The notes under the pieces were generated by a model. The model was not told the DNA's origin. It did not search any database and saw only the letters and a program-made list of their open reading frames with translations. Shown one piece after another: positions 1 through 64,000 of a stretch of 64,000 nucleotides of DNA. The position numbers were made by a program, and so were the translations under genes. This DNA comes from Streptomyces sp. P9-A2 (GTDB taxonomy: Bacteria > Actinomycetota > Actinomycetes > Streptomycetales > Streptomycetaceae), in NCBI RefSeq assembly GCF_036634175.1, contig NZ_JAZIFX010000001.1, forward strand, positions 1,116,001 to 1,180,000. The letters run 5' to 3'. Every line of letters begins with the position of its first letter. The stretch's first letter is position 1.

Positions 1-58
1 ACCGGGGGCACTGACAACGGCGTCCGGGTCCGGCGGCTGCGGACCGGGCGGGGTGAGG

Positions 59-2026
59 TCAGCCGCGGTTGCGGGCCAGGTCCTCGTAGAACGTGAGCAG
101 ATCCAGATTGTCGACGGAGCCGGCGTTGACCGCCTTCTCCAGTGGTGTGCCCTGGAGAAGGCGCTTGACCGGGACCTCGATGCGTTTGCCGGTCAGGGTG
201 TGCGGGACGCCGGGCACCTCGATGATCTCGTCGGGGACGTGGCGTGGGGACAGTTCCTCTCGGATGGTCCGCTGGATACGGCCCTTCAGCCCCTCGTCGA
301 GCACGGCGCCCGGTGTCAGGTGGACGAACAGGGGCATCCAGTAGCCGCCGTCAGGCTGTTCGATGCCGATGACGAGGGATTCCTTGATCTCGGGAAGGCG
401 CTCGACGGCCTCGTAGATGTCCGCCGATCCCATGCGGACGCCCTGGCGGTTGAGCGTGGAGTCGGAGCGGCCGTGAATGACGACGGAGCCCCGGGAGGTG
501 AGGGTGATCCAGTCGCCGTGCCGCCAGACGCCGGGGTAGGTGTCGAAGTAGCTGTCGTGGTAACGGCTGCCATCGGGGTCGTTCCAGAAGCGGATCGGCA
601 TGGACGGCATGGGATTGGTGACCACGAGCTCGCCGACCTCGTCGGTCAAGGGTTTGCCGCTCGGGTCCCAGGACTGCAGGTCCGTGCCTAGGCAGGGTGC
701 CTGCAGCTCGCCGACATGGACGGGGAGGGTGGGTACGGCGCCGGCAAAGCAGGAACACACATCCGTACCGCCGCTGACAGAAGCGATCCACAGGTCGTCG
801 CGCACCTCGTCGTGCAGCCAGCGGAAGCCGTCGGGGGGCAGAGGGGAGCCGGTGGTGGCGACGCACTGCACCGCTGAGAGGTCGAAGTCGCGCGAGGGGT
901 GCACGTCCGCCTTGCGACAGGCCATGACGTATGCGGCGGAGGTGCCGTAGAGGGTGGCGCCGGTGCGTTCGGCGATCCGCCACTGGGCACCTGTGTCCGG
1001 ATAGCCGGGGCTGCCGTCGTACAGGACGATCGTCGTTCCGGTGAGCAGGCCGGAGACGAGGAAGTTCCACATCATCCAGCCGGTCGACGTGTACCAGAAG
1101 AAGCGGTCCTCCGGGCCCAGGTCGCAGTGGAGTCCGAGCTGCTTGAGGTGTTCGACCAGGATGCCGCCCTGGGACTGGACGATCGCCTTCGGCAGTCCGG
1201 TGGTGCCGGAGGAGTAGAGCACCCACAGGGGGTGCTCGAAGGGCACCTGCTCGAAGACCGGTTCGGTGTCCGCGGAGGTGAGGGCCTGCCAGTCGAGTGC
1301 CCCGTCCGGGGCGTCGGTGCCGAGCAGGGGGATGTGCACGACGGCGCGCAGGGTGGGCAGTTCACGGCGCAGTTCGGCGACGACGTCGCGGCGGTCGTGC
1401 TCCTTGCCGCCGTAGCGGTAACCGTCGACGGTGAACAGGACGACCGGTTCGACCTGCTGGAAGCGGTCGAGCACACTACGGGCGCCGAAGTCGGGCGCGC
1501 AGGAGGTCCACACGCCGCCCACGGCCGCGGTGGCCAGGAACGCGACGACGGCCTGCGGGACGTTGGGCAGGTAGCCGCTGACGCGGTCGCCGGGGCGTAC
1601 CCCGAGGGCGCGCAGCTCGGCTGCCAGGGAGCCGACCTGGCGGCGCAGCTCGGCCCAGGTGACGGGCCTCGGGTCGTGGGTCTCGTCGACGTGCAGGAGC
1701 GCCGGCTCGTCCGCGCGGGTCGCGGCGGCACGCAGGGCGTGCTCGGCGTAGTTGAGGGTGCCACCGGGGAACCACTGGGCGCCGGGCATCGAACGGTCGC
1801 CCAGCACGCGCGCGTAGGGGGTCGAGAAGCGGACGTCGAACCACTGCGTGACGGCCTTCCAGAAGGCTTCCGGCTCGTCCACGGACCAGCGGTGCAGCTC
1901 CGCGTAGCCGCCCTCCGCGGGGGCGCCGTGGTGCTCGGCCGCCCACGCGTGGAACGTGGTGATCCGGGCACGCGCGATGCGTTCCGGATCTGGCTGCCAA
2001 AGCGGCTGGGGGTTCACGGTCGACAT
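59..2026 (-). CDS. aacS: Acetoacetyl-CoA synthetase (acetoacetate--CoA ligase)
   Basis: A 655-residue acyl-adenylate-forming ligase, expected to convert acetoacetate, ATP and CoA to acetoacetyl-CoA in the cytoplasm. The AMP-binding signature YSSGTTGLPKAI lies near residue 270 and is followed by TSTGWMMWN, which is typical of acetoacetyl-CoA rather than acetyl-CoA synthetases. The N-terminal ACAS cap and the C-terminal TLTGKRIEVPVKRLL lysine motif are both present, and the length is normal for the family. The frame stays open to 2203, but ATG 2026 is preceded by GGGAG at good spacing and the upstream extension is Arg/His-rich and unlike the family. It diverges from the GH31 gene across a 212-bp gap. 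Family assignment is secure; in vivo substrate is inferred. Confidence 0.93.
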   Translation of the reverse strand: MSTVNPQPLWQPDPERIARARITTFHAWAAEHHGAPAEGGYAELHRWSVDEPEAFWKAVTQWFDVRFSTPYARVLGDRSMPGAQWFPGGTLNYAEHALRAAATRADEPALLHVDETHDPRPVTWAELRRQVGSLAAELRALGVRPGDRVSGYLPNVPQAVVAFLATAAVGGVWTSCAPDFGARSVLDRFQQVEPVVLFTVDGYRYGGKEHDRRDVVAELRRELPTLRAVVHIPLLGTDAPDGALDWQALTSADTEPVFEQVPFEHPLWVLYSSGTTGLPKAIVQSQGGILVEHLKQLGLHCDLGPEDRFFWYTSTGWMMWNFLVSGLLTGTTIVLYDGSPGYPDTGAQWRIAERTGATLYGTSAAYVMACRKADVHPSRDFDLSAVQCVATTGSPLPPDGFRWLHDEVRDDLWIASVSGGTDVCSCFAGAVPTLPVHVGELQAPCLGTDLQSWDPSGKPLTDEVGELVVTNPMPSMPIRFWNDPDGSRYHDSYFDTYPGVWRHGDWITLTSRGSVVIHGRSDSTLNRQGVRMGSADIYEAVERLPEIKESLVIGIEQPDGGYWMPLFVHLTPGAVLDEGLKGRIQRTIREELSPRHVPDEIIEVPGVPHTLTGKRIEVPVKRLLQGTPLEKAVNAGSVDNLDLLTFYEDLARNRG

Positions 2027-2238
2027 GGGCGGCTCCCGGACTGTGCGCGTCGTGTGCGTCCTGCGCGCACGGGCTGGGGTGTGCGCGTGACGCGGCTGAC
2101 AGGGACGATGCCACGTGATCGTCTTCCGTACCAGGGCGCAACCCACATAGTCCCGGTCGTGAAGATGTGGTCCGATCATGGGTGAACGGCAGTTGAACAA
2201 CACACATGCGAGGTGCGGGCAGTGGCAGGGTGAGCATC

Positions 2239-4599
2239 ATGGACGGTCGTGACCTGGTGCGTTCGATGAGATCGGTCGGCTCGGTGGGGACGGCTCAGGG
2301 TGTACGTACCGTACGAGCAGCGTGGCGCAGGCGGCGGGCCGATGCCACCGGGCTGCCACCGCGCGGAGCGGAGCGCGCGCGCACTCCCGGGCCGGTACGG
2401 GAGGCGGAACCCGGGCCCGGGGGCGGTGTCGTCCGGTTCGGCCGTTCCGAGCTGCGCATTCGCGTCGCCGTGAACGGGGCCGTCTTCTGGGGCTGGGACG
2501 GGGCGGCGCCGGAGCCGTCGTACGCGCTGGCCGGGCGCTGTCCCGACCCGGATCCGCGTGCGGTGCTGGAGCCGGACACCAACGGCGGCTGGCGGGTGGT
2601 CGCCGAGCGGGTGACGGTCGCCGTCTCGTGGCACGGCGCGGTGGAGGTGCTCACTCCGGGGGGCGTGATGTTGCGCCGGGAGCTGCCGCCGCGGTGGTGG
2701 GAGCCGGTGGCGGGGGGCCCGGCGCGCTGGATGCAGCGGTCCGAGGTGCGTGCCGACGCCCGGTTCTTCGGGCTCGGGGGGCGGGCCTCCGGGCCGAGGC
2801 TGCGGGACGGCACCTACCGGCTGTGGAACACGGGCCCCGGTCGCGGTTCCGGGCCCGGCGACGATCCGCTTGCCCTCGCGATGCCGGTGCAACTGGTGGT
2901 GGCCGACGCGGGTACACATCTCGCGTTCCACGACTGTTCGTGGGACGGCACCGTCACGCTGCGGGAAGGCGCGGAGGGCGCCGGCTCCGGGCACGACCGG
3001 GTGGGGGCCAGCGAGTTGCGGATGGACGGGGGCCCGCTGCGCTGCTGGGTGATGGTGGGTACTCCAGCGCGGGTGCTGCTCGCCTGGGCATCACTGACCG
3101 GTGCGCCCGCGCTGCCGCCCGCCTGGGCCCTCGGCCATCATCACGTGCGGTGGGGCGACGGCGGTGAGCGGGAAGTGCGGCGGGTCGTCGCCGGTCATCA
3201 GGAGCACGGGCTGCCGCTCGACGCCGTCCACCTCGGTAGCGGCCATCACGACGCCCATCAGGGGTTCACCGTGGACCAGGAGCGGTTCCCCAAGCTGCCG
3301 GTTCTCGCCGACGAGCTACGACGGGACGGGGTCCGGCTGGTGTCGGCCGTCGGTCCGGCGGTCCCTGTCGGGGACGGCCACTCCGTGTACGACGCGGGGG
3401 CGGCCCGGGACGCGTTCGTACGGGATGCCTCGGGAGACGTCGTCCAGGGTGTGTCCTGGCCCGGGGACGTGGTCTTCCCCGACTTCACCCGCCTACGCGT
3501 GCGCGCGTGGTGGGGCGGTCTGTACGCGGAGCGGCTGGAGCAGGGTTTCGCGGGCTTCTGGCACGACATGAACGAGCCGACGTCGTTCACCGCGTTCGGG
3601 GAACCGACGCTCCCCCGTTCGGCCCGTCACGCCCTGGACGGGCGGGACGGCGATCATCGTGAGGCGCATAACGTGTACGCGTTGTGCATGGCCAGGGCGG
3701 CCCACGAGGGGCTGCGGGCGCTGCTGCCCGAGGAGCGGCCGTTCCTGTTCTCGCGCTCGGGGTGGGCCGGCATGCAGCGCTACGGCGGGGCCTTGCCGGG
3801 GGAAGTAGCCGCGGGCTGGCCCGGACTACGGGCGTCGTTGGCCCTGGTGCTGGGGCTCGGGCTGTGCGGTGTCCCGTACGCGGGGCCGGACGTCGGCGGC
3901 ACCGGCCGGAATCCGTCTCCCGAGCTGTATCTGCGGTGGCTCCAGCTGGGCGCCCATCTGCCGCTGCTCCGCACCCGAGCGGGTGCGGGTCACAGGGAGC
4001 CGTGGGAATTCGGTGCCGAGGTGCTGGCGCACGCGCGCGCGGCTCTCGTCGAACGCCGGCGGCTGCGACCGTACCTCGTGACTCTGGCGCACCTGGCCCG
4101 GCGTACCGGTGCTCCCTGTGTGCGGCCGCTGTGGTGGTCGGCACCGGAGGAGCGTGCGCTGCGCGACTGCGAGGACGCCTTCCTTCTGGGCGACAGCCTG
4201 CTGGTGGCGCCGGTGCTGGTGGCGGGCGCGAAACGGCGGACGGTGCGGCTGCCCGGCGGGCGCTGGTACGAGACGGCGACGGGTCGGGCGTTCGACGGGC
4301 CTGCCCGGACAGTGGTCGACGCGCCCCTGGACCGTATCCCGGTGTTCGCCCGCGCGGGCGCCGTCATTCCCGTGCACGGGGAGGACGGTGGGCTGGAACT
4401 GGAGGTGTGGGCACCCGCCCGAGGGCGGGTCGGTGGCGGGGCGGTCGTCGCGGACGCCGGCGACGGCTGGGAGGAGCTGGGCATCGAGCGGTACACCGTC
4501 CGCTGGGCGGGGTCCCGGATCGTCGTCGAGCGGGAGGGTGAGCACGGCACCGGCGCTCCGCCCCACCCGGTGCGTGTCCGCGGGCTCGGACCGGACTGA
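2239..4599 (+). CDS. Glycoside hydrolase family 31 (alpha-glucosidase/alpha-xylosidase type)
   Basis: A 786-residue GH31 enzyme that should hydrolyse alpha-linked glucosides or xylosides by a retaining mechanism. The family signature FWHDMNEPTSF is present, with the nucleophile Asp near residue 443. The second acidic region, YAGPDVGGTG, places a candidate acid/base Asp near residue 551. An N-terminal beta-sandwich, a central barrel and a C-terminal beta domain are all represented. There is no signal peptide, and the first 50 residues are Arg-rich, so it is probably cytoplasmic. ATG 2239 is chosen over the 2206 opening because of the GGCAGGG sequence upstream. A strong hairpin follows the stop. 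The natural substrate cannot be told from sequence. Confidence 0.9.
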   Translation: MDGRDLVRSMRSVGSVGTAQGVRTVRAAWRRRRADATGLPPRGAERARTPGPVREAEPGPGGGVVRFGRSELRIRVAVNGAVFWGWDGAAPEPSYALAGRCPDPDPRAVLEPDTNGGWRVVAERVTVAVSWHGAVEVLTPGGVMLRRELPPRWWEPVAGGPARWMQRSEVRADARFFGLGGRASGPRLRDGTYRLWNTGPGRGSGPGDDPLALAMPVQLVVADAGTHLAFHDCSWDGTVTLREGAEGAGSGHDRVGASELRMDGGPLRCWVMVGTPARVLLAWASLTGAPALPPAWALGHHHVRWGDGGEREVRRVVAGHQEHGLPLDAVHLGSGHHDAHQGFTVDQERFPKLPVLADELRRDGVRLVSAVGPAVPVGDGHSVYDAGAARDAFVRDASGDVVQGVSWPGDVVFPDFTRLRVRAWWGGLYAERLEQGFAGFWHDMNEPTSFTAFGEPTLPRSARHALDGRDGDHREAHNVYALCMARAAHEGLRALLPEERPFLFSRSGWAGMQRYGGALPGEVAAGWPGLRASLALVLGLGLCGVPYAGPDVGGTGRNPSPELYLRWLQLGAHLPLLRTRAGAGHREPWEFGAEVLAHARAALVERRRLRPYLVTLAHLARRTGAPCVRPLWWSAPEERALRDCEDAFLLGDSLLVAPVLVAGAKRRTVRLPGGRWYETATGRAFDGPARTVVDAPLDRIPVFARAGAVIPVHGEDGGLELEVWAPARGRVGGGAVVADAGDGWEELGIERYTVRWAGSRIVVEREGEHGTGAPPHPVRVRGLGPD

Positions 4600-4638
4600 G
4601 CGCGGACGGGGCGGGGAAGATGCCTGCCCCGTCCGCGC
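4600..4638. terminator. Hairpin terminator between converging genes
   Basis: A perfect 13-bp inverted repeat, GCGCGGACGGGGC with its complement, has a 13-nt loop. It starts at the last base of the GH31 stop codon and serves the convergent GH31 and Nudix genes. There is no long T-run, as is usual in Streptomyces. Confidence 0.8.
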
Positions 4639-4664
4639 CCCTGCGGCCGGGCCGATCCGTGGAA

Positions 4665-5201
4665 TCAGATGTACCGGCCCTCGAACCAGGCCCGCACGGC
4701 ACGCGTGTGCAGCGGGAAAGCAAGTTCCTCCGCGCGGCGCAGCAGGTGCCAACCCTCCGTCTCGTCCGTGGCGTCCGACGGCGGCAGCCCTTCCGCGGGA
4801 CGTTCCGGGAGCAGCCCGAACAGCAGCAGGTGTCCGTCGGGCGAGCTCATTGCCTCGGCGAGCCGTACGTCCCGGCTCGCCGCGTCGATGCCGGTCTCCT
4901 CCCGGAGTTCGCGGACGACGGCCTGGCGCCAGTCCTCCCGGTCGTCGATGTAACCGCCGGGCAGGGCCGTACCTCCGCGCGCGGGGGCGATGGTCCGGGT
5001 GATGACGACCAGGGCGGTGCCCTTCGGGTCGTACACGGGCTGGAGAGCGACCGCGACCGGCAGCGGGTTGCGGTAGGCGGTGGTGCCGCATGCCGGGCAG
5101 GTGCGGGGCCAACCGGAGGCGCCCTCGCCGAAGGGCGTGCCGCAGCTCGAGCAGTGGGAGTCCGGCACTGGATCGGGGCCGGGGGTCTGGGTTCTGGGCA
5201 C
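4665..5201 (-). CDS. Nudix hydrolase with N-terminal zinc ribbon
   Basis: A 178-residue protein that hydrolyses a nucleoside diphosphate linked to another moiety. Four cysteines at C17, C20, C35 and C38 form a zinc ribbon like that of NADH pyrophosphatases. A complete Nudix box runs from G83 to I105, with E89, R97-E98, E101-E102 and G104 all present. It starts at GTG 5201 without a strong ribosome site. It converges on the GH31 gene and lies downstream of the VanX-like gene on the same strand with a 46-bp gap. The substrate is unknown; the zinc ribbon makes NAD(H)-type or related substrates plausible. Confidence 0.85.
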   Translation of the reverse strand: MPRTQTPGPDPVPDSHCSSCGTPFGEGASGWPRTCPACGTTAYRNPLPVAVALQPVYDPKGTALVVITRTIAPARGGTALPGGYIDDREDWRQAVVRELREETGIDAASRDVRLAEAMSSPDGHLLLFGLLPERPAEGLPPSDATDETEGWHLLRRAEELAFPLHTRAVRAWFEGRYI

Positions 5202-5247
5202 GCGCGGACTGTAACCGATCGGGGCGGAGGCGTCTCCGGGGGGCCGG

Positions 5248-6066
5248 TCAGCGGTGGCCGGCGAGTGATCTCCTGGACACCGGGAAGTCGAAGTAGCTGT
5301 CCGGATGGGCCTCCGGTGTGAAGGTGTAGTGCCACCATTCCTCGGCCAGGTTCACGAAGCCGAGGTCCTCCAGGGTGCTTTTGAGGAGCGACCGGTTGGC
5401 CCGCTGTTCGCCCTGTATGCGGGGGTCAAGGGTGTGGCTGAGGGTGTCGAAGCAGTCGTAGCCGGTGCCCATGTCGACGGAGTTGTCGGGGAACCGCTCG
5501 TCCTGGTCCGCGAAGCAGGGTGTGAGAGGTTCTCCGGGCCGGTAGGGGCGGGTCGGCGTGGCGGGGAGCCGTACGACGGTGAGGTCCACGGTCGATCCGC
5601 GGCTGTGGCCGGACTTCTCGGCGATGTAACCGTCGGCGAACAGCCGGGACTTGTCGACGTTCGGGTGGAACTCGGCCTTCATCGCCTGGTCGTCGGGGTC
5701 CTTGGCCCAGCGTACGAAGTGGTCCACGGCGCGTTGGGGCCGGTAGCAGTCGTACACCTTGAGGGAGTAACCGCGGGGCAGCAGCTTCCGCTGGGCCTCG
5801 TGGAGGGCTCGGGCCGCGGGGCGGGTGAGGATGCACAGCGGCTCCCGGTAGCCGTCGATGCGCTCGCCCACGAAGTTGTGCGGGGTGAAGTAGCGGACCT
5901 CCTGGATGATCGTCGGATCCACGCTGCTCAGCGCCACGAAGTCCTTCGGGGCCCTGTGCTCCGGCGTCGCCGGGGCGGATGCTGCGGGGGCGGTCGCGGC
6001 GGTCGTCGCCGTCAGCGCGGCGAGTGCGGTGGCCAGAGCGCGTACCGCGGCGGAGAGTTGTGTCAT
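5248..6066 (-). CDS. Exported VanX-type D-alanyl-D-alanine dipeptidase (M15D)
   Basis: A 272-residue secreted zinc peptidase expected to cleave D-Ala-D-Ala or related peptides at the cell wall. The first 35 residues are an Ala-rich signal sequence ending near AAPAASAPA. The zinc and active-site motif SGHSRGSTVDLT has His near 154 and Asp near 161. EWWHYTF supplies the catalytic Glu near 242 and the third zinc ligand His near 245, so all key residues are kept. It is not accompanied by vanH, vanA or vanRS, which suggests wall turnover rather than vancomycin resistance. The start codon lies 1-2 nt from an AGGAGA motif inside an inverted repeat (6068-6088). Confidence 0.88.
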   Translation of the reverse strand: MTQLSAAVRALATALAALTATTAATAPAASAPATPEHRAPKDFVALSSVDPTIIQEVRYFTPHNFVGERIDGYREPLCILTRPAARALHEAQRKLLPRGYSLKVYDCYRPQRAVDHFVRWAKDPDDQAMKAEFHPNVDKSRLFADGYIAEKSGHSRGSTVDLTVVRLPATPTRPYRPGEPLTPCFADQDERFPDNSVDMGTGYDCFDTLSHTLDPRIQGEQRANRSLLKSTLEDLGFVNLAEEWWHYTFTPEAHPDSYFDFPVSRRSLAGHR

Positions 6067-6067
6067 G

Positions 6068-6088
6068 TCTCCTGCATCTATCAGGAGA
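6068..6088 (-). promoter_or_regulatory. Inverted repeat over the VanX-like ribosome site
   Basis: TCTCCTG and CAGGAGA are perfect 7-bp arms with a 7-nt loop. The arm nearest the gene contains the AGGAGA ribosome-binding core immediately before the ATG. As RNA it would fold over the ribosome site; as DNA it could be an operator. A five-codon reading frame (ATG CAG GAG ACA TGA) ends on the start codon of the main gene. Function is inferred. Confidence 0.5.
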
Positions 6089-6372
6089 CGGGTTCAGCGG
6101 GGAAGCACCCTGACCTTGTCCGCTCACCCGTGGCACATTCATGACGGACCGTCAGGAATACTGGAGGAGGGTGACGGAGGTGTGCGCACCGGGCAGTGTG
6201 ACGGATCACCGGCAGGCCGCCGTCCGTCCCGCCCCGCCGAGGAAGGCGGCGAAGCCCTTGGACGGGCGAGCCGGGTACTGGGCCGGGCAGGCGCGGACGG
6301 GCACGAGGTCCGCCTCGGTACCGGGAGGGCGCCGATACCGGCGGGAGGAGGCCCGGCCGGATCGCCTCGGGT
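6089..6372. other. Intergenic stretch between cvnD and the VanX-like gene
   Basis: These 284 bp on the minus-strand side separate the conservon from the dipeptidase gene. They should hold the promoter of the dipeptidase. Apart from the adjoining inverted repeat, I see no convincing gene or RNA. Confidence 0.5.
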
Positions 6373-6978
6373 TCAGGTGGCGACGGCCTGGCGGCACTGC
6401 GCTGCCTGTGCCATGGCGTGCTGGACGACCCCGATCAGGATCGCCTTGACCGACTCCCGGTCCCGGGCGTCGCCCATCAGGAGCGGTATGTCCGGGTCGA
6501 GATCGAGGGCCCGGCGAATGTCATCAGCCGGGTAACGCGCGGCTCCCTCGAAGCAGTTGACGCCTACAAGGAACGGTATGGAGCGCCGCTCGAAGTAGTC
6601 GATGGCCGCGAAGCAGTCCTCCAGCCGCCGGGTGTCGGCGAGGACGACGGCGCCGAGGGCCCCCTCGGCGAGCTCGTCCCACATGAACCAGAACCGCTCC
6701 TGGCCGGGCGTGCCGAAGAGGTACAGCACCAGGTCCTCGCGGAGCGTGATGCGGCCGAAGTCCATGGCCACCGTGGTGGTGCCCTTGGCCTCCACCCCGC
6801 TGAGGTCGTCGACCGGGCGCCCCGCCTCGGTGAGCAGTTCCTCGGTGCGCAGCGGCCTGATCTCGCTGACCGCGCCGACAAGCGTGGTCTTGCCCACGCC
6901 GAAGCCGCCGGCCACCAGGATCTTGAGCGTGACGGGCTCGACCGGGGGCTTCCCGCGCTCAGAACGCCCGAAAATCAT
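6373..6978 (-). CDS. cvnD: Conservon small GTPase (CvnD-type)
   Basis: A 201-residue Ras-like ATP/GTP-binding protein, the fourth component of Streptomyces conservons, which act as membrane-associated G-protein-like signalling complexes. The P-loop [15 protein letters not shown] is near the N-terminus, followed by a TTVAMDFG switch region and [22 protein letters not shown] takes the place of the usual NKxD motif. ATG 6978 has an AGGAGAA ribosome site; the frame is open to 7026 but nothing supports that start. Its first 20 bp overlap the end of the oxoprolinase gene, which implies translational coupling to an enzyme rather than directly to CvnC. Confidence 0.92.
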
Positions 6979-9900
6979 CGTACTTTTCTCCTGCTCGATG
7001 GGGGTCGGGCGGCGGACCGTAGCCACCGCCGCCGGGGGTCTCGACGACCAGCACGTCGCCAGGGCGCACGTCCGCCGAGTCGTTGCCGTTCAGCGCGGTG
7101 ACGGTGCCGTCCGCGCGGTCGATCCGGTTGGCTCCGAGCGCTCCGGGCGCGCCGCCCGCCATCCCGTACGGGGGGACCCTGCGGTGCTGGGACAGCGTGG
7201 AGACGGTCATGGGCTCCAGGAACCGGATCCGGCGGACCGCACCGTCTCCGCCATGCCACCGGCCGGCCCCGCCGCTGTTCGCGCGCACGGCGAACTCGTC
7301 GATGCGGACGGGCAGGCGCCACTCCAGGACCTCGGGGTCGGTGAGGCGCGAGTTGGTCATGTGGGTCTGTACGACGGACACGCCGGGAAAGCCCTCTCCC
7401 GCGCCCGAGCCGGAGGCGACGGTCTCGTAGTACTGATGGCGTGCGTTGCCGAAGGTGACGTTGTTCATGGTGCCGGAGCCCTCGGCCTGGATGCCGAGCG
7501 CCGCGTAGAGGGCGCCGGTGATGCTCTGGGAGGTCTCCACATTGCCCGCGACGACGGCGGCCGGCGGCCGGGGCGCCAGCATGGAGCCGGGTGGCACGAT
7601 GATCCGCAGCGGCCGCAGGCAGCCGTCGTTGAGCGGGATGTCGTCGGCCACCAGGGTGCGGAAAACGTACAGGACGGCCGCGTTGACGACCGAGAAGGGG
7701 GCGTTGAAGTTGGTGGGCAACTGCGTTGCGGTGCCCGTGAAGTCGACGGTGGCGGAGCGGTCCGCGCGGTCCACGCGTACGCGCACGCGGATGACGGCCC
7801 CGGAGTCGGTCTCATAGGCGTACTCGCCGTCGTCGAGGGCGTCGATGACGCGGCGCACCGACTCCTCGGCGTTGTCCTGGACGTGCCGCATGTACGCCTG
7901 GACCACGTCGAGACCGAAGTTCCTGATCATCCGGCCGACCTCGTCGACGCCCTTCTGGTTGGCGGCGATCTGGGCACGCAGGTCGGCAAGGTTGGTCCGC
8001 GGGTTGCGGGAGGGGTACCGCGCGCCGGTCAGGAGGCGGCGGGTCTCCTCCTCGCGGAACCGTCCGCTCTCGGTGAGCAGCCAGTTGTCGAAGAGGATTC
8101 CTTCCTCGTCGATGGTGCGGCTGTCGGCGGGCATGGAACCCGGGGCGATGCCGCCGATCTCGGCGTGATGGCCGCGTGAGGCGACGTAGAAGAGAACACT
8201 TCGGTCACCCCGTGCGGTGTCGGCGGACCCGGTACCGAAGACCGGGGTGATCACGGTGACGTCGGGGAGATGGGTGCCGCCGTGGTAGGGGTCGTTCACG
8301 GCGTAGGCGTCACCCGGGCGCATGGTGGAGCCGCGCCGCCGGATGACCTCCTTGACGCCGATGCCCATCGAGCCCAGGTGGACGGGGATGTGAGGAGCGT
8401 TGGCCACCAGGTTTCCGTCCGGGTCGAAGAGGGCGCAGGAGAAGTCCAGTCGCTCCTTGATGTTGACGGACTGGGCGGTGGACTCGAGGCGGGCGCCCAT
8501 CTGTTCGGCGATGGACATGAAGAGGTTGTTGAAGATCTCGAGCAGAACCGGGTCGGCCTCCGGGCGAGACTCCTGGTCGCTTTCGGTACCGGAATCGGAA
8601 CTCTGCGTAATCGCGACACGTTCCATGACCAGATGCCCGTCATCGTTCGGAGCGGCCCGCCAGCCCTCGTCGACGACGGTCGTGGAGCCGTCCTCGGTGA
8701 TGATCGCCGGTCCGGTGACCGTCCTGCCGGGGGGTAGGTCCTCGCGGTGGTGGAGGGGGACGTCGCGCCAGGTGCCGCCGGTGTGGAGGCGAACGCGGCG
8801 CGGGGCGGACGGGCGGCCTTCGTACGGGGCGAGGGCGGAGAGATCGGGGGGTTCGGTGATGCCGGTGGCTTCGACGGAGAGGGCTTCCACGACGATCGGG
8901 CGGTCGAGCGTGAAGGAGTACGTGGCGCGATGACGTTCTTCGAAGGCGCGGCGCATGGTGCTGGGGTCGGCCAGTTCGACGGTGAGGGCGGTGTCGGTGC
9001 CGTCGTAGCGGAGCTGTGCCCGGCGGGTGACCCCGATCCGGTCCTCGGGGACGTCTTCGGCGAGGAGTTCGGCGCGGGCCGCCGCTTCCAGGTCGTCGGC
9101 GATCCGGTGGATGCCGGGCATCGCGGCGGGTTCCAGGGGTGCTTCGGCGGAGCGTTCACGCATCGCCGTGGTGTCGGCGAGGCCCATACCGAGTGCGGAG
9201 AGGACGCCCGCCATGGGCGGCACGAGGACGGTGCGAATGCCGAGGGAGTCGGCGACCATGCACGCGTGTTGCCCGCCCGCGCCACCGAAGGTGGTGAGGG
9301 CGTAGCGGGTGATGTCGTGGCCCTTCTGGACGGAGATCCGCTTCACCGCGGCGGCGATGTTGGCGACGGCGATCCGCAGGTAGCCCTCGGCGACCTGCTC
9401 CGGGGTGCGGTCGTCGCCGGTTCGTTCGCGGATCTCGCGTGCGAGATCCGCGAAGCGGTCGCGGACGAGCCCGGCGTCGAGGGGCTGGTCGCCGTTGGGG
9501 CCGAACACCGCCGGGAAGTGGGCGGGCTGGATACGTCCGAGCATGACGTTGGCGTCGGTGACGGCGAGCGGTCCGCCGGCCCGGTAGCAGGCGGGGCCGG
9601 GGGCGGCGCCCGCCGAGTCCGGGCCCACGCGGTAGCGGGAGCCGTCGAAGTGGAGGACCGAGCCGCCGCCGGCGGCGACGGTGTGGATGTCCAGCATGGG
9701 CGCGCGCAGCCGTACGCCGGAGATCTGTGTGGTGAAGACGCGTTCGTAGTCCCCCGCGAAGTGGGACACGTCGGTGGAGGTACCTCCCATGTCGAAGCCG
9801 ATGACCTGGTCGAAGCCGGCGAGTTGCGACATACGGGCCATCCCGACGATGCCGCCGGCCGGCCCGGACAGGACGGCGTCCTTGCCACGGAACTGCGCGG

Positions 9901-10654
9901 CTTCGGCGAGGCCGCCGTTGGACTGCATGAACATCAGCCGTACGCCGTCGAGGGCATCGGCCACCTGCCGGACGTAGCGGCGCAGTACGGGCGAGAGGTA
10001 GGCGTCGACGACGGCCGTGTCGCCGCGCGGAACGAGCCGCATCAGCGGACTGACCTCGCTGGACAGCGAGATCTGCGAGAAGCCGATGCGCGCGGCGAGT
10101 TCCCCGACCGCCTGTTCGTGGGCGGGGTGGAGGTGACTGTGCATGCAGACCACAGCAACGGCCCGGATGCCGTCGTCGTGAGCCCGGCGCAGCGGCTCGA
10201 CGAGGGCGTCCAGGTCGGGGGTGCGCAGAACGGTGCCGTCGGCGGCGATGCGTTCGTCCACTTCGACGACCCGTTCGTACAGCAGCTCGGGCAGTTCGAT
10301 GCGACGGGCGAAGATGGCGGGGCGGTTCTGGTAGGCGATGCGCAGGGCGTCGCGGAAGCCGCGGGTGATGACCAGGAGAGTGCGTTCGCCGGTGCGCTCC
10401 AGGAGGGCGTTGGTGGCGACCGTGGTTCCCATGCGTACGGACTCGACGGGATCGCGGGAGCCGGCCAGCAGTTCGCGGACACCCGCGACCGCCGCGTCGG
10501 CTGCGGGTTCCGCCCCGCCGGGAGCACGACCGGGCCGGTCGAGGGCCGGGTTGTCCGACAAAAGTTTGCGTGTGAGGAGCCGTCCGTCGGGCCGACGGGC
10601 GACGATGTCGGTGAAGGTGCCGCCCCGGTCGACCCAGAACTGCCAGCCTGTCAT
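6959..10654 (-). CDS. 5-oxoprolinase / hydantoinase A-B fusion protein
   Basis: A 1231-residue ATP-dependent hydrolase of the 5-oxoprolinase family. The N-terminal HyuA half (about residues 1-690) begins [13 protein letters not shown] and carries the ATPase-type motif [11 protein letters not shown]. The C-terminal HyuB half (about 710-1225) includes [14 protein letters not shown] and ends with [11 protein letters not shown]. The expected reaction is 5-oxoproline plus ATP to glutamate, but hydantoins or related cyclic amides are possible. Full length matches eukaryotic-type fused oxoprolinases. It lies 24 bp after cvnC and overlaps cvnD by 20 bp, so it is embedded in the conservon transcription unit. 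Confidence 0.9.
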
Positions 10655-10678
10655 GTCAGTACCCCGCTTCCGCGCCGA

Positions 10679-11074
10679 TCACAGCGCCCGGAGGCCGTTG
10701 ATCACGTCGCGCAGAATACTCTCGTCCGGCAGTTCGGCAGGGGGAACGGGCCGGTTCACGTGGACGGATTCGAGGTCGACGAGATCGCCGACGAGGACGC
10801 GTACCACTCCGATCGGCAGGTCGAGTTCCGCCGCGAGTTCGGCGACCGTCTGCGGAGTGTCACGGCACAGTTCGACGATGTCCACGTGTTCCGGGGAGAG
10901 TGTGGGGTCCGTCTCCGGATCGTCCGCGTCGGGTTCGGTGACGACCACCGCGATCAGGTCGAGGCGGTGCTGGGCCGCACTCGAGGTGCGGCCCCGCGTC
11001 ATGGCATACGGACGGACGACCGGTCCGGCCTCGTCGTCGAACCAGTGGCTTCTTCCCTCACCGTCAGCACTCAT
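10679..11074 (-). CDS. cvnC: Conservon DUF742 protein (CvnC-type)
   Basis: A 131-residue DUF742 protein, the third conservon component. The C-terminal half is a winged-helix-like fold (TPQTVAELAAELDLPIGVVRVLVGDL) ending in ILRDVINGLRAL, the conserved tail of the family. The N-terminus VRPYAMTRGRT is also typical. It begins 9 bp after cvnB on the minus strand. Members of the family are thought to help assemble the complex with the sensor kinase and the GTPase. Confidence 0.92.
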   Translation of the reverse strand: MSADGEGRSHWFDDEAGPVVRPYAMTRGRTSSAAQHRLDLIAVVVTEPDADDPETDPTLSPEHVDIVELCRDTPQTVAELAAELDLPIGVVRVLVGDLVDLESVHVNRPVPPAELPDESILRDVINGLRAL

Positions 11075-11083
11075 GCCATCCCA

Positions 11084-11518
11084 CTACCCGCCCGGGGGCG
11101 GATCGGTACGCGGTTCGGTTCCCAGATGCGGGCCCACCCTCTTCACGAGGAGGGTCATCTCGTAGGCGACCTGCCCGACGTCCGAGTCGACGTCGGCGAG
11201 AACGGCGAGGCAGCTGCCGTCCCCGGCAGCCGTGACGAACAGGAACGCCTCGTCGAGTTCGACGATGGTCTGGCGGACGCTGCCCGCCTCGAAGTGACGG
11301 CCCACCCCCTTGGCGAGGCTGTGGAACCCGGAGGCGACGGCGGCCAGATGCTCGCTGTCCTCCCGGGTCAGCTCCTGGGAGGACCCCGTGGCGAGGCCGT
11401 CGCCGGAGAGCACGACGGCCTTTCGGATATTCGCGACGCGGGCCACCAGGTCGTCGAGGAGCCAGTTGAGCTCCCCCTTGCCGTCGCCGGCGTGGCCGGT
11501 CGTGTGCGGTGCGGTCAT
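11084..11518 (-). CDS. cvnB: Conservon roadblock/LC7 protein (CvnB-type)
   Basis: A 144-residue roadblock/LC7-fold protein, the second conservon component and a likely regulator of the CvnD GTPase. LNWLLDDLVARV, VLSGDGLATG and ALVADVD-like segments (here AVLADVDSDVGQVAYEM) cover the fold. ATG 11518 has AAGGGGGG at good spacing. An earlier in-frame ATG at 11539 overlaps the cvnA stop but lacks a ribosome site. The longer opening to 12280 is a shadow of cvnA. Confidence 0.92.
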   Translation of the reverse strand: MTAPHTTGHAGDGKGELNWLLDDLVARVANIRKAVVLSGDGLATGSSQELTREDSEHLAAVASGFHSLAKGVGRHFEAGSVRQTIVELDEAFLFVTAAGDGSCLAVLADVDSDVGQVAYEMTLLVKRVGPHLGTEPRTDPPPGG

Positions 11519-11531
11519 CGACCGTCCCCCC

Positions 11532-14498
11532 TTAGTCATTCCTGGTCGTTCCTTGTGGTGCTGCCCCGCCGGGGGCTTCGTCGCCCACGGCGTTCTCCTC
11601 GCGGCCCCGCTGCCAGCCACGCTGGAGCGAGGCCATGCGGCTGCGTACTTCCTCCGCGTCCCGTTCGACGGGCTGGGTTCTCTCCTCGTTCCGTCGTGGC
11701 ACGCTCCGTTTGAGCTGGGGGGCGAGGCTGGCCTGTCGTACGCGTCGGGGCAGCGATGCGGCGTCGGCCGGGCCGGCGCCCGTGTCCTGCGGGGCGCTGC
11801 CGGAGCCCGGCTCGGCCGCCGGGTTCGCCGCGGAGTGCTCCTGGCGGGCGTCCGGCGCGCTCGGGGGGTGTCCGGAGCCGCCCGGAGGGCCACCGGCGGC
11901 AGGGGCGGGTGGGCCGTCCTCCCGGGCGGAGCCGTGGGACGCCTGCTCCGCGGGCCGGTCGTCGGCGCGTGCGCCGATCCGGGGACGGGAGGCCGCGCCC
12001 CGCCGACGGGCGGGCAGGGGCGGCGGTTTCCCCCCGTCGGGTGGCCCCGGGTCCGGGTCCGGGGAGGGTTGCCCACCGCGGCGGCGGGTCGGCAGCCCGG
12101 GCGCCGGTTCCTGTTCCGGGCGGGCGGACGACATACCGATGTCCTGGTCCGGCCGCTCCCGGCGGACGTGTTCGTCGCCGACAGGACGTCCGTGCGAGCT
12201 GACCAGTTTGGGCGTTCCCCTGCGGGGCGGCGGGGCCGGGGCACCCGCCTGGCCGCGCACGTCCAGAGCCGGCCCGTCATCGTTGGCCTTGCCGATGCCG
12301 GTGGCCTGTGGGTGGGGCTCGCCGCGGCGGCGGCCCGGCCGCTCGTCCTTGGTGCGGGACGGGGGGCGTCGGTGACCGAACAGGCCGCCGTGCTCGTCGT
12401 CCTCGTCCCCCGGCGCGCCCGGATAGTCGTCGAGGGCGTCCAGGTCGACAGGGGCCTCGAGTTCGACCGGACCGTTCAGGAGCGAGGCGGGCAGTCCGGG
12501 CAGCTGGACGGGCGCCTGGGAGAGCGCGAGACGCCGGTTGTCCTCCGATTCCCTGTCCTTGGTGCGCCGGGGCCGGTCGAGACGGAAACCGACGCCGTTG
12601 GTGTCCGGAACCTCGTCGCTGAGGAGCGCGTCCGGGATGAAGACGACCGCGGTGGTGCCGCCGTAGGGAGACGGCTGCAGGGAGACCCGGACGTTCTGCC
12701 GCTGTGCGAGACGGCTGACCACGAACAGTCCGAGCCGGTCGGTGTCGGAGAGTTCGAACTCCGGTGTCTCGGCGAGCCGCAGGTTGGCGTCGAGCAGCGC
12801 CTCGGCGGCCATGCCGAGACCTCGGTCGTGGATCTCCAGGGTGAAGCCGTTGGCGACGCGCTCCCCCAGGACCTGGACGGCGGTGTGCGGCGGGGAGAAC
12901 ACCGTGGCGTTCTCCAGGAGTTCGGCCACCAGGTGAGTCAGGTCGGCGACGGCGGGGCCGGTGACGGCGACCCGCGGCAGTCGGCGGACCTCGATGCGCT
13001 CGTAGTCCTCGACCTCGGCGACGGCCGCGCGCACGACATCCATGAGCTGAACGGGTTTGCGCCACTGCCGGGAGGGCGCGGCGCCGGAGAGGATCACCAG
13101 ACCCTCGGCGTGCCTGCGCATGCGGGTGGTGAGGTGGTCGAGACGGAACAGGTCGGCGAGTTCTTCGGTGTCGTCGGTCCTGCGCTCCATCGTGTCCAGG
13201 AGGGTGAGCTGTTTGTGCAGCAGGACCTGACTGCGACGGGCGAGGTTGACGAAGACCTCCGAGACCCCGGAGCGCAGTTCGGACTGTTTGACGGCCGCCT
13301 CCACGGCGGCGCGCTGCAAGGTGTTGAGGGCCTGGCCGACCTCGCCGATCTCGTTCCTGTCGTACTCCAGGCGCGGGACTTCGGTCCCGACGTCCACCTG
13401 CTCGCCCGCCGAGAGGCGGCGCATCACGCTGGGCAGTCGCACACCGGACGCCTCGTGGGCCTCCAGGCGCAGCTGCCGCAGGTCACGGATGAGGCCGCGG
13501 CCGACGCGCACGGACAGGAAGAGCGAGACGAGCAGGGCGATCAGCCCGAGAAGACCGGCGACGACGGCCTGGGTGATGACGCCCATGGCGACGGGGCGGA
13601 CGCGGTCCTGGTAGCGGTCGGTGGCCTGGTCGTTGAGGGTGCCGAGTTCCTCGAGCACATGGCCGGCTGCGGTGTCCCAGCTCCTCGCGGTGATCCCGTG
13701 GGGCGGTCCGGTGCCGGAGGAGATGGCCGCCTCCTCGGCGACCCGCAGCGGCGCGGACGCCGCGTTCTTCCAGAAACTCTCGTAGCGGTCCCGTTCCGGC
13801 GCGGGCAGCTGCGGCAGACCGGCGTCGTACAGCAGCGTGCGCTGGGCCACGAAGTCCGAGACGTCCCGGACCTCGGAGCGGGACAGCGCGCCGACGATGA
13901 GGGCGGAACCGAGCAGGGCGTCCTCGCGGGCGAGGAGTTCGCGGGCACGGGCGAGGCTGACGAGGGCGCGGTACTGCTTGTCCAGCCCGACGTCGTCGAC
14001 CACGTGCAACCCGGCCAGCAGGGTGTAGCACGGGTCGATCAGTTGGTTGTAGAGGCCGAGGGCCTGAGAGCGGTCGACGGTGCCGTCCTCGACACTGCGG
14101 CGCAGGGGCTCGATGCCCTCGAAGGAGTCCAGTACCGCGCTCAGCGCTTCGGTGTCCTGGCCCATGGCGTCGCGCACATCGGGGTTCGCCACGTTCTCCC
14201 GGACGCTGCTGACGGCCTTGTCGGTGGCGGCACGGCTGCGGCGGAGCGCGGCGAGCCCGTTGGAGGCACGCGGGTCGGCGAGATGGACCAGAGTCTGGCG
14301 GCGCTCCTGCTGGAGGACACGGACGGTGTCCTCGACGGGGTAACCGACCTCTTCCATCACCGACGACACATCGAACAGATGGCTTGCCTCACGGCCCGTC
14401 AGCAGGGTGCTGAAGGCCCAGATCGTCGTCAGGGACACCAGCGGCACGAGAAGCAGCGCCACGATCTTCCGGCGGATGGACTTCCCGCGAAAGCGCAT
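11532..14498 (-). CDS. cvnA: Conservon sensor histidine kinase-like protein (CvnA-type)
   Basis: A 988-residue membrane sensor of the nitrate/sulfonate-sensing kinase type that heads conservons. A first membrane helix (about 12-32, IVALLLVPLVSLTTIWAF) is followed by an extracellular helical NIT-like domain and a second helix (VITQAVVAGLLGLIALLVSLFLSV, about 305-328). Then come a HAMP-like segment and a HATPase region with ELLENATVFSPP and HDRGLGMA. The last 350 residues are Pro/Arg-rich and disordered, which is common in CvnA. A classical phosphoacceptor His box is not obvious. ATG 14498 has GGGGGAGG upstream; the frame opens earlier (14705) without support. Confidence 0.92.
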   Translation of the reverse strand: MRFRGKSIRRKIVALLLVPLVSLTTIWAFSTLLTGREASHLFDVSSVMEEVGYPVEDTVRVLQQERRQTLVHLADPRASNGLAALRRSRAATDKAVSSVRENVANPDVRDAMGQDTEALSAVLDSFEGIEPLRRSVEDGTVDRSQALGLYNQLIDPCYTLLAGLHVVDDVGLDKQYRALVSLARARELLAREDALLGSALIVGALSRSEVRDVSDFVAQRTLLYDAGLPQLPAPERDRYESFWKNAASAPLRVAEEAAISSGTGPPHGITARSWDTAAGHVLEELGTLNDQATDRYQDRVRPVAMGVITQAVVAGLLGLIALLVSLFLSVRVGRGLIRDLRQLRLEAHEASGVRLPSVMRRLSAGEQVDVGTEVPRLEYDRNEIGEVGQALNTLQRAAVEAAVKQSELRSGVSEVFVNLARRSQVLLHKQLTLLDTMERRTDDTEELADLFRLDHLTTRMRRHAEGLVILSGAAPSRQWRKPVQLMDVVRAAVAEVEDYERIEVRRLPRVAVTGPAVADLTHLVAELLENATVFSPPHTAVQVLGERVANGFTLEIHDRGLGMAAEALLDANLRLAETPEFELSDTDRLGLFVVSRLAQRQNVRVSLQPSPYGGTTAVVFIPDALLSDEVPDTNGVGFRLDRPRRTKDRESEDNRRLALSQAPVQLPGLPASLLNGPVELEAPVDLDALDDYPGAPGDEDDEHGGLFGHRRPPSRTKDERPGRRRGEPHPQATGIGKANDDGPALDVRGQAGAPAPPPRRGTPKLVSSHGRPVGDEHVRRERPDQDIGMSSARPEQEPAPGLPTRRRGGQPSPDPDPGPPDGGKPPPLPARRRGAASRPRIGARADDRPAEQASHGSAREDGPPAPAAGGPPGGSGHPPSAPDARQEHSAANPAAEPGSGSAPQDTGAGPADAASLPRRVRQASLAPQLKRSVPRRNEERTQPVERDAEEVRSRMASLQRGWQRGREENAVGDEAPGGAAPQGTTRND

Positions 14499-14917
14499 GG
14501 CCTCCCCCAGTTCGGCCCCGGGACAGCCGGGGGCACACATGTGCGTCAACAAACGGCGCGAGCCTACTACCGCGCCACGGCCAACTCGAAGAGCTCTCCG
14601 GAATCCGAACTTCCGTACCGACGGCGAGACATGGTGAGTTGTCCGGGCATTGGGTGAGATTGACTCCCGGTTCACGGGAGGGGTCGACGGAACGAGCCAC
14701 AGCACCCGTGAGTAGGATTTGGCCGATTCCTTTCCTTACTCGGGAATCTTTGTGACGCGCCGTTCGTCCTTCTCTGTGGGTAATGGGTGCGGAATCGGCC
14801 ACAGAAGTCCCGTCCCGTATCCGGTCGGCGTAAATCAGTGCAAGCCGGGCAGTCGTTGGGGAACCGGGTCCTGGGACCCGGGAAGGCGGTCTGCCGGCGG
14901 TGGGGAGTGACACATTG
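14499..14917. promoter_or_regulatory. Divergent promoter region of the conservon and the 14918 gene
   Basis: These 419 bp, less GC-rich than the neighbouring coding sequence, separate two divergent genes. An inverted repeat with 6-bp arms CTCCCG/CGGGAG and a 5-nt loop lies at 14664-14680 and could be an operator. I see no RNA gene. Promoter positions cannot be fixed from sequence alone. Confidence 0.5.
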
Positions 14918-15604
14918 ATGGGCACGGCGGAGCGGCACAGGTCGCCCGAGGGCGACGCGGTGGCGCAGGTGATGGAACGGCCGGACGGCAAGGCTCCGAA
15001 CTGCGGCGCTCCCGTGGCAGGCAGAGGCGCGGCCGGCATCCGGGACCTTCCCACGACCAGGACTGACGAGGTGTCGGCGGGCGTGACCGGGACATGGGAC
15101 GGCGAGGACCGGACCGGGGCTGCCGCGGGCATCGCCGGACCCGGGGCAGGCGCTGCCGGAAGGACCGGTGGGAGCCGCGGCACCGGGGACGAGGCCCGCC
15201 GGCAGCCGAACCATCGGCCGTTGTGGGTGGAGGAGCCCGCGCGGCGGCGCCGACTGCCGGATCCGGTGCGTACATCGGCCGTGCGTGCGGTCATCATCGT
15301 CGCGATCACGCTGATTCAGGCCATGGTGGCCTTCCTGTGCACGCTCGCCGGTTCCTGGCTCGCGTTCCCCATGGTCATCAGCAGCGTCGTCAGCACCATC
15401 CTGGCCACCTGGGGCGTCCTCGACGTGTGGGTGACCCGCCAGGTCTGGAACCAGCGCAACGGCGTGGTGTCCGCACCCAGCAGCACCGCGCGGGCCCTGC
15501 GGCGCGAGCGGCGCCGTGTCCGTCGCCAGGAGCGGTCCACGCAGCGTGCGCAGGCGCGAATACGGCGGCAGGGCGGCGGGTCCGGTCGGCTGTCCCATCC
15601 CTGA
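14918..15604 (+). CDS. Unknown integral membrane protein
   Basis: A 228-residue protein I do not recognise. Residues 1-110 are Gly/Ala/Arg-rich and look disordered. Two membrane helices follow: AVIIVAITLIQAMVAFLCTL and AFPMVISSVVSTILATWGVL, about residues 125-175. The C-terminal 50 residues are strongly basic (RRERRRVRRQERS) and presumably cytoplasmic. ATG 14918 is chosen because GGGGAG lies 10 nt upstream. It diverges from the conservon and converges on the SMC-like operon. Confidence 0.75.
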   Translation: MGTAERHRSPEGDAVAQVMERPDGKAPNCGAPVAGRGAAGIRDLPTTRTDEVSAGVTGTWDGEDRTGAAAGIAGPGAGAAGRTGGSRGTGDEARRQPNHRPLWVEEPARRRRLPDPVRTSAVRAVIIVAITLIQAMVAFLCTLAGSWLAFPMVISSVVSTILATWGVLDVWVTRQVWNQRNGVVSAPSSTARALRRERRRVRRQERSTQRAQARIRRQGGGSGRLSHP

Positions 15605-15640
15605 ACCGGACGCTCTGCCGCCCTGCGGGACAGGCGGGCA

Positions 15641-15671
15641 GGCCCCGGACCCGCTCGGACGGGCCGGGGCC
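15641..15671. terminator. Probable terminator hairpin between converging genes
   Basis: GGCCCCGG pairs with CCGGGGCC around an inner CCCG/CGGG stem. It lies between the stop of the 14918 membrane protein and the stop of the SMC-like gene, so it could serve both. Confidence 0.55.
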
Positions 15672-15697
15672 CGGGGCGTCGAGGAGGCGCTGCCTGG

Positions 15698-18600
15698 TCA
15701 GCCGTTCGCCGGAGCAGGCCTCTTGAACATCCGGGTGGCCGTGATCTCGCTGTGCACGGCTTGCTCGTCGGAGGTCTCCCTCGGCAGGCCCGGCCTCAAG
15801 TGCTCCTCGACACTGATGTACTTGAGGCCCGCCCGTAGGTCGGCATCGTTCCGCAGACGGATGACCAGGGGGAACTCCGCGAGTGCCGTCGTGTCGAACA
15901 GACCGGTGGTGTAGAGGAGCTGTACACCGAGCGCGTCGGCCACGGCCCTCTGAAGCTCCAGCAGGTAGGTGGCGTTGGCGCGGCCGATGGGGTTGTCGAG
16001 GAACAGGGTGCCGGCGTGCCGGTGCCGGTCGCGGCCCCGGTCGTTGGAGCGCAGCGCGGCCATCGTGCAGTACAGGGCGATGGCCGCGGTGAGCAGTTGC
16101 CCTCCGGAGAACACGTCGCCCATCTGTCCGACAGGGACCCGCTCGGCGCGCAGCACGGCGTCCGGTTTGAGGATCTCGACGGCGATGCCCTTCGGCCGGA
16201 GGGCGGCGGCGACTCCGCGCAACAGCAGGGACATGCCGTCACGGCGCAGGTCGGAGTTCTTGCGGACGGCTGCGCTGGTCGCCTCGTCGACGACCTCGCC
16301 GAGCCGCTCGGTGAGGGTCGCCTGGTCGGTTTCCTCGAAGCGGATACGCAGGAATTCCTGCCCTGACCACTCGCCGAGCCCTTCGGGCAGCCGCGACAGC
16401 CGCTGGGCGGAGCGCAGAGTGGCGAGGGCCGATTCGACGAGCCCTCTGAGCCGGTCCACGATCGAGTCGCGGTTGCGTTCCAGCTGTTCCAGTTCGTCGG
16501 TGAGGACCCGGAGCCGGGGTGCGAAGGCGTCCGCCCACTTCTGGGCGTGCTCGGGCAGCGCCGAGGCGGGCAGCTCGCGGATCTGCTGCCGGGCGGGGGT
16601 GCGGACCTGCTCGTAGCGTGTGGAGTTGGCGTGCCGGACCAGGATGTCGCTGGCCTCGCGCACCGTGGACTCGGCGGCGGACAGGTCGGCGGTGCACCCG
16701 CGGAGTGATCTGCGGGCCTCCCCGGCGGACCGGCGGGCCTCTTCCGGGCTGCCGGGATAGGGCTCGGGCTGCTCCGGCTCCTCCTCCGAGGTGTGTTCCC
16801 GGAGCAGGTCGCGGAGCATAGCGGCGATCTCGTCGAAGCCTTCGGCCGCGTCCTCGGCGCCGCGGTGCGCGTCGAGGAGATCGCCGTGGATCTCCCTGGC
16901 ACTGTCCAGTCCCTCCGTCCGGGAGGCCAGTTCGGCCGTGGCGGTGCGCAGCAGCGCCTGTGCGTGCTCGGCGTCGCGCGGCACCATTTCCTCGGGGAGC
17001 GCGGTGTGCTGCCCGCCGTCCTCGGGTGCCAGCCGCTCGGTCTCGCCGCGCAGTCGCCCGAGCTGCTCGCTCGCGCTCGACATCCGGGTCTCCAGGAGCT
17101 GCACCAGTTCCTCGGCGCGGGCGGCGGCGGCCTGCCGGCTGGGACCGTCCGAGCCGTCGGGTGACTCGAGCAGCTGCTCCGCGCGGTTGCGGACCTTGTT
17201 GCTCAGCCGGTCCAGTTCCGCGCGGGCCGCGCTCTCGTCGCTCTCCGCGCGGGCCTGCTCGGCGCGCAGGTCGGCACCTACGCCGACCTTCTCGTACACC
17301 TGGGACGCGGCACGGTACGCCTCGCGCAGAGCGGGCAGGGAGATCCGCGACGGTTCGGTACCGACCCCGGCCGCGTCCTCGGGTACGTCCTCGAGGGCGC
17401 CCGCGATCTCGGCGCGCTCGGCGCGCAGCGCACGCGCGGTGCGCCGGGCATCGTCGGCTGCCCGCTGCGCGCCGCGCCGGTCCTCGTCGGCGGTCCGCGC
17501 GCGCTCCAGACAGGCCTGGGCGCGGGCCTCGGCCTCGGCGGCGTCGTCGGCCAGCTCGCGCAGTGTGGCCTGCCAGCCTGCCCGTTCGCGGAGCCGGAAG
17601 GCGAGTCCCGCGAGGGCGTCGGCGGCACGCCGGGCCTTCTGCGCGGTCTCCTGGAGCTCGTCACGCACCCGGACGGCCTCGGCGGCGGCCTCCTCGGCTT
17701 CCGCCCGCACGGTGCGTGCCTCGGCCAGCTCCGCCTCGGACTCCTCAGCGAAGACGCGGGCGTCATGCGCCGCGCGGGCCAGTTCGGTGAGCCGGCCGGG
17801 CGGGCAGCCGGTGCGCCAGGAGGTGAGCCGCGCGGTCAGCTCGCGGTCCTTGGCAAGCCGTGCCGCGAGCACCCGGATCTCCTCGTCGCGTGCGGTCGCA
17901 CGGGCACGCAGTGTCTGCCGTTCCTCGTCGGCGGCGTGTTCGTCGTGCATGGCCGGGTTCGGCGGCACCAGGAAGACGTCGCCGGTGTCCGCGCCCGACG
18001 CCGGGGCCGGTGCGAGGAGGGCGGCAGCCGTGCCGACTGCGACCGCGGAGCGGGGCAGCAGTGCGGCGTCGCTCAGGGCCGCGCGGGCGCGGGTGTGGGA
18101 GTCCGGGTCGGTGATGACGACGCCGTCGACCAGTTCCGGGCGGGCGGCCAGCACGCGCGCGTGGTCGGCGGGGTCGACGGCCTGGGCGAGGTAGCGCCAG
18201 CCGGGCAGGGCGGGAATGCCGTGCTCGCCGAGGAACTCGACCGTGGCCAGCACGTCCGGTCCCGGCGGCAGCAGCCCGCCGTCGCCGAGGGCGCCGAGGA
18301 TGCGGGCGTCGTCGGCGGCGACGGTACGCAGTTCGAACAGCTGGCGTTCGGCGGAGGAGACCGCCTCCTCGAGCAGTTCGCGCAGGTCGTCGGCGAATCG
18401 GTCCAGTTCCTTGGCGGTGAGGGCGCCTTCGGTGGCGGTGCCGTCGCCCGGCTCGGCGTCCGTGTCGGGGCGGGGCCATGGAACGCAGGGGCGGGCCTTC
18501 GCTACGGGCAGGCCGAGGAGCTCGGCCGGCCGTTCCTCCGCGGCAAGGGCCTCCGCGGTGCGCAGCTCGCTCTCGTGGGCGCGGCCGGCCGCTGTGACCG

Positions 18601-20347
18601 CATCCGCCGCGCGGGCGGCGGTGAGTTCCGCACGGGCCTCGACCGCGGCGGCTTCGCGCGCGTGCTCGGTCGCCCGGTGGGACGTCTCACGGGCCGTGTC
18701 CCAAGCGGTGACCGCGGTCTTCTCCGCGTCGCCGGCCGCGAGCGCGGCGCGGGCCGGGTCGGCGTCGGGGGCGCTGTCGTCGAGCCAGCCGGCCCGGACG
18801 GCCTCCGTGGTCTCCTGCTCGACCTCGGCGAGCCGCTGCCTGAGGTGACCGATCTCGCTGCGCGCTCGCTGTGTCTCGGTGGCGGCGGCCGTGGCGTCGC
18901 GGTGGGCGGTGTCGCTGACCTCCTGAAGGGCGGCGGACCGCTCCTCCTCCTCGTTGGCGAGATTCTCCGCGTTCTGCGCGGCCGTGTGCAGGACGCGTAC
19001 GAGGTCGACGGCGGCCTTGGCCCGGGCGGCGAGCGCGGGCGCAGCGTCCCGTTCGGCCTCCTGGATCGCGGCGGAGACCCTGGCCGCCCTGTCGGCGGCG
19101 GCGCGGTGGCGCAGCGCCGCCTCGGCGGCCTGCCAGGCCGCGTACAGGGTACGGGCGTCCGCGAGTTCACGCTTCTGGGCGGCGGCGGACTTCTCCGCCG
19201 CCGTCAGTGCCAGGGAGGCGTGCCGGTAGGCGATCTCCGCGGAGATCAGCGCGCTGTGCTCACGGGCCGTCCCGGCACGGGTGACGGCGTCGGCGGCGGC
19301 GGTGACCCGGTGGGCGAGGTCCGCGGCGCGGACGCGTTCCTGGCGGCCGCGTGCGGAGAGCCTGCGGGCCAGGGTGCGGGTGCGACGCTCGGCCGCGGTG
19401 TTGATCTCCCGTGCCCGGCTACGGGCGCCGGTGGCTTCGACGATCCGGCCGAGCAGTTCGACGGACCCGGCGGTGAAGTCCCGCTCGGCGATCAGCTCGG
19501 CACGCCGGCCCAGCTTGTTGCCGAAGCCGCTGACCAGGTCGGCGAGTCCGTCGGTGTCACGGCCGTCGGTGACGGCGCGCAGCAGCAGGTCGGTGAAGTC
19601 GGAGTCCTTCTTGACCGCGAAGAGACCGGCGGCCTCGCCCTCGTCGGCGTTCATCTCCCGCTGGTAACGGAAGAGTTCGGGGTCGAGTCCCAGGTCACCG
19701 AGGTGCTCGGTCCAGCGCTCGTGGGTCTCTTCCCAGTGCACCTCCAGGTGCGGATACGTCTTGCCCGCCTCCGTGAGCGCGTCCCGGAAGCCCTTCATGG
19801 TGCGGCGGCGGCCCCGCGCGCCCGACTGGCCGTCGGCGGGCCGCCGTACGGCGGTGGCCTCGGCGACGGGAAGGTTGTCCAGGCTGAGCCCCGGGCCGGG
19901 TCGCAGCGAGTACCAGGCCTCGGCGAACTTCCTCGGGTCGTTGGAGACCTGGCGCCCACGCCATTCGCTGACCTTGCCGACGACGACGCACTCGCCGGTC
20001 AGCACGTGCTGCCACTCCAGGGCCACATGGCCGCAGTCGTCGGCCAGCAGGAACTTGCGCAGCACGCCGGAGCTGGCGCCGCCGAGCGTGTTGCGGTGGC
20101 CCGGGAGCATCACGGAGAAGATCAGTTTCAGCAGGACGGACTTGCCGCCGCCGTTCTCCAGGAAGAGCACCCCGGCGGGCGCGGGGCGACGTGGCGGGCC
20201 GACGGGCTCCTCCGCGAAGAACTCCGCCTGCGTCGGCGCGGGTTGCGGCACGGTCTCGCCGACACCGCGCAGGTCAAGCACGGTGTCGGCGTAGCGCGCA
20301 CCGGCGGGCCCGATGGAGTAGAGGCGGACCCGGGACAGCTCGTACAT
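15698..20347 (-). CDS. SMC-like coiled-coil ATPase (MukB/MksB/JetC-type)
   Basis: A 1549-residue protein with the architecture of an SMC-type chromosome-organising ATPase. Walker A, FLENGGGKSVLLKL, is near residue 64. Two very long Ala/Glu/Arg-rich coiled-coil arms flank a globular hinge-like part at about 615-800. The C-terminal head has an ABC signature FSGGQLLTAA near 1414 and a Walker B strand GTLFLDNPIGRAN near 1449. Asn follows the Walker B Asp where SMC and Rad50 proteins have the catalytic Glu. ATG 20347 follows the KITE-like gene by 83 bp; the frame open to 21295 is only a shadow of that gene. It is the last gene of a three-gene unit. It could compact DNA or exclude plasmids; function is inferred. 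Confidence 0.82.
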   Translation of the reverse strand: MYELSRVRLYSIGPAGARYADTVLDLRGVGETVPQPAPTQAEFFAEEPVGPPRRPAPAGVLFLENGGGKSVLLKLIFSVMLPGHRNTLGGASSGVLRKFLLADDCGHVALEWQHVLTGECVVVGKVSEWRGRQVSNDPRKFAEAWYSLRPGPGLSLDNLPVAEATAVRRPADGQSGARGRRRTMKGFRDALTEAGKTYPHLEVHWEETHERWTEHLGDLGLDPELFRYQREMNADEGEAAGLFAVKKDSDFTDLLLRAVTDGRDTDGLADLVSGFGNKLGRRAELIAERDFTAGSVELLGRIVEATGARSRAREINTAAERRTRTLARRLSARGRQERVRAADLAHRVTAAADAVTRAGTAREHSALISAEIAYRHASLALTAAEKSAAAQKRELADARTLYAAWQAAEAALRHRAAADRAARVSAAIQEAERDAAPALAARAKAAVDLVRVLHTAAQNAENLANEEEERSAALQEVSDTAHRDATAAATETQRARSEIGHLRQRLAEVEQETTEAVRAGWLDDSAPDADPARAALAAGDAEKTAVTAWDTARETSHRATEHAREAAAVEARAELTAARAADAVTAAGRAHESELRTAEALAAEERPAELLGLPVAKARPCVPWPRPDTDAEPGDGTATEGALTAKELDRFADDLRELLEEAVSSAERQLFELRTVAADDARILGALGDGGLLPPGPDVLATVEFLGEHGIPALPGWRYLAQAVDPADHARVLAARPELVDGVVITDPDSHTRARAALSDAALLPRSAVAVGTAAALLAPAPASGADTGDVFLVPPNPAMHDEHAADEERQTLRARATARDEEIRVLAARLAKDRELTARLTSWRTGCPPGRLTELARAAHDARVFAEESEAELAEARTVRAEAEEAAAEAVRVRDELQETAQKARRAADALAGLAFRLRERAGWQATLRELADDAAEAEARAQACLERARTADEDRRGAQRAADDARRTARALRAERAEIAGALEDVPEDAAGVGTEPSRISLPALREAYRAASQVYEKVGVGADLRAEQARAESDESAARAELDRLSNKVRNRAEQLLESPDGSDGPSRQAAAARAEELVQLLETRMSSASEQLGRLRGETERLAPEDGGQHTALPEEMVPRDAEHAQALLRTATAELASRTEGLDSAREIHGDLLDAHRGAEDAAEGFDEIAAMLRDLLREHTSEEEPEQPEPYPGSPEEARRSAGEARRSLRGCTADLSAAESTVREASDILVRHANSTRYEQVRTPARQQIRELPASALPEHAQKWADAFAPRLRVLTDELEQLERNRDSIVDRLRGLVESALATLRSAQRLSRLPEGLGEWSGQEFLRIRFEETDQATLTERLGEVVDEATSAAVRKNSDLRRDGMSLLLRGVAAALRPKGIAVEILKPDAVLRAERVPVGQMGDVFSGGQLLTAAIALYCTMAALRSNDRGRDRHRHAGTLFLDNPIGRANATYLLELQRAVADALGVQLLYTTGLFDTTALAEFPLVIRLRNDADLRAGLKYISVEEHLRPGLPRETSDEQAVHSEITATRMFKRPAPANG

Positions 20348-20430
20348 GGCGGACTCTCGAAGTCTTCGGCAGGTGGGGGGGTTCGGGCAACGGAGAGTGA
20401 GGGCACAGGACGTGGTGACGAGAGGGCGGC

Positions 20431-21318
20431 TCAGGTGGAGTGGAACGGCAGGCCCGCGTCGGCCACCAGGTCCAGGTCGTCGCCGCTGTCCGCGGGCAGC
20501 AGCGTGGGGGTGCCGTCGGTGACCGGGACGACGCCCAGCTCCAGCAGTTCGGCCAGGGCCGCGCTGCCGGCCAGGTCGCGCACCTGGAGCTGGTAGCGGG
20601 CCGTTGTCCGGTAGGTGCCGCCGTTGTCGTCGCCGGTGCGTTGCAGGAAGCCGGATTCGGTGAGGAAGGTGACGGCCTTGGCGACGATGCCGGTGGTCGA
20701 GCCCGCGAGCCTGCGGGCGTCCTTGGTGGCACCGGTCGCGCTGCGTCTCGCCCAGATCCGCCAGGCCGTCTCCAGCCCGGGGGCGTCGCTGGCCGGGTCG
20801 GTGTTCTCGCCCTGTTCCGCGGCCCGCTCCTCGAGCCGGTGGCAGGTCTGGCGCACGAAGGCGTCGACGCCGTTGACGGTGACCCGTCCGATGTAGCCGT
20901 CGTCGGCGAGGTCCTCGGGGCGCGGGAACGCCATGACAGCGACGGCGAGGTGCGCGAGCCCGTGCAGGAACCTGTCTCCGCCGTCGGCGGAAGTGCGCCG
21001 CGCGTAGTCGCCCATACGGACGGCGAACACCGAGTCCTCGGCGGCGGTCACGGCCATTCCGGCACGCGGGGACACCTCCAGGACGATCAGCCCGAGGCCT
21101 GTGGCCACGGCGTCGGCGAGCCGCGCGAACAGCGGGTCCTCGCGGTAGCGGCGCAACAGATCCGCGTACTCCTGGTCGCGGGCCGGCTGGAGCTTGGGCT
21201 GGAGGCCGAAAGCGACGAGCCGCGCCGCGTCGGCGGCGTCGGCGGGGGTGACGGCGCCGATCGCCGGTGCGACGGCGGGCTCCGCCTCGCTCCACTCGGC
21301 ATACTCGGTCACGGACAC
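20431..21318 (-). CDS. MukE/JetB (KITE)-like partner of the SMC-like ATPase
   Basis: A 295-residue protein with no membrane segment or enzyme motif. Position and size match the KITE subunits MukE, MksE and JetB: it lies between a kleisin-like gene and an SMC-like gene on one strand. The middle reads as helical (LRRYREDPLFARLADAVA). Residues about 215-260 (GIVAKAVTFLTESGFLQRTG...) look like a winged helix, as expected for a KITE protein. Two GTG starts are possible, 21318 and 21312, both after GAGGAGG. I infer the assignment mainly from context; a sensitive profile search is needed to place it. Confidence 0.7.
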   Translation of the reverse strand: MSVTEYAEWSEAEPAVAPAIGAVTPADAADAARLVAFGLQPKLQPARDQEYADLLRRYREDPLFARLADAVATGLGLIVLEVSPRAGMAVTAAEDSVFAVRMGDYARRTSADGGDRFLHGLAHLAVAVMAFPRPEDLADDGYIGRVTVNGVDAFVRQTCHRLEERAAEQGENTDPASDAPGLETAWRIWARRSATGATKDARRLAGSTTGIVAKAVTFLTESGFLQRTGDDNGGTYRTTARYQLQVRDLAGSAALAELLELGVVPVTDGTPTLLPADSGDDLDLVADAGLPFHST

Positions 21319-21445
21319 GGTTCCTCCTCGCACGGGACGACGACGGGTGCGGCAGGGACGGCGCCGCGGGCAGTACGGGCAGTGCAAATGGCTGTCACCG
21401 GGCCACCGGCCGCGGACGGCTCCCGGTCCCCGGGCGAAAGGCTCG

Positions 21446-22972
21446 TCACGCCGCCTCCGTCCGGTCCGCCGCCATCCCCGCCGCGTCCAACAGGGCCGTG
21501 CCGACGATGAGGTCGGCGCCGCCGAACTCGAAGTCGTCCAGCTCGACGCCGTCGTCCACCGCGAAGAGCAGCCGCCGCTCGCCCTGGCGGTAGGCGGTGC
21601 CCACCGGAGGGCTGGCCGCATGGACCGCCAGCAGCGCCACCAGGTACGGCAGTTCGGGGTCCTGACGGCGTGCCTCCGCGAGCAGTCCGGACAGCCGGCG
21701 GGGCGCGTCGGCAGGCAGTTCCAGCAGCGCGGTCGCGGCCGCCAGCTGCTTCTCGGTGAAGCGGCTGTCGTCCGGTGTGGCGATCAGGTCGGGTTCCGGC
21801 ATCTCGGCGCCCAGGTGCTCCCGCTCCACCGGCGGGGTCAGCAGGATGCCGACGAGATCGGCGACCCGGACGGACACCGGTGTACGCAGTCCGGTGCCGC
21901 GGGCGAAGAAAGTGTCGGTCACCCGGACCGCCTGCTCCAGAGGAAGGGGGAGCAGCGGTGCCAGGAGGTGTCCGTAGAGGTCGGTGCCCGAGGACGAAGC
22001 GGGGGTGGCGAAGGCCTGCCGGTCCTGTTCGGCGCGGAACAGCGGGCCGGCCTCCAGCAGCCGGGACTGCAGCTGGGTGTGCCTGCGGATGCAGTCCTTG
22101 ACGATGTCCACCAGCTCGGCGGCCCTGCGCTTGTGCTCCGGTTCCTCCGACTCGTCGCGGGCCCTGCGGATGTTGGTGAGGATCGCGTTCTCGTGGCGGT
22201 ACCGGTCCGCGATGTGGTCCAGGGCCTCGGCGATCATGTCCGGGACGGCAGTGAGCCAGTCCACGGCACGCACATTGCGCCGGGTGGCGTCCAGGGCCCG
22301 GCGCAAGGATTCGGAGTACTGCACGGTCCGGTAGCGGGCCTGCTCGGCGGCGAGTTGGGCGTCGGCGAGCCTGCCCCGGCTGATGAGCACCTCGAGTTTG
22401 ACCTCGGCGGCGATCTGGGCGCTGGTGACGTCGGTGTCCAGGGCGCCGACCAGGACGTTGACCGCCTCGTCCGTGGTGCGGAGGTAGACGGTGCCGCCGA
22501 GGCCGGGGACCTCCTCGATCAGCTTGAAGTCGTAGTCGCGGCGGACGTAGGCGCCGTCCGCGCCGAACACGCCGTACACCGCGCGGAAGCCGCGGTCGAC
22601 GCTGCCGACGTTGATCAGGTTCTCCAGGACCCAGCGGGCCACCCGCTCATGCTCACCGGCGGGCCGGCGCGGGGCATGGGCGGCGATACGCGGGATGAGC
22701 CGGGCCACTATCTGGTCATGGTCGGCGCCTGTGTCGAAGTCCATGTTCAGTGTCACCAGGTCGATGGCCGCCAGGGCGATCTCCGCCATGCCGTACACCG
22801 AGTACTCGCCGGCCAGGTTGGCCTTGCGCGCGTCGAGGTCGTGCAACGGCGCGGTGCAGGCGAGCGCGCGCAGCCGCCGGGCCAGCCCCTCGTCGGCCGC
22901 CGGGCCCGGCGCGGGCCGCGGCCCCGTGCTGAGCTGGGGCGGAGCGCTGTCCGTCGATGCTGGTGAAGTCAC
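21446..22972 (-). CDS. Kleisin-like (MukF/MksF/JetA-type) subunit
   Basis: A 508-residue helical protein at the head of the SMC-like operon. Residues about 40-110 look like a winged-helix segment (VARWVLENLINVG), and the middle is a long helical bundle (ISRGRLADAQLAAEQARYRTVQYSESLRRAL). The C-terminal third is predicted globular. Such a plan fits MukF, MksF or DUF3375/JetA subunits, which bridge the ATPase heads. No enzyme motif is visible. The start is uncertain: GTG 22972 and TTG 23002 are both in frame and neither has a strong ribosome site, so a leaderless transcript is possible. Confidence 0.68.
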   Translation of the reverse strand: MTSPASTDSAPPQLSTGPRPAPGPAADEGLARRLRALACTAPLHDLDARKANLAGEYSVYGMAEIALAAIDLVTLNMDFDTGADHDQIVARLIPRIAAHAPRRPAGEHERVARWVLENLINVGSVDRGFRAVYGVFGADGAYVRRDYDFKLIEEVPGLGGTVYLRTTDEAVNVLVGALDTDVTSAQIAAEVKLEVLISRGRLADAQLAAEQARYRTVQYSESLRRALDATRRNVRAVDWLTAVPDMIAEALDHIADRYRHENAILTNIRRARDESEEPEHKRRAAELVDIVKDCIRRHTQLQSRLLEAGPLFRAEQDRQAFATPASSSGTDLYGHLLAPLLPLPLEQAVRVTDTFFARGTGLRTPVSVRVADLVGILLTPPVEREHLGAEMPEPDLIATPDDSRFTEKQLAAATALLELPADAPRRLSGLLAEARRQDPELPYLVALLAVHAASPPVGTAYRQGERRLLFAVDDGVELDDFEFGGADLIVGTALLDAAGMAADRTEAA

Positions 22973-23474
22973 GGTGCACAGACTAGGTCCTCGGTCTGAC
23001 AACGACCCAAACGACGCAGATGCGTCACGGTGTCGCGGTTGTCACACGCCCCGTTCCTCCTCCCTCGTCCTGCGCCGATGCGCCTCCGCTTCACTGCGGC
23101 AGGGCGCCGCTGAACCGTTCCTCTTGACTGAGCGGGAGTGAGCCCGTTCAGCCGCACGCCCCGAACGGTCTTGGGCGCTCCCCCACTGCCTCAAGGGCGT
23201 GGGAGATACCCCCAGGTCCCCGGCGTACTCAACCCCGGGGCGGCGACACGCATCCCGTGCGTGGTCCGGTTCCAGGAGGCCGGTTCCCTGCACGACCTGC
23301 CACGCGGGTAGGGCCGGAGGCGACGGGGAGGCCCCGAACCATCGCTCCGGTGGAGCGGGGCCCCGCACGCCGACGCCGACACCGTCCCGGCGCCGCAGAT
23401 CGCACGATCACGTCAGCCCGGCCGGCCCAGCATGCCGCAAGCCGTTGAGCACCCGACCACACGATCAAGCTGAT
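22973..23474. other. Intergenic region upstream of the SMC-like operon
   Basis: Five hundred bases separate the SMC-like operon from the SGNH hydrolase gene upstream on the same strand. It should contain the operon promoter. A GC-rich palindromic element sits at 23178-23215. No reading frame here has convincing codon use or a ribosome site. Confidence 0.55.
23178..23215. repeat. Palindromic REP-like intergenic element
   Basis: On the minus strand CTCCCACgccCTTGAGgcaGTGGG folds as a stem with GGGGGTAT flanking it. The sequence resembles the short palindromic CTCCCAC-type elements repeated in Streptomyces intergenic DNA (recollection, not searched). It may act as a terminator for the SGNH operon. 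Confidence 0.5.
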
Positions 23475-24398
23475 TCAACCTCGTACACATTCCCGGCAAG
23501 CAGCTACAACCCCCTGGGAGGTGCCCGGTCTCTGCTCCCCCGCCGGCAGCCTCTGCTCCCACGCCGGCAGCGCGGCCAATGCCGCCGACACCGATGCGGA
23601 GGCCCGCAGGTCGAGCCGGATGCTCGTGCCACGCGCGCGGTGCCGCAGTTCGTCGACGGCGAGCACGAGGAGCTGGGGCAGCAGGTCGGTGCACCGGCGG
23701 GCCACCCATCCGGTGCCGGCGGTGGCCATCCACCACAGGCTCGCCCCCGGGGCGGGTGCCGCGGACTGCGGGTCGGGCGAGGGCGCCGGTCCGGCCTCGA
23801 GGCCGCGTTCCACCAGCAGCGCGTGGAACCTCACGGCCAGTTGGCGGTGCCCCCGCTCGCCGGGATGCATCCGGTCCACGCTCCACATCGCGCGGTCGGT
23901 GACCCAGTCGCCCTCGCCGGCGTGCAGGTGCACCGCGCCGTACCGGTCGGACAGCGCGTGGACGACGGCGTTGACCGCACTCTGCCGCCGGGCCAGCGGC
24001 CTGGCCAGTGCCCCGGGCAGGCCCATGACGCCGCCGGGGTCGGGCAGGCACGCGGTGAGCAGCACGGCACCCTGGGCGGTGCAGGCCGCGTACACCCGGT
24101 CCAGCCGTCCGGCCACGGCGTGGATGTCGAAGCTCCGGCGCAGGGTGTCGTTGACCCCGACGACGACCGAGACCAGGTCGGGTCCCAGGCCCAGTGCCAC
24201 GGGCAGTTGTGCTTCGAGCACGTCGTGCGTCTGCGCCCCGCTCCTCGCGAGGTTGGTGAACCGCGCGGGCTGCTCGCCGAGCGACCCGGCGAGCAGCGCG
24301 GCCCAGCCCCGCCATCCGCCGTCGGCGCGATCCCCCACACCCTCGGTCAGCGAGTCCCCGAGAGCCACGAAGCGCACGGGTCTCCCGGCAGGTCTCAC
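23475..24398 (-). CDS. SGNH/GDSL-family hydrolase
   Basis: A 307-residue SGNH esterase or lipase-like hydrolase. Block I, VALGDSLTEGVGD, carries the nucleophile Ser near residue 16. Asn in VVVGVNDTLRR is block III. MHPGERGHRQLA near residue 185 supplies the Asp/His-type block V (DRMHPGERGH). There is no signal peptide, so it is probably cytoplasmic. GTG 24398 overlaps the stop of the upstream glycosyltransferase by 4 bp and has GGGAGG six bases before it, so it is translationally coupled. It probably deacylates a product or intermediate of the two glycosyltransferases. Confidence 0.85.
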   Translation of the reverse strand: MRPAGRPVRFVALGDSLTEGVGDRADGGWRGWAALLAGSLGEQPARFTNLARSGAQTHDVLEAQLPVALGLGPDLVSVVVGVNDTLRRSFDIHAVAGRLDRVYAACTAQGAVLLTACLPDPGGVMGLPGALARPLARRQSAVNAVVHALSDRYGAVHLHAGEGDWVTDRAMWSVDRMHPGERGHRQLAVRFHALLVERGLEAGPAPSPDPQSAAPAPGASLWWMATAGTGWVARRCTDLLPQLLVLAVDELRHRARGTSIRLDLRASASVSAALAALPAWEQRLPAGEQRPGTSQGVVAACRECVRG

Positions 24399-25714
24399 AG
24401 CGAACCTCCCGGCAGCACCGCGGGCGCCGTCCGGCCCGGTGCCACGCCCTCCCGCGCGTCGTCCCGTACGGCCGCCTGCCCCGGCGCCTCGTGGGCGTCG
24501 AGGAACGCCGCCACCGCCGCCGGCCACCCGAAGCGTTCCGCACGCGCGCGTGCCCCCTCCCGCCGCTCCGTCTCCGGCCTTCCCAGCAGGAGTTCGACGG
24601 CGTCCGCGAACGACTCCCCCCGGTCTGCCGCGGTCGCCCCGGAGGAGCCGATCACTTCCGGCAGCGCGGAGGAGGAGCTCGCCACCACGGGTGTGCCGCA
24701 GGCCATCGCCTCCAGTGCGGCGAGCCCGAAGGTCTCCGCGGGCCCCGGCGCCAGACACACGTCGGCGGAAGCCTGGAGGGCGCCGAGGAACGTCCGGTCC
24801 GGGACGTGTCCCAGGAAGACGACGGGCAGTCCGCGTTCCCGCGCGCGCTGTTCGAGCCGCGTCCGCAGTGGCCCGTCCCCGGCCATCACCAGCACCGCCT
24901 GGCGTCCGCGCCGCCGCAGCGTCTCCAGCGCGTCCAGCGCCGTACCGGGCCGCTTCTCCACGGACAGCCGGGTGCAGGCCACCAGCAGCGTCTCCGTCGC
25001 GCGCGCGTAGCGGGCCCGCACCGAGGGGTCGCGCAGCGCGGGACGCCGCTCCGCCAGGTCGACCCCGAGCGGTGCCCGTACGACGTTGCGAGCCCCGATC
25101 CGGGCAAACTCCCGCTCGGCGAACTCGGTGGTGCACACCACGCGCGCGTACGTGTGGGCGGTACGGATGTTGAGGGCGTCGGCGGTGCGCCGCGCGGCCC
25201 CCTCGGGCATCCCCCAGGTGCGCAGCACACCGTCGGCGGTCTCGTGGGAGACCATGATCGCCGGCACCCGGGCCCGCCGCGCCCATCTCCCGGTCCAGCG
25301 CAGGGTCGTCCGGTCGGACACCTCGAGCCGGTCGGGAGCCAGTTCCTCGAGCAGGGCGGTCAGCCGCCGCTTGTCGGTGAGGACGCGGTAGCCGCCGGTG
25401 CCGGGCAGCAGCTGCCCCGGCAGGGTGATCACCCGCCCCTGCTCGGTCTCCCGGTCGCTCGTCCGGTCGCCGGGGACGACGAGCACGGACTCGTGCCCCG
25501 CCGCCCGGTAGCCCTTGCCGAGCTCCCGCAGCGCGGTGCGCAGTCCGCCGGAGGCCGGTGCGACGAAGTTCGCGAGCCGTACGATCCGCAGCGGGTCTTC
25601 GGCCCCCTGGGCATCGTCCGCCGACGGCGTGGGGACCGCCCGGGCTGCGGCGGACGGGAATCCGGCGGACTGCGCACCGGTCGGCGGAGCCCCCGTTCCC
25701 GCGGTCCCGTTCAT
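24395..25714 (-). CDS. Glycosyltransferase family 4 (second of pair)
   Basis: A 439-residue GT-B-fold glycosyltransferase. A 40-residue Ala/Pro/Gly-rich leader precedes the catalytic domain, which starts at RIVRLANFVAPASGGLRTAL. The donor-binding E-x7-E region is APGPAETFGLAALEAMACGTPVVAS near residues 330-355. The Rossmann hinge VLVMAGDGPLR is also present. It overlaps the first glycosyltransferase by 4 bp (ATGA) and the SGNH hydrolase by 4 bp. The donor is probably a nucleotide-activated mannose or related sugar, given its partner; the acceptor is unknown. Confidence 0.87.
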   Translation of the reverse strand: MNGTAGTGAPPTGAQSAGFPSAAARAVPTPSADDAQGAEDPLRIVRLANFVAPASGGLRTALRELGKGYRAAGHESVLVVPGDRTSDRETEQGRVITLPGQLLPGTGGYRVLTDKRRLTALLEELAPDRLEVSDRTTLRWTGRWARRARVPAIMVSHETADGVLRTWGMPEGAARRTADALNIRTAHTYARVVCTTEFAEREFARIGARNVVRAPLGVDLAERRPALRDPSVRARYARATETLLVACTRLSVEKRPGTALDALETLRRRGRQAVLVMAGDGPLRTRLEQRARERGLPVVFLGHVPDRTFLGALQASADVCLAPGPAETFGLAALEAMACGTPVVASSSSALPEVIGSSGATAADRGESFADAVELLLGRPETERREGARARAERFGWPAAVAAFLDAHEAPGQAAVRDDAREGVAPGRTAPAVLPGGSL

Positions 25715-26835
25715 GCCGCCACCGCCGTCCGGCGCCCGGTCAGCACGTCCGTGTAGTAGCCGATCAGCTGGTCCCCGACGGCGGCCCAGGTACGTCCTTC
25801 GACCATCGCGCGCCCCGCCGCCCCGTAGGAGACCCGTAGTGCGGGGTCCGCGGCCAGGGACCGGACCGCGTCCCGTACGGCGACGGCGTCGCGCGGCGGC
25901 ACCAGGAACCCGGTGCGTCCGTGGACGACCAGGTCCAGCGGGCCGCCCACGGCGGGCGCGACCACGGGTATGCCGCTCGCCATGGCCTCCTGCACGGTCT
26001 GGCAGAAGGTCTCGAAGGGGCCCGTGTGGGCGAAGACGTCCAGCGAGGCGAAGATGCGGGCGAGTTCGTCGCCGGTGCGGCGCCCCAGGAAGACCGCGCC
26101 GGGCATGGTCCGTTCCAGGTTCGGCCTGCTCGGTCCGTCGCCCACGACGAGTACCCGTACTCCGGGCAGGGTGCTCACCCCGGCCAGCAGCTCGACCTGC
26201 TTCTCGGGGGCGAGCCGGCCGACGTAACCGACGATCAGCTCGCCGTTCGGGGCGAGTTCCCGGCGTAGCGCCTCGTCGCGCAGGCCGGGCCGGAAGCGGA
26301 CCGTGTCCACGCCGCGCGGCCACATCCTGACTCTGGGGATGCCGTGCGCCCGGAGGTCGTTCCGTGCGGCGCCGGACGGGGCCAGGGTGAGGTCGGCGGC
26401 CGAGTGGACGGACCTGATCCGGCGCCAGGCCGCGGCCTGACCGGCGCCCATGTACGTGCGGGCGTACCCGGCGAGGTCGGTCTGGTAAACGGCGACGGCG
26501 GGCAGTCCGAGGCGCGAGGCCGCCGCCATGCCCCGCACTCCGAGCACGAAGGGGCCGGCCAGGTGGACGAGGTCGGCCCGGTGCTCGGCGATCGCCGCGG
26601 CGACGCGTCGGCCGGGGAGGGCGACGCGGACCTGCGGGTAGCCCGGGAGCGGAAGGGAGGGGACCCGGACGACGGGGCACGGAGCCCGGTGGTCGAGCTC
26701 GTCACCCGCGGTGGCGGGGGCGACGACGACAGGGACATGACCGCGGTCGACGAGGTGCCGGGCGGTCTGGAGCGCGCAGTGAGCCACGCCGTTCACATCA
26801 GGGGGGAAGGATTCGGTCACGATGACGACTCGCAT
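25711..26835 (-). CDS. Glycosyltransferase family 4, MgtA/PimB-like mannosyltransferase
   Basis: A 374-residue GT4 enzyme that closely resembles actinobacterial GDP-mannose-dependent alpha-mannosyltransferases. The start VVIVTESFPPDVNGVAHCAL and the segment VHLAGPFVLGVRG are family hallmarks. The C-terminal E-x7-E motif is PFETFCQTVQEAMASGIPVV (about 270-289). It is the first gene of a three-gene coupled operon with a second GT4 and an SGNH hydrolase. The likely product is a mannosylated lipid or glycoconjugate at the inner face of the membrane; this is inference. Confidence 0.87.
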   Translation of the reverse strand: MRVVIVTESFPPDVNGVAHCALQTARHLVDRGHVPVVVAPATAGDELDHRAPCPVVRVPSLPLPGYPQVRVALPGRRVAAAIAEHRADLVHLAGPFVLGVRGMAAASRLGLPAVAVYQTDLAGYARTYMGAGQAAAWRRIRSVHSAADLTLAPSGAARNDLRAHGIPRVRMWPRGVDTVRFRPGLRDEALRRELAPNGELIVGYVGRLAPEKQVELLAGVSTLPGVRVLVVGDGPSRPNLERTMPGAVFLGRRTGDELARIFASLDVFAHTGPFETFCQTVQEAMASGIPVVAPAVGGPLDLVVHGRTGFLVPPRDAVAVRDAVRSLAADPALRVSYGAAGRAMVEGRTWAAVGDQLIGYYTDVLTGRRTAVAA

Positions 26836-26997
26836 ACGGATGTTCTCGTCGCGCCGGACGTGGCCACGTCAACGTGGATCTTTCCGGTGGGAGAACGTCC
26901 CGTGAGCGTTGCATCGCACACCTGCGCAGGCCGAACGCCATCCATGCGCACCTGACCCGCGGGGCGTCCCTTGTTCACACTGCGCGTGCCCGGGCGG

Positions 26998-28416
26998 TCA
27001 CACGACGGTCTCCCCGGGACCGATCCGGCTGCGTACGGCGGTCTGCACCTCGGCCTCCTCCGCCGGGTCGGCGGCGAGCCTGCGCAGGCGCTCGACGACC
27101 CGGGTGTCGCCGGTCTCGGCGTGCCGGGCGGCGATCTCGCGGGTGGACTCCTCGCAGTCCCACAGGCACTCGACGGCGAAGCCGCTGCCGTAGGAGGGGT
27201 CGGTGGCGGCGAGGGCGCGGGCGGCCCGGCCGCGCAGGTGGGAGGAGGCGGTCTCGCGGTAGATGTGGCGGAGTACGGGAGCGGCGCAGGCGATGCCCAG
27301 GCGTCCGGCGCCGTCGACGAGGGTCCACAGGGTCGGCGCGTCGGGGCCTTCCCCCCGCACCGCCTCGCGCAGGGCGGCGAGGACCGGGTCGCGGTCCTGG
27401 AGACCGCCCCGGCAGGCGAGGACGCGGCCGGCGGCGGCGCCCAGGGCGTCGGGCCGGCGGGCCCAGCGGCGCGCGCGGTCGACGGCGGTGAGGCTCTGCA
27501 TCCGTTCGAAGGCGTCGAGGGCGGCCTCCACGACGGGCGCCGGCCCGGTGGCCACGGCGTGCTCGATCAGGGTGAGGGCGTCCTGGTCATTGCTGTCGGC
27601 GAGGTAGCGCAGGGCGGTGCAGCGGGCGCCCTCCGTGCCGTCCTCGGCGGCACGGAGGATCTCGGGCCGGTCCTCGGGGCCGGCCACGGCGGTGAGGCAG
27701 CGGGCGGCCGGGACATGCAGGGCGGCGCCGCGCTCGATTCCTTGCTGGGCCCAGGCGAACACGGCCTGCACGCTCCACCCGGGGCGGGGCCCGGTGGGGC
27801 GCATCTGCCGCTGCCAGCGGTCGAAGCAGCCGGCTTCCTGGGCGGCCCGTACGCGGGTGGCGACGGATTCGCGCGGATCGTCGGCCCACAGACGCCAGGG
27901 GCGCGGTTCGAAGGCGTCACGGACGGTGGCGGCCAGTTCGCCCTCGCCCTCGGGGTCGGTGGCGAACCGCGCGAGCACGGGGGCGGCGAGGGCCCGCAGG
28001 CCGGCGTCGTCGTCCCGGAGGGCCAGTTCGTCCAGGGCCCAGGACCAGTTGGCACCTTGGGCGGCGTACCTGCGCAACAGGGCGAGCGCGTCCCGCCTGC
28101 CGTAGGAGGCCAGATGTCCGAGCACGGCGAGGGCGAGGCCGGTGCGTGACTCCTCGGTGTCGAGGATGTCCTCGGCATCGAAGAGGTGGGCCTCGATGGC
28201 GTCCAGTTCGCCGTGCAGGTCGAGGTAGAGGCGGGCGTAGTAGAGGGAGCGGTTCTCCACCTGCCAGTCGTGGCGCGGGTCGTGGAGCACGCAGTGGTTC
28301 AGCGCCTCGAGCGTTTCGGAGCGCGGGGCGGTGAGCGCGTGCAGCGTGCCGTCGCCGCGACCCCGCTGGAGCAGGCCGAGCAGCGTACCGCTGGGCGCTA
28401 TGACCGGATCGAACAT
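26998..28416 (-). CDS. HEAT-like repeat protein
   Basis: A 472-residue protein made of degenerate Ala/Leu/Arg-rich helical repeats of the HEAT/PBS-lyase type, for example ALAVLGHLASYGRRDALALLRRYAA and AALDAFERMQSLTAVDRARRWA. There is no enzyme motif, signal peptide or membrane segment, so it is probably a cytoplasmic protein-binding scaffold. ATG 28416 has GAGG upstream; GTG 28431 is an alternative. It lies 162 bp upstream of the glycosyltransferase operon on the same strand. Function is unknown. Confidence 0.75.
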   Translation of the reverse strand: MFDPVIAPSGTLLGLLQRGRGDGTLHALTAPRSETLEALNHCVLHDPRHDWQVENRSLYYARLYLDLHGELDAIEAHLFDAEDILDTEESRTGLALAVLGHLASYGRRDALALLRRYAAQGANWSWALDELALRDDDAGLRALAAPVLARFATDPEGEGELAATVRDAFEPRPWRLWADDPRESVATRVRAAQEAGCFDRWQRQMRPTGPRPGWSVQAVFAWAQQGIERGAALHVPAARCLTAVAGPEDRPEILRAAEDGTEGARCTALRYLADSNDQDALTLIEHAVATGPAPVVEAALDAFERMQSLTAVDRARRWARRPDALGAAAGRVLACRGGLQDRDPVLAALREAVRGEGPDAPTLWTLVDGAGRLGIACAAPVLRHIYRETASSHLRGRAARALAATDPSYGSGFAVECLWDCEESTREIAARHAETGDTRVVERLRRLAADPAEEAEVQTAVRSRIGPGETVV

Positions 28417-28806
28417 GGGAAACAGCCTCACATCAAGCGTCGACGCAACCGGGGACCTGCATTACCTGGCCGCGTGCCAACACGTCGGGGCGCCCGCCGT
28501 TTCCTGCTTGCTGTAGACCATCTTCCTCTGCCTCTCGTCGGGGGCCCACGCGGGCCGCGTCACGGCCCGCGCGGTGCGGCAACATCTGCCCAGCCATCGC
28601 GTCCGTGAATCACGTCGTCATGATGACCCGGCGGTCACATCTGCCGCGACCGAATTCCGGCGGCCTTGTACCGCCTCCCCCGTTTACTGTGGGTTTCCGC
28701 CGCTGTTCCCGTGTCTTCGCCGGTCGGAGCATGCGCGCCCGTGCGGTTCAGTGTCGTTCGGCACGTTTCGGCGGCACGTTTCGCCGGTGCGCTTCGCCGG
28801 TGCGCT
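28417..28806. other. Intergenic region with short GC repeats
   Basis: These 390 bp lie between the ankyrin gene and the HEAT-like gene, both on the minus strand. Part of it (about 28440-28700) is poorer in GC than coding DNA and should include the HEAT gene promoter. Near 28756-28806 short direct repeats occur (CGGCACGTTT twice, CGCCGGTGCGCTT twice). I see no gene. Confidence 0.5.
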
Positions 28807-29199
28807 TCAGTTCGCGCCGAACAGCTCGAGCAGTTCCGCGCGGGCGAACATCCGGGCCGTGTCGACGGCCGAGGGAGTGCCGGCGGCCGGATCGGCACCG
28901 CTCTGCAGGAGGGCCTTGACCACTTCGGTGTCGCCCTTGAAGGCGGCTCCCGCGAGCGGGGTCTGTCCCCGGTCGTTGATCCGGTCGACGTCGGCGCCGC
29001 GCTCCAGCAGCGCACGGACCGCGTCGGCGTGGCCGTGGTAGGCGGCGAGCATCACGAGCGAGTCGCCACGGTCGTTGGTGAGGTTGGCCGGCACGCCCGC
29101 GTCGACGTAGGCCACGAGCTCCTCGGTCCGGCCGCTCCGGGCCATGTCGAAGATCTTGGTCGCCAGTTCCACGACCTCGGGGTCGGGGGCTTCAGTCAT
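28807..29199 (-). CDS. Ankyrin repeat protein
   Basis: A 130-residue protein with about three ankyrin repeats: GDSLVMLAAYHGHADAVRAL, GQTPLAGAAFKGDTEVVKAL and an N-terminal partial repeat. Each has the TPL/SLV...A-G-x-x-x-V-V-K-A-L pattern. It lacks a signal peptide. ATG 29199 has AGAGGTGG ten bases upstream; the frame opens slightly earlier at 29223. Small ankyrin proteins like this are common in Streptomyces and act as protein-binding modules; the partner is unknown. Confidence 0.85.
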   Translation of the reverse strand: MTEAPDPEVVELATKIFDMARSGRTEELVAYVDAGVPANLTNDRGDSLVMLAAYHGHADAVRALLERGADVDRINDRGQTPLAGAAFKGDTEVVKALLQSGADPAAGTPSAVDTARMFARAELLELFGAN

Positions 29200-29513
29200 A
29201 TCGGCCGGACCACCTCTCGCCACGGATCATTCCGCATATCGGGGACAGGGCGTACGTCTGCGAGCGGTGCAGAGCCGTACAGGTGAATCGCCAGCGTACT
29301 GGCTCGTGCGGCACATGGGCCGACGTGCCCGAGGTAAAGATCACGGCAGGCCCGGCCGTACGCAACCGCCCACGTCGTTCAGGCCGGGAACAGTCCGCCG
29401 ACCGGGCGAAATCAGTAGATCTTCACCCACTTGCACCTTTTATCGTATGGATACATTCTGTGATCCTGGAAGTACTCATGGTGACTGTCCCCCCGCGAAC
29501 CAGGAGAACTCAC
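29200..29513 (+). promoter_or_regulatory. Promoter region of smeA-sffA
   Basis: These 314 bp precede smeA and lie divergent to the ankyrin gene. The last 90 bp are AT-richer than the surroundings and contain a palindrome GTATGGATAC at 29445-29454. In S. coelicolor the smeA promoter is developmentally regulated and depends on whi sporulation genes (recalled from the literature). The exact start site is not visible here. Confidence 0.5.
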
Positions 29514-29708
29514 ATGATCCTCTCGATCTCAGGCGTCGTCCTGCTCGGCGTCGTCCTCTTCATCCTCTGCCGCAAGGACGGCCTGAAGCCGTTGCACGCC
29601 GTGGTGGCGATGCTGTTCGGCTTCTACCTGGCCAGTACGGCCATCGCGCCGAGCATCAAGGCCGGCGGCGAAAGCCTGGCCGGCCTCCTCGGCGGCATCA
29701 GGTTCTGA
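29514..29708 (+). CDS. smeA: SmeA small membrane protein
   Basis: A 64-residue protein with two membrane helices (ISGVVLLGVVLFILC and VVAMLFGFYLASTAIAPS) joined by a short basic RKDGLKP loop. ATG 29514 has AGGAGA six bases upstream; upstream in-frame starts lack this. It is followed after 58 bp by the FtsK/SpoIIIE-like gene, the same pair as smeA-sffA of S. coelicolor. There SmeA recruits SffA to sporulation septa and affects chromosome segregation and spore wall formation. Identification rests on size, topology and the neighbour. Confidence 0.87.
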   Translation: MILSISGVVLLGVVLFILCRKDGLKPLHAVVAMLFGFYLASTAIAPSIKAGGESLAGLLGGIRF

Positions 29709-29766
29709 CCCAAGTCCCCAAGCACCCAAGCCCCCGCCCACCCGTATCCACGCCCTGGAGGCAGCA

Positions 29767-31506
29767 GTGGCCCGGCGTCCCCTCCCCCGCATCCTGAGCA
29801 ACCGCGGCGTTCACCTCGCCCGGAGCCGGGAGCTGGCCCGGACGGCGGCCGACAGCGCCACCGACGTCCTCCACCCACTGATCACGATCGTGCGCGGACT
29901 GCGCCGGCTGGCCTCGGCCGGGCGGCGCAGGCTGGCCGACACCCCCAAGGACCGGCGCGGCGCGCTGCTCTTCCTGGTGGCGTCGGTGATCCTGGTCGTG
30001 CTGCTGCTCCCGTACGGTCCGCTGCTCGCCGTCGTCACCCTGATGGCGGCGGCGGCCTGGCAGGGCCGGGACCGCTCCACGGCCGCGCCCGATGGCCCCG
30101 ACGAGTCGCAGACCCAGCGTCTGAAATCGTTGTACGACGCCCTGGTGCCGTACTTCTCCTCGGCCGGTGACCCCGACCCCCTGTACACCCACGGCGGCTC
30201 CTGGGAGAAGGCCTTCCCGGCATACGAGTTCGACGGCACCGGCCGCATCACGCACCTGGTGCTCACCTACCCCGCGTACTACACCGACGGCGAGGCGGAG
30301 TCCCGTGCGCGGATCGAGCATCTGCTCGCCGCCAAGTCGGGGCGCGGTCGCGAATACCACTTCGCCTGGGACGAGGAGGGCAACCAGCTCACGGTCCAGG
30401 TCCTCGCCCCGCTGCCCGTCGACATCGCCGCCCAGCGCTTCGTCACGTCTCCCGGTGAGACGGTCCTCGGTTTCACCGACCCCACGCAGGTGCGCCGGAC
30501 CCTGCCACTCGCCCACGGCGAGGAGCAGCGCGACGTCCCCCCTGTCGTCTGGCGCACCGGCGTCCGCTCCACCGAACCTCATCTGCTGGCGGCCGGGCAG
30601 CCCGGCAGCGGCACTTCCACCCTGCTGCGCTCCGTCGCCCTCCAGGCGCTGCGCCACGGTGACGTGGTGATCGTCGACGGTGGCGGCACCGGCGAGTACG
30701 CGTGCCTGACCGGCCGGGAGGGCGTGCTCGCCGTCGAGTGCGGCCTGGCGGGGGTGTCGGAAAGTCTCCGGTGGGCCGCGCACGAGACGGAGCGCCGCCT
30801 GATCGCAGCCAACCGTGCCCACCAGGCGGGCGATCCGCCGCCCGAGGACACCAAGCGTCCGCTGTGGATCCTGCTGGACCGCCCGAGCTCGTTCACGCAC
30901 CTCGCCGCCGCCGACGGCCGGGAGGACCCCCAGTCCCTGCTCCAGGTCCCGCTGCGGCACGGCCGCCCGGCGAACGTCACGGTCGTCGTCGCCGATCAGC
31001 TCGACAGCCTGGAGACCCTCAGCGACGCGGTACGGCAGCACACACGCGCGCGCGTCGTCCTCGGGCCCGCGACTTCGGAGCAGGTGACGGCCGTCCTGGG
31101 CGCTCCCCCGCACACCACCCCCCTCGATCACATCCCCTCGGGACGCGGCTACGCCCGCCTGGGCACGGGTCCGGTGCACCGCCTCCAGGTCCCGGCCACA
31201 CCGAACCCGTACGACGACACGACCAGCGCCGACCACCGGCAGGCGGTACTGGACCTGCTCCCGGCCCGGTCCGCTCAGGACGACGCACGGACGGAGCCGA
31301 CGCAGCCGGAGCGGAAGGTCCCGGAGCCCGGCCCCGTGCGCAGAACTCCGGCGGACGCAACGTTCCTGGACAAGCACTCCATGGAGAAGAAGCCCGTGGA
31401 CCCGACCGCCACGGGCAAGACCGCCACCGACACGGACGCGGCGGACGCGGACAAGGCGCCGCTGGAGCCGGTTCCCGCGAAGGCGGCGGCCACGGAATCC
31501 TCCTGA
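29767..31506 (+). CDS. sffA: SffA, SpoIIIE/FtsK-like protein
   Basis: A 579-residue protein with membrane helices at about 63-95 (ALLFLVASVILVVLLLPYG and the next segment) and a RecA-like domain after residue 270. The P-loop is GQPGSGTSTLL near 276-286, where the conserved Lys is replaced by Thr. VVIVDGGG and LWILLDRP may be the following beta strands. The C-terminal 80 residues are polar and repetitive (TGKTATDTDAADADK). It is the second gene of the smeA operon, and its S. coelicolor relative localises to sporulation septa. The damaged P-loop suggests weak or no ATPase activity. Confidence 0.87.
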   Translation: MARRPLPRILSNRGVHLARSRELARTAADSATDVLHPLITIVRGLRRLASAGRRRLADTPKDRRGALLFLVASVILVVLLLPYGPLLAVVTLMAAAAWQGRDRSTAAPDGPDESQTQRLKSLYDALVPYFSSAGDPDPLYTHGGSWEKAFPAYEFDGTGRITHLVLTYPAYYTDGEAESRARIEHLLAAKSGRGREYHFAWDEEGNQLTVQVLAPLPVDIAAQRFVTSPGETVLGFTDPTQVRRTLPLAHGEEQRDVPPVVWRTGVRSTEPHLLAAGQPGSGTSTLLRSVALQALRHGDVVIVDGGGTGEYACLTGREGVLAVECGLAGVSESLRWAAHETERRLIAANRAHQAGDPPPEDTKRPLWILLDRPSSFTHLAAADGREDPQSLLQVPLRHGRPANVTVVVADQLDSLETLSDAVRQHTRARVVLGPATSEQVTAVLGAPPHTTPLDHIPSGRGYARLGTGPVHRLQVPATPNPYDDTTSADHRQAVLDLLPARSAQDDARTEPTQPERKVPEPGPVRRTPADATFLDKHSMEKKPVDPTATGKTATDTDAADADKAPLEPVPAKAAATESS

Positions 31507-31572
31507 GGACCCGGTACGCGCCAGCGGACACGCTCCCGCCGCCGCCGGGCGCAGACACCGCTGCTCCGTCCG

Positions 31573-33072
31573 TTACGCCACGAAGATGCGCGGCGCCTCC
31601 GCCCCCGACGTCCCGCCGTTCTCGACCACCCGTGCCGCGGCGGCCAGCCGTACCGCCGCCTCCTCGGCCACCGCCCCGCCCACGGTGAAGGGCAGCCGCA
31701 CATACCCCTCGAACGCCCCGTCGACGCCGAAGCGGGGCCCCGACGGTGCCCGTACTCCGACCCGTTCTCCGGCCTCGGCGATCCGCGATCCCGAGAGCCC
31801 ACCGGTGCGCACCCACAGGGTGAGCCCGCCCCGCGGAACCTCGAACTGCCAGTCGGGCAGTTCCCGGCGCACCGCGCCGACCAGCGCGTCCCGGTTCTCC
31901 CGGGCCTGTGCGCGCCGGATCTCCACGGCCCGCTCCCAGCCGTCCGTGCCGAACAGCCAGTTCACCGCCAGCTGTTCCAGAACGGGCGTGCCCAGGTCGG
32001 CGTACGCGCGCGCGGCGACGAGGCTGCGGATCACCTCGGGGGCCGCGCGCACCCAGCCGATGCGCAGGCCGGCCCAGAAGGCCTTGCTCGCCGAGCCGAC
32101 CGTGATCACGGTGGACCCGGCCGGGTCGAAGGCACACACGGGACGCGGCATCTCCACGTCCGGGTCGAGCCAGAGTTCGCTCATCGTCTCGTCGGCGACC
32201 AGCACCGTGCCCGCCGAGCGGGCCGCGTCCACGAGCCGGCGGCGCTGGTCCTCGTCGGCCAGCGCGCCGGTCGGGTTGTGGAAGTCGGCGACGACGTACG
32301 CGATGCGCGGTGCCGCCTCGCGGAGCACCTGGCGCCAGCGGTCCATGTCCCAGCCGGCCAGCCCCTCCGCCATGGCCACGGGGACCAGCCGGGCCCCGGC
32401 CTCCCGCATCAGCTGGAGGATGTTGGCGTAGGACGGCGACTCGACGGCGATGCGCTCGCCCCGCCCGCCGAAGAGGTGGCAGATGGCGTCGATGGCACCC
32501 ATCGCCCCGGTCGTCACCATGATCTGCTCGGGCATGGTCGGAATGCCCCGCGCGGTGTACCGGTCGGCGATCGTCGCGCGCAGTGCGGGCAGTCCGGCCG
32601 GGTAGTCGCCGTGGGTGTGCGCGTAGGGCGGCAGTTCCTCCAGAGCGCCCTGCACGGCGCGGGTGAGCCAGGGCTCGGGCGCGGGCAGCGCGGCGCAGCC
32701 GAGATCGATCATCGAACCGAGGGCCTCGGGGGGCAGCGGTTCCAGCCCCCGCGCGGGGACCGGGTTTCCGGCCGGGACGGCGGTCCAGCTGCCGGCACCG
32801 CGCCGCGACTCCAGGAACCCCTCTCCCCGCAGCGTCTCGTAGGCGGCCGCCACGGTGGTGCGGCTGACGGACAGGGCCAGGGCCAGTTCCCGCTCGGCGG
32901 GCAGTCTGGCGGCCACGGGAACGCGCCCTTCGAGCACCAGGAGCCGGATGCCGTCGGCGAGGGCCCGGTAGGCGGGCGGGCGGCGGGTGCCGGGGCCCGC
33001 CGGGCGGTCCTGCTGGGAGCTGAGCAGCCGGGCGAGCTGCGTCGCACCCACCGCCGAGGTCCACTGCGCCAC
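31573..33072 (-). CDS. MocR/GntR-type regulator with aminotransferase domain
   Basis: A 499-residue fusion of an N-terminal GntR winged helix and a PLP aminotransferase-fold domain. The helix-turn-helix region (RLPAERELALALSVSRTTVAAAYETL, residues about 50-75) is typical of GntR. The aminotransferase domain keeps the Asn and Asp/Tyr region (DFHNPTGA) and the PLP lysine in TVGSASKAFWAGLRIGW. GTG 33072 has GGAAGGTGG upstream. It diverges from a YczE-type gene, which is the genetic arrangement of YczR regulators, so this is probably YczR-like with that gene as a target. Confidence 0.88.
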   Translation of the reverse strand: MAQWTSAVGATQLARLLSSQQDRPAGPGTRRPPAYRALADGIRLLVLEGRVPVAARLPAERELALALSVSRTTVAAAYETLRGEGFLESRRGAGSWTAVPAGNPVPARGLEPLPPEALGSMIDLGCAALPAPEPWLTRAVQGALEELPPYAHTHGDYPAGLPALRATIADRYTARGIPTMPEQIMVTTGAMGAIDAICHLFGGRGERIAVESPSYANILQLMREAGARLVPVAMAEGLAGWDMDRWRQVLREAAPRIAYVVADFHNPTGALADEDQRRRLVDAARSAGTVLVADETMSELWLDPDVEMPRPVCAFDPAGSTVITVGSASKAFWAGLRIGWVRAAPEVIRSLVAARAYADLGTPVLEQLAVNWLFGTDGWERAVEIRRAQARENRDALVGAVRRELPDWQFEVPRGGLTLWVRTGGLSGSRIAEAGERVGVRAPSGPRFGVDGAFEGYVRLPFTVGGAVAEEAAVRLAAAARVVENGGTSGAEAPRIFVA

Positions 33073-33103
33073 ACTAATCAGTCCACCTTCCCCGAATTGG
33101 CCA

Positions 33104-33122
33104 TGGATGAGATCTCCATCCA
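33104..33122. promoter_or_regulatory. Candidate operator between the MocR and YczE genes
   Basis: TGGATG-N7-CATCCA is a perfect 6-bp-arm inverted repeat in the 98-bp divergent region. Related GTCCAC(C)TTCC copies also occur as a direct pair near 33081 and 33145. MocR proteins bind paired or direct repeats, so either could be the binding site; this is inference. Confidence 0.5.
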
Positions 33123-33170
33123 CGCCACAGGGTGTCATGCGTCGGTCCACTTCCACCACAGGGGGACACC

Positions 33171-33836
33171 TTGTCCAGCCACCCGCCCCGGCAAGGACAT
33201 CTCGTACGACGGCTGTTCCAGCTGTACTCCGGACTGGCGTTGTACGGCGCGAGCTCTGCGCTGCTGGTCAGGTCCGGACTCGGCCTGGAGCCGTGGAACG
33301 TGCTGCACCAGGGCCTGTCCGAGCGCACGGGCCTGTCGATGGGCGTGGTGCTGACCGTTCTGGGTGCGGCCGTGCTGCTGCTCTGGATCCCGCTGCGCCA
33401 GCGGCCGGGGCTCGGAACGGTCTCCAACGTCCTGTTGATCGGCGCGGCCATGGACGCGACCCTGATGGCAGTGCCCGAGGTGCACGGCACGGTCCCGCGC
33501 GTGGTGATGACGGCGGCCGGCATCGTACTGAACGGCGCGGCGACGGGGCTGTACATCGCGGCGCGCTTCGGTCCGGGGCCGCGCGACGGGCTGATGACGG
33601 GGCTTCACCGGCGTACAGGGGTGTCGATCCGGCTGGTGCGCACGGTGATCGAGGTCGCGGTGGTCACCACGGGCTTCGTTCTCGGGGGCACGGTGGGCGT
33701 GGCGACCCTGCTGTACGCGGTGACGATCGGCCCGCTCGCCCAGCTGTTCCTCCGGCTGTTCTCGGTCCCCCCGGCATCCGACGGCCGCACGGTCGTTGCC
33801 GCGCGTCAACCACCTGGAGCGATACTGCGTCCGTGA
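33171..33836 (+). CDS. yczE: YczE/YyaS/YitT-type integral membrane protein
   Basis: A 221-residue protein with about five membrane helices, starting VRRLFQLYSGLALYGASSAL, and the family-typical GLGLEPWNVLHQGLSERTGLSMG and ARFGPGPRDGLMTGL segments. TTG 33171 has GGGGGA upstream; the frame opens at 33132 without support. It is divergently transcribed from a MocR regulator, and its stop overlaps the GTG of the GDPD gene by 4 bp. The transported compound, if any, is unknown. Confidence 0.86.
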   Translation: MSSHPPRQGHLVRRLFQLYSGLALYGASSALLVRSGLGLEPWNVLHQGLSERTGLSMGVVLTVLGAAVLLLWIPLRQRPGLGTVSNVLLIGAAMDATLMAVPEVHGTVPRVVMTAAGIVLNGAATGLYIAARFGPGPRDGLMTGLHRRTGVSIRLVRTVIEVAVVTTGFVLGGTVGVATLLYAVTIGPLAQLFLRLFSVPPASDGRTVVAARQPPGAILRP

Positions 33837-34600
33837 CCCCACCGATACGCCACCCCTACCTCGACCATCCCGGCCCGATCGCCTTCGCCCACCGCGGCGG
33901 GGCGGCCGACGGCCTGGAGAACACCGCGCGCCAGTTCCGGTGCGCCGTCGAGGCGGGCTACCGCTACATCGAGACCGACATCCATGCCACCCGTGACGGC
34001 CGGCTCGTCGCGTTCCACGACGCGACCCTGGACCGGGTGACGGACGGAGCGGGCCTGATCGCCGACCTGCCGTGGCGGGACGTGGAGCAGGCGCGTGTGG
34101 CGGGCCGGGAGCCGGTGCCCCTGTTCGAGGAACTGCTCACCGCCTTCCCCGAGGTGCGGTGGAACGTCGACGTCAAGGCCGAGCCGGCCCTCCTGCCCTT
34201 CCTGGAACTGATCGGGCGAACGGACGCCTGGGACCGGGTCTGCCTCGGCTCGTTCTCCGAGGCCCGCGTGGTGCGCGCCCAGCGGCTGGCCGGGCCCCGT
34301 CTCGCGACGTCGTACGGCACCCGGGGAGTGCTGAACCTCCGGCTGCGCTCATGGGGGGTACCGGTGACGGTGCGCCGGTCGGCCGTCGCCGCCCAGGTGC
34401 CGGAGGCCCAGTCGGGCGTCCCGGTCGTGGACCGTCGCTTCGTGCGTACCGCCCATGCACGCGGGCTCCAGGTGCACGTGTGGACGGTCAACGAGCCCGA
34501 GCGGATGCACCGGCTCCTGGACCTGGGTGTGGATGGCATCATGACCGATCACATCGACACACTGCGCAAGGTCATGGAAGACCGCGGGATCTGGGTCTGA
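33833..34600 (+). CDS. Glycerophosphodiester phosphodiesterase
   Basis: A 255-residue GDPD that hydrolyses glycerophosphodiesters to glycerol-3-phosphate and an alcohol. The catalytic elements are all visible: AHRGGAADGLENT near residue 20, YIETDIHATRDG near 45 with the metal ligands, and FHDATLDRVT with the second catalytic His. The C-terminal VHVWTVNEPERM and DGIMTDH are the usual end of the barrel. There is no signal peptide, so it is cytoplasmic. GTG 33833 overlaps the yczE stop by 4 bp. Confidence 0.92.
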   Translation: MTPPIRHPYLDHPGPIAFAHRGGAADGLENTARQFRCAVEAGYRYIETDIHATRDGRLVAFHDATLDRVTDGAGLIADLPWRDVEQARVAGREPVPLFEELLTAFPEVRWNVDVKAEPALLPFLELIGRTDAWDRVCLGSFSEARVVRAQRLAGPRLATSYGTRGVLNLRLRSWGVPVTVRRSAVAAQVPEAQSGVPVVDRRFVRTAHARGLQVHVWTVNEPERMHRLLDLGVDGIMTDHIDTLRKVMEDRGIWV

Positions 34601-34647
34601 CACCCCGCCCGGCCACCGAGCGCGTTCACGGGGAAGCGAGGGCACCG

Positions 34648-35997
34648 GTGGGCAACGACACCGTGCGGTCACCGGCGGCGGACGAGGCGGCCCGCCGCCG
34701 GTACGAGCAACGCGGCTGGTACGTCTACGACTGGGCGTGCTCCGTGTACTCGACGAGTGTGCTCACCGTCTTCCTCGGCCCCTATCTGACCTCGGTCGCC
34801 GAGGCCGCCGCGGACACGGACGGGTTCGTGCATCCGTTCGGCATTCCGGTGCGCGCGGGGTCCTTCTTCGCGTACGCGGTCTCCCTGTCGGTGATCCTGG
34901 CGGTGCTCGCGATGCCGCTGGTGGGCGCCGCCGCCGACCGTACCGGCCGCAAGAAGCCGCTGCTCGCGGCCGCCGCCTACACCGGGGCCGCCGCGACGGC
35001 GTGCATGTTCCTCCTCGACGGTGAGCGCTATCTGCTGGGCGGCGCGCTGCTGATCGTGGCGAACGCCGCTCAGTCCGTGGCGATGATGCTCTACAACTCC
35101 TACCTGCCGCAGATCGCCACACCGCAGGAGCGGGACGCGGTCTCCTCGCGGGGCTGGGCCCTCGGCTACGCCGCGGGCGCCCTGGTCCTCGTGGCCAACC
35201 TGGTCCTCTACACCGCTCATGACGCCTTCGGGCTCTCCGAGGGCATGGCGGTCCGTATCTGCCTGGCGTCGGCGGGCCTGTGGTGGGGCGCCTTCACCCT
35301 GGTGCCGCTGCGGCGGCTGCGCGACCGCCGCGCCCCCGCGCGGGAGGCGGGCACCCCGACCGGCTTCCGGCAGCTCGCGACGACCCTCCGCGACATGCGC
35401 CGTCGCCCGCTGACGCTCGCCTTCCTCCTGGCGTACCTGGTCTACAACGACGGCATCCAGACCGTGATCTCGCAAGCCTCGGTCTACGGCTCGAAGGAGC
35501 TGGGGCTCGGGCAGGCCACTCTCATCGTGGCCGTGCTGCTGGTCCAGGTACTGGCGGTGGTGGGCGCCCTGGCGCTGGGCCGGCTGGCCCGGATCCACGG
35601 AGCGAAGCGTACGATCCTCGGCTCACTGGTCGCCTGGACGGTGACACTGGCCGCCGGGTACTTCCTGCCCGCCGGGGAGCCGGTGTGGTTCTTCGTCCTG
35701 GCCGCGGGGATCGGCCTGGTCCTCGGCGGCAGCCAGGCGCTGTCCCGGTCGCTGTTCTCGCACCTCGTACCGCCCGGCAAGGAGGCCGAGTACTTCTCGG
35801 CGTACGAGCTGAGCGACCGCGGGATGAGCTGGCTCGGGCCGCTGCTGTTCGGGCTGACCTACCAGATCACGGGAAGCTACCGGGACGCGATCCTCTCGCT
35901 GGTGGCCTTCTTCATCCTCGGTTTCGCGCTGCTCGCGCGGGTACCCGTGCGCCGGGCCATCGCCGCCGCGGGGAATCCCGTTCCGGAGAGGATTTAG
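34648..35997 (+). CDS. MFS transporter of the UMF1/Atg22-like family
   Basis: A 449-residue protein with about twelve membrane helices. WYVYDWACSVYSTSVLTVF at the N-terminus is the UMF1 family hallmark, followed by PLVGAAADRTGRKKPLL, a cytoplasmic MFS loop motif. GTG 34648 has GAGGG five bases upstream. It follows the GDPD gene by 47 bp and may be co-transcribed. Substrate unknown; Atg22 relatives export amino acids. Confidence 0.88.
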   Translation: MGNDTVRSPAADEAARRRYEQRGWYVYDWACSVYSTSVLTVFLGPYLTSVAEAAADTDGFVHPFGIPVRAGSFFAYAVSLSVILAVLAMPLVGAAADRTGRKKPLLAAAAYTGAAATACMFLLDGERYLLGGALLIVANAAQSVAMMLYNSYLPQIATPQERDAVSSRGWALGYAAGALVLVANLVLYTAHDAFGLSEGMAVRICLASAGLWWGAFTLVPLRRLRDRRAPAREAGTPTGFRQLATTLRDMRRRPLTLAFLLAYLVYNDGIQTVISQASVYGSKELGLGQATLIVAVLLVQVLAVVGALALGRLARIHGAKRTILGSLVAWTVTLAAGYFLPAGEPVWFFVLAAGIGLVLGGSQALSRSLFSHLVPPGKEAEYFSAYELSDRGMSWLGPLLFGLTYQITGSYRDAILSLVAFFILGFALLARVPVRRAIAAAGNPVPERI

Positions 35998-36079
35998 CGC
36001 TCGGCACGAAAGGGCGGTAGTGTACGCGTTTGGCCTGCCAGGTGTACCGTTACTGCGCGTCAAAGATGCCGAAACGCTG

Positions 36080-36105
36080 TGTCATATCTGTCATCAGATG
36101 TGACA
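36080..36105. promoter_or_regulatory. Inverted repeat upstream of rbpA
   Basis: TGTCATATCTG and CAGATGTGACA form an 11-bp inverted repeat (10 of 11 paired) around TCAT. It sits about 70 bp before the SigR promoter and some 80 bp after the MFS gene. There is no T-run, so it looks more like an operator than a terminator. Confidence 0.6.
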
Positions 36106-36176
36106 AACCAGGCGCCGGTGGGTACTGCACTGGTTGAGAAGGCTGCGGCTACGACGGCGACACATGGCCCGGAACG

Positions 36177-36202
36177 GGAATCTTTACCGCCGACCGGACG
36201 TT
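36177..36202 (+). promoter_or_regulatory. SigR-type promoter of rbpA
   Basis: GGAAT at 36177-36181 and GTT at 36200-36202 are separated by exactly 18 bases, matching the SigR (thiol-oxidative stress) consensus. It lies 62 bp before the rbpA start. rbpA of S. coelicolor is a known SigR target (recalled). Confidence 0.85.
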
Positions 36203-36263
36203 GACCGGATGACGACGACAGCGACACCTGTCCTGTGGGCGACAAGCCCGGGAGGCACGATTC

Positions 36264-36638
36264 ATGAGTGAGCGAGCTCTTCGCGGCACGCGCCTCGTGG
36301 TGACCAGCTACGAGACGGACCGCGGCATCGACCTGGCCCCGCGCCAGGCCGTGGAGTACGCATGCGAGAAGGGGCACCGCTTTGAGATGCCCTTCTCGGT
36401 CGAGGCGGAAATCCCGCCGGAGTGGGAGTGCAAGGTCTGCGGTGCCCAGGCACTCCTGGTTGACGGCGACGGCCCTGAGGAAAAGAAGGCCAAGCCCGCG
36501 CGTACGCATTGGGACATGCTGATGGAGCGACGTACCCGAGAGGAACTCGAAGAGGTTCTCGAGGAGCGTCTCGCCGTTCTGCGCTCCGGCGCGATGAACA
36601 TCGCGGTTCATCCCCGGGACAGCCGAAAGTCGGCTTGA
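36264..36638 (+). CDS. rbpA: RNA polymerase-binding protein RbpA
   Basis: A 124-residue actinobacterial transcription factor that binds RNA polymerase and the principal sigma factor, promotes open-complex formation and gives basal rifampicin tolerance. Zinc ligands are C34, H38, C56 and C59. The C-terminal THWDMLMERRTREELEEVLEERL is the sigma-interacting region. ATG 36264 is the natural start, though GGGAGG upstream is 8-9 bases away. It is transcribed alone from the SigR promoter and ends in a strong hairpin at 36679. Confidence 0.97.
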   Translation: MSERALRGTRLVVTSYETDRGIDLAPRQAVEYACEKGHRFEMPFSVEAEIPPEWECKVCGAQALLVDGDGPEEKKAKPARTHWDMLMERRTREELEEVLEERLAVLRSGAMNIAVHPRDSRKSA

Positions 36639-36678
36639 TCCCGGCGAAGGATCCGGGCGGGAGAACTCAGCACAGCAG

Positions 36679-36732
36679 CACAGAGGGCCGCGGGCGCCGT
36701 ACCAGTAGGTACGGCGCCCGCGGCCCTCTGTG
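36679..36732. terminator. Perfect 25-bp hairpin terminator after rbpA
   Basis: Two perfect 25-bp arms, starting CACAGAGGGC and ending GCCCTCTGTG, surround an AGTA loop. It lies between rbpA and the converging fxsA gene and can terminate both. Confidence 0.9.
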
Positions 36733-36807
36733 CGTCCGGCCGACCTGTCGGCGCCCGGTCCTCTCGGCCCTCAGGACTCCGCTTCGGCTCCCGGTCCTCA
36801 GTGACTT

Positions 36808-37389
36808 TCAGCGGGAGAGCGGCGGGCGGGGTCCTTGCGGGAAGTCGCCCGGCGTGGCCCCGGTCTCGTCCCGGATCACCTCGCCCTGGACGACCTTGCC
36901 GTCGGGCCGGTGGATACGCGTCTGCTGGAAGGCATCACCCAGGGAGCCCTGGCCGGCCTCGCGGAGCTTGCGCTCGAGGGTGCGCTCGGCGTACCGGCTC
37001 ACGGCCTTCTGGACCGGGGGCACGAGCAGCAGCAGACCGACCGCGTCGGAGACCAGGCCGGGGATGATCAGCAGCAGTCCGCCCAGCATCATCAGGCCGT
37101 TGCCCTCGCTGTTCGGCCGCGGCTCGGCCGGCCCGCCGTTCTGCTGCTGTTGCAGCGTCTCGGTGAGGTTTTTGAAGGCGCGCCGGCCGGCCCGCTTGAT
37201 GACCACCGAGCCGAGCGCCAGACCGGCCAGCAGCACCAGGAGGACCACCAGCCCGTTCGACGCCCCGGCGACGACCGTGAGCAGCCAGATCTCCAGTACC
37301 AGCCACGCGGCGACGCCGAGCGGCAGGAAGGTGCGCAGCCTGGAGCGCCGGGGCCGGGCGGGGTTCGGGGTCTGAGCGCCAGTCGTCAT
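36808..37389 (-). CDS. fxsA: FxsA family membrane protein
   Basis: A 193-residue integral membrane protein. Four hydrophobic segments are visible (FLPLGVAAWLVLEIWLLTVV, GLVVLLVLLAGLALGSVVI, LMMLGGLLLIIPGLVSDAVG and LLLLVPPVQKAV). This is the FxsA pattern, including GxLLIIPGxxSDxxGLLLLxP. The tail is cytoplasmic and basic. FxsA in E. coli affects F-exclusion by phage T7, but in actinobacteria its role is unknown. It follows ppm1 by 106 bp on the same strand. Confidence 0.92.
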   Translation of the reverse strand: MTTGAQTPNPARPRRSRLRTFLPLGVAAWLVLEIWLLTVVAGASNGLVVLLVLLAGLALGSVVIKRAGRRAFKNLTETLQQQQNGGPAEPRPNSEGNGLMMLGGLLLIIPGLVSDAVGLLLLVPPVQKAVSRYAERTLERKLREAGQGSLGDAFQQTRIHRPDGKVVQGEVIRDETGATPGDFPQGPRPPLSR

Positions 37390-37495
37390 ACTCCCAGTGT
37401 GCCGAACACCGGCTCAGTACGGGATAAGCGGGGCCTCCGGAACAGCGGGCCCCAAGGGCGCGCGACGCCGGGGCGGTCCGAACGGCCAGGCCGGT

Positions 37496-38383
37496 CTACG
37501 GCTTGACCTGCTCCGTATGTCCGGACAGTTCCGCTTCCGTCGGCCCGGCGGCCGGCTCTGCCCGCTCGCTCGGCTTCGGCTGCCCGGCCCGCTTGTCGTC
37601 CTCGCGTCCGAGGACCTTGCCGACCCTCTCCCCCACACCCCACGCCGTGACCCGCCACAGCGCCTCGACGAGGATGTCGCGGCTCATCTTCGAATCGCCG
37701 AGTTCCCGCTCGACGAAGGTGATGGGCACCTCGACGACGTGGTAGCCGGCCTTGACCGCGCGACGGGCGAGGTCGACCTGGAAGCAGTAGCCCTGGGAGG
37801 CCACCTCGTCCAGGCCGAGACCTTCCAGGGTCTCGCTCCGGAACGCGCGGAAGCCGCCGGTGATGTCGCGCAACGGCAGATCGAGCGCCACGCGCGAGTA
37901 GAGGCTGCCGCCGCGCGAGATGTACTCACGGGACTTGGGCCAGTTGACCACCCGGCCACCGGGTACCCAGCGTGAACCGAGCACCAGGTCGGCGCCCTTG
38001 AGCGCGGTGAGCAGACGGGGCAGTTCCTCGGGCTGGTGGGAACCGTCGGCGTCCATCTCGACCAGTACGCCGTAGCCGTGCTCCGTGCCCCAGTGGAAGC
38101 CCGCGAGGTAGGCGGCGCCCAGGCCCTCCTTGCCCTTGCGGTGCAGCACCTGGACCTGGTCGTCCCCGGCGGCCAGTTCGTCGGCGAGCGCGCCGGTGCC
38201 GTCGGGGCTGTTGTCGTCGGCCACGAGAACGTCCGCCTCGGGAACGGCTTCGCGCACCCGGCCGACGATCGCCTTGATGTTCTTCGCCTCGTTGTAGGTC
38301 GGAATGATCACCAAAGTTCTGCCGAGCGGGCCGAAAGTCCTCCCCTGGGCATCCGCCGTGCGGGTCCCGTCGCCGTCGTTCAC
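37496..38383 (-). CDS. ppm1: Polyprenol-phosphate mannose synthase
   Basis: A 295-residue GT2 enzyme that transfers mannose from GDP-mannose to polyprenyl phosphate, the donor for protein O-mannosylation and lipoglycans. The GT-A start LVIIPTYNEAKNI, the VADDNSPDGTG and MDADGSHQPEELPRLL metal-binding motif, and SREYISRGGSLYSR in the membrane-proximal region are diagnostic. There are no C-terminal membrane helices and no fused Lnt domain. GTG 38383 has GAAGGGG five bases upstream; ATG 38419 lacks a ribosome site. In S. coelicolor this gene is needed for glycoprotein-dependent phage infection (recalled). Confidence 0.93.
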   Translation of the reverse strand: MNDGDGTRTADAQGRTFGPLGRTLVIIPTYNEAKNIKAIVGRVREAVPEADVLVADDNSPDGTGALADELAAGDDQVQVLHRKGKEGLGAAYLAGFHWGTEHGYGVLVEMDADGSHQPEELPRLLTALKGADLVLGSRWVPGGRVVNWPKSREYISRGGSLYSRVALDLPLRDITGGFRAFRSETLEGLGLDEVASQGYCFQVDLARRAVKAGYHVVEVPITFVERELGDSKMSRDILVEALWRVTAWGVGERVGKVLGREDDKRAGQPKPSERAEPAAGPTEAELSGHTEQVKP

Positions 38384-38460
38384 TGCAGCCCCTTCATCAT
38401 CTGTGCGGGATCCCACCATAGTGGTCACAGCAACCTGCGATGACATGAAAGGACGTTCGT

Positions 38461-38625
38461 ATGGTGCTGCGGATTTTCGAGGGACTTTTGGGGATCGGAC
38501 AGCAGCGTGCCATCGCGCGTACGACAGCAGCGTGCCATCGCGCGTACGGCGGAGAGGGCCCGGCGCCCTTCGGGCCGACCTGGGACCCGCTGGCTGCGAG
38601 TCGACCTGAAGCCGTTGTCTACTGA
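38461..38625 (+). CDS. Possible small gene disrupted by a tandem duplication
   Basis: A 54-codon frame starting ATG GTG CTG CGG ATT TTC, with AAAGGACG five bases upstream, diverges from ppm1. The first 13 residues (MVLRIFEGLLGIG) look like a real hydrophobic start. A 25-bp tandem duplication at 38498-38547 shifts the frame. With one copy removed, the product would continue through RWLRVDLKPLSTERPG to a stop at 38696-38698. Whether either version is made is not clear, and there is no recognisable domain. Confidence 0.35.
   Translation: MVLRIFEGLLGIGQQRAIARTTAACHRAYGGEGPAPFGPTWDPLAASRPEAVVY
38498..38547. repeat. 25-bp direct tandem duplication
   Basis: Two perfect 25-bp copies, each beginning GACAGCAGCG and ending CGCGCGTAC, lie head to tail. 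The length is not a multiple of three, so it shifts any reading frame across it. Confidence 0.95.
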
Positions 38626-38941
38626 GCGACCGGGCCCCGCCCGGGGTCACACCTTCCCGACCCGCCGGAACGTCCCCTCGGCGCCGCGCCGACGCTGAGC
38701 CGGCCCTCAGTGGCGACGGACCGTGCGGCACACCGTCCCTGACCCGGCCGCGCCGCCGCGAGTGAGCGGAAGTCCCCCGGTCGGGCGTCGGTGGCCCCGG
38801 CCGAATCTACCGGCCTCCCGCCGCTGTCTGTCAACAACCGTGCGACCCGCGCCACGTGGTTCTCGTGCCTGGTCACCAGGAGGACGCGCAGGTCGCGCGG
38901 CGGGACACGCTCCATGATCGCCGCCGGGCGGCCGGCGTGGA
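38626..38941. other. Intergenic region with no clear gene
   Basis: These 316 bp lie between the possible small gene and the amidohydrolase stop. Overlapping frames on both strands are Arg-rich and look like shadows. I see no RNA or repeat. Confidence 0.5.
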
Positions 38942-40573
38942 TCACTCGCCCGGCCGTACGAAGACCGTGCGTCCGCCGACCACCGTGCGCCGGCAGACGG
39001 GCAGTTCGCCGCCCGGGGTCAGGTCCGGCAGACCGGGAGTGCCGGAGCGGGGGTCGGTGGACCAGCGTGCCACCCGGTCGTCGGGCGCCTGCACCACGAG
39101 AGCGCCGGTGTGCCAGACGGCGTAGTCGGCGGGCGCGCCCGGCACCAGGACGCCCGCGTCGTCGCGTCCGATCGCCCGCCAGCCGCCGCGCGTGTGCGCG
39201 GTGAACGCGGCGCGCACCGAGACGCGGTGTTCCGGCGTGCGGTGGAAGGCGGCGGCCCGGACGGTGCCCCACGGGTCGAGAGGGGTGACCGGGCTGTCGG
39301 AGCCGAAGGCGAGCGGGACACCGGCGCGCAGCAGGGCCGCGAAGGGGTTCAGGGTACGGGCCCGCTCCGCGCCCAGGCGCCGGGCGTACATGCCGTCCTC
39401 ACCGCCCCACAGGGCGTCGAAGGCGGGCTGGACGGAGGCGGTCAGGCCGAGTTCGGCGAAGGCGGCGATGGTCGAGGGGGTGAGCATCTCGGCGTGTTCG
39501 ACGCGGTGCCGGGAGGCGCGGACGCGGTCGAGGCCGACCTTCTCGGCGGCGGCGCGCACTCCCCCGGCCACCGCGGCGACAGCGGCGTCGCCGATGGCGT
39601 GGAAACCCGCCTGGAGGCCCGCCTCGGTGCAGTCGACGACGTGGGCGGCGATCGCGGCGGCGTCGAGGTGGGCGGCGCCCGTGTGGCCCGCGTCGGCGTA
39701 CGGGACGTGCAGGCACGCGGTGTGCGAGCCGAGGGCGCCGTCGGCGAACAGGTCGCCCGCGGCGCCGGCCGCGCCCAGTTCGCGCGCCTTGGCTACGTTC
39801 CGCTCGGCCCAGTAGCCGACGACGCGCGGGCCGGGCCCTTCGGCGGCGAGCCGCAGCAGGCCGGTGAAGTCGTCCTCGGAGGAGATCTCCGGGCCGCCGC
39901 ACTCGTGGACGGTGCCGATGCCGAGCGAGGCGGCGTGCGCCAGCGCGGCGCGTTGGGCCCCGGTGCGCTGGGCGTGTGTGACGGCGCCCAGGGCGGCGGC
40001 GCGTACGGCGTGATGGGCGTCGCCGGTGAGAGGGCCGTCCTCGCGGGTGATCTCGCCGGCGCCCTCGCGGGTGACGAGGTCGAGCAGCGCGGTGCTGACC
40101 ACCGCGGAGTGGACGTCGATCCGGCTGAGGTACAGGGGCCGCCCGCCGGTGGCCGCGTCGAGTTCCGCGCGGGTCGGTGGACGGCCGCCGGGCCAGCGGG
40201 CGGCGTCCCAGCCGTGGCCGAGCAGGACCCTGTCGGCCGGTCGGGCGGCGGCGAACTCCCGCACCCTGTCCAGTGCGGCCTCCAGGGAGGGCGCCCCGGA
40301 CAGGTCGAGGCCGGTGAGCGCCAGCCCGGTGGCCGTGGTGTGCACATGAGCGTCGGTGAACGCCGGGGTGACCAGCGCCCCGTCGAGGTCGATCACCTCG
40401 TCCACCCCGTCCGCGAAGGAGTCGGCGGCCCCCTCGGAACCGACCCAGGCGACCTGACCGCCCTCGACGACCATCGCGGTGGCGAAGGGGTCGGCGGGGC
40501 TGTGGACCTCTCCGCGGCGGAGCAGGACGGTGCGCGGCGGGTCTGTGTGCGGCGGGGCGGTGCGTTCGCTCAT
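38942..40573 (-). CDS. Amidohydrolase of the YtcJ/ADAM-like family
   Basis: A 543-residue metal-dependent hydrolase of the amidohydrolase superfamily. The metal-ligand motif TDAHVHTTATG is near residue 75. YLSRIDVHSAV, FHAIGDAAV, HRVEHAEM and FGSDSPVTPLDP (metal-ligand Asp) follow in the order expected of the YtcJ group. No signal peptide. ATG 40573 has a run of G upstream. The group hydrolyses varied amides and imides, so the substrate is unknown. It lies 112 bp after the Lrp regulator on the same strand. Confidence 0.88.
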   Translation of the reverse strand: MSERTAPPHTDPPRTVLLRRGEVHSPADPFATAMVVEGGQVAWVGSEGAADSFADGVDEVIDLDGALVTPAFTDAHVHTTATGLALTGLDLSGAPSLEAALDRVREFAAARPADRVLLGHGWDAARWPGGRPPTRAELDAATGGRPLYLSRIDVHSAVVSTALLDLVTREGAGEITREDGPLTGDAHHAVRAAALGAVTHAQRTGAQRAALAHAASLGIGTVHECGGPEISSEDDFTGLLRLAAEGPGPRVVGYWAERNVAKARELGAAGAAGDLFADGALGSHTACLHVPYADAGHTGAAHLDAAAIAAHVVDCTEAGLQAGFHAIGDAAVAAVAGGVRAAAEKVGLDRVRASRHRVEHAEMLTPSTIAAFAELGLTASVQPAFDALWGGEDGMYARRLGAERARTLNPFAALLRAGVPLAFGSDSPVTPLDPWGTVRAAAFHRTPEHRVSVRAAFTAHTRGGWRAIGRDDAGVLVPGAPADYAVWHTGALVVQAPDDRVARWSTDPRSGTPGLPDLTPGGELPVCRRTVVGGRTVFVRPGE

Positions 40574-40685
40574 GGCCCCCAGTCTCACCCCTCGGAGGGC
40601 CCGGCCCGCACCCAGGGCCGCCGTTCACGCCCTGGGTGCGCCCTGTACGCCCGCGCGTGCCGACGTTCCCGCGCGGGTGACGGTC

Positions 40686-41126
40686 TCAGACGCGTGGCGG
40701 CCGGGCCTCGTACGGCGTGGACAGGACCACGGTCGTCCGGGTGGAGACACCCGCCAGCGAGCGCACCCGCGCGAGCAGTTCCTCCAGCTGGTGCGGGGTG
40801 GCCACGCGCACCTTGAGGATGTAGTTCTCGTCGCCCGCGACGCTGTGGCAGGCCTCGATCTCGGGCACGCCGGCGAGGCGGTCCGCGATGTCGTCGGGGG
40901 CGCTGGGGTCGAACGGTTTGACCGAGATGAAGGCGGTCATGGGCAGGCCGACGGCATCCGGGTCGACCACTGCGGCATAGCCGCGGATGACGCCGCGCTG
41001 TTCCAGTCTGCGCACCCGCTGGTGCACGGCCGACGTGGACAGGCCCGTGGCCTTGCCCAGGTCTGTGTAGCTCATCCGCCCGTCCTTGACGAGCAGCTGC
41101 ACGATCTGTCGGTCCAGCTCCTCCAT
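40686..41126 (-). CDS. Lrp/AsnC family transcription regulator
   Basis: A 146-residue Lrp/AsnC regulator. The N-terminal winged helix (DRQIVQLLVKDGRMSYTDLG...LSTSAVHQRVRRLEQRGVI) is followed by the RAM ligand domain (CHSVAGDENYILKVRV). ATG 41126 is the start by homology to the family; the frame opens to 41279. The ribosome site is weak. It is divergent from the 41394 gene and upstream of the amidohydrolase, which may be a target. Confidence 0.92.
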   Translation of the reverse strand: MEELDRQIVQLLVKDGRMSYTDLGKATGLSTSAVHQRVRRLEQRGVIRGYAAVVDPDAVGLPMTAFISVKPFDPSAPDDIADRLAGVPEIEACHSVAGDENYILKVRVATPHQLEELLARVRSLAGVSTRTTVVLSTPYEARPPRV

Positions 41127-41393
41127 GGCGCAAGAACCTACAGTGCGGTTGATCCCGTCGGATACCTGAGCTGTCCAGGTCATGGCCGGTTCGTGATCTG
41201 CCGGGTGCCCTTCCCGTTCCGGGCGGGGGGACAAAGCCGTCGCAGGGGGCACCTGCGGTCGGCATGTGACGAACACCACAGCGTTCGAACGGTCTCCGTG
41301 ACGGTCTCGTGATTACCCCCTATGGGGGACGGGAAGTGCTTGCTGTGGTCGAGGCCGCAGCGCCTTCACGGCCCAGCCCGAGGGGGAGAACCC

Positions 41394-41828
41394 ATGCAGA
41401 GTCTTAAGCGCCCTGGTCGCAGCACGCCCAAGCGGCAGCAGCCGGTCGTCGAACTCGTCCCGGAGTACGTCGATCCCGACGCGCTCGACGACGAACTCGA
41501 CGCATACGACACCTTCGAGATGTACCGGGTCGTGTGCCCGGACTGCGCGCAGCCGATCGCCCTGCTCGCGGACGAGGAGGTCCTGCCGGAGCACGCGCTG
41601 TGCGCCACGCCGTGGAACCCGTTCGGGCTGACGGTCTGCGCCGGTACGGGCCGCAGCGCCGACGACGCCCGGCCGGCGGACGAGTCCGCCACGCCCCAGG
41701 AGCAGGACACCGCCCTGCTGCTGACGCTCCCTCAGGGGCTCGACTGGCGCACCCAGCCGTTCTCGCACGTCGGGGGTCCGGCTTCGCGCCCGATGAGGAT
41801 CCCCGTCATGCGGCGCCACGCGGCCTGA
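41394..41828 (+). CDS. Unknown small protein with a CxxC motif
   Basis: A 144-residue protein I do not recognise. Residues 1-30 are basic, then comes an acidic stretch (DPDALDDELDAYDTFEMYRV). CPDCAQPIALLAD is followed by a single later Cys (HALCATPW) and then a Cys (TVCAGTG), a possible metal site. ATG 41394 has AGGGGGAG upstream. It is divergent from the Lrp gene; conserved in Streptomyces by recollection only. Confidence 0.72.
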   Translation: MQSLKRPGRSTPKRQQPVVELVPEYVDPDALDDELDAYDTFEMYRVVCPDCAQPIALLADEEVLPEHALCATPWNPFGLTVCAGTGRSADDARPADESATPQEQDTALLLTLPQGLDWRTQPFSHVGGPASRPMRIPVMRRHAA

Positions 41829-41870
41829 GCCACCCCTGCCCGTCCCTGACCTCCCCGCCCGGCGCCTGAA

Positions 41871-41890
41871 CGGCCACGGACGGCCACGGA
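41871..41890. repeat. 10-bp tandem duplication
   Basis: CGGCCACGGA occurs twice in a row downstream of the 41394 gene. Confidence 0.9.
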
Positions 41891-41991
41891 CGCGCCGGGT
41901 GCACCCGGCGTACCGGCACGCGCGTCACACCCGCCGCGCGCACCGCGACCGGCACCACGCGGTGCGCCGCCGGGCGCCGGAAGGCCGGACC

Positions 41992-42055
41992 ATCCGGCCG
42001 TCCCTCCATCCGGCCGTCCCTCCGTCCAGTCGGCTCTCCGTCCAGTCGGCCGTGA
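41992..42055. repeat. Tandem 16-bp repeats
   Basis: A 16-bp unit starting ATCCGGCCGTC is present twice exactly (41992-42007, 42008-42023). Two further 16-bp units starting GTCCAGTCGGC follow. They lie in the gap before the 42114 gene. Confidence 0.85.
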
Positions 42056-42113
42056 ACGCACGCACTATTCGGACGGTCGGTGACCTGCCCGGCCGCTCAC
42101 GCGTTGCCCGGGC

Positions 42114-42365
42114 ATGACGGCCCCCACGCGCTCGACGACCGGGCGTCGACGACTCGTCCTCGCCCCGCCGCCCGGACCTCGGCCCGCACCGCAGCCCATG
42201 GCCCGCACCCCGGTCGCGCCACTGACCGTATCCGCTGCGCCGCCATCGCCACCCCCGCTGCCGGATCCGCCGATCTACCGGGAACTGATGCGGGCCTGGG
42301 CCGATCAGGGCCGCACCCTGCCCGGACGGCACGACCCGGAGTGGGCCCGGCTCGCGGCGCCCTGA
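42114..42365 (+). CDS. Small proline-rich protein of unknown function
   Basis: An 83-residue protein. The first 55 residues are Pro/Ala/Thr-rich and low in complexity. The C-terminal 30 (PPIYRELMRAWADQGRTLPG...) resembles a tail shared by several small Streptomyces proteins, which supports it as a real gene (recollection). It has a weak ribosome site and sits 16 bp from the convergent acyl-CoA dehydrogenase stop. Confidence 0.55.
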   Translation: MTAPTRSTTGRRRLVLAPPPGPRPAPQPMARTPVAPLTVSAAPPSPPPLPDPPIYRELMRAWADQGRTLPGRHDPEWARLAAP

Positions 42366-42381
42366 CGGGGACTCGGTCGGT

Positions 42382-43557
42382 TCAGCTCGTCTGCGGTCCC
42401 GCGAGATGGCGGGCGATGACCATGCGTTGGATCTGGTTCGTTCCCTCGACGATCTGCAGAACCTTGGCCTCGCGCATGTAGCGCTCGGCCGGGAAGTCCG
42501 CGGTGTAGCCGTAGCCCCCGAGGATCTGGACGGCGTCGGTGGTGACCCGCATCGCCGTGTCGGTGCAGTGCAGCTTCGCCATGGCCGCCTGTTTGGCGAA
42601 CGGCCGTCCGGCGTCCCGCAGTCGGGCCGCCGCGAGATACAGCGCGCGCCCGGCCTCGATCTGCGTGGCCATGTCCGCGAGCATGAACCGCAGCCCCTGG
42701 AAGTCGGCGATCGGCCGCCCGAACTGCCGTCGCCCGGACGCGTAACCGAGCGCCTCGTCGAGCGCGGCCTGTGCCAGGCCGATCGCGCAGGCCGCGATGC
42801 CGAGCCGTCCGCCGTCCAGCGCCGACAGGGCGATCGCGAAGCCCTGCCCCTCCTCGCCGATCCGCCGGTCGTCGCGGACCCGTACGCCGTCGAGGTGAAC
42901 CTGCGCGGTGGGCGAGCCCTTCATGCCCATCTTCTTCTCCGGTACGGCCGCACTCAGTCCTTCGGCGTCGCCGGGGACCAGGAACGCGGTGATTCCGCGC
43001 GGGCCCTCCTCACCGGTGCGGGCCATGACGGTGTAGAAGTCCGCGATGCCACCGTGCGTGATCCACGCCTTGGTGCCGGTGAGCGTCCAGTCTCCCCCGC
43101 CCTCACGCACCGCTCTGGTGCGCAGTGAGGCCGCGTCCGACCCGGAGGAGGGTTCGGAGAGGCAGTAGGCGCCGAGCAGGCCCCCGCCGAGCATCGCCGG
43201 CAGGTACTCGGCCTGCTGCTCCTTGGTGCCGTGGGCGGCGAGCGCGTAGCAGGCGAGGGTGTGCACGCTGACCCCGAGGCCCACGGTCAGGCGGGCCGCG
43301 GCGAGTTCCTCGAGGACCTGGAGGTAGACCTCGTACGGCTGGTCCCCTCCGCCGTACGCGGAGTCGTAGGGCAGTCCGAGCAGTCCGGACCCGGAGAGCA
43401 GGGTGAAGGCCTCTCGCGGGAAGCGGGCCGCGTCCTCCTCCTCTGCCGCCTTCGGGGCGATCTCGCGCTGTGCGATGTCACGGACGAGCGAGATCAGGTC
43501 CCGCGCCTCGTCCGTGGGCAATTGCCGGTCCACCGGCTGCGGGGCGTGGTCGGACAT
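42382..43557 (-). CDS. Acyl-CoA dehydrogenase
   Basis: A 391-residue FAD-dependent dehydrogenase of fatty or branched acyl-CoA oxidation. CLSEPSSGSDAASL is the FAD-binding signature, and the catalytic Glu of LQIVEGTNQIQRMVIARHL is in the usual C-terminal place. ILGGYGYTADFPAERYMRE is also diagnostic. ATG 43557 has GGGAGGAG nine bases upstream; the frame opens to 43764 without support. It stands alone, divergent from the chitinase remnant. Substrate chain length is unknown. Confidence 0.94.
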   Translation of the reverse strand: MSDHAPQPVDRQLPTDEARDLISLVRDIAQREIAPKAAEEEDAARFPREAFTLLSGSGLLGLPYDSAYGGGDQPYEVYLQVLEELAAARLTVGLGVSVHTLACYALAAHGTKEQQAEYLPAMLGGGLLGAYCLSEPSSGSDAASLRTRAVREGGGDWTLTGTKAWITHGGIADFYTVMARTGEEGPRGITAFLVPGDAEGLSAAVPEKKMGMKGSPTAQVHLDGVRVRDDRRIGEEGQGFAIALSALDGGRLGIAACAIGLAQAALDEALGYASGRRQFGRPIADFQGLRFMLADMATQIEAGRALYLAAARLRDAGRPFAKQAAMAKLHCTDTAMRVTTDAVQILGGYGYTADFPAERYMREAKVLQIVEGTNQIQRMVIARHLAGPQTS

Positions 43558-43782
43558 GGCGACGCTCTCCTCCCTGTTCGGGCACGTCGGCGGCTCTGCG
43601 CCTCGGGTTGAGGGCGGCTCCGCCGGGTCGTTCCGGCGCCTGGCCGAGGGTTCGGCCTCCGGGTCTCGGAGGCAGCCGGCCAGCCGCTGTGAGCTGTGAG
43701 TATGCCCGATCGAGCAGGGCACGTCACTTGTTAACGACCGCTTACTCCAAGAATTTCCGGACACCGAAATCGGTCCGCACCA

Positions 43783-43812
43783 TTGACCACACTGGTCTAG
43801 TCCTCCTACTGT
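43783..43812 (+). promoter_or_regulatory. Chitinase promoter with DasR-type site
   Basis: A -35 TTGACC and a -10 TACTGT lie 18 bp apart. Between them, 43791-43805 reads ACTGGTCTAGTCCTC, matching the first half of the DasR consensus (ACTGGTCTAGACCA). In Streptomyces such sites place chitinase genes under N-acetylglucosamine control (known). Confidence 0.82.
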
Positions 43813-43884
43813 TTCGCCTCACCGAGTCGCCACGTTCATGCCAAGCGGCTCACGTTTCCCCTCCCCCACGAGGAGACACACCGG

Positions 43885-45129
43885 ATGCCGTCCCCCACCG
43901 CCACCGCCCCCTGCGGGCGCTCGTGGTACCCGGCGGCGCCGCGCTCGGTGCCGGACTGCGCGCCGGCGCAGGCACCTCGACCGCCGCGGCGGCCCCGGCT
44001 CAGGAGGCCGCCGCAGGTTCCAAGGTCATCGGGCACTTCACCGAATGGGGCACCTACGACCGCGCGTACCACGTCAAGAACATCGAGACCTCGGGCTCCG
44101 CGGACAAGCTCACGCACATCGACTACGCCTTCGGCAACGTCACCGGCGGCAAGCGCGCGATGGGCGACACCTACGCGGCCACCGAGCGGGCCCACACCGC
44201 CGCCGAGTCCGTCGACGGCGTGGCGGACACCTGGGACCAGCCGCCGCGCGGCACCTTCCACCGGCTGCGCGAGCTGAAGCGGAAGCACCCCGATCCGAAG
44301 GTGCTGCGGTCGTTCGGCGGCTGGACCTGGTCCGGCGGCTTCGGCGAGGCCGCGAAGGACCCGGCCGCGTTCACCCGGCCGCGTTCGCCCGGTCCCGCTA
44401 CGACCTGGTCGAGAACTCGAAGTGGGCCGACGTCTTCGACGGCATCGACATCGATGGGGAGTACCCGAACGCCTGCGGCGCCACCTGTGACACCAGCGGC
44501 CGGGAGTCCTTCACGGACCTGATGTCCGCGCTGCGCGCCACGTTCGGCTCCGGCGACCTGGTCACCGCGGCGATCACCGCCGACGCCACGGACGGCGGCA
44601 GGACCGACGCGGCGGACTACGCCGGCGCCGCCGGGTACCTCGACTGGTACAACCCGAGGACGTACGACTTCTTCGGCGCCTGGGACGCCGCCGGTCCACC
44701 GCCCCGCACTCGCCGCTGACCGCCTACGACGGCATCCCGAAGGCCGGCACGCACACCGCGACGACCATCGCGAAGCTCAAGGGCCTCGGCGTCCCGGCCT
44801 CCGAGCTATTGCTCTGCATCGGCTTCTACGGGCGCGGCTGGGCGGGCGTCACGCACTCCGAGCCCGGTGGCACCGCGACCGGTCCGGCGACGGGTACGTA
44901 CGAGCCCGGCATCGACGACTACAAGGTGCTCAAGGAGAAGTGCCCGGCGACCGGCACGGTGGGCGGTACCGCCTACGCCAGGTGCGGCAAGGACTGGTGG
45001 AGTTACGACACCCCGGCCACCGTCGCGAGCAAGATGGACCGCAAGGAGCAGCAGGGTCTCGCCGACACGTTCTTCTGGGAACTGAGCGGCGACACCGCGA
45101 ACGGTGAACTGATCGGCGCGATCAGGTAA
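43885..45129 (+). pseudogene. chiD: Frameshifted GH18 chitinase (ChiD-like)
   Basis: The remains of a secreted GH18 chitinase. Pieces in different frames are collinear with the family: SKVIGHFTEWGTYDR, HIDYAFGNV, VLRSFGGWTWSGGF, VFDGIDIDGEYPNACG, then FYGRGWAGV near the end. Three breaks are seen: about 43895 (a C-run one base short after the ATG), 44359-44386 (a 14-bp tandem duplication) and about 44694 (one C missing). Removing one 14-bp copy restores the second frame exactly. The catalytic DxxDxDxE motif keeps its Glu, but the usual Trp is Gly. The promoter, ribosome site and terminator are intact. Sequencing error may explain the 1-bp breaks but not the duplication. Confidence 0.85.
44359..44386. 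repeat. 14-bp tandem duplication in the chitinase gene
   Basis: ACCCGGCCGCGTTC occurs twice head to tail. With one copy the frame reads DPAAFARSRYDLVE across the join, so the duplication is the cause of the frameshift. Confidence 0.92.
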
Positions 45130-45132
45130 CCG

Positions 45133-45194
45133 CGGGCGGGCGTGCCGGGGGCGAAGGTTCCGCGGAGGGCCTCCGCCCCCGGCACGCCCGCCCG
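45133..45194. terminator. Strong hairpin terminator after the chitinase remnant
   Basis: Arms of about 20 bp, CGGGCGGGCGTGCC... and its complement, with a 20-nt loop. It lies between the chitinase remnant and the convergent TetR gene. Confidence 0.88.
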
Positions 45195-45199
45195 TCGTG

Positions 45200-45889
45200 T
45201 CAGACGTCGCGCCGGGCGGGCTCCGGGGCCGGGTGCGTGGGGTCCAGTTCCTCGATGGCGCGCATGGCTCCACCGAGCGTCTTCACCAGCAGCTCGCACA
45301 TGGTCTCGCGGGGCAGCCCGGGGCGGTCGATCCAGTCGAGGGTGGCACCCTCGACGCTGCAGACCCAGGAGAGCAGGCCCATCCGTGCCACGGGTGTGAT
45401 GTCCGCGGTTCCGTACGCGCCCTCGGCGATGGTCTCGACGATCGCCTCGCGCACCCCGTCCCGGACGGCGTGCACCTCGGTGTCGAAGCCGACGCCGCCG
45501 CTGACGATCGTGCGGTACGCGGCCTGGTTGTGCTCGGCGTAGCGCAGGTAGCTGTCGACGGTGCGGTGCACCCGCTGGGCGGGCGGCAGTTCGACACCGC
45601 CCGCGGCGAAGGCGACCAGGCCGGCGACCGAGTCCTGGATGATGGCGAGGTAGTAGCCCCGCTTGGAGTGGAAATAGTAGTAGATCAGCCCCTTGGCAAC
45701 ATGCGCCTGGCGCGCGATGTCGTCCATGGAGAGCGCGTCGTACGACGTGTCGGCGAACAGTTTCCGGCCGATGCCGATGAGTTCGGCACGACGTGCCAGC
45801 GAACGCTCGGTGCTGCGCGCTCCGGGGCGCACGGCGGATTGCTGACTGATATTCAATCCTGACCTGGCTTCCTGCGAAGGGCGGGACAT
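45200..45889 (-). CDS. TetR family transcription regulator
   Basis: A 229-residue TetR-type repressor. The N-terminal helix-turn-helix is intact (ELIGIGRKLFAD...LSMDDIARQAHVAKGLIYYYFHSKRG), and the C-terminal ligand domain has the usual helical pattern. ATG 45889 is the start shown by length, but its ribosome site is weak. It converges on the chitinase remnant and follows the two small proteins at 45939-46186 on the same strand. Target unknown. Confidence 0.9.
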   Translation of the reverse strand: MSRPSQEARSGLNISQQSAVRPGARSTERSLARRAELIGIGRKLFADTSYDALSMDDIARQAHVAKGLIYYYFHSKRGYYLAIIQDSVAGLVAFAAGGVELPPAQRVHRTVDSYLRYAEHNQAAYRTIVSGGVGFDTEVHAVRDGVREAIVETIAEGAYGTADITPVARMGLLSWVCSVEGATLDWIDRPGLPRETMCELLVKTLGGAMRAIEELDPTHPAPEPARRDV

Positions 45890-45938
45890 CCGCAGTATGG
45901 CAGGTCGGCCCTCGCGGCAGGCCGGAGCGGTCCGGAGG

Positions 45939-46094
45939 TCAGAGAAGTCCGAGCTGCGTCACGAACATCGCGACGACCATGACGAGGGTCCATCCCATGA
46001 TGTGCTCGAGGATCTTCGGGCCGTCCTCCCGGGGGCCGCCGGTGCGGACACCGGGGACGGCGGCGGCGGGGGCGGTGGCTGCGTTCGCGGTCAT
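45939..46094 (-). CDS. 51-residue membrane protein (SCO1431-type)
   Basis: A 51-residue protein: an Ala/Pro/Gly-rich start, then KILEHIMGWTLVMVVAMFVT, a single membrane helix. I recognise it as the small membrane protein named after SCO1431 in Streptomyces annotation (recollection). Its ATG overlaps the TGA of the upstream 31-codon frame (ATGA), so it is coupled to it. It is too short for most gene finders. Function unknown. Confidence 0.72.
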   Translation of the reverse strand: MTANAATAPAAAVPGVRTGGPREDGPKILEHIMGWTLVMVVAMFVTQLGLL

Positions 46095-46186
46095 GGCTTC
46101 TCGCTGGTCTCGGGGACCGTGGACTCCCCCACGGCGCTGTCCACCTTGCCACCGCGAGCGGCTTTTGCGGCCGAGAGCTTGGTCAC
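46091..46186 (-). CDS. Possible 31-residue coupled upstream protein
   Basis: A 31-codon frame from GTG 46186 (VTKLSAAKAARGGKVDS...) ends on the ATG of the 51-residue membrane protein gene. It is polar and lacks a membrane helix. Good third-position GC and the 4-bp ATGA overlap support it, but a convincing ribosome site is missing. It could be translated to couple the next gene. Confidence 0.4.
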   Translation of the reverse strand: MTKLSAAKAARGGKVDSAVGESTVPETSEKP

Positions 46187-46280
46187 ACGGTACGCGTCAG
46201 GGGTGCGGCGGACCCTCCGACGGCCGTCGGACGATCGGTGGGAGCCCGCCGCACGGTGGGAGCCCGCCGCACGGACTGGT

Positions 46281-47666
46281 TCAGCGCACGCCGACGGCCG
46301 CGAGCGCCCTGCGCATGCGCGGGGTGGGGCGCGCGGGGAAGAAGAGGTAGCAGACTCCGCCGGTGCCGGAGGCGATCTTGCCGGAGGCGTTGTACCGCTT
46401 GGTCCTGAGCCAGATGTTCTCCCATTCGCGACGCCGGTAGACGCGCCGGACGGACTCGTTGTCCGGGGAGGCGGGGTCGTTGGCGATGACGTCGCCGTCG
46501 GGCGTGAAGCCGATCACGGTCATCAGGTGTCCGGCGGTACCGTATCCCGCTCCGGTCAGCTCCTCCTCGAGGAAGGACTGGGACGTGATGGCCGGGATGC
46601 CCGCCGCGATCAGCTTCTCCAGGTCGGTCAGCGAACCGAGCCGGGTGACGACGCCCTGAAGGCCCTCGAAGGTGGCGGCGTAGGCGGCGTTGAACGGCCA
46701 GTTGCCGCAGCCCTCGTACTGGTGGTCGTAGGTGTGGCGGGCCGCGTGGCACACCTGCGGGTCGGCGTAGGACGGGTCGACCCAGGCCAGCTGTTCCCCG
46801 GTGAGCCGGCCGCCCCAGTACTCGATGATCATCTGTGAGGAGGTCGGGCTGCACCAGGCCTCGCCGCCGTTGTCGTACTCCGGGTACTGACCTTTGTGGA
46901 TCTCCTGCGAGTAGCGCGGGACGATCAGTTCCCGGGCCGCGCCGGGCGGGGACGCCGGGACGGTGAAGCGGTCGGGCACGTCGGAGCCCATCGCGCCGAT
47001 CCGCCACACGGTAGGGGTGAGTTTCGTGCCGGGACGGCGGTGAAGGGTCAGCCGCAGCCGGTACGAGACCAGGCGCAGGCCCGAGGCCGCGTCGTCGACG
47101 GCGAGGGTGTCGGTCCAGACCGTGCTCCGGCCGTCGCTCTGGTCGTCCACCGAGGTGCGAAGGATGTCCTGGTCGCCGGCCGCCCAACGGCCCATCACGT
47201 ACCAGGGTGTGCCGGTGCCGTCCGTGTACGTGCCCTGCAACTCGGCCTGGATCCAGGTGCCGTCGGGGGTGCGCGCGTTCCAGGAGACGATGGCCTCCGT
47301 CGCCGGCACGGTGAGCCGGTGGACGGGCGAGGTCCAGGTCGCGTACTCCCAGGCGGCGGTGCGGCCGGTGTGCGGATCGGTGGAGGCGGTGGTGCCGGCC
47401 GCCTTCGCGATCACCAGGCCGGGGCGGACGCCCGCGACGGCACGGGTGCCCTCGGCGCGGCCGGTGCGCCAGTCGCCGTACGAGGTCCAGGCCCGGTTGT
47501 CGACGCGGCGGGCCGCGGCCGCTTCGGGGTCCGCGGAGCCGCCCGCCGAGCCGGCGGACCGGCCGGTCATGGCGTGGGCGGACGCCGGGCCCGCGCTCGA
47601 CGCGACGGCGGTGACGACCGCCGCGGCCAGGAGGCTTCTGCGGGACGGCTGTTCGGCTCTGCTCAT
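46281..47666 (-). CDS. Exported C39-like peptidase
   Basis: A 461-residue secreted protein with a twin-arginine-like start (SRRSLLAAAVVTAVASSAGPASAHA). A beta-rich domain occupies about 50-235. From about 240 a C39-type papain-fold domain follows: VPRYSQEIHKGQYPEYDNGGEAWCSPTS carries the catalytic Cys. The His is in GHLMTVIGF and the Asp/Asn in NDPASPDN. C39-like exported proteins in Streptomyces may act on cell-wall peptides; no partner is evident. ATG 47666 has a G-run upstream; the frame continues to 47894 through the octamer array, which is an artefact. Confidence 0.85.
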   Translation of the reverse strand: MSRAEQPSRRSLLAAAVVTAVASSAGPASAHAMTGRSAGSAGGSADPEAAAARRVDNRAWTSYGDWRTGRAEGTRAVAGVRPGLVIAKAAGTTASTDPHTGRTAAWEYATWTSPVHRLTVPATEAIVSWNARTPDGTWIQAELQGTYTDGTGTPWYVMGRWAAGDQDILRTSVDDQSDGRSTVWTDTLAVDDAASGLRLVSYRLRLTLHRRPGTKLTPTVWRIGAMGSDVPDRFTVPASPPGAARELIVPRYSQEIHKGQYPEYDNGGEAWCSPTSSQMIIEYWGGRLTGEQLAWVDPSYADPQVCHAARHTYDHQYEGCGNWPFNAAYAATFEGLQGVVTRLGSLTDLEKLIAAGIPAITSQSFLEEELTGAGYGTAGHLMTVIGFTPDGDVIANDPASPDNESVRRVYRRREWENIWLRTKRYNASGKIASGTGGVCYLFFPARPTPRMRRALAAVGVR

Positions 47667-47821
47667 GGGTGAAGAACCCCCCAGGTGTCGGAGTCGGACT
47701 CGGCCTCGCTCCACCGGGTGGAGCGACGCCCGCCCACTATGGACGCACCGGGCGGGCCCCGCCAGCACCCGGGCCGTGCCGCGCCGACCGCCACCGGACT
47801 CGACCAATGGCACGCGCGGCG

Positions 47822-47885
47822 GCGGTTCGGCGGTTCGGCGGTTCGGCGGTTCGGCGGTTCGGCGGTTCGGCGGTTCGGCGGTTCG
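47822..47885. repeat. Octamer array GCGGTTCG x8
   Basis: Eight perfect head-to-tail copies of GCGGTTCG, followed by one degenerate copy (GCGGTTCA). It lies between the divergent C39-like and kinase genes. Confidence 0.97.
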
Positions 47886-48029
47886 GCGGTTCAACGGATC
47901 AGCGGTTCGGCGGGGCCATCGGCCCGTCGGCCGTGCGGATCGTTCCGGGAGGGCGGGCAGGTCCTAGAGTGGGGCTCCGTCACCGTCTCTCCCCACCCCG
48001 TCCCGTCCCGTCTCACCCCGGAACCAGTC

Positions 48030-48650
48030 ATGCACGATCTCGTCTCCCGCATTCACCGGCTCGCCCCCTCCTGCGGACCGGTCCGGCTGGTCGGTGTCGA
48101 CGGACACGCCGGCTCCGGGAAGTCCACGTTCGCCGGGCGGCTGGCCGACGCGCTGGGCGGCGCTCCCGTACTGCGGCTCGACGACATCGCCAGCCACGAG
48201 GAGCTGTTCGGCTGGACCGGTCGGCTGCTGAGCCAGGTGATCGGTCCACTCGGTCGCGGCGATCAGGCGTCCTACACCCCTTACGACTGGCGGGCCCGCG
48301 CCTTCGGACCGCCGCGCCCGCTGCCGCCCGCCCCGGTGGTCGTCGTCGAGGGTGTCGGCGCGGGGCGACGGGCGCTGCGGCCGTATCTGGCGCTGCTGCT
48401 GTGGATGGATCTGCCCCCGGAGGAATCCTGGTCGCGGGGGCGAGCGCGGGACGGGGAGGAACAGCGGGGCTTCTGGGACGGCTGGGTCGGGGCGGAGCGG
48501 CGGCACTTCGCCGACGACCCGTCACGTCCCTTCGCACACCGGCTGGTTCGGGAGCGCGGGACGGGATACGAGGTGCTTTCCGGGCCTGCCGGGGCCGCTG
48601 ATCCGAACCCGCCCCTCACGCACGGTGACGAGTCGTCCGCAGTGTGTTGA
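48030..48650 (+). CDS. P-loop nucleoside/uridine kinase-like protein
   Basis: A 206-residue P-loop kinase. Walker A GVDGHAGSGKSTFA near residue 23 is followed by LRLDDIAS, then YTPYDWRARAF and VVVVEGVGAGRRALRPYL, the uridine-kinase-like pattern. The lid-like RGRARDGEEQRGFWDGW is consistent. ATG 48030 is used; the ribosome site is weak. Substrate unknown: nucleoside or a small alcohol. It is divergent from the C39-like gene. Confidence 0.83.
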   Translation: MHDLVSRIHRLAPSCGPVRLVGVDGHAGSGKSTFAGRLADALGGAPVLRLDDIASHEELFGWTGRLLSQVIGPLGRGDQASYTPYDWRARAFGPPRPLPPAPVVVVEGVGAGRRALRPYLALLLWMDLPPEESWSRGRARDGEEQRGFWDGWVGAERRHFADDPSRPFAHRLVRERGTGYEVLSGPAGAADPNPPLTHGDESSAVC

Positions 48651-48700
48651 ATTCGTGAAGACCCCCTCCCGGGCAAGTCGCCGGAGTGCTCCAACTCCGC

Positions 48701-48730
48701 TTGACCGTGGGGCCGTACAGGTCTTACGTT
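48701..48730 (+). promoter_or_regulatory. Strong promoter of the small RNA candidate
   Basis: TTGACC and TACGTT are 18 bp apart, a good match to the principal sigma factor consensus. Confidence 0.75.
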
Positions 48731-48736
48731 CTCAAT

Positions 48737-48802
48737 GTGCGGCCATTCGGAGCCGCCCGCAGACGCGAAGCCCCCGGTTGTTCCCCCGTGATCGGGGGCT
48801 TC
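48737..48802 (+). ncRNA. Small RNA candidate with terminator hairpin
   Basis: A transcript of about 66-75 nt from the promoter at 48701 would contain a hairpin GCGGC-N8-GCCGC and end with a perfect 10-bp terminator stem GAAGCCCCCG/CGGGGGCTTC (48767-48802). No coding frame is needed to explain it. I recall a verified S. coelicolor small RNA, scr1434, in this gap; identity is unconfirmed. Confidence 0.68.
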
Positions 48803-49080
48803 GTTCTGCCTCCTCCGCCCTTTTCGAACGCCGAGCGGCATATGACGATCACCCTCGGTCACAGCGCGGTGCGGACGTCCTCCTCCCCCTGTCGTCCCGC
48901 TGCGGGTACGGCCCTCTACGGAGGTCGCGGCGCCGCAGGTACGATGCCTTCGGTGCGACCTGCGGACGCCGCTTCGCGCACCGTGCAACTCCGGTCCGCG
49001 GCACAGCGGTTCGCTCCAGGGCAACCGGCGGGCGAGGGCCGGTGGGGTATACCGACGGGGCACGGTTTGTGGGGGACGTG

Positions 49081-50949
49081 ATGGACTTCGGCACGCAGGG
49101 ACCCCAGGCCCCTGCCGACCTCGCCTGGCTGCGGGGTGTGGACGCCTACACGATGGGCGCCTATCCACAGGCCGAGGAGGAGTTCCGGGCCGCGGTGCGG
49201 ATCGACCCGGGGATGGCGGACGGCTGGCTCGGCCTGCACGCGCTGCGCGTCGACACGACGGCCTCGCTGCTGCGGATGTTCCGGCACCGGGACCGCTTCG
49301 GCGAACAACGTGCCCGGCACCGCCGCACCATCAACTCCTGGTACTGGCTCGGGTGGTGGGTGCAGCCGGTGCTGGAGAGCCCGCGCGATCTGCTGCTCGC
49401 GCACGCCTCCCACTGGCTGGACGGCCGCCATGTCCCCGAGCTGGACCGCGCCCTTGCCGGGCTCCCTCCGGTGGACACCGACCCGCAGGTCCGCTTCCTG
49501 CACGCCTGCCGCGCCTATCTGGTCAAGGACTGGGAGCAGCTGGTCCGGCACACCGACCCACTGCACGGTGATCCGCTGCTCGGGATCGAGACGGGTCTGT
49601 TCGGCGGGATGGCCCGGGTGCGTCTGGAGATGTACGGGCAGGCCGAACCGCTGCTGTCGGCGGCCCTGATGCGCTGCCGCAGCGAGCAGCCGCAACGCAA
49701 GGAGCTGCGCTACTGGCTGGCGCGCGCCCACGAGGGCACCGGTCGCAGCGCCGCCGCGCTCCCCCTGTACCGGGCCGTGCACCGGGTCGACCCCGCGTTC
49801 ATGGACACGTCGGCCCGGCTCGCCGCCATCTCCGAGGGGGACGGCTACGACGACCCGGCCGACCTCGGCCCGGTCACGCTCGGCGGTGCGGGCGGGGACC
49901 TGCTGGACGGCCCGGACACCCTCGACCCGCTGTTCGACACCGAGGGCCGTGATCTGATGCTGTCCGAGCAGGAGCCGCCCGCGCCCGTGCCGCCGGTCAC
50001 GGGCCCCTCGGTACGTGCGAGGACGGGCGACCCGGTGATGCCGCTGCCGACCGGCCCCACCGATCCCGCCCTACTGGAGGAAGCGCTCGCCGAGCTGGAG
50101 CGCATGGTCGGCCTGGAACCGGTGAAGCGCCAGGTCAAAGCATTGTCGGCGCAGCTGAACATGGCGCGGCTGCGGGCCGGGCAGGGGCTGCCGGTGCAGC
50201 CGCCGAAACGGCACTTCGTCTTCTCCGGGCCGTCCGGCACCGGCAAGACCACGGTGGCCCGCATCCTGGGCCGGGTCTTCTACGCCCTCGGGCTGCTCGG
50301 CGGCGACCATCTTGTGGAGGCCCAGCGGGCCGATCTGGTCGGCGAGTATCTGGGCCAGACTGCGGTGAAGGCCAACGAACTGATCGACTCCGCGCTCGGC
50401 GGGGTCCTCTTCGTCGACGAGGCCTACGCGCTCTCCAACTCCGGCTACGGCAAGGGCGACGCGTACGGCGACGAGGCGCTCCAGGTACTGCTGAAGCGGG
50501 CCGAGGACAACCGCGACCATCTGGTGGTCATACTGGCCGGCTATCCGGAGGGCATGGACCGTCTCCTGGGTGCCAACCCCGGTCTGTCCTCCCGTTTCAC
50601 CACCCGCGTCGATTTCCCCTCCTACCGGCCCCTCGAACTCACCTCGATCGGCGAGGTACTGGCCGCCGAGAACGGCGACGTGTGGGACGAGGAGGCGCTG
50701 GACGAACTGCGGTCCATCGCCGGGCACGTGGTGGACCAGGGGTGGATCGACGAGCTGGGCAACGGGCGCTTCCTGCGGACCTTGTACGAGAAGAGCTGCG
50801 CGTACCGGGATCTGCGGCTGTCGGCGTATCCGGCGTATCCGGGCACGCTGACCCGGGAGGACCTGGCGACGCTGCGGCTGCCGGATCTGATGCAGGCGTA
50901 CGGGGAGGTGCTGTCCGGGCGGAGGCCGCAGGACCCTCCGGCGGCATGA
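49081..50949 (+). CDS. EccA/CbxX-type AAA ATPase with N-terminal TPR-like domain
   Basis: A 622-residue AAA ATPase. The N-terminal 290 residues are TPR-like helical repeats (TMGAYPQAEEEFRAAVRIDP). The AAA domain has Walker A FSGPSGTGKTTVARI near residue 383, Walker B VLFVDEAYAL near 440 and an Arg-finger region GLSSRFTTRVDFP. The domain order matches EccA of type VII secretion. There are no ESX membrane or substrate genes next to it. ATG 49081 follows GGGGG at 5 bases. Confidence 0.88.
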   Translation: MDFGTQGPQAPADLAWLRGVDAYTMGAYPQAEEEFRAAVRIDPGMADGWLGLHALRVDTTASLLRMFRHRDRFGEQRARHRRTINSWYWLGWWVQPVLESPRDLLLAHASHWLDGRHVPELDRALAGLPPVDTDPQVRFLHACRAYLVKDWEQLVRHTDPLHGDPLLGIETGLFGGMARVRLEMYGQAEPLLSAALMRCRSEQPQRKELRYWLARAHEGTGRSAAALPLYRAVHRVDPAFMDTSARLAAISEGDGYDDPADLGPVTLGGAGGDLLDGPDTLDPLFDTEGRDLMLSEQEPPAPVPPVTGPSVRARTGDPVMPLPTGPTDPALLEEALAELERMVGLEPVKRQVKALSAQLNMARLRAGQGLPVQPPKRHFVFSGPSGTGKTTVARILGRVFYALGLLGGDHLVEAQRADLVGEYLGQTAVKANELIDSALGGVLFVDEAYALSNSGYGKGDAYGDEALQVLLKRAEDNRDHLVVILAGYPEGMDRLLGANPGLSSRFTTRVDFPSYRPLELTSIGEVLAAENGDVWDEEALDELRSIAGHVVDQGWIDELGNGRFLRTLYEKSCAYRDLRLSAYPAYPGTLTREDLATLRLPDLMQAYGEVLSGRRPQDPPAA

Positions 50950-51034
50950 GACCGACGGGTCCCCGCGGCTCCTGCCCGGCGCACCCGCCGGTGCGCACTG
51001 TGGCACTTGCTCCCGGAGCACCGCGCCCCTGACG

Positions 51035-52231
51035 TCAGCCGGTGAGCACTCCCTTCCGGGCACTGCTCCCGGGTTCGGTCACCCCGGCAGCTGCCCCCGT
51101 GCCGGACAGCGTTCCGCCGGCCGGCGCCGATCCGGTGCCGGGACGCGTTCCGAGGTCCGGCCTCGAACCGGTGCCGGGCCGCGTCACGCCGTTCGCCCGC
51201 GTGCCCGGTCTCTCGCGGTGCGCCGGGTCCCGGACCTCGCCCACCAGCAGTTCCAGAACGTCCTCCAGGGCCACCAGGCCCCGTATCCGGCCGGACCCGT
51301 CGATCACCTGGGCAAGGTGGGTGGCGGCGCGGCGCATCACGGTGAGGGCGTCGCCGAGCGGGACGTCGGTCCCCAGGGCCGGCATGCGCCGCCAGAGCTG
51401 CTGCGGCACCGCCCGGTCGGGCTCCTCCAGGTCGAGTACGTCCTTGACGTGCAGGTAGCCCATGAAGGCGCCGTCGGGTGCGGCGACCGGGAACCGGGAG
51501 TACCCGGTGCGGGCGGTGAGTTCCACGATCCGGGCCGGGGTGGCCTCGGGGCCGACCGTCACCAGTGACTCGCGGGGCAGCAGTACGTCCGTCACTGGGC
51601 GGGAGCCCAGCTCCAGGGCGTCCTCCAGACGCTCTGTCTCCTCGGGGTCGAGGAGGCCCGCCTGGCCGGCGTCCTCGACGAGCCGGTTGAGCTGCTCGCT
51701 GGTGAAGACGGCCTCGATCTCGTCCTTCGGTTCGACGCGGAAGGCCCGCAGGACGGTCCGGGCGCAGGCGCCGAGGGCGACCGTGACGGGTCTGCACAGG
51801 CGGGCGAACCAGACCAGTCCGGGGCTCAGCCACAGCGCGGCCTTCTCGGGGGCCGCCATCGCGAGGTTCTTCGGAACCATCTCGCCGATGACGAGGTGGA
51901 AGAAGACCACGACGGCGAGCGCGATGACGTAACCGAGCGGATGAACCATGCTGTGCGGCAGACTCATCCATCCGAAGACCGGCTCCAACAGACGGGCGAC
52001 CGTCGGTTCGGCGACCGCACCGAGGGTCAGCGAGCAGACGGTGATGCCGAACTGGGCCGCCGCCATCATCTGTGGCAGATGCTCGAGCCCGTGGAGAACC
52101 TGGCGGGCCCGTGCGGTGCCGAGCGGTTCGATCTGGCTGCGGCGCACGGAGACCAGCGCGAACTCGGCACCCACGAAGAAGCCGTTGGCGAGGACGAGCA
52201 GCGCGGCGAACAGGAGGTGCAGCAGATTCAT
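51035..52231 (-). CDS. CNNM/CBS-domain membrane protein (HlyC/CorC family), short C-terminus
   Basis: A 398-residue membrane protein with an N-terminal CNNM/DUF21 domain (three membrane segments, starting LLFAALLVLANGFFVGAEFALV). Two CBS domains follow (LPRESLVTVGPEATPARIVEL and HLAQVIDGSGRIRGLVALEDVLE). The CorC/HlyC C-terminal domain is missing; instead the last 55 residues are Gly/Thr/Pro-rich. It overlaps the upstream paralogue by 4 bp (ATGA). Likely divalent-cation transport. Confidence 0.87.
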   Translation of the reverse strand: MNLLHLLFAALLVLANGFFVGAEFALVSVRRSQIEPLGTARARQVLHGLEHLPQMMAAAQFGITVCSLTLGAVAEPTVARLLEPVFGWMSLPHSMVHPLGYVIALAVVVFFHLVIGEMVPKNLAMAAPEKAALWLSPGLVWFARLCRPVTVALGACARTVLRAFRVEPKDEIEAVFTSEQLNRLVEDAGQAGLLDPEETERLEDALELGSRPVTDVLLPRESLVTVGPEATPARIVELTARTGYSRFPVAAPDGAFMGYLHVKDVLDLEEPDRAVPQQLWRRMPALGTDVPLGDALTVMRRAATHLAQVIDGSGRIRGLVALEDVLELLVGEVRDPAHRERPGTRANGVTRPGTGSRPDLGTRPGTGSAPAGGTLSGTGAAAGVTEPGSSARKGVLTG

Positions 52232-53571
52232 CCGGTCGCCTCCACGAGCGGCGGGGCGGCCTCGGCCGCCCGGACCAGACGGACGCGCTCGGCGCGGTTG
52301 TGTCCGACGCGGCGCACCGAAAGCCGCCAGCCGGGCAGTTCCGCGCGGTCGCCGACGGCCGGGATCCGGCCGAGCAGATCGGCGACCAGACCGGCGACGG
52401 TCGCGTAGGGCCCCTCGGGCACGCCGAGGCCTGTGCGGAGCAGAACGTCGACGCGGACGCTGCCGTCGACGTCCCAGGCGGGGCTGCCGTCCTCCGGCGG
52501 GGCGGGGACGGGCTCGGAGGCCTCGCCGAGCAGGTCGTCGTGTTCGTCGAGGACCTCGCCGACGATCTCCTCGACGATGTCCTCCAGGGTGACCACACCG
52601 GCCGTGCCCCCGTACTCGTCGACGACGACCGCGATGGGCTGCCCACTGCGCAGCCGTGCCAGCAGCGGCCGTACGGGCAGGGATTCGGGGACGAGCAGCA
52701 CGGGGCGGGCGATGCCGCCGACGGGGGTGCGCAGCCGGTCGGGCGGGGGCACCGCGAGGGCGTCCTTGAGGTGGACCATGCCGACGACGTCGTCGATCCG
52801 CTCCCGGTAGACGGGGAAGCGGGACAGGCCGGTGGCCCGGGTCAGGTTCACCACGTCCTCGGCGGTCGCGGAGTCCTGCAGGGCGCTGACCTTCACGCGC
52901 GGGGTCATGACGTGCTGCGCGGTCAGTCCGGCCAGGGACAGAGTCCGTACGAAGAGGTCCGCGGTGTCCTGTTCCAGGGTGCCGGCCCGCGCGGAGTGCC
53001 GGGCCAGGGAGACGAGTTCACCGGGGCTGCGAGCGGAGGCCAGTTCCGCGGTGGGCTCGATGCCCAGGGTGCGCACGAGCCGGTTGGCCACGGCGTTGAG
53101 TCCGGCGATGACCGGGCGGAACACGCGGGCGAAGGCATGCTGCGGGCCGGCGACGAACCGCGCGACCTGAAGAGGGCGGGACACCGCCCAGTTCTTGGGC
53201 ACGAGTTCGCCGATGACCATCTGCACGGCGGAGGCCGGCAGCATGCCGATGACCACGGCGACGGTGGAGACCGCGCCGGTGGGGACGCCGATGCCGGTGA
53301 CGGGGCCGTGCAGCAGTTCGGCGAGCGCGGGTTCGGCGAGCATGCCGACGACCAGGGAGGTGAGGGTGATACCGAGCTGGGTGCCGGAAAGCTGGAAGGA
53401 CAGCTCCTTGAGTGACTCGACGACCCGGTGGGCCCGCCGGTCGCCGCCGGCGGCGGCCTGTTCGGCGTCCGGCCTCTCGACGGTGACCAGGCCGAACTCG
53501 GCGGCCACGAAGAACCCGTTGGCGAGAATCAGCAGGAATGCGGCTGCGAGGAGCAGCAGGGGAGTGGTCAT
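52228..53571 (-). CDS. CNNM/CBS/CorC-domain membrane protein (HlyC/CorC family)
   Basis: A 447-residue membrane protein with CNNM (LLLLAAAFLLILANGFFVAAEFGLV at the start), two CBS domains (MTPRVKVSALQD, VVDEYGGTAGVVTLEDIVEE) and a C-terminal CorC_HlyC domain (PGWRLSVRRVGHNRAERV). Full length for the family. It is coupled by ATGA overlap to the next paralogue. Probably a pair in Mg or Co homeostasis. Confidence 0.89.
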   Translation of the reverse strand: MTTPLLLLAAAFLLILANGFFVAAEFGLVTVERPDAEQAAAGGDRRAHRVVESLKELSFQLSGTQLGITLTSLVVGMLAEPALAELLHGPVTGIGVPTGAVSTVAVVIGMLPASAVQMVIGELVPKNWAVSRPLQVARFVAGPQHAFARVFRPVIAGLNAVANRLVRTLGIEPTAELASARSPGELVSLARHSARAGTLEQDTADLFVRTLSLAGLTAQHVMTPRVKVSALQDSATAEDVVNLTRATGLSRFPVYRERIDDVVGMVHLKDALAVPPPDRLRTPVGGIARPVLLVPESLPVRPLLARLRSGQPIAVVVDEYGGTAGVVTLEDIVEEIVGEVLDEHDDLLGEASEPVPAPPEDGSPAWDVDGSVRVDVLLRTGLGVPEGPYATVAGLVADLLGRIPAVGDRAELPGWRLSVRRVGHNRAERVRLVRAAEAAPPLVEATG

Positions 53572-53732
53572 GATGCCGCCGCTTGTGCACGGTCGCGGAC
53601 CTCGGGGAGCGGGTCCGCGCTATGTCGACAGGGGGCGGCGCACGTACTGCAGGACGATCCGTCCATCGCCGGAGAGGGTCACTCCTCGGATAGCTGGAGC
53701 CCCTGGGGCACCGGGCGGGGCGGCAGGGGCGA

Positions 53733-53751
53733 GGGCGCGGTCACCGCGCCC
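53733..53751. terminator. Possible terminator of the rib-his operon
   Basis: GGGCGCGGT and ACCGCGCCC form a perfect 9-bp stem around one base. It lies in the 258-bp gap between the PH-domain gene and the CNNM gene on the same strand. A TTGATTAAT sequence just before it may instead be part of the CNNM promoter. Confidence 0.45.
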
Positions 53752-53829
53752 GTGTCCGACAGATTAATCAAGACAGGGGCGACTGCGGCAGGGTGAACGA
53801 CCCCGAGGTGTCCCTGACGTGTTCCCGGG

Positions 53830-54339
53830 TCAGCCCTGGGAGCTTCCGGGGTCGGTGGTCGTGGTCCGTGCCACGGTGAGCGCCCGCAGGGCCCGCGCGT
53901 CGGCGATGGCGCGCTCCCGGGCAATGCCCGGCTGGATGCCGAGCACCGGCAGGCTGGTCCCGTCACTGAGGTCGAGAAAGACCCAGGGATCACCCGGACG
54001 GAGGTTCACCTGAAGGATCTGGGCCCACTCCAGCCGGCGCCGGGTCACGATGTTGACAATGGTGACGCCCGTCTCGTCGGCGTCGACCCTGGGCCGGGAC
54101 AGCAGGGCCAGGACCCCGGCCAGGAGCGCGGCGGTGAACACGAAGCTGAGGCGCTCGCCCGGGCTGAACTGCTTCAGCAGCAGCCCGATCAGGGAGATGG
54201 CCACGAAGATCGCGACGGCCGCGAAGAGCAGCACCGCGCGGGTGCGGCCCGGCCGGAAGGTGACGGGCAGGGCGGGCAGTCGGTCCGACGGGGCGCCCGG
54301 GGCGGAATCCGGGGTGGTGTCGGGGGTGGGGTCCGGCAT
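53830..54339 (-). CDS. PH-domain membrane protein
   Basis: A 169-residue protein with two membrane helices (TRAVLLFAAVAIFVAISLIGLLL and LSFVFTAALLAGVLALLSRP) and a C-terminal bacterial PH-like domain (RVDADETGVTIVNIVTRRRLEWAQILQV). ATG 54339 is 25 bp after hisG. This gene type follows hisG in Streptomyces, so it is probably co-transcribed with rib-his. Function unknown. Confidence 0.85.
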   Translation of the reverse strand: MPDPTPDTTPDSAPGAPSDRLPALPVTFRPGRTRAVLLFAAVAIFVAISLIGLLLKQFSPGERLSFVFTAALLAGVLALLSRPRVDADETGVTIVNIVTRRRLEWAQILQVNLRPGDPWVFLDLSDGTSLPVLGIQPGIARERAIADARALRALTVARTTTTDPGSSQG

Positions 54340-54364
54340 GGTGCGGCTCCGGGATCGGTCCGGG

Positions 54365-55228
54365 TCAGAGACGGCAGGCGTGGATGGCCGTGGTGAGGAT
54401 GGCGCGGGCGCCGATGTCGTAGAGGTCGTCCATGATCCGCTGGGCCTCCTTGGAGGGGACCATGGCGCGGACGGCGACCCAGCCCTCGTTGTGCAGCGGG
54501 GACACGGTCGGGGACTCCAGGCCGGGGGTCAGTGCGACGGCCTTCTCCAGCTGCTCGACCCGGCAGTCGTAGTCCATCATCACGTAGGTGCGGGCGACGA
54601 GGACGCCCTGGAGGCGCCGCAGGAACTGGCCCACCTTGGACTCGGCGGTGTCGTCGGCCCCGGTCTCGGCGCCGGTGCGGCGGATGACGATGGCCTCGGA
54701 GGTCATGATCGGTTCGCCGATGACCTCCAGGCCCGCGTTGCGCAGGGAGGTGCCGGTCTCGACCACGTCCGCGATGACCTCGGCGACGCCCAGTTCGATG
54801 GCGGTCTCGACGGCTCCGTCGAGGTGGACCACGGAGGCTTCGATGCCCTGCTCGGCGAGGTGCCGCGCGACGATGCCCTCGTAGGAGGTGGCGACCGTGC
54901 TGCCGTTCAGGTCCGCGATGCTCCTGGCGGCGCTGGGCTTGGCGGCGAAACGGAAGGTGGAGCGGGCGAAGCCGAGAGGCAGGATCTCCTCGGCTTCGGC
55001 GCCGGAGTCGATCAGGAGGTCGCGGCCGGTGATGCCGATGTCGAGACGGCCGGACGAGACGTAGATGGCGATGTCGCGGGGGCGGAGGTAGAAGAACTCG
55101 ACCTCGTTGACCGGGTCGACGATCCTCAGTTCCTTCGACTCCCGGCGCTGCTGGTAGCCGGCCTCATGCAGCATCTCCGCCGCAGGGCCTGCCAGTGAAC
55201 CCTTGTTGGGGAGTGCGATGCGCAGCAT
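54365..55228 (-). CDS. hisG: ATP phosphoribosyltransferase, long form
   Basis: A 287-residue enzyme for the first step of histidine synthesis: ATP plus PRPP to phosphoribosyl-ATP. It begins LRIALPNKGSL, with the EADVVETGTSLRNAGL-like PRPP motif near residue 155 (VIADVVETGTSLRNAGLEVI). A C-terminal ACT-like regulatory domain (VSPLHNEGWVAVRAMVP) makes it the long, HisZ-independent form, which is histidine-inhibited. It follows hisE by 64 bp. Confidence 0.95.
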   Translation of the reverse strand: MLRIALPNKGSLAGPAAEMLHEAGYQQRRESKELRIVDPVNEVEFFYLRPRDIAIYVSSGRLDIGITGRDLLIDSGAEAEEILPLGFARSTFRFAAKPSAARSIADLNGSTVATSYEGIVARHLAEQGIEASVVHLDGAVETAIELGVAEVIADVVETGTSLRNAGLEVIGEPIMTSEAIVIRRTGAETGADDTAESKVGQFLRRLQGVLVARTYVMMDYDCRVEQLEKAVALTPGLESPTVSPLHNEGWVAVRAMVPSKEAQRIMDDLYDIGARAILTTAIHACRL

Positions 55229-55292
55229 GAGGTCGGCTTCCTTTGCGGTCCGGCGTTGTCAGGGGTGGTAGGGGTTGTAGGGGTGCCCGCAC

Positions 55293-55565
55293 TCACAGGT
55301 GGGCGTAGACGTCGTCGAGGGAAATGCCCCGGGCGACCATCATCACCTGGACGTGGTAGAGCAGCTGCGAGATCTCCTCGGCGGCCGCTTCCTTGCCCTC
55401 GTGCTCGGCGGCCATCCAGACCTCTGCGGCCTCTTCGACGACCTTCTTGCCGATGGCATGGACGCCCTTTTCCACCAGTTCGGCGGTGCGGGAGGTGGCG
55501 GGGTCGCCGTGTGCGGCCTTGTGCTGGAGCTCGGTGAAGAGCTCCTCGAACGTCTTCTTGGACAT
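55293..55565 (-). CDS. hisE: Phosphoribosyl-ATP pyrophosphatase
   Basis: A 90-residue MazG-fold enzyme for the second step of histidine synthesis. [24 protein letters not shown] has the Glu metal ligands, and [20 protein letters not shown] is the conserved end. ATG 55565 lies 34 bp after ribH on the same strand. The separate HisE and HisI arrangement is usual in actinobacteria. Confidence 0.95.
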
Positions 55566-55599
55566 GGTGGTCCTTACCCTACGCGGTGTCGGGGGCTGC

Positions 55600-56085
55600 T
55601 CACCGCCAGGGTTCGGATACCGAACGCAGGGTGGCCGCGGTCGCCACCGCCGCCGTGACCGCCTCGTGTCCCTTGTCCTCGGTGGAGCCGGGCAGTCCGG
55701 CGCGGTCCAGCGCCTGTTCCTCGGTGTCGCAGGTGAGCAGGCCGAAGCCGACGGGCACGCCGGTGTCGGTGCTGACCTGGGTGAGCCCCTGGGTGACGCC
55801 CTGGCACACGTACTCGAAGTGGGGTGTGCCGCCACGGACGACGACGCCGAGGGCGACGACCGCGTCGTAGCCGCGTCCGGCGAGGACCTTGGCCACGACC
55901 GGGAGTTCCCAGCTGCCGGGGACCCGCAGCAGGGTCGGCTCGTCGATGCCGAGGTCGTGCAGGGCGCGCAGGGCGCCGTCGACCAGTCCGTCCATCACCT
56001 TCTCGTGCCACTGTGCCGCGACGACGGCGACACGGAGGTCCCCCACGTTGCGTACGGACAGTTCCGGTGCACCCTTGCCGCTCAC
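55600..56085 (-). CDS. ribH: 6,7-dimethyl-8-ribityllumazine synthase
   Basis: A 161-residue lumazine synthase for the next-to-last step of riboflavin synthesis. [32 protein letters not shown] and [21 protein letters not shown] contain the phosphate- and substrate-binding residues, with the catalytic His in the last. [20 protein letters not shown] completes it. GTG 56085 has GAGGAG four bases upstream. It lies between ribBA and hisE in the rib-his unit. Confidence 0.95.
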
Positions 56086-56173
56086 GTCTCTCCTCGGTGG
56101 TTCTCTTGCCGGCCGCCGGGGGCAGGCTCTCCTGCCGGCTGCCGTGGTGGGTGGTTGTCCCGGGCGGGCGCTG

Positions 56174-57463
56174 TCACTGGTTGCCGCAGGTGGGCACGGT
56201 CGGCGTGTCCAGCCAGGGCAGGTCGTGGCCCATCCGGTCGCGCTTGGTGCGCAGGTAGCGGATGTTGTGCTCGCCGGCGGTGACGGGCATCGGCTCGCGG
56301 CCGGTGACCTCGATGCCGTACCGGACAAGTGCCTGGGACTTGTCGGGGTTGTTGGTCAGCAGGCGGACTCCGCGCACCCCGAGGTCGGCGAGTATCCGCG
56401 CGCCGGCGGCGTAGTCACGGGCGTCGGCGGGCAGGCCGAGTTCGAGGTTGGCGTCGAGGGTGTCGCGTCCGCGTTCCTGGAGTTCGTAGGCGCGCAGCTT
56501 GGACATCAGGCCGATGCCGCGCCCCTCGTGTCCGCGCAGGTAGACGACGACGCCCCGCCCCTCCGCCTGGATGCGGTCCAGGGAGGCGTCCAGCTGGGGG
56601 CCGCAGTCGCAGCGCTGGGAGCCGAAGATGTCGCCGGTGAGGCATTCGGAGTGGACGCGCACGAGGACGTCCCGGCCGTCGCCGATGTCGCCGTGGACGA
56701 GGGCCACGTGTTCGACGCCGTCGACGGTGGAGCGGTAGCCGTAGGCGGTGAACACGCCGTGGGAGGTGGGCAGCCGGACCTCCGCCTCGCGGCGGACGGT
56801 GGGCTCGCAGCTGCGACGGTGGGCGATCAGGTCCTTGATGGAGATGATCGTCAGGCCGTGCTTGCGGGCGAACGGAATCAGTTCGGGCAGGCGCAGCATC
56901 CGGCCGTCCTCGCCCGCGATCTCGACGATGGCTCCGGCCGGGCGCAGTCCCGCGAGGCGGGCGAGGTCGACGGCGGCCTCGGTGTGGCCGTCGCGTTCGA
57001 GTACGCCACCGGAGCGGGCGCGCAGCGGGAAGACGTGGCCGGGGCGGACGAGCTCGGAGGGCTCGGCGGTGCCGCTCGCGAGGAGCTGGAGTGTGGTGGC
57101 CCGGTCGGCGGCCGAGATGCCGGTGCTCACGCCGTGGGCGGCGGACGCGTCGACGGAGACGGTGAAGGCCGTCTTCATCGACTCGGTGTTGTCCTCGACC
57201 ATTTGCGGGAGGCGGAGCCGGTCCAGCTCGTCGCTCTCCATGGGGGCGCAGATCAGTCCGCGGCATTCGCTCATCATGAAGGCGACGATCTCGGGGGTCG
57301 CCTTCTCGGCGGCGACGACGAGGTCGCCCTCGTTCTCGCGGTCCTCGTCGTCGACGACCACGACGGGGCGGCCGGCCGCGATGTCGGCGATGGCCTGTTC
57401 GACCGGGTCGAGCATGAGGTCCTCGGACTTCTCGGTGCTGTAGAGGATCGGTGCCGTGCTCAT
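56174..57463 (-). CDS. ribBA: Bifunctional DHBP synthase / GTP cyclohydrolase II
   Basis: A 429-residue fusion. The N-terminal RibB domain makes dihydroxybutanone phosphate ([14 protein letters not shown] acidic motif near residue 40). The C-terminal RibA domain makes the pyrimidine precursor from GTP. The zinc ligands of RibA are in [18 protein letters not shown], and [10 protein letters not shown] is the GTP loop. ATG 57463 has GGAAGGAG upstream and overlaps the ribM stop by 4 bp. Confidence 0.96.
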
Positions 57464-58104
57464 GCCGGCGCTCCTTCCAGTGCGGGGTGCGCGTCCTCGC
57501 GGGAGCGCAGCCACCAGTCGCGCAGTCCCCAGAGGACCAGCGCGCCGTAGATGACGTAGACGAAGCCGGAGAAGGCGAAGCCGTTGGCGAAGTTCAGCGG
57601 TACGCCGACGAGGTCGACCAGCAGCCAGGCGAACCAGAACTCGACCATGCCGCGGGCCTGGGCGTACATGGCGACGATGGTGCCGACGAAGATGTAAGCG
57701 TCCGGCCAGGGGTCCCAGGACAGGGACGGGAAGGCGGTGAACAGGCCGCCGACGGCGAGAGTGCCGACGGCCGCCAGGCCGATCAGCGCGCCGCGCTCAC
57801 GCCAGGTGGCGAACCGCACCGCGAGGGAACCGTCCTGCGCCTGCTGCCGGCCGCGGTTCCACTGCCGGAAACCCCACACGGCGACGAGCATCACGACGAT
57901 CTGCTTGCCCGCGCTGCCGGAGAGGTGGGCGGTGGCGAAGGCCGTGAAGAGGATGACGCCCGAGAGGAACTGGGCGGGCCAGGTCCAGATGGAGCGCCGC
58001 CAGCCGAGGGCCAGGGCGGCCAGACCGATCACGTTGCCGATCATGTCCGACCACTTGATGTGCTGGTCGAAGAGGGTGAACGCCTCGGAGTTCAGCCAGT
58101 TCAC
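57460..58104 (-). CDS. ribM: Riboflavin transporter RibM (PnuC-like)
   Basis: A 214-residue PnuC-family membrane protein with about six or seven helices and the motifs [14 protein letters not shown] and [16 protein letters not shown]. It sits between ribE and ribBA, behind an FMN riboswitch, exactly as RibM of S. davawensis (a flavin and roseoflavin importer; known). ATG 58104 overlaps ribE by 4 bp. The alternative, nicotinamide riboside transport, is unlikely in this operon. Confidence 0.92.
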
Positions 58105-58715
58105 TTGGTGGCCCCCTCACCGGTCGCACGGTCGCCGATCAGCCGCTCGACGTATTTGGCGATGACGTCCACCTCGAGGTTGACCGGGTCGCCGCTCTGC
58201 TTGAGCCCGAGGGTGGTCAGGGCGAGGGTGGTGGGGATCAGACTGACGGTGAAGAAGTCCTGCCCGGCGTCGACGACGGTGAGGCTGATGCCGTCGACCG
58301 TGATGGAGCCCTTCTCCACGACGTAGCGGGAGAGTTCGGCGGGGAGCGAGATCCTGACGATCTCCCAGTTCTCGGACGGCTCGCGCCCGAGGATCCTGCC
58401 GGTGCCGTCGACGTGCCCCTGCACGATGTGGCCACCGAGGCGGGCGCCCAGGGCCATGGGGCGTTCGAGGTTGACGCGGGAGCCGACGGCGAGGGCGCCG
58501 AGGCTGGAGCGGTTCAGGGTCTCGGCCATCACGTCCGCGGTGAACTCGTCACCCTCGTGGTCCACGACGGTGAGGCAGACGCCGTTGACGGCGATCGAGT
58601 CGCCGTGCTTCGCGCCCTCGGTGACGGCGGGGCCGCGCAGCCGGAAACGACAGGCGTCGTCAAGGGTCTCGACGGCGGTGATCTCGCCCAGTTCTTCGAC
58701 GATTCCGGTGAACAC
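58101..58715 (-). CDS. ribE: Riboflavin synthase alpha chain
   Basis: A 204-residue riboflavin synthase with the duplicated barrel. The first half starts FTGIVEELGEI and has VNGVCLTVV; the second repeats as VDGISLTVVDAG. GTG 58715 has AGGAGG nine bases upstream. It is the first gene of the unit and lies about 146 bp after the FMN riboswitch. It overlaps ribM by 4 bp. Confidence 0.95.
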   Translation of the reverse strand: MFTGIVEELGEITAVETLDDACRFRLRGPAVTEGAKHGDSIAVNGVCLTVVDHEGDEFTADVMAETLNRSSLGALAVGSRVNLERPMALGARLGGHIVQGHVDGTGRILGREPSENWEIVRISLPAELSRYVVEKGSITVDGISLTVVDAGQDFFTVSLIPTTLALTTLGLKQSGDPVNLEVDVIAKYVERLIGDRATGEGATK

Positions 58716-58861
58716 TTCCCGGGTCCTCCTGCCTCTTCGGGCACGGACTCCGGGGCTGCCGATGACGGCAGAAGTACGGACGAAGGCACCGTGGGCGACG
58801 CCGGACGGGGTCCGCCACGAGGACGAACCGGTACGGCGGCGCGCATGGATGCTCGCCCGCC

Positions 58862-58988
58862 GCGCACTGCCTCCCATCCGGACTTTAACCGTCGGTCCAG
58901 GAATTTCACCTGGTCAACCGGCCACTGGAAGCGGCCGGGTCGCGGACTGTAACCGCCGGTTCGGACTTTCACCGACCCCGGAGTGCGC
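58862..58988 (-). ncRNA. FMN riboswitch (RFN element)
   Basis: A 127-nt RFN aptamer on the minus strand. The P1 stem pairs GCGCACT with AGTGCGC at the two ends. The conserved blocks GGTCGGTGAAAGTCCG, CGGCGGTTACAGTCCGC, CCAGGTGAAATTCC and GACGGTTAAAGTCCGG are all present in order. It controls the rib operon; FMN should switch it off. A GTCCTC on the transcript (58819-58824 on the plus strand reads GAGGAC) could pair with the GAGGAC of the ribE ribosome site, suggesting translational control. Confidence 0.96.
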
Positions 58989-59456
58989 TGCTGCTGGTAC
59001 AGGGCCAGTGTGCCATGCCCGCCGACCGTCCATACGGGCGCGGGGTGTGGGCTGCCTCACAGAAAGTGACACCGCACGCCGTCACCGCAGGGCGATTCCT
59101 GGAGGACGGCCCGCGATCACCCGGCCGTCGCCCCCTTTCGCGCCCTTGGACGCCAACGGAGCACGCCTGAACACCCCTGGGCTGGTCCATACCTATTGAC
59201 GAAATGGTCTAGTCCTCTTACCGTCTGCTTCAGCCTCCCCAGAGACCGGTCCGGCGGCGGTGACGACGGCCCTTGCCCGCCGCCGGGCCTCACCACCTCA
59301 CCCTCCGGTCCCGCACTCCGGGCCCGCACTCCGGACCGGTTCGCGGTCCCATGTCACGTTCCCGGCGGCGGTTCCGTCCCTCTCCTGATGGACTTGACGA
59401 AGGTGCGCCGACAGGAGTGCCTTCGTCCGACAACAGGACCTGAGGAGCTGAACGGC
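58989..59456. other. Gap between the riboswitch and the NmrA-like gene, with an orphan promoter
   Basis: Some 470 bp. At 59196 it has a chitinase-type promoter but no chitinase gene. The rest is GC-rich, with no coding frame until the NmrA-like gene. Confidence 0.6.
59196..59224 (+). promoter_or_regulatory. Orphan chitinase-type promoter with DasR-like site
   Basis: TTGACG and TACCGT are 17 bp apart, with TGGTCTAGTCCTC (59205-59217) in the spacer. The same 13 bases occur in the chitinase promoter at 43793-43805. In S. coelicolor, by memory, a chitinase gene (chiI) follows ribE here; in this window none does. Confidence 0.75.
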
Positions 59457-60215
59457 ATGACCACGATCCTGGTGACCGGCGGTACGGGAACCCTCGGCCG
59501 GCACGTCGTCGAGCGGTTGCGGACGGGCGCGCAGGAGGTGCGGGTGCTCAGCCGGCACTCCCAGCCGTACGCCGTCGACCTGCGCCGGGGCGGCAGTGCG
59601 CTGGACGCGGCCGTCACTGGGGTGGACACGATCGTCCACTGCGCGAGCGCACCGCGCGGCGGCGACGAGGAGGCCGCGAGGCACCTCGTGACGGCGGCGC
59701 GGCGGGCCGGGGTGGGGCACCTCGTCTACATCTCCATCGTCGGTGTCGACCAAGTGCCGTTCGGCTACTACAGGACCAAGTTCGCGGTGGAGCGGCTGAT
59801 CGAGGAGTCGGGTCTCGGCTGGACCGTGCTCCGTGCGACCCAGTTCCACGACCTGGTGCTCACCCTCCTGCAGGGACTGGGCAAGGCTCCGGTGATGCTG
59901 CTGCCGGCCCGCGTGAAGGACCAGCCGATCGAGGTGACCGAGGTCGCGGACCGGCTGGCGGAGCTGGCCCGGGGCGGGCCCGCGGGGCGCGTCGCGGACA
60001 TGGGCGGGCCGGAGGTGCGCACGCTGGAGTCCCTGGCGCGGTCCTACCTGGAGTCCACGGGCCGCCGCCGCGCGGTGCTCAAGGTGCCCCTCCGGGGCGC
60101 GGCATACCGCGCCTTCCGTGCCGGCGGACATCTCGCCCCGGAGCACGCGGTGGGCAAGGGCACCTTCGAGGAGTTCCTGGCGGCGCGGGCGGAGCGCGTA
60201 CGCGCGGGCAGGTGA
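59457..60215 (+). CDS. NmrA-like NAD(P)-binding protein
   Basis: A 252-residue atypical short-chain dehydrogenase/NmrA-type protein. The N-terminal dinucleotide motif TILVTGGTGTLGRHVV is intact. HLVYISIVGVDQVPFGYYRTKF holds the Tyr-x3-Lys pair (YYRTK). The C-terminal half lacks a clear active site, so it could be an oxidoreductase or a redox sensor. ATG 59457 has GAGGAG upstream; an in-frame ATG at 59388 lacks one. It may be driven by the orphan promoter at 59196. Confidence 0.85.
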   Translation: MTTILVTGGTGTLGRHVVERLRTGAQEVRVLSRHSQPYAVDLRRGGSALDAAVTGVDTIVHCASAPRGGDEEAARHLVTAARRAGVGHLVYISIVGVDQVPFGYYRTKFAVERLIEESGLGWTVLRATQFHDLVLTLLQGLGKAPVMLLPARVKDQPIEVTEVADRLAELARGGPAGRVADMGGPEVRTLESLARSYLESTGRRRAVLKVPLRGAAYRAFRAGGHLAPEHAVGKGTFEEFLAARAERVRAGR

Positions 60216-60302
60216 GCACCTGCCGGGCGAGTGAGCGCGCACCTGGTGAATGAGCCGCCGCGGGCGCAGAGGCGCGTACACGGCGCCGAGGGTGCGTGCG
60301 TG

Positions 60303-61511
60303 TCAGCGGGCGTGGCCCTGCGCGGCCGGGCCGAAGAGTTCGTCCTGGGCATGGCCGCGGGCCGTCAGGAGGGCGCCTCGCAGCACCGCTCCGCCGCCCA
60401 GGACGCTCGCCCGCACCTCGGTGGGCAGCGGTGACATCCGGGCCGTCCGGACCTGCACGCGGGCGGCGAGTTCCTCGCCGCCCGCCTGTCCGATCTCCCC
60501 GCCGAGCACCACGCACCCGGGATCCAGCAGCGCGGCCACCGACGCGACCCCCACGGCGACGCGGTCGGCGAGGGCGTCGAGGAAGCGCGCGTCCGCCGAG
60601 GCCGGTTCCTCGCACGCCCGTGTGGCGGCCGCCCGCACCGCTCCCGCCGCCGCCGGTTCCACTCCCGGCTCGGCCACGACCCCGTACTCCCCCGCCAGTT
60701 CCGCGACCGCCGCCGCCGACACGAGGGAGTGGAAGCCGCCGCCGCAGTCCGTGGCCGACGGCAGTCCGGGCGTGCCCGGTACCGGCAGGAAGCCGATCTC
60801 ACCCGTGCCGCCGGAGGCGCCCCGGCGCAGGGCACCGTCAAGGATCACGGCCGCACCGGTGCCGTGGCCGAGCCACAGCAGGACGAAGGTGTCGCGGTCG
60901 CGGGCGGCTCCGTCGCGTTGCTCGGCCAGGGCGGCGAGGTTGGTCTCGTTCTCCAGTCTGACCCGCGCCTCGGGCAGCCGCTCCTGAAGCGCGGCGACCA
61001 GTCGGCGGTGCCATTTCGGCAGCCCTGTGGAGTCACGCAGTTCGCCGCTCGTGGGGTCGATCAGCCCGGGGGCGCCGACGCCGACGGTGTGCAGCCGGTC
61101 GGCGCCCGCCTCCTTCGAGGTCCGCTCCACCAGGGTCACCGCCCGCTCCACGGCCGGGCCCGTCCCGGCGGCCGGCACGATCGGCGCGTAGGCCTCGGCC
61201 AGGACCGTGCCGACGAGGTCGGACACGACCACGGCGACGCCCTCGGTCCGCACGTCCAGTGCGGCCAGATGTGCCCGGTCGGCGACGATTCCGTACACCT
61301 TCGCGTTCGGTCCGCGCCGCTGCCCTCCGGCCTCCCCCACCACCATGACCAGCCCGGCCGCGGTCAGCCGCTCCACCAGGTCGGCGACGGTCGGCCGGGA
61401 CAACCCGGTCAGCTGCTTCAACTGCCCGGCCGTCAGCGGGCCTTCCTGCTGGAGCAACCGGAGGGCGAGCCGGTCGTTGATGGCTCGCGCAGTGCGCGGG
61501 GATGCGGCCAT
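60303..61511 (-). CDS. ROK-family transcription regulator
   Basis: A 402-residue ROK repressor: an N-terminal winged helix (LTAGQLKQLTGLSRPTVADLVERL, about 26-50) joined to a sugar-kinase-like domain with VGVGAPGLID, NLAALAEQRDG and GTGAAVILDG. The zinc-binding CxCGxxGC motif of ROK kinases is absent, replaced by DCGGGFH, so sugar binding may be altered or lost. It is divergent from the MFS gene. Matches SCO1447-type regulators by memory. Confidence 0.89.
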   Translation of the reverse strand: MAASPRTARAINDRLALRLLQQEGPLTAGQLKQLTGLSRPTVADLVERLTAAGLVMVVGEAGGQRRGPNAKVYGIVADRAHLAALDVRTEGVAVVVSDLVGTVLAEAYAPIVPAAGTGPAVERAVTLVERTSKEAGADRLHTVGVGAPGLIDPTSGELRDSTGLPKWHRRLVAALQERLPEARVRLENETNLAALAEQRDGAARDRDTFVLLWLGHGTGAAVILDGALRRGASGGTGEIGFLPVPGTPGLPSATDCGGGFHSLVSAAAVAELAGEYGVVAEPGVEPAAAGAVRAAATRACEEPASADARFLDALADRVAVGVASVAALLDPGCVVLGGEIGQAGGEELAARVQVRTARMSPLPTEVRASVLGGGAVLRGALLTARGHAQDELFGPAAQGHAR

Positions 61512-61588
61512 GGCGTGATCCTTCCAGATCGGCGGTCCGCCGACGGAGGGCGGTCGGCAACAGTGACGGCAGCAGGACCGGACCGGCT

Positions 61589-61652
61589 GGGTCGGCGGGT
61601 CGGCGGGTCGGCGGGTCGGCGGGTCGGCGGGTCGGCGGGTCGGCGGGTCGGC
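61589..61652. repeat. Octamer array GGGTCGGC x8
   Basis: Eight perfect head-to-tail copies of GGGTCGGC between the ROK and MFS genes. Its unit (CGGCGGGT, rotated) differs from the other array (CGGCGGTT) by one base. Confidence 0.97.
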
Positions 61653-61702
61653 GGGGCGAACGGATAAGGGGCGAGGTGCGCCGGGCTGGGCCGGGCCGGA
61701 GA

Positions 61703-61745
61703 AAATCCCCTTATCTTTCAGGCAGGGTTCCTGATAGTTTACCCG
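61703..61745. promoter_or_regulatory. Probable ROK operator and promoter region
   Basis: AT-rich sequence with TCAGG-N7-CCTGA (61718-61734) and flanking AGTTTAC. ROK regulators often bind such AGG...CCT repeats in a divergent gap. Function inferred. Confidence 0.5.
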
Positions 61746-61786
61746 GCGCGTCGTAGATGCCTTGGACGACCGGGAGGGGCGGGACC

Positions 61787-62992
61787 ATGAGTGCAGAGGT
61801 GTACGGGCAGCGGGAGGTGCGGCGGGCGCGGTACGCCGTGGGGGCGGTGTTCGCCGTGCACGGCGCCGTCACGGGCTCGTTCGCCACCCGCGTGCCGTGG
61901 ATCCAGGACCATGCCGGCGTGAGCCCCGGGCAGTTGGGGATCGCGCTGGCCTTCCCCGCGCTCGGCGCGTCCGTCGCGATGCCGCTGGCGGGACGTATCA
62001 GCCACCGTTTCGGCGCCCGGACCGCACTGCGCGGGCTGATCGCGTTGTGGACACTCGCGCTGGTCCTGCCGTCCGTCGCCCCGGACCTGCTCACCCTCTG
62101 CCTGGCCCTGTTCGTCTACGGCGCCACGGCCGGCATGTCCGACGTGGCGATGAACGCCCTCGGCGTGGAGGTGGAGAACCGGCTCGACCGGTCGATCATG
62201 TCCGGGCTGCACGGCATGTGGAGCGCCGGTGCCCTGATCGGTTCGGCGACCGGCACGCTCGCCGCGCACCTCGGTACGGACGCCCGACTGCACCACACGC
62301 TCGCGGCCGGCGTCCTGACCGCGATGGGCGTCCTCGCGGCCGGCCACGTCCTCGATCTGCGGTCCGCCGCCGACGAGGAGCCGCCGCCGAGGTTCGCGCT
62401 GCCGCCCCGCTCCGCGCTGCTGATCGGCGCGATCGGCTTCTGCGCCGTCTTCGCGGAGGGCGCGAGCCTCGACTGGTCGGCGGTCTATCTGCGTGACCAG
62501 ATGGAGGCCTCGGCCGGTCTCGCGGCGGCCTGCACCACCGGTTTCACGCTCACCATGGCGGTCGCCCGGATCGCCGGGGACCGGGTGGTGGACCGCTACG
62601 GTGCGGTGCGCACGGTCCGCGCGAGCGGTGTCGTCGCCGTCGGCGGCGGACTGCTGATCGTCCTCGCGCAGCACCCCGCGGCGGCGATGGCCGGCTTCGC
62701 GCTGACGGGTCTCGGCATCGCGGTGGTGGTGCCACTGTGCTTCGCCGCGGCCGGCCGCAGCGGCAGCAACCCGAGCCTCGCCATCGCGGGCGTCGCGACC
62801 ATCACGTACACCTCGGGGCTGATCGCTCCGAGCGCGATCGGGCTGCTGGCCCAGGCGACCAGCCTGGTGGTGTCGTTCGTCCTGGTCACGGTGTTGTCAT
62901 GCGGTCTGGTCGGCTTCGCGGGCGTGCTGCGCGGCGGGGACCGGGTGAAGATCGCCCGGCCGGAGGCGGCCGTTTCCGGTCCGCGGGCCTGA
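61787..62992 (+). CDS. MFS permease
   Basis: A 401-residue major facilitator protein with about twelve membrane helices. GRISHRFGARTALRG is the cytoplasmic loop motif between helices 2 and 3, and NALGVEVENRLDRSIMSGLHGMWSAG is typical of the sugar/FucP-like and efflux MFS branch. ATG 61787 has GGGAGG upstream. It is divergent from the ROK regulator, which probably controls it. Substrate unknown. Confidence 0.89.
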   Translation: MSAEVYGQREVRRARYAVGAVFAVHGAVTGSFATRVPWIQDHAGVSPGQLGIALAFPALGASVAMPLAGRISHRFGARTALRGLIALWTLALVLPSVAPDLLTLCLALFVYGATAGMSDVAMNALGVEVENRLDRSIMSGLHGMWSAGALIGSATGTLAAHLGTDARLHHTLAAGVLTAMGVLAAGHVLDLRSAADEEPPPRFALPPRSALLIGAIGFCAVFAEGASLDWSAVYLRDQMEASAGLAAACTTGFTLTMAVARIAGDRVVDRYGAVRTVRASGVVAVGGGLLIVLAQHPAAAMAGFALTGLGIAVVVPLCFAAAGRSGSNPSLAIAGVATITYTSGLIAPSAIGLLAQATSLVVSFVLVTVLSCGLVGFAGVLRGGDRVKIARPEAAVSGPRA

Positions 62993-63179
62993 AAGCCCCG
63001 CAAGCCGTCTCGCCGAACTCCCGCTCCGGCGCCGGGAATCGCACTCGGGGGTGGGCGGGCCCGGCCGCGCCCGCCCTGCCCGCGCGGACCCGGCCCCGCC
63101 CGCCCGCGTGAACGGAGCATGTCCGATCAGCCCTCACAATGGTCCGGACACGCTGCACGAACGACGAAAGCGACAGCCC

Positions 63180-64000
63180 ATGGATCTCGGCGTCCGCTGG
63201 ACACTGCACGGCGACGGACGCACACCGGCCCCGGGTGCGGTGGTCCGTCCCGACGAACGGCTCTCTTGGCCCCGCACCGCGGGACTGGGGGCCCAGCACG
63301 TCGTCGCGATGTTCGGGGCGTCGTTCGTCGCACCGGTCCTCATGGGTCTGGACCCCAATCTCGCGATCATGATGTCGGGTGTCGCGACCATCGTCTTCCT
63401 GCTGGCCACGCGCGGCCGGGTGCCCAGCTATCTGGGCTGCTCGCTGTCCTTCGTCGGCGTCGCCGCGGTCATCCGGGCCCAGGGCGGGTCCAGCGCCACC
63501 GTCACCGGCGCGGTGTTCGTGGTCGGGGCCGCGCTGTTCCTGGTGGGGCTCGCGGTGCGGCACTTCGGGGCGCGGATCATCCATGCCGCGATGCCGCCGA
63601 TCGTCACCGGCGCGGTGGTGATGCTGATCGGCTTCAACCTGGCGCCGGTCACGGCCGCCACCTACTGGCCGCAGGACCAGTGGACCGCCCTGTTCGTGAT
63701 GCTGTTCACCGGTCTGGCGGTGGTGTGCCTGCGCGGTTTCTGGTCCCGCATCGCGATCTTCCTCGGGCTGGTCTTCGGATACGTCCTGTCCTGGGGCCTC
63801 GACCGGGTCTTCGGGCAGATCCACTCCGCGGACGCGAGCGGTGAGGTCACCGATCACTGGCGCCTGGACCTGTCGGGCGTCGGCCAGGCCGACTGGATCG
63901 GCCTGCCGGCCCTGCACGGCCCGTCGTTCGAGTGGTCGGCGATCCTGGTCGCCCTGCCGGTCGTCATCGCGCTGATCGCCGAGAACGCCGGGCACGTCAA
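63180..64000 (+). CDS. Uracil/xanthine-type permease (NCS2), partial
   Basis: The first 273 residues of a nucleobase:cation symporter of the NCS2/NAT family; it runs off the window. GLGAQHVVAMFGASFVAPVL has the family QH motif in helix 1. The next helices (LAIMMSGVATIVFLLA, YLGCSLSFVGVAAVI) also match uracil/UraA-type carriers. The last visible residues, VIALIAENAGH, contain the helix-8 Glu of the substrate site. ATG 63180 has a weak ribosome site. Confidence 0.92.
   Translation, partial: MDLGVRWTLHGDGRTPAPGAVVRPDERLSWPRTAGLGAQHVVAMFGASFVAPVLMGLDPNLAIMMSGVATIVFLLATRGRVPSYLGCSLSFVGVAAVIRAQGGSSATVTGAVFVVGAALFLVGLAVRHFGARIIHAAMPPIVTGAVVMLIGFNLAPVTAATYWPQDQWTALFVMLFTGLAVVCLRGFWSRIAIFLGLVFGYVLSWGLDRVFGQIHSADASGEVTDHWRLDLSGVGQADWIGLPALHGPSFEWSAILVALPVVIALIAENAGHV

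Follow-up and report, generated by a model that had tools for sequence, protein, structure and literature searches.

The described systems closest to the locus considered here are the Wadjet systems of type III, MukBEF, the MksBEF of P. aeruginosa and, for its promoter, the RecA-NDp/PafBC regulon. The PADLOC definition of Wadjet requires JetABCD, smaller sets being reported as Wadjet 'other' (PMC9252829), and P. aeruginosa MksBEF is a proposed precedent for the loss of JetD (PMC10586767). PafBC is described as acting at RecA-NDp promoters, PafB and PafC of S. coelicolor being named (PMC6789036), and as being activated by single-stranded DNA and binding a -26 motif (PMC11804915). SCO6735 of S. 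coelicolor carries a RecA-NDp promoter and is five-fold UV-induced (PMC5087735); in S. venezuelae, according to an initial search, the PafBC motif of M. smegmatis is apparently not conserved (PMC9380542). Among the literature matches listed (titles and abstract openings, open-licence PMC), none describes a type III trio lacking JetD, whether in Streptomyces or under a RecA-NDp promoter, and the passages of the RecA-NDp/PafBC literature name no SMC complex under such a promoter. PafBC and Wadjet appear together in a BrxR study (open-licence PMC).

Gene plan, protein families and the missing JetD

A 64-kb stretch of the genome of Streptomyces sp. P9-A2 (the window) carries a trio of genes on its minus strand (Table 1), which the sequence-only reading had described as three co-directional genes of 508, 295 and 1549 codons; their coordinates were verified. 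The same reading had proposed a JetABC-type SMC complex without its nuclease, which is supported by the matches of JetA to the PADLOC profile JetA3 (PDLC00567, E 2.2e-184) and of JetC to JetC3 (PDLC00588, E 0), and by the absence of JetD. JetB has no PADLOC match by direct profile search, and is homologous (29-53% identity) to its counterparts in operons that carry JetD; of six such counterparts tested, four match JetB3 weakly, one of these with E below 0.001. The families suggested earlier were DUF3375, DUF4194 and TIGR02680; by PADLOC the nearest relatives are those of type III. The trio proteins have no Pfam or NCBIfam match to the MukB, MukE or MukF families.

Table 1. Features of the trio and its surroundings, in positions of the window
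Feature	Position	Strand	Remarks
jetA, JetA3/MukF-like, putative kleisin gene	22972-21446	-	508 aa, GTG start; PDLC00567 612 bits
jetB, JetB3/KITE-like gene	21318-20431	-	295 aa, GTG start; between jetA and jetC, homologous to B genes of JetD-bearing operons
jetC, JetC3-like SMC ATPase gene	20347-15698	-	1549 aa, ATG start; PDLC00588 1399 bits and ATPase motifs
RecA-NDp/PafBC-type promoter motif TTGTCRG-N10-TAnnnT	22980..23002	-	window-wide match search; block conserved across core loci
Walker A-type loop LENGGGKS of JetC	20138..20161	-	residues 63-70
ABC signature FSGGQ of JetC	16097..16111	-	residues 1413-1417
Walker B LFLDNP of JetC	15989..16006	-	residues 1448-1453
Small convergent gene, membrane protein by eye	14900-15604	+	directly past jetC, where JetD would lie; outside the system
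Sensor kinase gene by eye	11532-14705		kept in 60/90 core loci compared

With regard to the kleisin and KITE folds proposed for the two smaller proteins, the AF2 model of JetA places MukBEF/MukEF entries first in fold searches, with unrelated helical proteins scoring close behind, and the JetB model, of low confidence (pLDDT 55), gave no useful match, so that both folds stay tentative. ScpA and other non-MukF families are absent among the JetA matches listed, which excludes nothing. The SMC-like layout expected of the third gene was found in its Walker A-type loop, ABC signature and Walker B motif, and composition alone indicates proline-poor arms at about residues 250-600 and, less cleanly, 850-1100, on either side of a proline-rich middle (about 600-800). 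The first glycine of the textbook Walker A motif is absent from the loop in all 21 relatives aligned, and the Walker B motif has asparagine at the usual position of the catalytic glutamate, DNP being present in all 21 aligned proteins, that of the window included. JetC has no match to SMC_prok_B (TIGR02168) by NCBIfam profile search, and a canonical Smc is encoded at a separate locus of the same genome (C1:5840325, 904 bits). In sequence searches of the PDB with JetC and JetA singly and with three alignments, coiled coils were matched, only one of which, from Smc4, belongs to an SMC protein, and a scan of IMG/VR with the JetC alignment gave eight pattern matches and no true relatives.

No JetD or MksG gene lies beside the trio, as had been read from the sequence: nine neighbouring frames have no PADLOC match, ten have no JetD by Pfam, and the next gene is convergent. 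The genome-wide search then suggested was carried out, and neither JetD_C (PF09983) nor JetD3 (PDLC00594) has a match in the 8.39 Mb of this genome (2 contigs, 100% complete), for which reason a JetD elsewhere in the genome was rejected. The TOPRIM genes matched by PF09983 in some other genomes are of other types by eye, not JetD3, four of them resembling the TIGR02679 kind. The related loci of the core type also lack JetD3 (0 of 93 with jetC, 92 of them covering at least 1.2 kb downstream), as do the JetD-less loci of a second family, f18 (0 of 14, ten of them covering at least 1.2 kb downstream). By the JetD test, the trio is not a Wadjet system. That it might still restrict DNA by means of a borrowed, unlinked nuclease, for instance one induced by the same regulator, is quite improbable given that both JetD profiles are without a match genome-wide; in its favour are the occurrence of the promoter motif at repair genes of this genome, and a partner search that covered JetD alone.

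Distribution, descent and selection

JetA3 is found in 98 of 101 Streptomyces genomes (the other three being two assemblies that are 78-82% complete and one that is 98% complete) and in all 61 Streptomycetaceae genomes, from 17 of 17 genera, one of them (G398) having a distant copy alone (158 bits). In the Streptomyces and Streptomycetaceae samples the core gene is mostly single-copy. A class-wide sample has JetA3 in 43 of 296 genomes, 28 of Streptomyces and 15 of the one further family, f18. On 24 chosen near-complete chromosomes, with rounded lengths, the core copy lies at a median of 1.2 Mb from the chromosome end. Its neighbourhood is partly kept: in a comparison of 90 core loci, where locus ends limit every count, that of the sensor kinase in Table 1 included, the small gene at 14900 is kept in 52 and a GDSL lipase gene in 45.

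JetD3 falls below E 0.001 in 16 of the 101 Streptomyces genomes, weakly in seven (about 32 bits or less) and strongly in nine. The strong matches form ten loci (at least 152 bits), every one of which sits 6-7 kb from a second, divergent JetA, and all nine genomes have kept the core copy as well. The second JetA of the JetD loci compared is 27-52% identical to that of the window. A JetD-bearing set of 13 loci, made up of divergent copies from genomes in which JetD3 is present, has JetD3 in 12, the remaining locus (L142) stopping at a contig end. Its genes mostly overlap, whereas those of the core loci are separated by gaps, and its mean GC3 is 0.79-0.84 as against 0.94 in the core genes, with one exception in 13 (L127) as high as the core. 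Relatives of JetA occur on five plasmid records (Rhodococcus, three Streptomyces and Polaromonas), all with a JetD gene after jetC that scores 183-347 bits with the JetD3 profile built in this analysis; among 72,556 plasmid records there is no copy of the core type, the best match being 53% identical.

The JetD-less proteins make up one side of a branch, with support 98/95, in a 46-row JetA tree. A tree of 29 rows, with Polaromonas as an outgroup on a long branch, nests the JetD-less clade among JetD-bearing rows (96/96), long branches meeting in this tree; by this nesting, JetD was most likely lost. The JetC head tree (39 rows) places the two JetD-less families apart and joins them in one clade in 18% of 200 bootstraps, so that two separate losses of JetD are possible. 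Relatives of JetA also turn up by protein search in further genera, Amycolatopsis, Prauserella and Saccharomonospora among them, and most of those aligned are 60-64% identical to the JetA of the window. In a tree of 34 rows these Amycolatopsis-type proteins are short-branched and lie outside the JetD-less clade, which retains 93/87; this placement weakens the claim of a single loss, and there may be further JetD-less lineages.

By a dN/dS of 0.09-0.26 for all three genes (24 comparisons, of the window with eight relatives), each of jetA, jetB and jetC is under purifying selection. These ratios, together with the presence of JetA3 in every genome of the family sample, led to the rejection of a broken Wadjet copy, and a decaying relic of such a system is hardly credible, even if JetD is missing and one genome (G012, locus L039) retains the greater part of jetA but, within 18 kb, neither of the other two genes.

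The promoter motif ahead of jetA

The motif of the window reads TTGTCAGACCGAGGACCTAGTCT, ends 7 bases ahead of the GTG of jetA, and is the sole match in the 64 kb (0.03 expected). Across the aligned upstream regions of 38 core loci a single block is conserved, immediately ahead of the GTG, and it matches the RecA-NDp/PafBC promoter consensus; jetA is likely to have a leaderless start. From 100 core loci, 97 were compared (three having no jetA or no upstream DNA): TTGTCRG-N10-TAnnnT is present in 60 and TGTCRG-N10-TAnnnT in 93, and the other four differ from TGTCRG by a single base. A search of 78 loci, which are akin and not independent, finds the looser pattern at jetA in every one of them (78 times) and nowhere else in 3.81 Mb of strand, where the reversed pattern has no match.

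The genome of P9-A2 has 31 strict sites, compared with three for the reversed control pattern, and the motif also precedes recA, uvrA and uvrB, which served as positive controls. Twenty of 30 fetched sites were chosen for Pfam after a look at the first residues, a choice that was not blind and that left the trio among the other ten. Eleven of the 20 downstream frames scanned encode known proteins of repair, recombination or replication: RecA, UvrA, UvrB, MGMT, MgsA, two UvrD, DnaX, UDG, an AlkZ-like protein and a RecD2-HHH protein. By Pfam, helicase domains occur in three of the remaining nine, and the last six show different domains or no domain at all. The window has TTGTCAGAC, whereas 26 of the 31 genome sites read TTGTCRGTG, a departure that may reduce the strength of this promoter.

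The damage-type block, as the sole conserved one upstream of jetA in the 38 core loci aligned, weighs against a general condensin of the MukBEF or P. aeruginosa MksBEF sort, which would organise the linear chromosome during ordinary growth or during sporulation and whose level the damage promoter would merely raise. Such a condensin would share its gene plan with the trio, would agree with the leading place of MukBEF/MukEF entries in the JetA fold searches and with a core, mostly single-copy gene, and would have P. aeruginosa MksBEF as a precedent (PMC10586767), but the canonical Smc is already there; it is regarded as unlikely, if worth keeping in view.

The motif is not a general property of JetD-less relatives, being present in f18 in none (strict) and two (loose) of 13 loci, so the link to DNA damage is not common to the whole JetD-less group. 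It is present in five of the 13 loci of the JetD-bearing set, and control by damage may therefore be an old defence trait, older than the loss of JetD, which is no proof of a role in repair. Promoters of the same type in these five loci, and descent from an anti-plasmid family, would also fit a non-cutting barrier, switched on by single-stranded DNA, in which the complex traps and compacts plasmid or phage DNA, much as Smc5/6 has been proposed to trap viral circles. A barrier of this kind is distinctly unlikely in view of a trio near-universal in Streptomycetaceae and of plasmid records without a core-type copy.

Proposed role and comparison with known systems

Of the two options in the sequence-only reading, a role in chromosome folding and a plasmid or phage barrier lacking its nuclease, a role serving the chromosome is favoured by the near-universal single-copy gene, the partly kept neighbourhood, purifying selection and the DNA-damage-type promoter, and the barrier is less favoured. 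The trio is, with slightly better than even confidence, a core chromosomal SMC complex derived from a JetABCD system (Wadjet type III) by loss of JetD and now serving the DNA-damage response. By descent and motifs it should work like JetABC and MukBEF. DNA damage, as single-stranded DNA, would activate PafBC, which would drive leaderless transcription of jetABC; the JetABC complex would load on DNA and extrude loops by ATP hydrolysis, as is thought for JetABC and MukBEF, and, having no nuclease, would compact, tether or untangle damaged chromosome arms rather than cut them. More tentatively, and with somewhat less than even confidence, the Streptomycetaceae may have turned JetABCD into an SMC complex dedicated to the damage response, which would be to bacteria what Smc5/6 is elsewhere: JetD would have been lost and the damage promoter, which some defence copies already have, kept, giving a core means of repairing damaged linear chromosomes or of keeping them together.

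An immune SMC complex has apparently become a near-universal housekeeping complex, and nuclease-bearing and nuclease-less states coexist in some cells and can be compared there. Conversion between defence and chromosome SMC complexes becomes a testable question. In the main antibiotic-producing genus, the trio also points to an SMC complex and a RecA-NDp-type damage regulon that are little studied, to judge from the literature covered.

The trio shares with Wadjet type III the JetA and JetC families, the order A-B-C and the ATPase motifs, including the LDNP of Walker B, and differs from it in having no JetD, a core chromosomal place, gaps between genes, high GC3, and, at almost every core locus, a damage-type promoter. 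From P. aeruginosa MksBEF it differs in being of type III stock, in belonging to the Streptomycetaceae, in occurring beside Smc, and in its DNA-damage-type promoter. With MukBEF it has in common the putative kleisin-KITE-SMC order and the MukBEF/MukEF entries at the top of the JetA model matches, but not the MukB/E/F families of Pfam and NCBIfam. With the RecA-NDp/PafBC regulon, as represented by Streptomyces recA and SCO6735, it shares the promoter motif and a probable near-leaderless start.

Damage-type promoter motifs

The genome of Streptomyces sp. P9-A2 contains 31 RecA-NDp-like sites (loci L158-L187), some of them at frames with WGR, SUKH-4 and SWIM domains, which suggests, on the basis of promoter sequence, a PafBC-type regulon of sizeable extent that would include these frames. 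The damage-type promoter motif is also present at some operons of the JetD-bearing type (L020, L021, L024, L122 and L142), so DNA damage may induce a subset of the type III defence systems.

Terminal, partial and further loci

The linear chromosome of G090 carries a type III operon with JetD close to each end (L028, G090:C1:3000-22000, and G090:C1:9228822-9230261); because both ends are occupied and the two copies have equal scores, they are perhaps located in terminal inverted repeats. At L129 (G276:C1:1230000-1248000), no more than roughly the final 100 codons of jetC remain upstream of the type III JetD gene (JetD3), and this locus is a remnant of a JetD-bearing operon. One Streptomyces retains most of the jetA of the JetD-less core copy (L039), and neither jetB nor jetC was found in the 18 kb surveyed (G012:C1:5731000-5749000), which may reflect a loss. 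JetA relatives from Amycolatopsis, Prauserella and Saccharomonospora species (P0256, P0269, P0281, P0292 and P0338) are slow-evolving, and perhaps form a further core set, known here from the JetA proteins.

The Walker B motif of JetC

Position of the JetC Walker B motif
Feature	Window position	Strand	Evidence
JetC Walker B	15989-16006	-	alignment with relatives

The Walker B aspartate is usually followed by a catalytic glutamate; all 21 aligned type III JetC proteins, with JetD and without it, have asparagine at this position (LDNP).
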